Of a DNA stretch of 30,293 bases, positions 1 to 30,293 are shown one piece after another. This DNA is from a virus. The stretch's first letter is position 1. Every line of letters begins with the position of its first letter. Where the stretch lies: positions 1 to 30,293 of the IMG/VR virus record IMGVR_UViG_3300021559_000070, one strand, 5' to 3'. The notes below the pieces were generated by a model that was not told the origin of the DNA, did not search any database, and saw only the letters and a program-made list of their open reading frames with translations. A program made the translations under genes and the position numbers.

Positions 1-3000
1 AGCCCGTTATGAATCCCTGCGGCCCGAACAAACGGGACTCGATTGCTCGGTTGAGTCCGCCGATGAGCGGGAGCCGGGAAGCAAGCGATTCATGGCCGAC
101 AGCGTTTCCCTCTCCGAGATAGTCGCTGTGTCCGGGTCTCGTGCTGCTTACCACGACGCCATCCTGAATCGCCTTCATCTGCTTGTCGGTCAAGTTGTAG
201 TAGTCGATGGCTTCCGGCATACGGATGGCATTGCGGAAGTCTTTGCCGATCTTGACCGGAGACATGCCCGCTTCGAGAGCGCGTGTCGCCACCGTGTTCC
301 AGTGGAACGGACTTATGGAGAGCAGCAAGGACTTGGCTCCGCTCGAAACCTTGAGCACGCCGCGAACGAAGGCGGACTTGGGCGCACTGGAATCCAAGGC
401 GTCAAGAAGATGCGGAGCGATCTCCGGGTGAACATACACAGGAACCCTGTACATCGGCTGTCCGGTGCGGGGGTCGTTGGGGATGCCAGCCTCGCCCTGC
501 CGAATGACAGCTTCGCCGGGAAGGGAGTTCATATCGGGATGCGGGACTAAGGCGTTAGGCGGCTGAGGCTCGACGCCCACAGGTCGGTTGACACGCAAAC
601 CGGAGTCCCGGTAATCGCTGAATTTCCAGTTGTATGCTTTTTGGGGAGTCGGGATTGCACGACGCCCGCTGAGCGGATTATTCGGCGGACCTAAGCTGCT
701 GCCGGGGGCTTCCCCGGAAACTTGTTGTGAAACTCCGGGTAGAACTGGACGTACATCCGCACGTCGGCTTCGGTCGGCGGCAGCCCGTACTTCTCGCTGT
801 ACCGCGTCTTGAAGCTCTCGACCTCTTGCGGTGTCGGAGCCTGCACGGGTTTCTTGTCCATTTGCTTTTCTTGTGTACTCATCTAATCTCTCCTTATTAT
901 ACGCCTTTTCCGGCGAGTTCCCTACGCGCTCGTAGACCTTCTCGTAGTCACGTCCCCACTCGCTGTTGTCGTAAAGATGTGCTTCGTCCGCCAAGTCCTT
1001 GAGATCGAAGAATGCCTTGGCCGCTCCCCTGTGAGTGCTTTCGATCTTCTCGTGCGGAGTTTTGCGTCCACGGCTCTCCTCGAATGGAGAGTTCTCGAAA
1101 CGATCCTGCTCCCATACGTGTGCGATGTCCGTGGGAGTGTTCACGAAACGGAGTTCGACCTTGTACCCACGGGCTTTCAGGTCTCGAATCATTGCAGCGT
1201 CGTCTCCGCCGCTCGTGGTCGAGTCGATGACTATGTTCTTGCGCTGCTCTGCCGCTCGCTTCTGGATGTCCTGCGAAATGTCCGCTGCTTCTCGATGCGT
1301 CAAGCGGGCAGCGTTTTGCGGGTCGGTCTTTTGCCATTCCCGGTATTCCGGCAGCCGTGCCCGGACTTTATCGGTCTCGATGGCGACAGCGCCTCTGTCG
1401 AGTTCCAAGTTGCGAATCATGCGGGACTTCCCGCTGGATGTCCCCCCGCCAAAAATAACGGCGACGGGCTGCTGGTCTGCGGGAACGGGTTGCGCTGTGT
1501 CGAGGAACTCTTTCTTGATGCGTTCACGCAATGCGATACGCTCTTCATACTGCGGCGTACCGGGCTTGTAGGCTTCGGCTGTCTGTTGCCCCGGCTCAAT
1601 CTTCGAGGCGTCGAACTTTTCCGCGCCTTCGGGCAATGGGGTGGTCTTGCCCTTCGGAGCCTCAAGCTGAGCAGGCTCATGCGGAATAAAATCGGGGCGA
1701 GCGTCAGTGTATCCCGCTGGCGTGGCTGGCTCGGGAGTTGGAGCCTTCGCATTCTGAGCCGGAGCCTGCTGCTGAGTGGGAGCGGGGACTTCGTAGATGC
1801 GTCCCTTCTTGAGCAGGTCGTTAAACGTGCCCTTCTGCCTCAAAATCTGAATATCAGCGGGAGTCAACGGCGTGTCACGAGGCACTCCCACGTAGCCGCC
1901 GCTGACAGCCATCGGACTGCCTTCGTTCATATTGCCCTGAGCAAGAGATTCGCCAAGGTTGTTACGGGCAATCATGTTGTTAGCCCGCTCCACGTAATCG
2001 CTGACCAGCTTGACGGCATCCTTGGTCTTGTAGCTGATTCCGTTCGCTTCGCCTTCGGCGTGCGTCGGGTAGATGCGCTTCTTGAGGAAGTCCCGTTCGC
2101 CGTCTGCGCCTGTCTTGTTGATAGGCTCGCCTGTTACCGGGTCTACGTCCTCGAAGTCCGGACGGTGTGGGACATAGTTGTCTCGTCCGCCGTCAGGCGA
2201 CAGCAAGTTTTGAGCACGCAGCCGTGCTTTCCATGCGTCCAAGATTCCCCGCAGACGGTCACGCAGAGACATCTCTTTGTCGGTGAGGTTTTGCGCCGCT
2301 TGGTATCCGGGCTTGTGCTCGTCAGCCGCCGCCGTTTCCCACTGGCGCAATTGAGAGGCATTGCCGTCCGCTTCGATATTGTTGGAGATCGCTTCACGCC
2401 GCACAGGGTCGGTGACAGCCTTGACGCCTTGGTCATGCAATTGGCGAGCTTGTCCGCTTCCGACTTGGTTCTCCGCCTGATAGTCATGCACGGCATCCGT
2501 GTATTGAGTGTTTGCGAGCGCCTTACCCTTCGGAGAGTTGACACGATATTCGTTGATGCCACTCTCGATACCGCGAGTCGCAAGTCCAGCCGCTAGGGAG
2601 CCGAGCACAAGGTCTGTGCCGTCGCGCTCCATCTTGTCCAGCAATTCTTTTTTCTTGCCGGGGTCTTTCTCGGCGTTGAAGTCGTTCCAGTCCCTCTCGA
2701 ACTGCGGCACGGCTTTGGTTCCCACGTCGTATCCGAACTTGGACAAGAATGCGAGATCGACGCCAATCTTGCCGATACGCACGAGTCCCGCCGCACGGGT
2801 GGCGGAGATGCCCGCCTTAGTGAGCAATGATGCTGCGGCGCTGCTTCCCATCGAAGCGATGGCGAGACCCAAGTTGAGCGGGTTGAGTTGACCTGTAATC
2901 CAATCTTCCGCCTCGCCTTCAATTGGTCCCGCTCCCTTGCGATGGAAGGTGCCAAGCAGCGGGACGTTGGCGGCGTTCTTTGCCGTGTCCCACGCACCTT

Positions 3001-3349
3001 TGCCAGCCAATACCGGAGCACTCGGCGTCGTCTCGATACTGTCCTCGAAACTTGGGGCAAAATTGGGCGTGCCCAAAGAGACTCCGCTGAGAATACTGCC
3101 AACGGCTCCCCGACCTACTTTTTGCCAGTCCTCTTGATTGAAATTCTTGAAGCCCTCGTAGATCGTCGTGAGAAAGCCGCTGCCATCGCTCGGCTTCTGA
3201 TTCGGGTCTTGCGGGATGAAGTCAGGCGTTTGGGCGGACTGCTGCGGCATCGTCGCAGGGATAGCGGGGATGAAGTCGGGAGTCTCCTGAGTCGAAGCAG
3301 GAGGCTGAGCCGGAATAAAATCCGGCGTCTGTGTCTGCTGTTCGGGCAT
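1..3349 (-). CDS. Large virion/ejection-type protein with embedded zeta-toxin-like kinase domain (3' end outside window)
   Basis: One frame is open from the ATG at 3349 to the window edge, at least 1116 codons without a stop. The N-terminus carries three TPDFIP motifs (about residues 8-46), with a fourth PDFIP near 551. Alanine/glycine-rich hydrophobic segments follow at about 130-270, as in membrane-active ejection proteins. A zeta-toxin/PezT-like kinase lies at about 625-800: Walker A GGGTSSGKS (634-642), then ETDKVRARLPEY, a NIVIDSTTS strand, and an arginine-rich segment ending in LYDNS. After it, residues 823-886 have poor codon use where the 63-codon ORF lies in another frame. From about 887 the frame again looks like normal protein (YVHPEIAPHLL, SPFHWN). 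It is the last gene of the late series, four bases after the preceding stop, in the position of T7 gp16. The kinase assignment is strong; the ejection role is inferred from position and size. Confidence 0.8.
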   Translation of the reverse strand, partial: MPEQQTQTPDFIPAQPPASTQETPDFIPAIPATMPQQSAQTPDFIPQDPNQKPSDGSGFLTTIYEGFKNFNQEDWQKVGRGAVGSILSGVSLGTPNFAPSFEDSIETTPSAPVLAGKGAWDTAKNAANVPLLGTFHRKGAGPIEGEAEDWITGQLNPLNLGLAIASMGSSAAASLLTKAGISATRAAGLVRIGKIGVDLAFLSKFGYDVGTKAVPQFERDWNDFNAEKDPGKKKELLDKMERDGTDLVLGSLAAGLATRGIESGINEYRVNSPKGKALANTQYTDAVHDYQAENQVGSGQARQLHDQGVKAVTDPVRREAISNNIEADGNASQLRQWETAAADEHKPGYQAAQNLTDKEMSLRDRLRGILDAWKARLRAQNLLSPDGGRDNYVPHRPDFEDVDPVTGEPINKTGADGERDFLKKRIYPTHAEGEANGISYKTKDAVKLVSDYVERANNMIARNNLGESLAQGNMNEGSPMAVSGGYVGVPRDTPLTPADIQILRQKGTFNDLLKKGRIYEVPAPTQQQAPAQNAKAPTPEPATPAGYTDARPDFIPHEPAQLEAPKGKTTPLPEGAEKFDASKIEPGQQTAEAYKPGTPQYEERIALRERIKKEFLDTAQPVPADQQPVAVIFGGGTSSGKSRMIRNLELDRGAVAIETDKVRARLPEYREWQKTDPQNAARLTHREAADISQDIQKRAAEQRKNIVIDSTTSGGDDAAMIRDLKARGYKVELRFVNTPTDIAHVWEQDRFENSPFEESRGRKTPHEKIESTHRGAAKAFFDLKDLADEAHLYDNSEWGRDYEKVYERVGNSPEKAYNKERLDEYTRKANGQETRAGSDTARGRELQDAVQREVRAAADRSRRADVRPVLPGVSQQVSGEAPGSSLGPPNNPLSGRRAIPTPQKAYNWKFSDYRDSGLRVNRPVGVEPQPPNALVPHPDMNSLPGEAVIRQGEAGIPNDPRTGQPMYRVPVYVHPEIAPHLLDALDSSAPKSAFVRGVLKVSSGAKSLLLSISPFHWNTVATRALEAGMSPVKIGKDFRNAIRMPEAIDYYNLTDKQMKAIQDGVVVSSTRPGHSDYLGEGNAVGHESLASRLPLIGGLNRAIESRLFGPQGFITG
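691..882 (-). CDS. 63-residue ORF nested out of frame in the large virion gene
   Basis: An ATG at 882 is preceded by AAGGAG at ideal spacing and, in its own frame, by a TAG codon directly before the ATG. It runs 63 codons to a TAG at 691-693. Third positions are strongly G/C here, whereas the overlapping large frame uses AGA, TTA, CTA, CGA and GTA codons rare elsewhere in this genome, so this is the frame with coding character. The protein is charged and probably helical (YSEKYGLPPTEADVRMYVQF) with a proline/alanine-rich end. No family is recognised. It starts right after the zeta-like kinase domain. Alternatives are a true overlapping gene, perhaps a partner or inhibitor of the kinase, or part of one long protein reached through two compensating indels. 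Confidence 0.6.
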   Translation of the reverse strand: MSTQEKQMDKKPVQAPTPQEVESFKTRYSEKYGLPPTEADVRMYVQFYPEFHNKFPGKPPAAA

Positions 3350-3353
3350 TCAA

Positions 3354-4823
3354 TTAGTCCGTGACGGTTGTTTCAGGGTTGAACGGTTCGGGAGCCGCAG
3401 GCTTGTACCATCCCGGTCCCTTTGCGCCGTTCTGGAATACGTAGTCCGAAGGAACATTCTGCGGACGAGGGGGCGCTGCTGCGGGAGGAGGAGTGTTTGC
3501 CGCTGGCTTGTCGCCGGGTTTCACATTCTTGTCCACCCACGACGGGGTGCCCAAGGTGGAGATTTCTTTGGCGTACATATCACGCTGCTGCTTCAAGAAG
3601 TCAACGCTCGCCTTGTCCTGCAAATCTTCGGGCTTCTGCAATTCCTTTTCGAGTCCCGTCTGCGCCATGTTGAATCGCTTGCTGGCATCTCCGAGCAGGG
3701 CTTCCTTGTCGCCTTCGCCGAGCTTCGAGTAGTCGCCGCCGTTTTCGTTGAGCTTCTTGCGTGCGCCCTTCACGGTGCCATCTTCCTTGTATTCTTCGAG
3801 GTCTTTCTTGAGATCAAGCGAGGATTTTCCTGCGACGGCGAGATAGTGCTTGGTCTTGGCGACTTGCTCTTGAGCAGCGAGTGCGCCCATCGTGTCGGTG
3901 TAAATCTTTTGCGGCTTCCCCGTTGCGTCCGTGATGTCATGCCACTTCGGAGCCTCGTAGGGCGTCTCCATGATTGCCCACTTGCCCGTTTCGGGATTCC
4001 GCATCAAGCGGGTTTTCATATCCGGGTGAGCGGCTGCATCGAAGTTACTGATAGCGAAGTCCCGTGCGTCTCCAAGGTGGTCGAACTCCGGTGACTCGGC
4101 TCCGTTCACGACAAGGCGCTTTCCGCCGTGGGACTGCAAGTCATTCCATTGGTCGGCATAAGTCTGCAAGTCTGCGGCGTGCTGCTTGAGGGAGTTGTAG
4201 TCGCCCTCTTTGATGGCTTGGTCGAGCAAGGTAGACCGCTTCTCGAACTCCACACCCTTGCGAACGCTTTCCGCCTGCTGGCGTGCGTCCTCTCGCAAGC
4301 GAAGATCGTAATCACGGTCGCCCGTGGTCGATTCCCGCTGCTCACGTTGCTTCGCAAGGTCGATGGTCTGCTGCTTTTCTTGGTTCTCGACGCCCTGCTG
4401 CTTGAGTGCATTGGCACGTTCGGTCTGCTGCTCACGCTGCTTAATTGCTGCTTCGGCTCCGACACCCAAACCGCTCAAGATCGGCGCTCCGGGTTGCCGG
4501 GGCGTGCGAGCGGCTGCGGCAAGTCCAGCGAGACCGCCTGCGAGGGCGGACTTCAATGCGCTACCTGCGGTTCCATCGGTGCCTGCGAATGCGTGAATGA
4601 TGCCCTCGGCAATCTTGGAGTGGAGCGGTACTGGCGCAGTCGGCTTGACGGGCTGTGCTGCGGCTCCGCCGAGTCCAGAGTTAGCTTCGACGCCGGACGG
4701 TGTTCCGCTAATCAGCGGAGCCGTTGGCTCGATAGATGATTCCGGTGGTACGGATGGTCCGCTCCCCGCGCCCGCCATCCATGCTTCTGCGGGTGAGGGT
4801 GCTGCGTTATCTGTTTCAGGCAT
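3354..4823 (-). CDS. Helical internal virion protein, probable ejection protein (T7 gp15-like position)
   Basis: This 489-residue protein has a proline/alanine-rich N-terminus, then an alanine/glycine helix-prone segment at about 85-125 (SALAGGLAGLAAAA). A long charged, glutamine-rich coiled-coil region follows at about 125-215, then a mixed middle domain (YEAPKWHDITDATGKPQK), another helical stretch at about 330-415, and a proline-rich tail (PPPAAAPPRP). There is no enzyme motif. It lies between a helical 124-residue protein, whose end it overlaps by eight bases, and the giant virion gene that starts four bases after its stop. Low complexity, helical content and position match the middle internal core protein of podoviruses, but I see no diagnostic motif, so the role is inference. 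Confidence 0.75.
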   Translation of the reverse strand: MPETDNAAPSPAEAWMAGAGSGPSVPPESSIEPTAPLISGTPSGVEANSGLGGAAAQPVKPTAPVPLHSKIAEGIIHAFAGTDGTAGSALKSALAGGLAGLAAAARTPRQPGAPILSGLGVGAEAAIKQREQQTERANALKQQGVENQEKQQTIDLAKQREQRESTTGDRDYDLRLREDARQQAESVRKGVEFEKRSTLLDQAIKEGDYNSLKQHAADLQTYADQWNDLQSHGGKRLVVNGAESPEFDHLGDARDFAISNFDAAAHPDMKTRLMRNPETGKWAIMETPYEAPKWHDITDATGKPQKIYTDTMGALAAQEQVAKTKHYLAVAGKSSLDLKKDLEEYKEDGTVKGARKKLNENGGDYSKLGEGDKEALLGDASKRFNMAQTGLEKELQKPEDLQDKASVDFLKQQRDMYAKEISTLGTPSWVDKNVKPGDKPAANTPPPAAAPPRPQNVPSDYVFQNGAKGPGWYKPAAPEPFNPETTVTD

Positions 4824-5190
4824 TCGTGTACTCCAAAAAGAAACTCAATTCCGTCAGTGCGCCTACGCTGCGGTCGTCCAATGACCGCCGAACAAAATCA
4901 ATCGCCCCCGCTATAGCGAACTCATTCCCGTGCCCGTAAAACGCCAAGGTCTCGCTCACGGTAGATCGCCCGTATCGCTCGCATTGCTTCCTCAGCGTGT
5001 CGATGAGCGACTTGTAGCCCGCTTGATGACAACTGAAAATCCGGTAGCAATCGTCAGTCGCATTGCCAAGGTGCTCCAAAGTTTTCGCCCGAAGCAAACC
5101 GGGATTCCGCAGGCGATACGCCTCACTCTCAGGGTTCGCATAGTCGTTCAAGTTTGCGAGCGCATCCGCCAATGCTTCGAGCCGCTTCAT
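4816..5190 (-). CDS. Hypothetical helical protein, 124 residues
   Basis: This soluble, helix-rich protein has no signal peptide or membrane segment. It begins MKRLEALADALANLNDYANP and ends SFFLEYTNA, with several cysteines and histidines in the middle (DCYRIFSCHQAGY) that do not form a regular metal site. Its ATG overlaps the previous stop as TGATG, so translation is probably coupled to the beta-rich protein upstream. The downstream gene begins inside its last codons. It sits among virion proteins just before the two largest internal proteins. A minor structural or chaperone role is possible, but I recognise no family. Confidence 0.7.
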   Translation of the reverse strand: MKRLEALADALANLNDYANPESEAYRLRNPGLLRAKTLEHLGNATDDCYRIFSCHQAGYKSLIDTLRKQCERYGRSTVSETLAFYGHGNEFAIAGAIDFVRRSLDDRSVGALTELSFFLEYTNA

Positions 5191-5852
5191 CAGGTTCCGC
5201 AGCCCATGAGCATGAGGGAATTGGGGACTCCTCCTGCTCTTTGTTTGAAAGCGACCATGATCCCTTCATCGCCAGTATTGATAGCCCACTGTAATGACCC
5301 CGTGTTCGACCCCGCCGCGCTGGACAGCAGGTCGCCCGCACCGAGCAACACGTTGCTCTGGTTTGTCCTCGCCGTGAAGCCGCTTCCCACCGTATAGTTC
5401 TGACCGGGAGAATTGTTCCCCGAACACAAAATTAGGAGTTCGCCAGCCGCAACAGGGGTGAGGGACAAGTTTATGGTTCCGTTGAAACCATTGATGGTTG
5501 ATGTCGAAGTGTCGAACGGGGAACCGGAGTTGCCGCTGTATTCCAGCAATATCAGGCCAGACAGTACTGCGGACGTAATCGTGAGTGTTACCGTGTTTGC
5601 GCCGCTGGACTTAGCAATGGCGTAAAAGCAGCCGAGCGTAAAAGTACCGACAGACGTGCTTGTGACGAATGGTCCTACTTGCGTCCAAGTGTTCGCTTGG
5701 GTGTCGGCGATGCTGGTGAATAGAGCGGCAGCGCCATTCCAATCAGTGAAAACGACAAGCAAATCGCCAGCCGACACATTAGACGAATAGGCAGCGGCAT
5801 TCGTGGTGCTGTTGCTTTCGTGCTCTCTCGCTTGTACGAAAGTGAATGACAT
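5190..5852 (-). CDS. Beta-sandwich structural protein, fibre or decoration type
   Basis: The start at 5852 is chosen because its ATG overlaps the previous TAA as TAATG; the longer open frame upstream has poor composition. The 220 residues are rich in Ser, Thr, Gly, Asn and Ala and carry a recurring phage-fibre beta module: a N..TTNAAAYSSNVSAGDLLVV opening, a DTQANTWTQVG hairpin, a YAIAKSSGANTVTLTI strand pair and a LILLEYSG strand (about residues 10-107). A glycine-rich second half follows. The tail-fibre gene at 8720-10174 has two related modules. This suggests a surface-exposed virion protein. No catalytic residues are apparent. Confidence 0.75.
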   Translation of the reverse strand: MSFTFVQAREHESNSTTNAAAYSSNVSAGDLLVVFTDWNGAAALFTSIADTQANTWTQVGPFVTSTSVGTFTLGCFYAIAKSSGANTVTLTITSAVLSGLILLEYSGNSGSPFDTSTSTINGFNGTINLSLTPVAAGELLILCSGNNSPGQNYTVGSGFTARTNQSNVLLGAGDLLSSAAGSNTGSLQWAINTGDEGIMVAFKQRAGGVPNSLMLMGCGT

Positions 5853-6061
5853 TAGCGCCGCCCGCGCAAGCCCATGCTGCGCACAGTCCGCTCGCAGAGC
5901 ACAGGGGCGGATTCGCACGGGACAATGCGAAGAGGCGTCGGCTCGACGATGGGAGCCGGAGGAATTTCTTGGACAGGAATCCTCGGCCAATAGCGCCATG
6001 CCGCAAGCGCCAGCAGCACGGGGACGATTTCGACGGGCGGAATGAGCCAAGGGCTGAGCAT
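5852..6061 (-). CDS. Small membrane-anchored protein, 69 residues
   Basis: Start and stop are both of the TAATG type shared with neighbours, which supports this small ORF as real. Residues about 5-25 (WLIPPVEIVPVLLALAAWRY) form one hydrophobic segment, followed by a proline-rich stretch (PRIPVQEIPPAPIVEPTP), two cysteines and a basic C-terminus. The layout of one N-terminal membrane segment plus a proline-rich tail fits a small phage membrane protein and could be a lysis accessory protein such as a spanin component. No specific family is recognised and no lysis enzyme lies nearby. Confidence 0.6.
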   Translation of the reverse strand: MLSPWLIPPVEIVPVLLALAAWRYWPRIPVQEIPPAPIVEPTPLRIVPCESAPVLCERTVRSMGLRGRR

Positions 6062-6522
6062 TAGACTCCCGCCTGTGCCGTCGCAATGAAGTCCACGTTA
6101 ACGTCCACGGTCACGGTGTTGATGCTGAGCGCCGCAGTCCAATTTCTCGCTGCGACGGCTTGAGGAAGCGCATTGGCAAAAGGCACGACGATGCCGCCGT
6201 TCGCAGCGAGGTCGTAAATTTTCCTGTTGCTGGTGCCGTCGTTGATGGTCACGGTCACGGCTGTAGCAGACTGGTTGGTGATCTGGAATCCTGTGATGTC
6301 GTTGAAAATTCCCGCTGCGCCTGCGGTGACGATAGTCGCCGCCGCCGTGGAATTGATGATGGTCGTGACTTGCGACCCTATGGTGACGGTGGCGGGGACG
6401 GCGACATTGACGAGCAGGTTGCCATTGGCGTCCATCTGGAGCGATGCCCCTTGTCCGTTCGGCACGACTCCGCCGACAACGGTGGGCGCTCCGACGAGCA
6501 TGGATGTGAGTGGCCCGTTCAT
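6061..6522 (-). CDS. Beta-rich virion protein, decoration or fibre type
   Basis: This 153-residue protein is rich in Val, Thr, Ala and Asn. Central strands (FQITNQSATAVTVTINDGT) are followed by NRKIYDLAANGGIVVPF and a valine-rich end (VTVDVNVDFIATAQAGV). This strand pattern, TVTINDGT followed by a glycine turn and VPF, is typical of small phage surface proteins with a jelly-roll or Ig-like fold. It lies between the MCG-type internal protein, whose TAA directly precedes its ATG, and the small membrane protein, whose ATG overlaps its TAA. The exact role is unknown. Confidence 0.7.
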   Translation of the reverse strand: MNGPLTSMLVGAPTVVGGVVPNGQGASLQMDANGNLLVNVAVPATVTIGSQVTTIINSTAAATIVTAGAAGIFNDITGFQITNQSATAVTVTINDGTSNRKIYDLAANGGIVVPFANALPQAVAARNWTAALSINTVTVDVNVDFIATAQAGV

Positions 6523-7149
6523 TTAGTGCCCCGGCTCTGGCTTGAACAGCGAAGGATTCCCCAATGCCGCTCCGCCGAGTCCGCCTACAAGTCCGGCCAC
6601 ATCGCCCATCCATGCGTTGTCCTCGCTCTGAATCTGCGACTGCTCGCCGAATGCGCTTTGATTGGCTCCAACCGCCGTGCTCGCTATGGCATTGGGGTTG
6701 TAAGCCGCCGCCGTGGTCTCAAGTCCGCCAGTGGCTTCCTCAAAGTTCTTGTGTCCAAGGGCATAATCCGCTTGTTCGATCTGGTTCTCCTCGCCGCTGA
6801 GTTGCTGTGCGCCTTCGCTGGCGATCTCGCCTTGTACCTGCGTGTCGGCTCCGCTTGGCGCATACGTATTTCCGCCCGCACCCGCACGACCCGTACCGAT
6901 GACTGTCGCTGCGTTCTTGTAATTCGCCGCTGTCGTGTTGATGGCGTTTCCAGTGATCGCCGCTTTCTCGGCGGGACTCATGCCTTCTTGGCTTGGTCCG
7001 GCTTCCGCGATAGGCGTGAGAATGCTGGTCAAGTTTCCGAGAATCGGAGACTGCGCTCCGAAGTTTTGAGCATAGTTGGCGCTGAGCAAGCTGGAGAGGC
7101 TTTGCGATTGTCCCGAAAGGGAGGTTTGAGCCGCTGATGGTCCGCACAT
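6523..7149 (-). CDS. Internal virion (ejection) protein, T7 gp14-like
   Basis: This 208-residue protein is rich in Ala, Gly, Ser, Gln and Asn and begins MCGPSAAQ. A short protein with a cysteine at position 2 followed by low-complexity helix-prone sequence is characteristic of podoviral gp14-type internal proteins; T7 gp14 also begins with MC. Glutamine/alanine-rich stretches fill the middle, and a glycine-rich hydrophobic segment (VAGLVGGLGGAALG) lies near the C-terminus at about 183-197. Its start overlaps the stop of the GNAT-like gene as TAATG. Its place just after a gp13-like protein and before larger helical proteins supports an ejection role. Assigned on composition and order, not on a motif. 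Confidence 0.65.
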   Translation of the reverse strand: MCGPSAAQTSLSGQSQSLSSLLSANYAQNFGAQSPILGNLTSILTPIAEAGPSQEGMSPAEKAAITGNAINTTAANYKNAATVIGTGRAGAGGNTYAPSGADTQVQGEIASEGAQQLSGEENQIEQADYALGHKNFEEATGGLETTAAAYNPNAIASTAVGANQSAFGEQSQIQSEDNAWMGDVAGLVGGLGGAALGNPSLFKPEPGH

Positions 7150-7529
7150 TAGAGTTCCGCCTTGTGCTCGTCAGTCATCGGATGGAATCCGAAGCGAGCG
7201 AAAAACTCGACAAGCTCCTGTGCTGTCGAGTTGAAGATGATTTCCCGGTGCCCGGACTTGCGGGCGGCGTCTTTCAGCCATTCGATTCCGTGCTTCATTC
7301 CGACAGCCAAGCGCCGCTTCGATGCGAGCGGGCTGTGCTGGAAGTGGACACGCAAAACTTTCTCGATGCGGACGTGGTAAAGCACTCCACCCTTGTCGGC
7401 GAATGTCATTAGCTCGCCGTTCGGCTCCGCCCACTGTGCGGCGGTCTGCCCCTTGTGGTAGGAGTCGGCTGCGAGAGCGACTTCCAAATCTTCGAGGTCG
7501 GGGTTCGGAGCTATGAAAACTTTCTCCAT
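7149..7529 (-). CDS. GNAT-acetyltransferase-like protein (T7 gp13-like position)
   Basis: The start at 7529 is fixed by a TAATG junction with the upstream gene, giving 126 residues. A GNAT-like layout is visible: VLYHVRIEKVLRVHF strands, a helix (GMKHGIEWLKDAARKSGHREI), a FNSTAQELVEFFAR segment and a final FGFHPM resembling the 'GF' end of acetyltransferases. The pyrophosphate-binding loop (Q/R-x-x-G-x-G/A) is not evident, so catalysis is doubtful. T7 gp13, of similar size, occupies the same position ahead of gp14 in the internal-protein cluster. A structural or assembly role for a degenerate acetyltransferase fold is the likely reading. Confidence 0.6.
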   Translation of the reverse strand: MEKVFIAPNPDLEDLEVALAADSYHKGQTAAQWAEPNGELMTFADKGGVLYHVRIEKVLRVHFQHSPLASKRRLAVGMKHGIEWLKDAARKSGHREIIFNSTAQELVEFFARFGFHPMTDEHKAEL

Positions 7530-7741
7530 TACTTTTTCCCTTGCAGGATGGCGGTGACGATGGCGGCCGTCTGCTTGTCCAATGCGTCGAGCAGCCGCTC
7601 CTCGAAATGGGCGAAATGGTTGGTCAAAATTTTGTTCGCATAGGCGTGCAGCTTCCACGCCGCCCCAATGATCGTGAGGCAAACGGTGGCCGCCTGAATC
7701 AATACGGCGTCCTGCTGGACTAGCTGCTGGAATCCGACCAT
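7529..7741 (-). CDS. Small membrane protein, holin candidate
   Basis: The 70 residues contain one clear hydrophobic segment at about 12-34 (AVLIQAATVCLTIIGAAWKL), then an amphipathic, charged helix (HFAHFEERLLDALDKQTAAI) and a double-lysine end. AAGGA precedes the ATG by a suitable gap. Size and topology fit small phage holin-like proteins, but no endolysin gene is visible beside it, so a lysis function is only possible. An alternative is a membrane anchor used in virion assembly. Its TAA overlaps the next ATG. Confidence 0.6.
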   Translation of the reverse strand: MVGFQQLVQQDAVLIQAATVCLTIIGAAWKLHAYANKILTNHFAHFEERLLDALDKQTAAIVTAILQGKK

Positions 7742-7750
7742 GCGATTTCC

Positions 7751-8380
7751 TTAGATTGAAACTTCGTCCCAAAAAAGGGAGGCGTCGTTTGTCATTGAGG
7801 TCGGGATGGTTGCTGCGCCGAGCGCAAGCAAGTTGCCCGGAGCCACGAGGATGATGCCAGCGGCATCCCAAGTAATCGGAGGCGAGAAGGATGCTCCCGC
7901 TGCCGTTGCCCAATAGTAGGTGCCGATGGTCGTCACGTACTGAATGGCGGTGGAAGAGGTCATCGCCGTGTTGACGATTCCCTTAGCCACGGAGCCGGAA
8001 GGCTGGAGGGTGTTTGCGTTGATGGGAACAGTCAGCGTGCCTGTAGGCAGCGCCGACACGCCAGCGTAGATGCGGAACTGAGTTTGACCCGCCGCCGACG
8101 CTGCGGCAACCAAGCCGATAGTCGATGCCTTAACGACAAGGTTCTTGCCGGAGCCAGCGGGATTGTAGATGCCCAAGAGGGGGGTTCCGCCTGCGCCGCC
8201 AGTGAAGGCGGTTCCGGCAGCGGCGCTTACGCTCAAGAAGAATGTGTTGCCGCGATAGTTCTGCTCGTAGTAGCGAGCCTGCAATTCTGTGGCGAGTAGA
8301 TCGGAGGTCTCGCCGAATCCCACGGTGAGGTTCTGCCCCGTTTGCTTTCCTGTCTGACCTTGGTTTCCCTGTAGTAACAT
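7751..8380 (-). CDS. Beta-rich virion structural protein
   Basis: This 209-residue protein begins with a glycine/glutamine-rich tail (MLLQGNQGQTGKQTGQN) and a conserved-looking TELQARYYEQNYRGNTFF segment. The remainder is strand-rich (GKNLVVKASTIGLV, QTQFRIYAG, WDAAGIILVAPGNLLAL), as in jelly-roll head or fibre proteins. GGGGAG lies upstream of the ATG. It sits among fibre-type genes. I do not recognise a named family; surface decoration or fibre is the likely role. Confidence 0.7.
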   Translation of the reverse strand: MLLQGNQGQTGKQTGQNLTVGFGETSDLLATELQARYYEQNYRGNTFFLSVSAAAGTAFTGGAGGTPLLGIYNPAGSGKNLVVKASTIGLVAAASAAGQTQFRIYAGVSALPTGTLTVPINANTLQPSGSVAKGIVNTAMTSSTAIQYVTTIGTYYWATAAGASFSPPITWDAAGIILVAPGNLLALGAATIPTSMTNDASLFWDEVSI

Positions 8381-8392
8381 CTACTTCTCCCC

Positions 8393-8719
8393 TTAGCTCA
8401 AAACTGAGTCTGCTTCGTTGAGTTCCTGTGCGATTGCCGCACAGTCAAAATCTTGCGGGTTGCTCAGCCCGCCTTGGCAAGCCAGTGCCACGAGTGCTCG
8501 CCGTACGGCTTCCATGAGGACGATGAGTTGCTCCAGTCTTTCGTTCACTTGGCTTGTGTCTCCTAGCTGGATGTAGCCGACCCCGACTCCGGGCGTGCCG
8601 AAGAAGAGATTTCCCGTATCGGTTGCAAAGTACATCTCGCCTAGCTGCAACGGGGGCGTCTGCGTGTTGAGCTTTGCTTGCGTGCCACGAAAAACTTGAA
8701 GCTGTATCTGGCGTGACAT
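8393..8719 (-). CDS. Short fibre protein with Mtd-N-like domain
   Basis: The N-terminal half (IQLQVFRGTQAKL, LGEMYFATDTGNLFFGTPG, IQLGD) matches the recurring RGT...GE.YFATDT..L..G phage fibre motif, resembling the N-terminal trimer-forming domain of the BPP-1 tropism protein Mtd. A short helical tail follows (VNERLEQLIVLMEAVRRALVAL), suited to trimeric coiled-coil association. The length, 108 residues, is too short for a complete receptor-binding protein, so it may form a fibre base or a trimerised spike. Its ATG follows the TAA of the large fibre gene directly. Confidence 0.7.
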   Translation of the reverse strand: MSRQIQLQVFRGTQAKLNTQTPPLQLGEMYFATDTGNLFFGTPGVGVGYIQLGDTSQVNERLEQLIVLMEAVRRALVALACQGGLSNPQDFDCAAIAQELNEADSVLS

Positions 8720-10174
8720 TTACAAGCTCCCGCAGTCAAAAACAGCGATAGTGACATCGGTGCTGCTGTGTGCCGAGTCGTCCGTCGCTACTAAAGGGGG
8801 TAGAAAGTTGAGATTTGGACGCTGAGTCAGCGCCACGCCCGCCTGCTCAACCGTCTGGTAAGAAGCCTGATTGGTGCCAATGCTGCCGCTAAGGTCCGTG
8901 AAGGCAGGCTGCACGACCGTAATCGCCGCACCCACGGAGTTCTGTCTTAGAAACTGGTGCGAGCCGCCCGTAGCCGATAGATTTGCCGCAGTTCCGCCGT
9001 GTGCTAGGTCTAAAATTCCCGATGCCATGCCGGGGATGTCGGCTGGAACGAGTGCTCGAAACAACGGAGTTTGAACTGGCGGCGCAAGATTCGTCACTTC
9101 AAGAATGTAAAATACGGTGTTGCCGGGAATCGATCCTCCGGCAGTATTCGTGATTGTCAGCGTGCAAGCTGCCGCCATTGAACCCGGCGTAGCAAAGATG
9201 CAAATTTGCTCTCCGCCGCCGAGAGGGTATGCGACATACGCATTGTCGAGCAGGGTGTATTGATTCCCCTGAGAATCAGCAACACCGAACACAAACTGTG
9301 ATGTGCTTACATATCCTTGGGCAATGAGAAAGAGCGTGCTTCCGGCCAGCGTGTTGCCCGGAAACGCTATGGTGTTCGTTCCACCGACTGCGCCGTTCGA
9401 CAAAGCTCCACTTGTGTACTGACGCACAGCGGGCGTGGCAACGGAGGTCTTGAGCGTTACTAGGTTTGTCACCCATTGCGAAGCGCCCGCGCCAGAGCAT
9501 AGGTAAGAAGCTGCTGCGGAAAAAGCCCCGGCACTAACTACCTGTCTCCAATAAACTCCTCCACCATTACCGAAAGTACCGATGGGGGAGAGCACCGTCC
9601 ATCCAGAAGGGTTAGTTGTAGAAGAGAAACCGGAAGTAGCATCAACAGAAATAGCGAGTAAAGCAAAATCATTTGACTGGCTTGTTGCGCCCGTAACTGT
9701 CGGCGTGCCAGTAGTTAAGCTAGGGACGCTTCCGGTGCTCGAAGCAGCGGTATCTAGCGGGGCTGTGCCTTGCGCTCCGCTCGGTCCTGCAAAAACTGTG
9801 TTGTTTGGCTCTGGAGCTAGAGCAACAGCAAATGTCCCCGCGCTCGTGACAGGACTGCCGGACACCGACAAGAAACTTGGTACAGTGAGACCGACACTCG
9901 TAACTCCACTTGCGGGCTGCTTGGCGATTATGGCTTGCGCCGCAGAGTTCGCGGCGGCGTTCGCTGTCGCATTCGCCGATGCGGGGAGCGGAGAATGGCG
10001 GACGACGGCGACTCCCCGATAAACCTGACCGAGCGTGTCCGTCTGCGTCTGCTGGTCTTGACTGAGCGCCGCACTGTAGACGGAGGTCGGTTGCGGTGCC
10101 GGAGCGGGCACGGCTTGCGCCGCACGGACTACCGGAATCAGCTTGCTGGCATCGGGAGTGAGCACGTCTGCCAT
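8720..10174 (-). CDS. Tail fibre protein
   Basis: This 484-residue protein has an alanine/proline-rich N-terminus, an alanine-rich helical stretch (about 64-82), and the common fibre motif GLTVPSFLSVSGSPVTSAGT (95-114). Two beta modules follow, at about 165-245 (SNDFALLAIS, GWTVLSPIG, NLVTLK) and about 266-365 (NTIAFPGNTLAGSTLFLI, DSQGNQYTLL, FYILEVTNLA). Then come LDLAHGGTAANLSATGG (388-404) and an end with LNFLPPLVATDDSAHSST. The LxxGGTGAxxxxAA-like and LNF segments are typical of phage side fibres. The protein probably contacts the host surface. It starts eight bases after the methyltransferase coding region ends and shares modules with 5190-5852. Confidence 0.8.
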   Translation of the reverse strand: MADVLTPDASKLIPVVRAAQAVPAPAPQPTSVYSAALSQDQQTQTDTLGQVYRGVAVVRHSPLPASANATANAAANSAAQAIIAKQPASGVTSVGLTVPSFLSVSGSPVTSAGTFAVALAPEPNNTVFAGPSGAQGTAPLDTAASSTGSVPSLTTGTPTVTGATSQSNDFALLAISVDATSGFSSTTNPSGWTVLSPIGTFGNGGGVYWRQVVSAGAFSAAASYLCSGAGASQWVTNLVTLKTSVATPAVRQYTSGALSNGAVGGTNTIAFPGNTLAGSTLFLIAQGYVSTSQFVFGVADSQGNQYTLLDNAYVAYPLGGGEQICIFATPGSMAAACTLTITNTAGGSIPGNTVFYILEVTNLAPPVQTPLFRALVPADIPGMASGILDLAHGGTAANLSATGGSHQFLRQNSVGAAITVVQPAFTDLSGSIGTNQASYQTVEQAGVALTQRPNLNFLPPLVATDDSAHSSTDVTIAVFDCGSL

Positions 10175-10176
10175 TT

Positions 10177-10566
10177 TTAGTTTCTAACTATCGCCACAAG
10201 GGTTCCATCGGTCGGATTTTTCTTCACGCCATCACGGACGAAGTGGACGCGCTTCCGAAAGAAGCGAAGCTCGACTCGCTCCCCGTCTTTTAATCTTCGG
10301 AACCATTCCGTGTCCGTCCTTGCAGGCAAGACGAAAACTGTTATGCACCTGCTGGACAACGCCTTCTCGACCCACGGCAAAGGGTCGCTCCAAGGCGGAT
10401 TGCAAAAAATGACTTCACCCGTCCAGTCAAGTAGAAGCCCGTCCGCATCCGGCTCTGGATTCAGCGGGCACGGGTCGAGCGTGAGTCCAAACTCCCGCTC
10501 CAAGGACTGATACAAGTAGTCCGGCGTCTCGTAGTTGTCGTTCCTGCTCCAAGGCACATTGCTCAT
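10177..10566 (-). CDS. Phage DNA N6-adenine methyltransferase (Dam-type)
   Basis: The ATG at 10566 gives 129 residues; the longer upstream frame is inside the nozzle gene and has poor composition. The N-terminal NYETPDYLYQSLEREFG leads into LTLDPCP, the usual opening of the phage Dam family (Pfam DNA N-6-adenine-methyltransferase). The catalytic NPPW motif is at 56-59 (IFCNPPW), followed by VFVLPARTDT and a C-terminal RVHF...NPTDGTLVAIVR. The family transfers methyl groups from S-adenosylmethionine to adenine, often to protect phage DNA from host nucleases. It is slightly short but keeps the core motifs. No cognate nuclease is nearby, and it is an isolated enzyme gene inside the tail block. 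The ribosome site is weak. Confidence 0.85.
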   Translation of the reverse strand: MSNVPWSRNDNYETPDYLYQSLEREFGLTLDPCPLNPEPDADGLLLDWTGEVIFCNPPWSDPLPWVEKALSSRCITVFVLPARTDTEWFRRLKDGERVELRFFRKRVHFVRDGVKKNPTDGTLVAIVRN

Positions 10567-10571
10567 AAAAA

Positions 10572-13500
10572 TTACTCGTTGGGGTCTTTGTATACGCCGC
10601 CAAAAATCGTGAATCTCGCCATTTCGTTTGCGGCGTTCTCGGCGATGAAGGCGCAATTGATGAGGATGTCCGTGAACCAAACAGAGGGCGGCGGATTTCC
10701 GGTGCTCATCGTTTGCTTGAAGTAGTGGCGATTGCGGTAAACGGAAGTCGGGTTCACCGTCGTTCCATAGAGAAGCGGCGGGTCGTTTACGTAAGTAGCG
10801 AACTGCTGATAGGTGCCGCTGGTTTCGTTGAGCAGATAGCTAAGAGTCGGCGCACTTCCCGTGCGAGGCCCGGTGAATGTGAGGAAGCCGCCTTCGCAGA
10901 TTTCTCCGTCATGGCACAGGGGACCGGGAGCCACGGTAAAGTTTGCTGTGTATGACGTTCCGTTGTCTTGGTTCGTCGTCAGGTCTCGCTTCAAGAGAGG
11001 CTGGCTGTTCGACGTGCCGCCAATGAGCAAACTGCGGACGCCGCTCGCTGTCTGGATGCTCTGCACCATGCCAGCGCCACCTGTGATCGTGGCGAAAGTA
11101 TCGAATACGATGTCGTTATTGGGCTTCGAGTGCGGGACGCAACGGAACCATCCCGTCGCTCCATCTGCGAGGAAAACTCCATTGTCGATGCCGTTCTCAT
11201 GCAAGGTCAAATAGACGTTCGCCGGATTGAAACCGCTGAATTGGTCCTGAATGTTCCAGCCAAGATTCGTTTCGCCAGCGCCGGGGATGAACGCCAGCAA
11301 TCGGCGGTCGGCGGTAAACATAATGATTTCGGCTCCAAGCGTCGTGATTGCGTTCTGACTGAGCAAGCCCACGCCCTGACGTGTGACTGCCGGGAAGAAC
11401 TGCGTGATCGCCGGACCTCCGCTGATTGTCCATTCGTCGGTTGTCGTGAAGGCGAGCAAGCCCGTGATGGGAGCAACCAATTTCGTCACGGGACTCGTGA
11501 GCGGGAAGTTGTTTGCTGGTGCCCATCCCGTCAGTCCGTTTCCGTTGTCGGGAAGAATTTGAGGACCGCTGCTCGCATAGACGATGTTGCCGACGCTGCC
11601 CCACACACGTCCGCTGTGGTACGCAAGATTCGTGATACCCGTGGGCGGGGGATCGTTGATGCCCACCACGTCTGCCGTCACAAGCGGGTTGAGCAGAGTA
11701 TCGGCGATGTAGTCGGGGAAGTTCCAAGTACCCGCATTGCCGTTTACCGGAGACGGGTTCGGGAACTCCGTGAGTTCGAGATAAGGTCCGCCTTGGAATC
11801 CGTCCACGCAGCGGAACACGACAACGGTATCTACCTGCGGGTCGAGAGAGCCTTGTCCGCTGACCGTGATGACCGCTCCTGCGTTGCTCCCGGTCGCCAT
11901 CTTGAAGATCGGAGACGCCGTGCTCATGCTTCCATCTGCGCTTCCGGTCGGAGGACCGTTCACGCTGCTGCGTCCGTTCGGAATGTTGGTCACGAAAAAA
12001 TCGTTCGCCTGTCGTGCTTTGAATGCGTAGCAATAGCCATAGCCCTTCTGGAATACGAGAGACTGTGTAGCTGCGGGACCGTTGTTGTACCAAGTGACCG
12101 TGCCGTCCACGAGTTGCGTCCCCACGCCTGTCCATGCCGGGGGACCGGGCGTCTGGCTCTTGCCGCTGTTGATGACGAACTCGATGTCTGCGTTCGTGTC
12201 GATGACATCCGCCCCGCCGTAGGGGTCGGTGCTTGTCGGCGGGTTGAAGCCCACGAGGGGCAAATACCATTTCGTAGAAGTCGTCCAAGTGAGAGCCGCC
12301 CCGACGCAAGTCCAGATAACGGTGCCGTCGTTAGTAGTCTGACCGTAGAGACTTCCCCACGGATTGAATGTAGCTGTGCCTGCGTGCGTCTCTGAGACTC
12401 CGCCACCGTTGATTAGGACTAAGCTGGTGCCGGAGCAACTGACAAGCGCAAACGTGCCGTTGTTACCGCTGTTCGTAAAGCCCGTTATCGTGACGTAATA
12501 CGTGATACCTGCCGGGGGAGTCGGCAGCACGGGACTGAATGTTCCCGTGTAGGTCGTTTGCCCGCCGCTGGCGTTCGACGCAGCGGTCAGGGTGTCCGCT
12601 GTGGATGGCGCAACGGTGGCGCTGGTGCCACTCTGGTTCGTCCCCGCTGCGTTGAGGATGGCGACTTGGAAGTTGCCGTTTGAATCTCGCACGGCTCCGA
12701 AAGGCGCATTCTGCGTGCTCCATGCGGCGTAGTTCGTGGATGCCGCCCATGCGCGGGAGCCGATGAAGTTCCAGCGCAATTGACCGTCGTTCGTGACTCC
12801 GGACGTAGCCCACTTCGGCGCGGTGCCGCCCGTGCCCGAAGTTCCGTTTGCGTTTGCGTTTACCTGCCAAAAGATTTGCTGAGGGCTGGTTCCCCCGATA
12901 CCCGCCGCCTGCGGGGTCGTGGGTTCCGAGATACTGGAGCCGCCATCGTTGTTAGGAACTGACCCCAATTTCGAGTAAGCGGTAGACGGCTGCCAAAGTG
13001 CGGGAGTTTTGGGCGAGCCAAGGCAAAACCATTTGACCCCGCCGTCATGGAAGTACGAACCAAAGCCTCCGGTGAATGAGGGCTTGACGCTTCCGCTCGT
13101 TGCCTGTGAGTTCCCGGCGTTGGCTTGGATGTAGCAAGAGTTCGAGGTCGGGTCGTAGATGATGCAGGGATTCGCCAGTGTGCCGCCCACGCTGGCATTG
13201 TTGTAAAGAGTGTTCGCCGTCCAAGCGACGATAGGACCGTAGTTCGTCCATGTGATCGGAGTTCCGGTAGATTCCGTTGTGGTGCTGCCCGGAGTCTGGT
13301 TCCACGAGGGAGCGCCGCTGCCGGAAGTTCCAATCGTGCCGTTCGCATTGCTGCCATCCGCATTGACGCTGATTAGCTGCTGGATGTTCGTGCCGTCGTC
13401 CAGCAAGCCCATCGTCGTGTAGGTCGTGGATGCTGTCCACGCAACCGCTGCGGCTCCGCTTTGGACTACGTTGACGGTCGGAGCAGCGGTGGGACCGACG

Positions 13501-13985
13501 ATGCCCCAATTCCAAACTTTCCCGCCGATAATCTTGATGGCGTCCACACCATCGGCGACAAAGAGCGTGGTGCCAAGCTGCAAGTAAGACGCTTGTCCCG
13601 CTCCCGTGCTTTTCGTGTACACGGATGTCCCGCTTGTCGGCGTGACGCTGTAGATGTTCGTCGCCGTGTCCACGTAGACCGTGAAAGCACCGTTTTGGTT
13701 GAAGCTGAATCCGCCGAGCGGCGGGGTCGGAAAATTGAATGTCGTGTAGGCGGAGTTGCCCGGACGCCGCCACCAAGTATTGCGGGGACTGACTTCGACG
13801 TTGGAGCCGCTGAGCAAGCAATCCTGATAGCCCCCATAAAAGCGTTCCACGATGAACGGAGATGGGTCTTGGAGCGCAAAGCGGTTCGTGATTAAGCCGC
13901 GAAGCGCCTTGCTGACGTGAATCGGCGTAAAGCGGCTAGGCTTCACGGGCTGTGCGCCGCTACTGACTAAGAGGGATGGAGCCAC
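10572..13985 (-). CDS. Tail nozzle/tube-like protein with five inserted W-type repeats
   Basis: This is the largest complete gene (1137 residues), with a GTG start overlapping the previous TAG as TAGTG. The N-terminus (ALRGLITNRFALQDPSPFIVERFYGG, ERFYGGYQDCLLSGSN, then RRPGNSAY) and later beta-strand segments (AYHSGRVWGSVGNIVYAS, FTTTDEWTISGG, VTRQGVGLLSQNAI at 788-880) look like the propeller-type nozzle proteins of podoviruses (T7 gp12-like). Residues about 181-637 are an insertion of five repeats, each starting W-x-x-x-T-x-Y/W and ending G-x-V-x-W-x-x-x-G. The fourth also holds an Ig-like module (about 462-540). Such inserted modules may bind sugars. The nozzle assignment rests on pattern and position. 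Confidence 0.75.
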   Translation of the reverse strand: MAPSLLVSSGAQPVKPSRFTPIHVSKALRGLITNRFALQDPSPFIVERFYGGYQDCLLSGSNVEVSPRNTWWRRPGNSAYTTFNFPTPPLGGFSFNQNGAFTVYVDTATNIYSVTPTSGTSVYTKSTGAGQASYLQLGTTLFVADGVDAIKIIGGKVWNWGIVGPTAAPTVNVVQSGAAAVAWTASTTYTTMGLLDDGTNIQQLISVNADGSNANGTIGTSGSGAPSWNQTPGSTTTESTGTPITWTNYGPIVAWTANTLYNNASVGGTLANPCIIYDPTSNSCYIQANAGNSQATSGSVKPSFTGGFGSYFHDGGVKWFCLGSPKTPALWQPSTAYSKLGSVPNNDGGSSISEPTTPQAAGIGGTSPQQIFWQVNANANGTSGTGGTAPKWATSGVTNDGQLRWNFIGSRAWAASTNYAAWSTQNAPFGAVRDSNGNFQVAILNAAGTNQSGTSATVAPSTADTLTAASNASGGQTTYTGTFSPVLPTPPAGITYYVTITGFTNSGNNGTFALVSCSGTSLVLINGGGVSETHAGTATFNPWGSLYGQTTNDGTVIWTCVGAALTWTTSTKWYLPLVGFNPPTSTDPYGGADVIDTNADIEFVINSGKSQTPGPPAWTGVGTQLVDGTVTWYNNGPAATQSLVFQKGYGYCYAFKARQANDFFVTNIPNGRSSVNGPPTGSADGSMSTASPIFKMATGSNAGAVITVSGQGSLDPQVDTVVVFRCVDGFQGGPYLELTEFPNPSPVNGNAGTWNFPDYIADTLLNPLVTADVVGINDPPPTGITNLAYHSGRVWGSVGNIVYASSGPQILPDNGNGLTGWAPANNFPLTSPVTKLVAPITGLLAFTTTDEWTISGGPAITQFFPAVTRQGVGLLSQNAITTLGAEIIMFTADRRLLAFIPGAGETNLGWNIQDQFSGFNPANVYLTLHENGIDNGVFLADGATGWFRCVPHSKPNNDIVFDTFATITGGAGMVQSIQTASGVRSLLIGGTSNSQPLLKRDLTTNQDNGTSYTANFTVAPGPLCHDGEICEGGFLTFTGPRTGSAPTLSYLLNETSGTYQQFATYVNDPPLLYGTTVNPTSVYRNRHYFKQTMSTGNPPPSVWFTDILINCAFIAENAANEMARFTIFGGVYKDPNE

Positions 13986-14911
13986 TAGCGCCCCGCTTTA
14001 GCGCCAGAACCTTGCTGAGTGCCGAGCATGTTTGCGGCTGTCTGTGCGTCGATGTTGAGGTACTGCGCTACGAAGATCGCCTTGTCCTCCAGTTCCATGC
14101 CCTGTGCGATGGAGACAAGCGACAAGATGCCACGCTGCTTTTCGACCTGCGCCCGCTGTGCATCAACGGGTTCAAGAGTTTCGCCAAGGAAGAGGCGGTT
14201 ATAAATGAAGGCGTAGCGGTCGGGGATCGGGTTCCATGTGTCGGTGAGCGCCGCGAACGCCGTCGCCGCTTGCTGGAAGTTGACGATGCAGTTGAAGGTT
14301 GCGTTCGGAACGCCCATGAAGCGGAACTTGATGTTCCCCGCTCCGTCATCGCTCTGCACGCTGATTGCGTTCGGACGCTGGAGATCGCTCGACTCTGCGA
14401 GCGGTTCGGCATTCCGCACATCGGCGATTTGAAAAATTTGCCCGCTGACAGCCAAGCCACTATCGCTTACCTGTGCCTGACTGACGCCCGAAGCGAACGT
14501 AAATTGCGTCGAAGTTGCGGTCAGAATCGGTACGTTCGTGACGTTGAATCCCGTGTGCGCCAGTCCCGTGACCGTGACGTTCGCACCCACGCTGAATGCG
14601 TTCGGGCAAGTGATCGTCGCTATGGTGCCGCTTCCCGCTACCTGCGTGATGGTTCCGCAGGGCTGTAGGGAAGCCGTTTCCAAGTAGCCGAAAGTCGCAA
14701 TGGCTTGCGTGTAGTCCTGCGTCCCGATGACGGTCTGAAAATTCACGGTAGATCGGCTCTGCGGCCAACTCATCACGTCCACGGACAAAAACAGTTGCTT
14801 GACGTTGTTGGCGTTCGTGATCGCAGGCTCGTTGTTCGTGCCCACGGTGAGCGGCAAATAGTTCACAAAGGATGTCGCCCAATTGATTGTCTGTTGCAGT
14901 GTTCTGCTCAT
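13985..14911 (-). CDS. Connector/adaptor-like virion protein, paralogue of its neighbour
   Basis: This 308-residue protein shares a layout with the next upstream gene: N-terminal helices, NEPAITNANNVKQLFL, a Q-x-DY strand (TQDYTQAIATFGYLE), a strand with VPNATFNCIVNFQQ, the FAALTDTWNPIPDRYAFIYN segment (218-237), and a helical C-terminus. Between the two conserved halves, residues about 85-157 form an inserted Ig-like module (FSVGANVTVTGLAHTGFNV). Proteins of this kind lie next to the nozzle gene in podovirus-like genomes and probably form part of the head-to-tail connector, although no single motif proves this. The stop overlaps the GTG of the nozzle gene. Confidence 0.65.
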   Translation of the reverse strand: MSRTLQQTINWATSFVNYLPLTVGTNNEPAITNANNVKQLFLSVDVMSWPQSRSTVNFQTVIGTQDYTQAIATFGYLETASLQPCGTITQVAGSGTIATITCPNAFSVGANVTVTGLAHTGFNVTNVPILTATSTQFTFASGVSQAQVSDSGLAVSGQIFQIADVRNAEPLAESSDLQRPNAISVQSDDGAGNIKFRFMGVPNATFNCIVNFQQAATAFAALTDTWNPIPDRYAFIYNRLFLGETLEPVDAQRAQVEKQRGILSLVSIAQGMELEDKAIFVAQYLNIDAQTAANMLGTQQGSGAKAGR

Positions 14912-14914
14912 GCG

Positions 14915-15964
14915 TTATCTCGGAGGTCCGCCGTACGGCCAGAACGGGCCGGCGTATCCGCCGCCCGTGTTACCCTTCACAGATCGGCTTGGAACGAAGC
15001 GGTAAAAATCCCGCTCGCGGTCGGACTTCATGCGTGCCTTCACCAAGGACTTCATGGCGATTTCCCACTCGGTTGCAAACTTCGCCCTGATTTTTGTTTC
15101 GCTTGAATAGCGGTAAAGCTGAGCGATGAACAATGCACGCAGATGCGGCTCGTATTCGTCGGTGACGGGAAAAATCGTCTGCTGCAAATTCGTGAAGCGG
15201 GGCGGCAATGACTGACCCACGAGCAGGAATTGCCACACGCATCCCGTCTGACTCGGCACGGGAGAGATGCGGATGCCCTGACCGTAGGGGTCTACAACCG
15301 TCCATGTGGTAGTCGCTCCGCTCCCCGGCGTGGCAATCGTTCCGGCAACGGAATTAGCGGGGGCTACCGGAGCCGTCGTGCCTTCGGTTCCGTATCCCGT
15401 GAGCACGAGGAGGTTGCCGTTGGCGTCGATGATCTGAGTGATGGGGTTCTTGGGCTGACTCGGAGCGCCGAGCGGAGCCGTGTAGACGCTGCCGCTCAGG
15501 GGGTTGTTGCCGAGCGTGCTGTTTCCGGTGTTAGCGGCTCCCCATGTTCCGTAGTAGAGGACGTTGTTCGGCAGATAGCTCGCATTGAATACGGGACCGG
15601 AGAAGAAGTTGTTGCTGAGAATGCTGGACGTGCTTTGCTGCTGGTCGCGTCCGCACTGCACGTAGGCCCACGGCTTTCCTAGCGCAGTGCTGTTGATGTT
15701 GACGCAGATGCCTTTCTGCAACCAACTGAGCGTCGTGAGACCGGGGATCGCGTAATCCTGCTGCCAGCTATTCGTGTAGAACGCAGGCAGGTTGAACTCG
15801 TTGAACTTGTACGGATAGTCGGCGAGCAAGCCGTTCATCGCGTCGTTCATCGCTGTGCGGGCAGGCTCCATCGAATGACCGCCAGCGGTGAGGACTGGCT
15901 CGATGTCCCCAAAATCCATAGCGTTATCGACAAAGTTCTGTAGCGTGGTGGCGGATTTCGGCAT
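14915..15964 (-). CDS. Connector/adaptor-like virion protein
   Basis: This 349-residue protein has an N-terminus (MEPARTAMNDAMNGLLADY) and QQDYAIPGLTTLSWLQ that parallel NEPAITNANN and TQDYTQ in the following gene. A glycine/asparagine/proline-rich middle (about 125-225) follows, then IRISPVPSQTGCVWQFLLVG, RFTNLQQTIFPVTDEYEPHL (256-275) and a charged helical end with arginine/lysine clusters. The final YAGPFWPYGGPPR is glycine/proline-rich. It lies three bases from its paralogue, suggesting gene duplication and a two-protein ring or sleeve at the head-tail junction. The function is inferred from context. Confidence 0.65.
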   Translation of the reverse strand: MPKSATTLQNFVDNAMDFGDIEPVLTAGGHSMEPARTAMNDAMNGLLADYPYKFNEFNLPAFYTNSWQQDYAIPGLTTLSWLQKGICVNINSTALGKPWAYVQCGRDQQQSTSSILSNNFFSGPVFNASYLPNNVLYYGTWGAANTGNSTLGNNPLSGSVYTAPLGAPSQPKNPITQIIDANGNLLVLTGYGTEGTTAPVAPANSVAGTIATPGSGATTTWTVVDPYGQGIRISPVPSQTGCVWQFLLVGQSLPPRFTNLQQTIFPVTDEYEPHLRALFIAQLYRYSSETKIRAKFATEWEIAMKSLVKARMKSDRERDFYRFVPSRSVKGNTGGGYAGPFWPYGGPPR

Positions 15965-15973
15965 CGCTCACCC

Positions 15974-16459
15974 TTATGCTGAGACTGGCGCTTCGCTGCC
16001 GACAGCCGGGGTCACAACGTCGGAACGGCTCAAGGAATCGTGGGGGAGCTTCGACCACATATCCTCGAACGATTGCCCGGTGTGGTTCGGAATCTTCTTG
16101 CCGTCGCGGATAAGGAACTCCCGCGTGTCGCCTTGGTTCCAGCGCATCCCGCAGCGGTTGCGGCACTTGATGAAGAAAGTTCCGTCCGGTAGCTGGTGAG
16201 CGTAGATGTTGTATTCGGGGACGGGGCTTTTCTTGAAAGCGTTGCTCCCCTTCTGGTGGTCGCAGCGTTTCTGCGTGTTGATTTCCTTGTCCAGTGCCCA
16301 CTTCTCGCTTTGGAGCCTTGCGTTGAGGCGTGCAGCCTTCGCCAGTTTCTCTTCGCGTTGCGCTGCCTGCTTCTCTTCCCACTCCGCCTGCTCGCGGATT
16401 TCGCGGCTCAGCATGATCTCTTCGAGCGTCGGTTTTGTTGCTTCTTTCTTACTGTCCAT
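15974..16459 (-). CDS. Coiled-coil protein with possible zinc site
   Basis: This 161-residue protein starts with a long, highly charged coiled coil (about 10-62, repeated E/K/A/R/Q). It then has a C-x-H (C66, H68) and C-x3-C (C99, C103) arrangement spanning YNIYAHQLPDGTFFIKCRNRC, which could bind one zinc ion. The segment between is strand-rich. It overlaps the upstream gene by 11 bases, so translation is probably coupled. Location between capsid and connector genes suggests a minor virion or assembly factor. No family is recognised. Confidence 0.7.
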   Translation of the reverse strand: MDSKKEATKPTLEEIMLSREIREQAEWEEKQAAQREEKLAKAARLNARLQSEKWALDKEINTQKRCDHQKGSNAFKKSPVPEYNIYAHQLPDGTFFIKCRNRCGMRWNQGDTREFLIRDGKKIPNHTGQSFEDMWSKLPHDSLSRSDVVTPAVGSEAPVSA

Positions 16460-17084
16460 CGGTGTATCTCCCGTTTCGGATTGCGTGCATTGTTCGGCGG
16501 TATCGTTCGCTTCGTTTTGTGGACGATGGCTCGCCGAAAATTTCGTGTAACTTCTGTTCGCTGACGATCTTCTTCACGACTAGCTTCACCAGCACTTGAC
16601 GCCAGCCGATTGCCGCTTCGCCGTCCGGCACGCCATGCTCCTCTTCCCGAAGCAGCGCCCATTCGGGCATGACCGGGACTTGCATGGAGGTCACGAACTG
16701 GAATCCGAGCCGTTCATAGCCCGGACGGACGGCATACAGCCCGCAGGTCTGCGGGGACTGCGGGTCTTGGTAAACCTTGCAGGCGATTCTTGCTTCGCTC
16801 CGCAGGATGGCGAGAAAACGGTTGACGTTGAGAAAGTTGATTAGGCTGGTGTCCTCGTCCGTTAGCTCCGCCTGATCTTCGATCCGGTACTGCTTGGACA
16901 GGTCGTCGCTGCGTTCCTTGTCCGCTTGCTCTTCTTCGTCCAGCCAGTTCTTGTAGTCCTTCGGATGGGACACCCAATCCGGCGTGCCGTCCTTGAGCAA
17001 GTCGGCAACGGTCGCCTCTACCTTCTTCCGGTCGATGTGCGCCGAGAGCGGCTTGTTGTCGGGGATTACGGGAGCGTTCGGCAT
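16449..17084 (-). CDS. Hypothetical protein, first gene after the capsid terminator
   Basis: This 211-residue soluble protein has an acidic N-terminal part (WLDEEEQADKERSDDLSKQY). The central segment contains LINFLNVNRFLAILRSEARIACKVYQDPQSPQTCGLYAV, then VTSMQVPVMPEWALLREEEH and a basic C-terminus (KRSERYRRTMHAIRNGRY). The ATG lacks a recognisable ribosome site and lies only three bases from the repeated 22-bp element, which in turn directly follows a terminator. If that element is a promoter the messenger would be nearly leaderless. The function is unknown. Confidence 0.7.
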   Translation of the reverse strand: MPNAPVIPDNKPLSAHIDRKKVEATVADLLKDGTPDWVSHPKDYKNWLDEEEQADKERSDDLSKQYRIEDQAELTDEDTSLINFLNVNRFLAILRSEARIACKVYQDPQSPQTCGLYAVRPGYERLGFQFVTSMQVPVMPEWALLREEEHGVPDGEAAIGWRQVLVKLVVKKIVSEQKLHEIFGEPSSTKRSERYRRTMHAIRNGRYTDGQ

Positions 17085-17087
17085 GGG

Positions 17088-17109
17088 TCACTAAAAGAGG
17101 CGGATAGTC
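17088..17109 (-). promoter_or_regulatory. 22-bp repeated element, copy 1 (candidate late promoter/operator)
   Basis: Reading along the minus strand it begins GACTATCCGCCTCT, then TTTTAGTGA. The copy at 25454-25475 has the same 14 bases and matches 6 of the next 8. Both lie in non-coding DNA upstream of minus-strand late genes. This copy sits between an intrinsic terminator and the ATG of the next gene, which fits a promoter or regulator site. On the plus strand it reads TCACTAAAAGAGG, faintly like T7-type promoters, but that would point against the genes here. Confidence 0.5.
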
Positions 17110-17110
17110 A

Positions 17111-17147
17111 ATAAAAAAGAGCCGCAGGACTGCTCCCACGGCTCTTT
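17111..17147 (-). terminator. Intrinsic terminator after the capsid/decoration genes
   Basis: On the minus strand a perfect nine-base stem (AAAGAGCCG / CGGCTCTTT) encloses a 14-base loop that can pair further, and is followed by TTTTTTATT. It lies 22 bases beyond the stop of the gene at 17170-17895. Stem, spacing and T-run are classical for Rho-independent termination of the capsid transcript. Confidence 0.85.
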
Positions 17148-17169
17148 GCTGTCTCTTTAGAGGTTTGAT

Positions 17170-17895
17170 TTACTTCGTAAACCACTGCCCTGCGGTGAAG
17201 CAGTACAGGATCGTGATGGTGTTGGCAGCGGCGGAAAAGCCCGCGCTTGCAGCCAAGGCGTTGATCTTCTCGGAGCCGTTCGGGTAGATGAGCAGCGCGT
17301 TAGCGCCTTGGTTGTTGTTGACCGCGAGTTCCGCGCCCGATACCGACGCGGGGAGAAGAACGCCAGTGCTGGCTCCAACAGTGGTGACGTTGTATGCCAT
17401 GCGAGGCGGCAGCACGGTTGCGGTGCCCTGCGTGCTTCCAGCGGCGGAGATGCCGTCGAGACTGGAGACAGTCTGGAGACCCGCGCCGTAGCCGTTGGCA
17501 AGCCCTTCGGTGTACCAACTGCCCGCAACCGCGCACGTGTAGATCACGATGGAGTTTGCCATCTGAGATACGCCCGTTGCGGTTGCGATGTCGTCAATCG
17601 TGTCCATGCCAAGACCGTAAACGGTCATGGGGTTCGCGCCGTGGTTGATGACCAGTAGCTCAAGGCCGGGGGCACTAGCCGGAAGAGACACCGAATCTCC
17701 TGCGGCAGCGACCGTCGTGATGCGAGCCGTCTGCGTGGTGATTAGCGTTCCGGGCTTTGCGCCGCCCGATAGGGCAGTGATGCCGTTCGTTGAGGTCTCG
17801 TTGAAGAGAGCGGCGAACGCAATGTTGCCGCTCGGATTGCCGAGTCCCGCTACGTTGACCTGCAAGGTGCCGTAATAGTTGTCCTGTTGTGCCAT
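17170..17895 (-). CDS. Decoration/head-fibre-like protein with an internal duplication
   Basis: Encoded directly after the capsid gene, this 241-residue protein contains two related units of about 71 residues. Unit 1 (59-129) reads ITTVAAAGDSVSLPASAPGL...INHGANP...VYTC-type...GSWYT; unit 2 (170-240) reads VTTVGASTGVLLPASVSGAE...NNQGANA...YCFTAGQWFT. Each has the order LPAS-x(3)-L/E, a Q/H-G-A-N turn, an A-x-T/S-G helix with ANSI/ANTI, and a final G-x-W-x-T. Strand-rich phage proteins of this layout commonly coat capsids. AAGGG precedes the ATG, and the gene ends in a strong terminator, consistent with high expression together with the capsid. Confidence 0.75.
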   Translation of the reverse strand: MAQQDNYYGTLQVNVAGLGNPSGNIAFAALFNETSTNGITALSGGAKPGTLITTQTARITTVAAAGDSVSLPASAPGLELLVINHGANPMTVYGLGMDTIDDIATATGVSQMANSIVIYTCAVAGSWYTEGLANGYGAGLQTVSSLDGISAAGSTQGTATVLPPRMAYNVTTVGASTGVLLPASVSGAELAVNNNQGANALLIYPNGSEKINALAASAGFSAAANTITILYCFTAGQWFTK

Positions 17896-17907
17896 CGGTC
17901 TTTACCC

Positions 17908-18942
17908 TTATTGAATCGCCGGGATGGAATCGCAGACGCGCACACGCTGCGTGTTCGTCCCGACAACCGGAGGTCCAGTGATGGTCTGGTGGAAGATGTA
18001 GCCTGCCCATGCGCCGATAGTTCCCGTGGGATCGAAAGCGCTGCGTGCGGCATCCTTGGTCACGAAGCACTCGATGTCATGGAAGTCGCCGCCGTCCATG
18101 TCGGTGTCACCCGGCACAGGGAGCCAGAAGCCGCGAGCGGCTTCCTGTCCTGCGAGGTAGGTGCGGAACCCGGTCAAGCCCGTGCTTTGGAAGTTGGCGG
18201 TCTTGGTCACGAAAGGCGTTTGATAGCCCGTGACGCCCGTGGTCTGGAAGCGAACAGGGGTAAGCTGGTCGCCTGCGGCGATCTTCTCGAACTCTGCGGC
18301 TCGCTTTGGGTCGTACTTCGCCCAGTCAATGAGCGAGGCGTTCTGCCCCTGCCCGTTGAGAAGGTCGTTCACAACGTTCGAGGAAATGGCCATGCAGTAT
18401 TCGCTGTTCTTGCACGGCAGCACGCCGATAGCGACAAGCTGCTCCTTCATGGTACGGAGAGCAATGAGGCTCATCGTGAAGGGGGATGTGAGCAGCGAAC
18501 TTGCGTTCACCGCACCGTCCACGCCGATGAGGGAGTCGAAGAACGCGCTGTACAGTTCGCTGAGGGACTGTCCGGCGCGGTAGCTCATCTCGACTGCGGA
18601 GTTGCCGACTTGATCGTCAATTGCAGCCGCCACGTTGAAGCGGGAAAAGTTGGTGTAGTCCGACCATTCTGATAGCTGATAGCTGGACTGGTTCTGAGGG
18701 ACGAAAACCGGAGAGCCGATTGCGCCGTCCGTCACGGAGTTGGTGTTGCCGTCGAGCGTGCTGTACTGGAACTGACGCCCGTTGATGCCAGCGCCGAGCG
18801 GCTGCGCCTTCTTGACGACAAGCTCGAAAAATGCGTTGGTTTGTCCTTTGAGGTTCGGGACAAGTTCGGTGACGTAGTAGATCGCTTGCGCGGTCAAGCT
18901 CGTCCCGACGTTACTGATGGATGGATTCGGTCCACTGCCCAT
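17908..18942 (-). CDS. Major capsid protein
   Basis: This 344-residue protein lies in the expected order portal, small gene, scaffold, capsid, with a strong AAAGGA ribosome site. Features in keeping with HK97-fold capsids are a long N-terminal arm region (LTAQAIYYVTELVPNLKGQ), an extended QFQYSTLDGNTNSVTDGAIGS loop, a spine-like helix (AIDDQVGNSAVEMSYRAG), an insertion containing IALRTMKEQLVAIG, and a C-terminal beta-rich part. There is no motif unique to one family, so identification comes from size, gene order and general pattern. It is probably the most abundant virion protein. Confidence 0.8.
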   Translation of the reverse strand: MGSGPNPSISNVGTSLTAQAIYYVTELVPNLKGQTNAFFELVVKKAQPLGAGINGRQFQYSTLDGNTNSVTDGAIGSPVFVPQNQSSYQLSEWSDYTNFSRFNVAAAIDDQVGNSAVEMSYRAGQSLSELYSAFFDSLIGVDGAVNASSLLTSPFTMSLIALRTMKEQLVAIGVLPCKNSEYCMAISSNVVNDLLNGQGQNASLIDWAKYDPKRAAEFEKIAAGDQLTPVRFQTTGVTGYQTPFVTKTANFQSTGLTGFRTYLAGQEAARGFWLPVPGDTDMDGGDFHDIECFVTKDAARSAFDPTGTIGAWAGYIFHQTITGPPVVGTNTQRVRVCDSIPAIQ

Positions 18943-18980
18943 TGTTGTTTCCTTTGTTTCTTGGAAAAGTTTTGCGCTGA

Positions 18981-19775
18981 CTAGCTGCCAAGGGCTTTTT
19001 GCATCTCTGCTCGCAGCTTGGGATTAGCAAGGTGCCGTTTGAACTCCGCAGGATTGTCTCGTCCCATGCGCAGGTAATCTGCCTTCGTAAGCCCCGGTTT
19101 CTGCGTGCGGGGATTCCCGTTGAGGGTTCCCGGCTGCAAGTCCGGCGTTGCTTGCGGACGGCGCTGCGGCGGATTAGGCGGCGGCTCCGGTGGTGCTTCC
19201 ACAGGAGGGGGTGTTGCGGCTGGCGATTGAGCCATCCTGTCCTGTGTCATTGCAAAGGCGATGTCGAGGTTGTCCGGCGTCCACTCAAGCTGATTAGAGT
19301 TGAGGTAGTCCGCTAGGATTTTTCCGTTCGCGTTGCAATTAAAAAATTCGGGGTGAGCAGCCATCCACTGATAGGCCACTCGCTGGCGCTCCGCCGCTGC
19401 TTCTCGCTCTTCGGCCTTAGTGAGTCGCTCATCTATATTTCCGTACTCCGCTTCTACTAGCGTGCGGATTGCCTTGCGTGCTTTGCTTGGGTCTAGCAAG
19501 CTCAGCGCAGCCGATGTCTCGTCATCGACGGAGATCGGCTTCGGCTGGAACCCCGGCTTCTTTGGGGTCGGGGTGGCATTCTTCAATCTGAAATAGCCCC
19601 GGACTGCGTTTTGGTGCGCTTTTGTCTGCGCCTCAATCAGTTCTTCCGCCGTAGCGAATGGTCCAAGGTGTGTCCTCGTTCCAATCGGATTACCGTTGTC
19701 ATCGGTGGGCTGGTAATCTACTTCCCACTGCTTCTCGGCGACCGGATTAGCGGGTGCCGTTTCTAGCTCTGCCAT
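18981..19775 (-). CDS. Scaffolding-like protein
   Basis: This 264-residue hydrophilic protein directly precedes the capsid gene, with GGAGG before the ATG. It has an acidic N-terminus, a charged helical segment (ERLTKAEEREAAAERQRVAYQ, about 115-135), a proline-rich linker (PPPVEAPPEPPPNPPQRRP, about 190-210), and a basic helical C-terminus (ADYLRMGRDNPAEFKRHL) ending in KALGS. Such low-complexity charged proteins with a C-terminal capsid-binding helix are usual for internal scaffolds, which guide capsid assembly and then leave. No protease gene is seen. Confidence 0.75.
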   Translation of the reverse strand: MAELETAPANPVAEKQWEVDYQPTDDNGNPIGTRTHLGPFATAEELIEAQTKAHQNAVRGYFRLKNATPTPKKPGFQPKPISVDDETSAALSLLDPSKARKAIRTLVEAEYGNIDERLTKAEEREAAAERQRVAYQWMAAHPEFFNCNANGKILADYLNSNQLEWTPDNLDIAFAMTQDRMAQSPAATPPPVEAPPEPPPNPPQRRPQATPDLQPGTLNGNPRTQKPGLTKADYLRMGRDNPAEFKRHLANPKLRAEMQKALGS

Positions 19776-19823
19776 GCTGCCTCCAGCAATTACGCTGTCT
19801 GAATTAAGGGAACCAAAGTCGGA

Positions 19824-20117
19824 TTATTTCCCGTCCTCTTGCTTCCGGATGACGTTCTGGCACTGCACATGCCAGTTGATTGCCCTGCGAAGCAGGTCGC
19901 AAAATGCGCTCGTCGCCCGCGCTTCCTTTTGCAAGGCGAGAACTTTGTCCTCTTCCGTGGGGTCGCATTGAATGACCTTTGCGTAGGCTCGCTGGCAAGC
20001 GGCGTCCATCATCTGAACGAGCACTTTGAAGCCGTCGTGGGTCGTAAGGCCCACTAGGGCTATCCTCTCGGTCTGCGTCAGACGAAACGCTTGTACGTCA
20101 CTCTGTTGCTCGTTCAT
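19824..20117 (-). CDS. Hypothetical helical protein between portal and scaffold
   Basis: The 97 residues are mostly helical: FRLTQTERIALVGLTTHDGF, VLVQMMDAACQRAYAKVIQC, then EEDKVLALQKEARATSAFCDLL and INWHVQCQNVIRKQ. AGGGAG precedes the ATG. Small proteins of this kind are common between portal and scaffold genes in podovirus-like genomes, where they may assist procapsid assembly. No domain is recognised. Several cysteines are present but not in a zinc-finger pattern. Confidence 0.7.
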   Translation of the reverse strand: MNEQQSDVQAFRLTQTERIALVGLTTHDGFKVLVQMMDAACQRAYAKVIQCDPTEEDKVLALQKEARATSAFCDLLRRAINWHVQCQNVIRKQEDGK

Positions 20118-20126
20118 GGTTCTCCC

Positions 20127-22202
20127 TTATAACTGCGTGTCAGAGCCGAAAGGCTCCGCCAAGCCGGATGTGTCGGCGTCCATAGCGTGCTCGATGGTCG
20201 TGCGGGTGACTTCCCCGCCTGCCTTGCTCAACTGTTTTTCCTGCTCTTCCTTCACGGCGTTCTCGAATTTCTGGTTTTCCATGTCCTTCGCTGCCTTCGC
20301 CTTCTGAGCGTTGATCGCGGAGGGCAACTGTGCGTCCGCCTTCTGCTGCTCTTGCGGCGTCATCGGGACAACGAAGTCCTGTGCATACTTCCAGCCTGCG
20401 AAACTGGCGAAGTTCTTGAAGGCATTCGCCGCCTTGAACTTGAAACCTTCGATGTTGAGCATCGTCACGAAAGTTGGGTTGTTCATTAGCTGGATGAGGA
20501 ACGGGAAGAACTGCGCCATTTCCTTCTTGGGACCGAGCTTTGCGCCCGCGAGCACTTCGTATTCAAGCTCCGCAGATCGGAACTGGATGTGATCTACGTC
20601 GAATTGCTTGCCCATTTCCTTGCTGAGAACATCACGGAGAACACTGGACGGCAGACGGTCGTTGTTGAGTTCGTCCATCTGCTGCAACCAAGGGATGAAA
20701 ATTTGCCGCACGATGCGTCCGATGGGACCGTCGAGGCGGGATGCGTTCGCCTGCATGATGCCCTGAGCACCGGAGCCGCTCCGTGCGCCCGTCGTCTGGA
20801 TGCCGGGAGCGCCCGCGCCCATAGAAAATTGCTGGTTTGCTCCGACCGTTTCCTTGGCTTCCGCTTGCTGCTGGATGAGCCATGCCATTGCCGCTGCGTC
20901 CTGCGGAGGGAACTCCAAAAATTTGAACGCCTTGTCCACGTCGCCTTCAACGTCGATGATTCCGCCCTGCGTCCACACGAGGTCTTGCCCCGGCGTGTTG
21001 AAACCCTGTGACCGGATGGCTGTGGGCTGCAAGCCATAGTCGAGGCGACTGAGGCTCAAGTCCGTGATGCCCTGAGCTACAAGCTGATTGCTTCCAGCTA
21101 ATACGCCGATGCCCTGACCGTCGAAACAATCGGGGATCGGACGCCAGCAAGCACTGTAGAACGGGATTTTCTTGTAAGGATTCGCCTCATTGCGGATGAG
21201 GATGTTGTCGTCGCCGTGACGCAGCACGACGATTACGAAATTGTTGCTCCAGTATTCGAGTAGTTCGAGACCGTTTTGCAGTGGGTCTGCGGAGTCTTTG
21301 TAGTTGCGGGGAAGCGCAGTCTGAATCCATCCCCGCATGGATTCGGGGAGCGTGACGGCGATGTTGTCGCCATCGGGGGTAAACCGCTCACGCATGTAAA
21401 AATTCTGGAGTTCCGCTTCTGACGGGATTGTGTAGCCCTCATAGCCTCGTAGCTGATCCAAGTCCTCGTAGGTGGCGTAATCCCTGTAGACAACATCTTT
21501 CGCCTTGCGAATGTCCCCGACCCGGCAACCCCGGTTGACGATGACGCAGCGACGGTCGCAATACTTGATCCAAGGACGGGAGATGAGCTTTTCTTCGTAC
21601 TCGATGTCGAACGCATCGGACTCCTCGGAGTGAATCTTGTGAACGATGCCGCTGACGGCGTTCCGGATTTCCTGCGGCTCCTTGCGGCGCTTGTACTTCT
21701 TGGTTTTTTCGGTGCGCTCCGTCCAGCCCCACTTCATAACCATCGTGCCGATGAGCGCACCCTGTAGCACGGCGAGTTCGCACTCTTCCTCGAACTGCAT
21801 GTCGCTTAGCTGATAGGCGAAGAGCGCGGTCTTGGCGTCCACCATGTCTTGCGTTGTGCCGGGACGGGGACGGAGCAAAAACGGGGGAGACTCGTAAAAA
21901 AGTCCGCCCATGATCTTCGGGACGGTCGTATCGCAAAGGTTCGAGACGGTGTAATTGGGGACGTGGGCGCTGGAGTTGCCGCCACCGTCAAAGCAGCTTA
22001 CGGCTGCGGGGGACTGGTAAATCTGATAAGCGGTAGACCATCCTGCGGGCCAATTCTGTTGGTTCATCCACGCATCGCCGTTCGATGTCGCATCGAGGAC
22101 GATCTTTAGAGCGGCTTCGTCGTCGTAGAGGTAAGAGCCGGATTCGTCGTGGCGGAGATTGTTCGGCAGCACTTCGGCTGCGGGCAGCGTGGGTTTCGGC
22201 AT
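20127..22202 (-). CDS. Portal protein
   Basis: This 691-residue protein follows the large terminase. Features typical of portals: an N-terminal clip/wing region with a SSAHVPNYTVSNLCDTTVPK segment, FQ/E-rich helices (LSDMQFEEECELAVLQGALIGT), a long mixed stem region (VIVVLRHGDDNILIRNEANPYKKIPFYS), then GQGIGVLAGSNQLVAQGITDL (about 365-385). The C-terminal part is rich in Gln, Lys and Glu (about 610-660), suited to interior or coiled segments. The protein forms the dodecameric ring through which DNA is packaged and ejected. Length and the GxGxxxxL-NQLVAQ-type segment match podoviral portals. The ribosome site is weak. Confidence 0.85.
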   Translation of the reverse strand: MPKPTLPAAEVLPNNLRHDESGSYLYDDEAALKIVLDATSNGDAWMNQQNWPAGWSTAYQIYQSPAAVSCFDGGGNSSAHVPNYTVSNLCDTTVPKIMGGLFYESPPFLLRPRPGTTQDMVDAKTALFAYQLSDMQFEEECELAVLQGALIGTMVMKWGWTERTEKTKKYKRRKEPQEIRNAVSGIVHKIHSEESDAFDIEYEEKLISRPWIKYCDRRCVIVNRGCRVGDIRKAKDVVYRDYATYEDLDQLRGYEGYTIPSEAELQNFYMRERFTPDGDNIAVTLPESMRGWIQTALPRNYKDSADPLQNGLELLEYWSNNFVIVVLRHGDDNILIRNEANPYKKIPFYSACWRPIPDCFDGQGIGVLAGSNQLVAQGITDLSLSRLDYGLQPTAIRSQGFNTPGQDLVWTQGGIIDVEGDVDKAFKFLEFPPQDAAAMAWLIQQQAEAKETVGANQQFSMGAGAPGIQTTGARSGSGAQGIMQANASRLDGPIGRIVRQIFIPWLQQMDELNNDRLPSSVLRDVLSKEMGKQFDVDHIQFRSAELEYEVLAGAKLGPKKEMAQFFPFLIQLMNNPTFVTMLNIEGFKFKAANAFKNFASFAGWKYAQDFVVPMTPQEQQKADAQLPSAINAQKAKAAKDMENQKFENAVKEEQEKQLSKAGGEVTRTTIEHAMDADTSGLAEPFGSDTQL

Positions 22203-22249
22203 AGTCGGGCGGGATTAGCCGCTCAACAAGGAAGGGGAAAGTCGGGAAA

Positions 22250-24022
22250 CTACTGAGTCAGCCCGAAATTGCGGAAGTCAAAGCGGGAGCGGCGAGGGTT
22301 CGGCTCCGTCCGCATCACGGGGGGAGCGGCGGGGTTGCGGTTGAAAACCATCCGCATGTAAGCCTCTCCCGCCGCTTTTTTCTCGGCGTCCTCTTGCGCT
22401 TTCTTCGCTTCCCCGGCGTCAACTGGCGTGCGAGGCTCTGCGGGGAGAAAGAACTGGAGCATACTCACGGCATCGGGGATGTCGTCCTTGCGTCCCTTGT
22501 TCTTCTTGAGACCCGTGTAGCGAACGAACTGGGCGAAGGTCTCGTCAATCCACGGGCCTTGCACGAAAAACAGCCTGTCCTCGGCGAGCAGGGTTTCCAG
22601 CCCCTTGATGCGGTTCGCCTTGGCGTTGTCCTTGTTGCCGAAGTCTCGGAAGATGATGGGAGTCGGGACTTGCAGTCGGCGGGCGACGCGGGCAATTTCC
22701 CCTTGCAGCAATTCCGTGCCTGCGGATTTTTCCACGAGGATGATCCGGGGGTTGTGCTTCTTCGCAAGGCTTACTATCTGGAATGCGAGTTCGCTGTACT
22801 TCCAGCGCCCGAACACGATTTCCAGTATATGGAGTTCGGCCTTCGACTTGTCGATGCGACCCACGGCTCCGGCGCTGTAGTCGGCTTTGTCCGTGGATGT
22901 CGGTGCCCAGTCCCATGCGATGACGAGATCGCCGTCCTGCGGAGCGGCGGAGTGCTGTTCCAGATGGGAGCGCAGCACATCCTCGTTGAAGTTCACGGCA
23001 TCCACGTCCGGCTGCGGCTCGTTCATTTGCTGGCAGCGGAAGTCCCGCTCGTTCTTGAGGAGCTTCTTGCGAAGCACTTTCCAGTTGAGCTTTTCGGGGA
23101 AGAGCAGATCGACCATGTGCTCTTTCAATTCGCGGAGCGGCAGGTTGGCAAACTCAGGCTTCACCGTCCAAGCCGCACGGCAAAAGTATTTGAGCGGGGC
23201 ATCCTCTTGCGGAATCCGCAGCCGCTCGCCGTAGTAGTCGTCCAGTGCGTACCGGGTGCCGATGTTGATTGCATATCCCCACTCGTCCAACAGGTTGTCT
23301 ACGTTGTCGTACTTGTCCTTGAGCTTCTTGCGAGCTTCCGGCGTTGTGGAGTTGCGGTCAGATACAACGTCGTCGCCGATCTTCAGATCGCAATGCTGAG
23401 AGGCGAGGGTCGCGGTGACGGCATTGACCCAAAGCGAGGGTTCCTTCTGCTCCGTGTGGATGCGGGCGGGGCATTCAAGCGGGGACTCGGATTCTCCGTC
23501 ACGCTTGCCGATGATGTATTCGGGGAAAAGCTGCTGGAGCTTCGTGCGGGGAGCGCCTTCCGGCTGGTAGAAATACTTTTTGATCTGCTGCAAGAAAAGC
23601 ACGGCGTTGTCATACTCGCCCGTGACGATGAAAATCCGGATGTCCGGGCAGTTGAGCAGCCAGCGAACGCAATTGCAGCCGTTGATTGTGCTTTTGAAAG
23701 CGCCACGGGGATCGAGCAGCAAGCCTTCTTTGAAGTCGGGGTCTTGGCGTGCGATGGCATTCTGCAATTCTTCAAGCGTGTAGCCGTCGTGGTACACGCC
23801 ATCGAAGTTGAGCTTGCCGAAAAAGTCGCAGACCGGGCGGTGAACACGCTCGATGACTCGTGTCCAGCCGAGGATGCTTACGGTGAGGAAGAAAAGGTCT
23901 TTGCGGCAGCGGTCGCGGAGATTGAGCCATTGCTCGAAGGTGAGGCCGCTCTGCGAGCCGCTGTGAATCGCCCGGAGCTTCTCAAGGCTACGGCATTCTG
24001 ACTTGTGATAGGGAACGGGCAA
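22250..24022 (-). CDS. terL: Terminase large subunit
   Basis: This 590-residue protein is the packaging ATPase and nuclease. The ATPase part has a variant Walker A, DPRGAFKST (104-112), and a Walker B/DE-like segment KIGDDVV (214-220). The nuclease part (RNase H-like) has an aspartate in AWDWAP (about 369-373), ILVEKSAGTE (428-437) and a final KDDIPDA (512-518), typical catalytic acidic residues. A TTG start at 24022 is used here because AGGA lies just before it and there is no ATG nearby. It overlaps the end of the preceding 50-codon ORF by 35 bases. No small terminase subunit is recognised in the window. Confidence 0.9.
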   Translation of the reverse strand: MPVPYHKSECRSLEKLRAIHSGSQSGLTFEQWLNLRDRCRKDLFFLTVSILGWTRVIERVHRPVCDFFGKLNFDGVYHDGYTLEELQNAIARQDPDFKEGLLLDPRGAFKSTINGCNCVRWLLNCPDIRIFIVTGEYDNAVLFLQQIKKYFYQPEGAPRTKLQQLFPEYIIGKRDGESESPLECPARIHTEQKEPSLWVNAVTATLASQHCDLKIGDDVVSDRNSTTPEARKKLKDKYDNVDNLLDEWGYAINIGTRYALDDYYGERLRIPQEDAPLKYFCRAAWTVKPEFANLPLRELKEHMVDLLFPEKLNWKVLRKKLLKNERDFRCQQMNEPQPDVDAVNFNEDVLRSHLEQHSAAPQDGDLVIAWDWAPTSTDKADYSAGAVGRIDKSKAELHILEIVFGRWKYSELAFQIVSLAKKHNPRIILVEKSAGTELLQGEIARVARRLQVPTPIIFRDFGNKDNAKANRIKGLETLLAEDRLFFVQGPWIDETFAQFVRYTGLKKNKGRKDDIPDAVSMLQFFLPAEPRTPVDAGEAKKAQEDAEKKAAGEAYMRMVFNRNPAAPPVMRTEPNPRRSRFDFRNFGLTQ

Positions 24023-24140
24023 TGTAGTCCTGCGTTAGCGGTGCGTGGATGAAGCCTTGCAAATCGAGCGAATCGTAGAAGCGCAAATCGGGAGTAGGTC
24101 GCTTCAATTTCAGGAGTTCGTCCACGGTGAACGGCTTCAC
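23988..24140 (-). CDS. 50-residue hypothetical protein overlapping the terminase start
   Basis: A GTG at 24140 directly follows the TAA of the upstream gene and opens a frame of 50 codons ending at a TAG inside the terminase N-terminal coding region. The product begins (V/M)KPFTVDELLKLKRPTPDLRF and continues YDSLDLQGFIHAPLTQDYIA, with normal codon use. Its 35-base overlap with terL could couple terminase translation to it. The start has only a weak ribosome site, so coupling to the upstream stop is likely. No family is recognised. Confidence 0.55.
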   Translation of the reverse strand: MKPFTVDELLKLKRPTPDLRFYDSLDLQGFIHAPLTQDYIARSLSQVRMP

Positions 24141-24473
24141 TTAGGCTGTCTCTGGCGCTGCTGGAGCGGGAGCCGCTTCCGCTGGTCCGGCGAGAGCTTC
24201 CTGCATGTGACTCATCAAGTCAGCATCGTTTACTTTGGCGGAAGTCTGAGGCTCGCCCTCGTGCATCCCGTGCTCAACGGTGTGGCTGCCGTCCGGGTGG
24301 TGAGTGATGTGCGTGTGCTTCATTCCATGCTTGTTCTTGTGCTTCATGTGCTTTCTCTCCGGAAGATGTTTTCCTTTTGTAGCGGCATCCCATTCCTTCA
24401 CGACTTTTTCTCCCCCGACTTTTTCGGGATGCTCGTGGAAGAAACCCGCCTGTGCTTGCGATTCGTAGGGCAT
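24141..24473 (-). CDS. Small histidine-rich phage protein
   Basis: The 110-residue product starts MPYESQAQAGFFHEHPEKVG and continues VVKEWDAATKGKHLPE, a motif set (SQAQ...F, KEWD-ATKGK-LPE) I associate with small proteins common in phage genomes. Residues 42-71 hold ten histidines in a lysine/methionine-rich stretch (HMKHKNKHGMKHTHITHH), likely able to bind metal ions. The C-terminus is alanine/proline-rich. Its ATG overlaps the previous TAA. The function is unknown. Confidence 0.7.
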   Translation of the reverse strand: MPYESQAQAGFFHEHPEKVGGEKVVKEWDAATKGKHLPERKHMKHKNKHGMKHTHITHHPDGSHTVEHGMHEGEPQTSAKVNDADLMSHMQEALAGPAEAAPAPAAPETA

Positions 24474-24766
24474 TAGGACGCGAGATAGATGTACAACTTG
24501 CCTTCGGCGAGCGTCGTGAGCTTGAAGTCGTTGACGGAAAACGGCGGGATGAACTCAACTGGCTTCCCGGTCGCTATGGTTTCCGAGTAAATGACGTTGC
24601 CGCTTCCGTCCTGCAAGACAGTGGTGTCGGTGGATGTGGTCGCCGGGGAGTCCCAATAAATTTGCTGGATACGAAAACGCCCGGTGAGGTTTGCGCCGGA
24701 GTTCTTCGCCGTCGAGGCCATCACGGTGTCGAGGACAATCGGATTGGTGTTGAAGCTGTTTGCCAT
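24473..24766 (-). CDS. Small beta-rich protein, probable minor structural protein
   Basis: ATG at 24766 (MANSFNTNPIVLDTV...) is preferred over an in-frame TTG six codons upstream that abuts the terminator. The 97-residue protein has alternating strands with the sequence TGRFRIQQIYWDSPATTSTD followed by TTVLQDGSGNVIYSE and FSVNDFKLTTLAEGKLYIYL, a pattern seen in small phage surface proteins. It is the first gene after a strong terminator, so it may depend on read-through or an undetected promoter. Confidence 0.7.
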   Translation of the reverse strand: MANSFNTNPIVLDTVMASTAKNSGANLTGRFRIQQIYWDSPATTSTDTTVLQDGSGNVIYSETIATGKPVEFIPPFSVNDFKLTTLAEGKLYIYLAS

Positions 24767-24781
24767 AATGTTTTCGCCAAT

Positions 24782-24806
24782 CAAAAAGGGGGAGCGTTGC
24801 TCCCCC
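24782..24806 (-). terminator. Intrinsic terminator
   Basis: On the minus strand a perfect eight-base stem GGGGGAGC / GCTCCCCC with a three-base loop is followed at once by TTTTTG. It begins seven bases after the TAA of the gene at 24813-25382. It should end most transcripts of that gene, isolating it as a one-gene unit. Confidence 0.9.
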
Positions 24807-24812
24807 GGTGAC

Positions 24813-25382
24813 TTAGGCTTCTAACTGGTACTCGTACAGCGATGCGGCGTTCAATGCGTCGGACACCGTGAAGTTGATCCCGAACACGAGGTTGAGCGGA
24901 TTCTCCGGCTTGTAGAAGCCATCGGTGCTCACGACGTTGCCGAAAGTCACGCCCGTCAAGCTGGTGTTGGTGAAAGCCGCCATCAAGCTCACGACGCCGT
25001 TGCAGACGAACTGCGCGGATACGACCTGCACGATGCCGCTCACGGAGTCGCCCTGCAATCCGAGCACGAGCGCAAACGGATACTGCGCGTTGGTCGTGAG
25101 GGACTGGGCGGCGGTCAGCACGCTGACCGTGGTGTTGCTGCCGCTGGTCAGCGACGTGCCGCTCTGCAACGTGGGGATGATGGTCGGGGACGCGCCGTGG
25201 ACGAACAGGGTGCCGCTCGCCGTGAGGGTCACGACCTGCCCGTTTTGCTGCTCCAACACCTGTAGGATCGCGGGGGCGGCGGAACTCAGGACGGAGGGAA
25301 AAATCTTGACGCCCGTGCCCGTGCCGCCGATCTTGACGGGGTTGGCGTAGTTGATTCCTGCTGATGCGATGATGTGACTCAT
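24813..25382 (-). CDS. Structural protein in its own transcription unit
   Basis: This 189-residue protein is strand-rich (VVTLTASGTLFVHGASPTI, NTTVSVLTAAQSL, PLNLVFGINFTVSD) and ends LYEYQLEA. TAAGGA precedes the ATG. It is the first gene of the late region, has a structured leader and a repeated promoter-like element upstream, and a very strong terminator just downstream. That is a layout expected for an abundantly made protein. A decoration or capsid-associated role is likely. No named family is recognised. Confidence 0.7.
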   Translation of the reverse strand: MSHIIASAGINYANPVKIGGTGTGVKIFPSVLSSAAPAILQVLEQQNGQVVTLTASGTLFVHGASPTIIPTLQSGTSLTSGSNTTVSVLTAAQSLTTNAQYPFALVLGLQGDSVSGIVQVVSAQFVCNGVVSLMAAFTNTSLTGVTFGNVVSTDGFYKPENPLNLVFGINFTVSDALNAASLYEYQLEA

Positions 25383-25388
25383 GGGGGT

Positions 25389-25429
25389 TTCCTTAGGGGT
25401 TCACCCTAGTCGCAGAGGTTCACCCTGCG
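25389..25429 (-). promoter_or_regulatory. Tandem hairpins in the 5' leader of the first late gene
   Basis: On the minus strand, two hairpins precede the ATG at 25382. The first (25411-25429) has stem CGCAGGG / CTCTGCG-type pairing (six Watson-Crick pairs and one G-T). The second (25394-25408) has TAGGG / CCCTA. Both have the identical five-base loop TGAAC. The second ends at the TAAGGA ribosome site. This could regulate or stabilise the message. Confidence 0.5.
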
Positions 25430-25453
25430 GTGAGAGCCGGACGATGCCTGCAC

Positions 25454-25475
25454 TCACAAAGAGAGGCGGATAGTC
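25454..25475 (-). promoter_or_regulatory. 22-bp repeated element, copy 2 (candidate late promoter/operator)
   Basis: On the minus strand it begins GACTATCCGCCTCT then CTTTGTGA, 20 of 22 bases the same as the copy at 17088-17109. It lies 72 bases upstream of the ATG at 25382, before the tandem hairpins. Its position before the first late gene supports a promoter or operator for minus-strand late transcription. It also lies 133 bases upstream of the plus-strand gene at 25609. Confidence 0.5.
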
Positions 25476-25608
25476 TGGAAATTACCTGTTGCGGCGGGCG
25501 TAGGCGCTGTCGATGCAGAGAGAAAGGGGAGCCACATCAGGGCAGACTGAATTGGATATATTGTAGGCGTCGCATCCGGGGATTGTTCGAGCAGGCAGGA
25601 GGCGCAAA

Positions 25609-26217
25609 ATGAACCGAGCAATCAGTTTGGTGATTCTGTTTGTTTGTGCTGCGGGCATCGTGGCGCTCGTTGCGCAAGCGCAGGCTCCTAAAAAGCATCC
25701 GTCGCCAGCTTCACTTGGTGAACTGCGTGCAGCCGTTCAGGCAGAGGACTATCTCGAAATAGGTTCAGCCAGAGTGACGCTTGGCATGACGAAGGCACAG
25801 GTCGCCGAGGCGCTCAAGGGTTACTCGCTCAGGCAGAACGATGACGAGTGGTTAGCGATGGACCTTGCCCAGCCTATGACGCTGGGTGACGTTCTCCAGC
25901 CTCAACCGGGACTCTCCGGGATGACATTCCAATTCACAGCGGGACGGCTGAGCGCGGCGACGCGAGAATGGCCCATCCGCAACGGTGATGTAGCGGGAAC
26001 CATCTTTGCCGTCTTTAGCCATTGGCAGCGCGAAAGGGCGGGGCAAGGCAGATTTCTCGCAAACTGCGGCGTGGTCACGGATGTCGCGGCCTCTCCAAGC
26101 GCGACCTTTCAGCGAACCTCGATTGTGTGCGGCGAGAAAGCTGTAGTCATAATGAAAGACTCGTCAGGCACCCAACCCCAAGGCGTCGCGGAAGTGCTCG
26201 GAGAGCGGCGTCCGTGA
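25609..26217 (+). CDS. Secreted protein with BamE/SmpA-like motif, probable cargo (moron) gene
   Basis: This 202-residue protein has a classical signal peptide: basic start (MNR), hydrophobic core (ISLVILFVCAAGIVALVAQ), and an AQAQA-P cleavage site near residue 26. No lipobox is present. A VTLGMTKAQVAEALKGY...W segment (about 56-84) matches the SmpA/BamE or BLIP-like motif (G-M-T-x-x-x-V...L...W). The AGGAGG ribosome site is strong. It is the only plus-strand gene between the late region and the early operon. A secreted, host-type protein in this place suggests a lysogenic-conversion or otherwise accessory gene. The motif call is moderate; the function is unknown. Confidence 0.75.
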   Translation: MNRAISLVILFVCAAGIVALVAQAQAPKKHPSPASLGELRAAVQAEDYLEIGSARVTLGMTKAQVAEALKGYSLRQNDDEWLAMDLAQPMTLGDVLQPQPGLSGMTFQFTAGRLSAATREWPIRNGDVAGTIFAVFSHWQRERAGQGRFLANCGVVTDVAASPSATFQRTSIVCGEKAVVIMKDSSGTQPQGVAEVLGERRP

Positions 26218-26527
26218 AAGAAACGCGTAGCTAAAATATTTGTCGGGTAAATAGCAGTCCCTTGGGACCCCCAATGGGGCGGCCACACCGGGTAGGGGCG
26301 AAGAAAAAGAAAAGATATTAGAGTACCTAAGTCCAGTATTTTCAATCATTTATCTATCCCAATTCTCCCCAACCCGCTCGGAATTGAATCTCACACTCTA
26401 TTCCCATGCTCAAAACAAGGGACTTATTTCCCCCTTGTTACTGCCTGTTACTGCGCGTTGCGCCCGGTTTGTTCCCAATTTCCTCTTACTGCGCATGATT
26501 GCCGAGCACTTTGCACCCGGTTTGCGC
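26218..26527. other. Gene-free control region with short repeats
   Basis: No convincing gene lies in these 310 bases. The left part is A/T-rich around 26310-26350 and holds small palindromes (GTCCCTTGGGAC near 26260; CCCCAATGGGG just after). The right part has short direct repeats: GTTACTGC at 26437-26444, GTTACTGCGC at 26447-26456 and TTACTGCGC at 26486-26494, alternating with CCCGGTTTG at 26463-26471 and 26516-26524. An AACAAGGG inverted repeat lies at 26414-26439. This resembles a control region or origin, but neither role is proven. Confidence 0.45.
26410..26439 (-). terminator. Possible terminator of the 63-codon minus-strand gene
   Basis: On the minus strand AACAAGGG pairs perfectly with CCCTTGTT across a ten-base loop, followed by TTG. 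The stem itself ends in TTGTTTTG, giving a short T-run. It lies about 90 bases downstream of the stop at 26528. It is weaker than the other two terminators and could instead be an operator. Confidence 0.35.
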
Positions 26528-26719
26528 CTACTCTGCGGACTCTTTCGCTTGATCGTCTGCGACTAGCTGCGCCAGTTCCGACTCGGTTTGCGCCCCGCCT
26601 AACGGCAATTTGCCCTCAAGCATCATCAGGAGTTCAAGCGCCCGAACCCGCGCCTTGTCGGTTTTCGCAGTCTGAGCGATCCGCTTTGCGAGCAGTTCCG
26701 CTGTGATTTTTGCTGGCAC
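26528..26719 (-). CDS. Small helical protein, 63 residues
   Basis: A GTG start at 26719 is used; a TAG lies two codons before it in the same frame. The product (MPAKITAELLAKRIAQTAKT...ALELLMMLEGKLPLG, ending DDQAKESAE) is helical with regular codon use favouring G/C in the third position. The ribosome site is weak. It is divergent from the early operon and upstream of the repeat region, a position often held by regulators or small accessory proteins, but no HTH is visible. No family is recognised. Confidence 0.55.
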   Translation of the reverse strand: MPAKITAELLAKRIAQTAKTDKARVRALELLMMLEGKLPLGGAQTESELAQLVADDQAKESAE

Positions 26720-26741
26720 GGTCTACCGTATTCATCCTCTA

Positions 26742-26771
26742 TTGATACTGAGCAAAAGTCCGCTTTCTCAA
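26742..26771 (-). promoter_or_regulatory. Possible sigma70-type promoter for the 63-codon gene
   Basis: On the minus strand TTGAGA (26771-26766) and TATCAA (26747-26742) are separated by 18 bases, leaving a short leader before the GTG at 26719. The match is moderate, so this is tentative. It would form a divergent pair with the early promoter. Confidence 0.35.
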
Positions 26772-26803
26772 CGAAAGAATTTCACGTCAGCAAAAAATAG
26801 TGC

Positions 26804-26831
26804 TTGACATTGTGTCCGAGTCTGCTATTCT
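26804..26831 (+). promoter_or_regulatory. Early promoter, sigma70 type with extended -10
   Basis: A perfect TTGACA (26804-26809) is followed after 16 bases by TGC-TATTCT (-10 at 26826-26831, with TG forming an extended -10). It lies 36 bases ahead of the first early ATG and after an A-rich tract (26792-26797). This should drive the plus-strand operon using host RNA polymerase. Confidence 0.75.
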
Positions 26832-26867
26832 GACCTGCAAGCAAACCAAAACAGAAAGGAAAAACAA

Positions 26868-27080
26868 ATGTACGTCAGCGAACATCGGTTCGACTCGGAA
26901 GGGCACTGCCGATACTGCGATATGCACCTTAGCGCAGCCAGCAATGCGGTCTGCTCGGAACGTGTGAAGCGAGCAGAGCGCAACAAACGTCAGCGAGAAA
27001 ACAGAAACGCCATGCGTGACGCAATGGAGTCCTTGGGACTCGTTCGTGTCCGTGTCAACGGCAGACAGGCATGGGAATAA
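26868..27080 (+). CDS. Small zinc-finger-like early protein
   Basis: This is the first gene behind the early promoter; AAAGGA lies before the ATG. The 70-residue protein has GHCRYCDMHLSAASNAVC (C14, C17, H20, C31-type spacing), a possible single zinc site, then a strongly basic helix (RVKRAERNKRQRENRNAMR). A small basic metal-binding protein at the head of an early operon could bind nucleic acid or a host factor. No family is recognised. Confidence 0.7.
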   Translation: MYVSEHRFDSEGHCRYCDMHLSAASNAVCSERVKRAERNKRQRENRNAMRDAMESLGLVRVRVNGRQAWE

Positions 27081-27082
27081 CG

Positions 27083-27637
27083 ATGGGAAAACTCGACATC
27101 GGGGAATACGCGCAAAGCAGACTTGCTGAGACGCTATCAGAAAAAAGCGGATCGGCAGATGACTTGCGCCATGAAATTGAAACACTTGAGGATGACTTTG
27201 ACTTCGATTCATTCGCGCCTTACACGCATGAGGAAAGCGAAGTTATCAGCGAACTGGAAAAGGAATACTGGCAGTCCGCAGAGGACTTCTGCGGAGATAA
27301 AACCTACAAAGCAACGGAGTGGGAAGATGCGCGTAGAGCCTATGCGAGTGCTTTAGCCTACTCCGCATATTCCTCACTATGGGATCAAGCCAAGCAGGAG
27401 TTAATCGAAGCGATTGAGCAATTTGAGTCCGATGCTCAGGACTCAGGCTGCGATGATCCGGTTATCTCTCTCGCCTTGTCTTGCACTCACGGATGGGCAG
27501 CACATAACCGTGAGGATGCGGACGGAACAATGTACTTCGAGTCTCGCCAGTTAGACGGATGCAACGGACTCGCTCGATTGTTCTCAGGAGTATGGCTGTC
27601 CGTTTGTTTCACTCCAGAAAGTGAGGGTAAATCGTGA
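27083..27637 (+). CDS. Hypothetical acidic early protein
   Basis: Start at 27083 (MGKLDIGEYAQSRL) is preferred because it follows the previous TAA closely and avoids a nine-base overlap; an in-frame ATG at 27071 is possible. The 184-residue protein is acidic (LEDDFDFDSFAPYTHEESE) and helical, with tryptophans and cysteines in the second half (SCTHGWAAHNREDADG, GVWLSVCF). No catalytic motif is recognised. The following gene begins within its stop codon. Confidence 0.7.
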   Translation: MGKLDIGEYAQSRLAETLSEKSGSADDLRHEIETLEDDFDFDSFAPYTHEESEVISELEKEYWQSAEDFCGDKTYKATEWEDARRAYASALAYSAYSSLWDQAKQELIEAIEQFESDAQDSGCDDPVISLALSCTHGWAAHNREDADGTMYFESRQLDGCNGLARLFSGVWLSVCFTPESEGKS

Positions 27638-27921
27638 GTGAATTGACTCCGTACCGCGCTGACGTTTTCTTCACTGGCAAAGACAAACGAGGCAAGCCGC
27701 AAGGTGCGGCTTATTGCCTCTGGAATCCTGTCCAGCACTACAAAGAAGCAAGGCTCCCTAGTGCTGGCAGTTTTCTCTTCCCCGGACTACACGCGATTCG
27801 TCGCGCAGTCGAGGCAGTTGTTAGTGATCCGTCCGTAACGCAAGTCTCAGTCAGAACAAATCAAGACAAGCCGATTGCTCGCTGGACGCGAGAGAAAGGA
27901 TGGAGATATGAGTCTGTTTGA
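27634..27921 (+). CDS. Hypothetical early protein, 95 residues
   Basis: A GTG at 27634 overlaps the previous TGA, and GAGGG lies a few bases before it. The protein reads DVFFTGKDKRGKPQGAAYCL, then LHAIRRAVEAVVSDP and VSVRTNQDKPIARWTREKGW. The C-terminal order, a helix, a strand and a W-x-x-x-x-G-W end, faintly resembles the end of RNase H folds but lacks the usual acidic residues, so I do not assign a function. Its last codons overlap the start of the AAA+ gene. Confidence 0.65.
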   Translation: MSELTPYRADVFFTGKDKRGKPQGAAYCLWNPVQHYKEARLPSAGSFLFPGLHAIRRAVEAVVSDPSVTQVSVRTNQDKPIARWTREKGWRYESV

Positions 27922-28588
27922 TGGCGTCACAGACAGTGTGAGAGTCAGGGCAGAGCAGTCAGGCTTTGCCTTTCCTCAAGCACTCAGCGAAAAGTATCAG
28001 CCCGAAACTATCAGCGAGTTTATCGGGCTGGACAAACCGAAACGCATCTTCACTAAATTCCTTGAGGCTCCGTACAAGTCAGCATGGCTGTTTTGTGGAC
28101 CTCCGGGGACTGGCAAGACCACGTTCGCTATCGCCTTGGCGAAACAGCTAGGGGCGGAGATCAAACACATCCCCTCTCAGGAGTGCAACGTAGCGAACGT
28201 CAGCGACGTGATCCGCCAATGCTGGTACGTGCCAAAAGGCAACACGTTCCATGTCGTTCTAGTGGACGAGGCGGACAAGATGAGTAATGCCTCTCAGTTG
28301 CATTTTCTCAGCAAGCTAGACGGCACGGCATATCCGCCGCAAACCATCTTCATATTCACTTGCAATTCGACAGATGGTCTTGAGCCTCGATTCCTGAGCC
28401 GCACACGGCAGATAGACTTTTCCTCTCACGGACTCGCTGAGCCGGGTGCGGAGTTGCTCGCCAGCATCTTCCAGCGCGAGGCTCCCGATGCCAGCGAGAA
28501 ACCTAACTTTCTCCGCATCATGCGGGACGCCAAAAACAACGTGAGGGATGCGCTCATGTCCCTAGAGACGGAGTTGCTCGCGGCATGA
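27908..28588 (+). CDS. Clamp-loader-like AAA+ ATPase
   Basis: The ATG at 27908 (MSLFDGVTDS) follows AAGGATGGAG and gives 226 residues. AAA+ motifs are complete: EKYQPETISEFIG box II-like (28-40), Walker A GPPGTGKT (64-71), Walker B VVLVDEAD (116-123), sensor 1 TCNST (151-155), an SRT arginine-finger segment (164-166, as SRC in RFC/DnaX) and sensor 2 NVRDALMSLE (211-220). It has the ATPase core and short lid of replication-factor-C small subunits or phage clamp loaders (T4 gp44 type) but no C-terminal collar domain. It probably loads a sliding clamp or remodels a replication protein. No clamp or polymerase is in the window. Confidence 0.85.
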   Translation: MSLFDGVTDSVRVRAEQSGFAFPQALSEKYQPETISEFIGLDKPKRIFTKFLEAPYKSAWLFCGPPGTGKTTFAIALAKQLGAEIKHIPSQECNVANVSDVIRQCWYVPKGNTFHVVLVDEADKMSNASQLHFLSKLDGTAYPPQTIFIFTCNSTDGLEPRFLSRTRQIDFSSHGLAEPGAELLASIFQREAPDASEKPNFLRIMRDAKNNVRDALMSLETELLAA

Positions 28589-28764
28589 GAACGATTAGCG
28601 AACTGTGCCGAACCTACCGCGTGTCGGGGTACTTCTCAGACGGGAACGGATACATAGGTGTCCGTTCCAAAGGTCTGATTCTCTGGCACTACTGGAAAGA
28701 CGGGGCGTACACGCAAACGGGGAGCACTCGGACGCCACAAGGCGCGAGGTTCCACAAACTATGA
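28585..28764 (+). CDS. Small hypothetical protein, 59 residues
   Basis: The ATG at 28585 overlaps the AAA+ stop as ATGA. The 59-residue product (MRTISELCRTYRVSGYFSDG, then NGYIGVRSKGLILWHYWKDG) has regular codon use and ends at a TGA that overlaps the next ATG. It is strand-rich with aromatic residues. No family is recognised. The tight overlaps support a real gene. Confidence 0.65.
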   Translation: MRTISELCRTYRVSGYFSDGNGYIGVRSKGLILWHYWKDGAYTQTGSTRTPQGARFHKL

Positions 28765-28985
28765 GGCAGCGTCAGCGTGATACGATGGCGTCCATGAAGA
28801 GAGGCTCCATCGTCCGCTATCGGCATGGCTCCACTGTCCGCGTCAAGCTATTCGACGGGCGCACCGTCGAGGCGAAGGTTTGCTACATGGAGGACACGGT
28901 AGATGGTCGCAAAGTCACAATCATTCACGATAATGTCGTCAATCGTGTGGACGCTGAACAAATCGTCAAGGTAATGAAGTCTTGA
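28761..28985 (+). CDS. Small SH3/KOW-like protein
   Basis: The start at 28761 overlaps the previous TGA (ATGA); internal ATGs at 28785 and 28794 are alternatives. The 74-residue product has a basic start and a five-strand-like pattern (RGSIVRYRHGSTVRVKLFDG, then TVEAKVCYMED and KVTIIHDNVVNRVDA) compatible with a small SH3-like barrel used in nucleic-acid or protein binding. No specific family is recognised. Confidence 0.65.
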   Translation: MRQRQRDTMASMKRGSIVRYRHGSTVRVKLFDGRTVEAKVCYMEDTVDGRKVTIIHDNVVNRVDAEQIVKVMKS

Positions 28986-29053
28986 CAGGCTCAGTGTCGG
29001 GCGGATTCCAGTCAAATCCCTCCCGCAAAGCGCCTGAAAATTCCCGCGAAAAT

Positions 29054-29377
29054 ATGGAGCACAGTGAGATGGGAAAAGCCGGACGGCCATTCGACGCTGC
29101 GGTAAGGGAACGGGTTCGGGCGCTGCTCGCCAAGGGAATCTCTTATTCCGAGATTGCCCGCAGGCTTGGAAAGCATGAACGTGCGGTCAGACGCCATGTG
29201 CGTGCGTTGGGAATCCCGGCAAAGGTTTACGGCAGGATGATTGTCCGGGCGGATGGAAAGAAAAAATGCGGTCGGTGCGGCAAGTGGAAAACTCCGGGCG
29301 CTTTCCCCACGGAGCGGGACACCGTTTGCCGGATGTGCTACAAGCATGACCCCGTTAGGCTGCGTCGAACGGGTTAG
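29054..29377 (+). CDS. HTH and zinc-ribbon DNA-binding protein
   Basis: The start is uncertain: ATG at 29054 (MEHSEMGKAGRPFD) or 29069, or a TTG at 28982; 29054 is used here. The HTH segment is GISYSEIARRLGKHERAVRR (about residues 27-46), of the type used in resolvases and sigma-like factors. A C-terminal CGRCGKWKTPGAFPTERDTV followed by CRMC gives two CxxC pairs for zinc. It probably binds DNA and regulates phage genes, or serves as the recognition part of an endonuclease lacking its catalytic domain. It is the last gene of the early operon; its TAG overlaps the TAA of the opposite gene. Confidence 0.75.
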   Translation: MEHSEMGKAGRPFDAAVRERVRALLAKGISYSEIARRLGKHERAVRRHVRALGIPAKVYGRMIVRADGKKKCGRCGKWKTPGAFPTERDTVCRMCYKHDPVRLRRTG

Positions 29378-29526
29378 TCTTTCGCTTTCTTGCGCGGGCG
29401 CTTCCGGCGCTTCGCCTTCGGCTTGCCTACTGCGGCGTCCCACTTGTCCTGAGAGACGTTGAGCGGTCCCCATGACGCCGATGAATTGCGTCCGCTTGCC
29501 AGCCGATCTCCGTCTCCTACTGCCAT
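29374..29526 (-). CDS. Small protein with basic tail, 50 residues
   Basis: The ATG at 29526 overlaps the previous TAA as TAATG, with GGGAGG upstream. The 50-residue product (MAVGDGDRLASGRNSSASWG...) ends in a lysine/arginine tail (KPKAKRRKRPRKKAKD), likely to bind nucleic acid. Its stop overlaps that of the convergent HTH-zinc gene by three bases. No family is recognised. Confidence 0.6.
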   Translation of the reverse strand: MAVGDGDRLASGRNSSASWGPLNVSQDKWDAAVGKPKAKRRKRPRKKAKD

Positions 29527-29699
29527 TACCCTACCTCCCGCTCGCTCAGGAATTTCTCGATCTGCTCCGGACGGAAGCGCAGCGCATAGCCGATCTTGAC
29601 GCTTGGGATTCGGAGTTGCCGCGCCCAACGGTAGACCGTAATCGGATGCAGGTTGAGCATCGCTGCTACGTCCCGCGCCGTGAGTAGTTTTGTCGCCAT
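29526..29699 (-). CDS. Excisionase/MerR-like winged-HTH protein
   Basis: The 57-residue protein (MATKLLTARDVAAMLNLHPI, then TVYRWARQLRIPSVKIGYAL, then RFRPEQIEKFLSEREVG) is a textbook HTH_17 (excisionase/MerR-like) domain: the DVAAMLNLHPITVYRWARQ helix pair, a K-I-G wing and an R-F-x-x-E-x-I-x-x-F-L end. Such proteins bend DNA at control or recombination sites. No integrase is visible, so a regulator is as likely as an excisionase. It overlaps the following small gene as TAATG. Confidence 0.85.
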   Translation of the reverse strand: MATKLLTARDVAAMLNLHPITVYRWARQLRIPSVKIGYALRFRPEQIEKFLSEREVG

Positions 29700-29747
29700 G
29701 TGAATCAGCCTTCAATCCCCTAAATACTGCGTGCCGCCGAGAATCGG

Positions 29748-29915
29748 TTACACCCCTACCTTATCCGCGACGGTGTTGGACTTCACGACCCACTGCCGGG
29801 AACTGAAAACGATCTGCTTCCAAATGCTGAACGCCTTCACCGTGTCCTCTGCTTCGATCACGAACGTGACCTCGCCGAACGCCGGGTGCGTCGCCACTAT
29901 CTCTGCCTTACTCAT
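29748..29915 (-). CDS. Hypothetical protein, 55 residues
   Basis: An ATG at 29915 lies inside the last codons of the upstream gene and opens 55 codons of normal composition ending at a TAA (29748-29750). The product (MSKAEIVATHPAFGEVTFVI, EAEDTVKAFSIWKQIVFSSR, QWVVKSNTVADKVGV) has strand-helix-strand character. No family is recognised. Confidence 0.6.
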   Translation of the reverse strand: MSKAEIVATHPAFGEVTFVIEAEDTVKAFSIWKQIVFSSRQWVVKSNTVADKVGV

Positions 29916-30293
29916 CTGAATCCTCCTCGTCGGGTGCCAGTTCCGACTCCAACACTTCCTTGGTCATGGGCACGCCGTCCGAGACGCCCTGCTTGGTGTG
30001 ATCCTCATAGTCCGAGGCGCTCATCTGAGCCTTGGTGATTGCCGATTTGATAGCCCATTCAAGATCATCCAGCACCTTGTCGGCAACCTCATGCTCCTCT
30101 TTCTCGGTAGGTTCAATGGAATCCATCTTGCGATTCTCAAAGGTGAGCAGCATCCTGTGCATGTTTGATTCCGTGTCATTCGCCTTGGCAAGAATCGTGT
30201 GTGCGGCTTTGACCGGGTTGCGGGAATTGTTCAACGCGGCGGCGTTGTAGCTGAGCCAGCCGAGGAACTCTATCTGTAGGGTGGAGAAGCCCC
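29908..30293 (-). CDS. Partial protein, 5' end beyond the window
   Basis: The frame is open to the right edge, and the residues before the first possible TTG start (STLQIEFLGWLSYNAAALNN) look like normal protein, so the gene starts outside the window. The visible part is helical and acidic: NPVKAAHTILAKANDTESNM, EKEEHEVADKVLDDLEWAIK, ending in ELAPDEEDSDE. It overlaps the next gene by eight bases. No family is recognised. Confidence 0.65.
   Translation of the reverse strand, partial: GFSTLQIEFLGWLSYNAAALNNSRNPVKAAHTILAKANDTESNMHRMLLTFENRKMDSIEPTEKEEHEVADKVLDDLEWAIKSAITKAQMSASDYEDHTKQGVSDGVPMTKEVLESELAPDEEDSDE

What the first reader, a model, noticed from the sequence alone, without database searches (positions are those of the whole stretch)
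940..1480. Zeta-toxin-like kinase domain inside a large ejection-type virion protein
In the frame open from 3349, residues about 625-800 have the full zeta/PezT signature: a Walker A GGGTSSGKS, an ETDK..LPEY catalytic-acid segment, a NIVIDST strand, arginine-rich segment and LYDNS end. Zeta kinases phosphorylate UDP-N-acetylglucosamine and other substrates and usually act as toxins with an epsilon antitoxin. Here the domain sits inside a protein that, by position and size, is likely packaged in the virion and ejected with the DNA. Sequence on either side looks like one continuous virion protein, so the kinase seems inserted. It might modify the host at the moment of infection. Multi-domain 'polyvalent' phage proteins are known; this particular combination looks unusual.
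Basis: partly seen in the sequence, partly recalled or inferred. Interest (0 to 1): 0.85.

Follow-up and report, generated by a model that had tools for sequence, protein, structure and literature searches.

The report
Zeta kinase in phage ejection protein
A soil phage with a predicted short tail carries, inside a large protein that is probably injected into the bacterium with its DNA, a complete zeta-toxin-type kinase domain in a slot where its closest relative carries a different segment; enzymes riding on phage particle proteins are known, but this kind of carrier looks new.

Summary
Window 2..3349 (-) is one open frame of 1116 aa, cut off by the window's end. Residues 616-794 match Pfam Zeta_toxin (118 bits, E 5e-34). 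An AlphaFold model of the module (pLDDT 87) has zeta, PezT and AvrRxo1 as its nearest solved folds (Z about 18-19). The residues essential in toxin zeta are kept (K641, D660, R750, R762; E116 is replaced by Asp709).

The 38-kb relative L002 has the same gene: residues 1-551 and 883-1116 match at about 65-70% identity. In place of window residues 552-882 it has an unrelated 232-aa segment and no zeta. The kinase is therefore a module in a variable slot. Synteny with Tunturiibacter phage Tunturi_3, a podovirus by microscopy, and three relatives puts the gene last in a trio of likely ejection proteins, just before an endolysin. In two relatives the middle protein carries a transglycosylase domain. 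No epsilon antitoxin was found.

Zeta domains in virion proteins are not new: a 2017 paper reports MuF-zeta fusions, and I found 134 zeta loci in IMG/VR. What looks new is the carrier, a podovirus ejection-type protein with swappable cargo. Packaging, ejection and substrate remain inferred.

The parts
2..3349 (-). gene of the large ejection-type protein, first 1116 aa; its 3' end lies beyond the window (the relative L002 has 372 more residues)
1697..3349 (-). N-terminal scaffold, residues 1-551, conserved in L002
704..1696 (-). variable slot / cargo module, residues 552-882; L002 has an unrelated 232-aa segment here
968..1504 (-). zeta-toxin-family kinase domain (Pfam PF06414), residues 616-794
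1424..1450 (-). Walker A GGGTSSGKS, residues 634-642; K641 aligns with K46 of zeta
1343..1378 (-). ETDKVRARLPEY, residues 658-669; D660 aligns with catalytic D67 of zeta (D66 of PezT)
1217..1237 (-). NIVIDST strand, residues 705-711; D709 stands where zeta has the Mg-binding E116
1055..1105 (-). arginines R750 and R762, aligned with R158 and R171 of zeta
2..703 (-). C-terminal scaffold, residues 883-1116, conserved in L002
3212..3325 (-). three PDFIPxxP repeats near the N-terminus (residues 9, 24, 42)
1682..1696 (-). fourth PDFIP repeat, at the first residue of the module (552)
3354..4823 (-). neighbouring protein, 489 aa, equivalent by position to Tunturi_3 gp24; two relatives carry an SLT transglycosylase domain in this protein
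6523..7149 (-). 208-aa protein, homologue of Tunturi_3 gp23, first of the trio
17908..18942 (-). homologue of Tunturi_3 gp6, annotated major head protein
20127..22202 (-). portal protein
22250..24022 (-). terminase large subunit

Best explanation
The gene encodes the last of three ejection (internal virion) proteins of a podovirus, used as a scaffold with an exchangeable enzyme cargo. In this phage the cargo is an active zeta-family kinase. The protein would be made late, packaged in the head and ejected with the DNA at the next infection. In the new host the kinase would use ATP to phosphorylate a small-molecule substrate, most likely a nucleotide sugar such as UDP-N-acetylglucosamine, shortly after DNA entry, slowing cell-wall synthesis or host metabolism. 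No antitoxin is needed, because the producing cell is about to lyse. Shown here: the complete kinase domain, its conserved catalytic residues, its place in a slot whose content differs in a 65-70% identical relative, and the ejection-trio synteny. Inferred: packaging, ejection, catalytic activity, substrate and purpose.
For: Zeta_toxin 118 bits. Model of pLDDT 86.6 with best folds zeta 1gvn/3q8x (Z 19), AvrRxo1 (18.5) and PezT (18.4), well above the next group at Z 14. K641 and D660 are invariant, R750 in 53/53 and R762 in 52/53 aligned zetas; these match K46, D67, R158 and R171, which are essential in zeta (alignment; PMC6356619). L002 homologue: flanks aligned at residues 4-551 and 883-1116, no zeta in the whole 38-kb record. 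Synteny of terminase, portal, head protein and further structural genes with Tunturi_3, a podovirus by microscopy (PMC11924767). gp24 equivalents in two relatives have SLT domains and match PHROG 'internal virion protein with endolysin domain'. The relative L129 also has a module in its gp25 that is absent from L131, and that module recurs in a zeta-bearing polyvalent protein, L126 (100.7 bits). No epsilon antitoxin.
Against: The flanks resemble no characterised ejection protein, and the gp25 proteins of the wider group are related to this one only by position. The gp24 equivalents in the window and L002 lack SLT. There are no proteomic data. The zeta E100 contact is Gln here and E116 is Asp, so the substrate may differ. 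Only one record shows this arrangement, and the gene is incomplete.
Confidence: 0.6

Rival explanations
1. The kinase is a delivered effector, but its target is not the cell wall: it phosphorylates a nucleotide, NAD-type cofactor or nucleic-acid end, for example to blunt nucleotide-based host defence or repair cleaved RNA or DNA.
For: AvrRxo1 is as close in fold as zeta (Z 18.3-18.5 against 19), and polynucleotide kinases follow at Z 14. The sugar contact E100 of zeta is Gln693 here (alignment; PMC6356619). Zeta domains also occur in haloarchaeal viruses, whose hosts do not make murein (own knowledge). Phage zetas keep an H-x-E motif (H685 in 51/53 and E687 in 53/53 of the relatives aligned) that was not found at those positions in the PezT alignment.
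Against: The best sequence family is Zeta_toxin, and the full catalytic set of UDP-GlcNAc kinases is present except E116 to Asp and E100 to Gln.
Confidence: 0.25
2. The kinase acts in the producing cell late in infection, before packaging, or in virion assembly; being part of a virion protein is incidental.
For: No packaging evidence exists. Stand-alone phage zetas of about 300 aa also occur outside virion proteins, for example DAC19_77.
Against: An enzyme meant for the producing cell would not need fusion to a structural protein; the recurrent fusion with MuF and portal proteins favours delivery.
Confidence: 0.08
3. The domain is a catalytically dead structural filler.
For: The slot is filled by an unrelated segment in L002, so the particular sequence is not essential to the scaffold.
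Against: All catalytic positions are conserved at 23-37% overall identity to its relatives, which is not expected of a decayed domain.
Confidence: 0.04
4. Assembly artefact: a metagenomic chimera joined a zeta gene to a virion gene.
For: One record only; the second record of the same virus (L008, identical portal) does not reach this gene.
Against: The frame is open through both junctions, both flanks belong to the same gene in L002 in the right order and spacing, and GC and third-position GC of module and flanks are alike (0.58 against 0.58-0.60).
Confidence: 0.03

Closest known systems
Polyvalent phage proteins with MuF-zeta fusions (Iyer et al. 2017, PMC5512222; e.g. cyanophage PSS2 gp30, IMG/VR loci L054, L082, L103)
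   Same: Zeta-type kinase domain within a virion-structure protein, predicted to enter the host with the DNA
   Different: There the carrier is a MuF head protein or portal; here no MuF or portal domain is found in the protein, and the carrier is an ejection-type protein of a podovirus-like phage
Zeta / PezT toxins of epsilon-zeta and PezAT toxin-antitoxin systems (PDB 1gvn, 3q8x, 2p5t)
   Same: Fold and catalytic residues K, D, R, R
   Different: No antitoxin found; part of a >1100-aa protein; E116 is Asp and E100 is Gln; phage-type extensions on both sides
AvrRxo1 (PDB 4z8q-4z8v)
   Same: Equally close predicted fold (Z 18.5); a kinase delivered into another cell
   Different: Delivered by type III secretion, with its own partner protein; residue-level comparison not done
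T7-type internal virion proteins (gp14/gp15/gp16)
   Same: Three consecutive genes late in the structural block; a lytic transglycosylase domain in one of them in two relatives
   Different: No detectable sequence homology; in T7 gp16 the transglycosylase is in the largest protein, here it is in the middle gene of the relatives
Tunturiibacter phage Tunturi_3 gp25 (PP885686)
   Same: Same position in a syntenic gene block, and N-terminal short duplicated motifs
   Different: No sequence homology detected and no zeta domain
Zeta proteins of conjugative plasmids (Mycetohabitans, Burkholderia)
   Same: About 35% identity over the kinase domain
   Different: 480-500 aa proteins with zeta at the N-terminus, next to a small upstream gene

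Membership tests
Zeta toxin kinase domain family (PF06414) | Profile match above the curated cut-off | tested here: met
   118 bits against 22.3
Zeta toxin kinase domain family (PF06414) | Zeta fold | tested here: met
   Predicted module, pLDDT 86.6; 1gvn_B Z 19.2, rmsd 4.6 over 248 residues
Zeta toxin kinase domain family (PF06414) | Catalytic residues K46, D67, R158, R171 (PMC6356619) | tested here: met
   K641, D660, R750 and R762 by the PezT alignment, conserved in 52-53 of 53 relatives
Zeta toxin kinase domain family (PF06414) | E116 (essential in zeta) | tested here: inconclusive
   Asp709 at that place, an acidic substitution shared by 51 of 53 aligned phage zetas
Zeta toxin kinase domain family (PF06414) | UDP-GlcNAc phosphorylation | not testable with these tools
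   Needs biochemistry; contact E100 is Gln693
Epsilon-zeta / PezAT toxin-antitoxin system | Cognate antitoxin (epsilon) gene | tested here: inconclusive
   No PF08998 match in the window, L002's record or L008's record, but that family was over its cut-off in none of the 14 control genomes and the records are fragments; PezA-type antitoxins were not searched
Polyvalent phage protein | Enzymatic domain fused to a virion/ejected protein encoded among virion genes | tested here: met
   Zeta domain within a conserved protein in the structural block with terminase, portal and head genes
Polyvalent phage protein | Two or more domains of disparate activity | tested here: inconclusive
   Only zeta is recognised; the scaffold's fold is unknown
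Podovirus ejection (internal virion) protein | Position in an ejection-protein trio of a podovirus | tested here: met
   gp23 homology, gp24/gp25 position, gp26 homologue after it in L002; Tunturi_3 is a podovirus (PMC11924767)
Podovirus ejection (internal virion) protein | Sequence homology to a characterised ejection protein | tested here: inconclusive
   None found by Pfam, PHROGs, NCBIfam or PDB sequences; only two homologues were available
Podovirus ejection (internal virion) protein | Present in virions and ejected | not testable with these tools
   Needs virion proteomics and infection assays

The most novel reading that the evidence does not exclude
In this podovirus group the last ejection protein is a general delivery scaffold: a fixed N- and C-terminal frame with an exchangeable cargo slot (zeta kinase here, another segment in L002, and another module in the distant gp25 of L129), with a short motif (PDFIP) repeated at the N-terminus and at the start of the cargo, perhaps a packaging or processing tag.
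Probability: 0.35. Interest if true: 0.72.

Novelty: new variant of a known kind. Interest (0 to 1): 0.52.

Why it matters
Zeta kinases are known mainly as plasmid-maintenance and chromosomal toxins. If this protein is ejected, a kinase acts in the host at the moment of DNA entry, when few phage proteins are present. The pair window/L002 gives a natural with/without comparison in an otherwise closely similar protein. It extends polyvalent proteins from MuF and portal carriers to podovirus ejection proteins, and suggests looking at ejection proteins for hidden effectors.

Tried and rejected
Full-length AlphaFold model with only two sequences: mean pLDDT 29.9, useless, so the scaffold fold is untested. 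Profile comparison of the window/L002 scaffold with gp25 of the wider group: no similarity (probability 0.2), so homology is not claimed. Profile of A1 against 22 further records with related portals: nothing, and the zeta family: nothing in the same 22, although most of them are short fragments. Searches for more homologues of the scaffold in viral contigs with five different queries returned only L002; genome contigs gave none; INPHARED none. None of the 80 kept zeta loci has a neighbour homologous to this phage's structural genes, so no second zeta-bearing member of this group was seen. gp23 against PDB: only chance hits. PADLOC: none. Tree of zetas: the window sits on a long branch whose placement is weak (69/72), so no donor can be named; plasmid zetas and soil-phage zetas L049-L051 and L126 are the nearest. 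A plain 'recent insertion' was rejected because L002 has other sequence at the same place and base composition shows no contrast.

Full report
What is there. The finding lies in a minus-strand frame, window 3349..2, that starts with ATG and stays open for 1116 codons until the window ends. The window is a linear IMG/VR virus record of 30,293 bases, so the gene is incomplete; the relative L002 has 372 further residues. Residues 616-794 match Pfam Zeta_toxin with 118 bits (E 4.8e-34, cut-off 22.3). PezT is the only convincing sequence match among solved structures.

Kinase domain. The alignment to PezT puts K641 on K45, D660 on D66, R750 on R157 and R762 on R170 of PezT. In toxin zeta the equivalent K46, D67, R158 and R171 are needed for toxicity and ATP hydrolysis, as is E116, while E100 and T128 are partly dispensable (PMC6356619). 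E116 is represented by Asp709, an aspartate in 51 of 53 aligned phage relatives; E100 aligns with Gln693. K641, D660, E687 and R750 are invariant and R762 is present in 52 of 53. An AlphaFold2 model of residues 560-905 with 53 sequences has mean pLDDT 86.6. Foldseek ranks PezT and zeta first (E 4e-10 to 6e-10), and the second aligner gives zeta Z 19.2, AvrRxo1 18.5 and PezT 18.4, then polynucleotide kinases at 14. The domain is therefore a probable active kinase; the substrate is open.

Module in a slot. One close relative was found, L002 (IMGVR_UViG_3300044837_000269, 38 kb). Its 1417-aa protein aligns with window residues 4-551 and 883-1116 (697.7 and 307.5 bits), at about 64% identity over the N-terminal alignment and 70% over the C-terminal one. 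Between these, the window has 331 residues with the kinase, and L002 has 232 residues without detectable similarity to it; a zeta search of L002's whole record finds nothing, and Pfam finds nothing above its cut-off in the L002 segment. GC and third-position GC do not differ between module and flanks. The site is thus variable; which state is ancestral is unknown.

What the carrier is. Ten or more window genes match Tunturiibacter phage Tunturi_3 in the same order: terminase, portal, gp4, head protein gp6, gp10, gp12, gp13, gp19, gp22 and gp23. Tunturi_3 is a podovirus by electron microscopy (PMC11924767). After gp23 come gp24 and gp25, then gp26, annotated endolysin. The order gp22-gp23-gp24-gp25-gp26 recurs in L129, L130 and L131, and in L002 a gp26 homologue overlaps the end of the large gene. 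In L129 and L131 the gp24 equivalents carry an SLT transglycosylase domain and match PHROG 'internal virion protein with endolysin domain'. By position the window's protein is the gp25 equivalent, the last of a trio of likely ejection proteins. This rests on synteny: the scaffold has no detectable homology to known ejection proteins or to gp25 of the wider group, and the full-length model was useless.

Cargo elsewhere in the group. L129's gp25 shares its C-terminal 570 residues with L131's but carries extra sequence before them, and residues 480-680 of it match a region of L126, a 1817-aa protein that also holds a zeta kinase (100.7 bits). This fits the idea that the gp25 position carries exchangeable effector-like modules, but the function of that module is unknown.

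How common is zeta in phage proteins? A scan of IMG/VR gave 134 zeta relatives, 80 kept. Their proteins range from about 230 aa to 2003 aa. Of 15 large ones scanned, 7 carry a MuF domain, one of these also a portal domain, and 3 carry ADP-ribosyltransferase domains. Cultured examples are PSS2 gp30, HCTV-1 gp109, HVTV-1 gp115, Phrappuccino gp57 and DAC19_77. Iyer et al. 2017 already described zeta kinases fused to MuF in phages and suggested weakening of the cell wall or help with injection (PMC5512222). For haloarchaeal viruses the role is stated as unknown (PMC4284463). None of the 80 loci has structural genes like this phage's.

Mechanism. I think it most likely that the protein is packaged and ejected, and that the kinase then phosphorylates a nucleotide sugar or similar metabolite in the new host (0.6). 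The rival targets are nucleotides, NAD-type cofactors or nucleic-acid ends (0.25). No epsilon antitoxin was found; that search is weak, because its family was over its cut-off in none of the control genomes. A late, packaged enzyme would not need one.

Verdict. It is a new variant of a known kind: a zeta-bearing polyvalent protein with a podovirus ejection-type carrier and a demonstrated exchange of the module. Interest 0.52.

Noticed in passing
window 3325-3212 and 1696-1682 (-): PDFIP(x)xP motif three times near the N-terminus and once at the first residue of the kinase module (4 DNA matches against 0.12 expected). L002 has three DF[IV]P copies at its N-terminus and PDFIPHE inside its own module.
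   Followed up: partly
L003, L129, L130, L131 gp25 N-termini: The gp25 equivalents each carry a different short duplicated motif near the N-terminus (Tunturi_3 LDMSTA, L131 PAGFTVDST, L130 DQYSTPLP, L129 weaker); the best self-match reaches or exceeds shuffles in 0-1 of 200 cases. This might be a packaging or processing tag.
   Followed up: partly
L050 7500-13151, L126 5874-11324: Polyvalent proteins of 1817-1884 aa in which a linker like KYSEDQARDDHGRFASED precedes each of several domains (zeta, cytidylyltransferase-like, pyrophosphatase and others).
   Followed up: no
L129 gp25 residues 480-680; L126 residues 64-259: Unnamed domain (motif GxWKDGAENS) shared by an ejection-type protein and a zeta-bearing polyvalent protein; no Pfam match in L129.
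   Followed up: partly
L003 26674-29886 (Tunturi_3 gp25): Contains HELTHVWQ, resembling a zinc metalloprotease HExxH motif, without a Pfam match; possibly another cargo.
   Followed up: no
window 977-2596 (+) and 22394-24001 (+): Long open frames of 539 and 535 aa antisense to the large gene and to the terminase; probably by-products of codon usage.
   Followed up: no
L103 4758-9005: One phage protein with a MuF domain, several zeta matches and two ADP-ribosyltransferase stretches.
   Followed up: no
L046 2644-2907, L047 2692-2955: Plasmid zeta genes are preceded by a conserved-size gene of 87 aa, a candidate antitoxin or partner.
   Followed up: no
window 5190-6086 (-); L002 3783-4466: Proteins sharing the start MS[FL]TFVQ and a Gly/Thr/Asn-rich make-up, in different places of the structural block of the two phages.
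   Followed up: no
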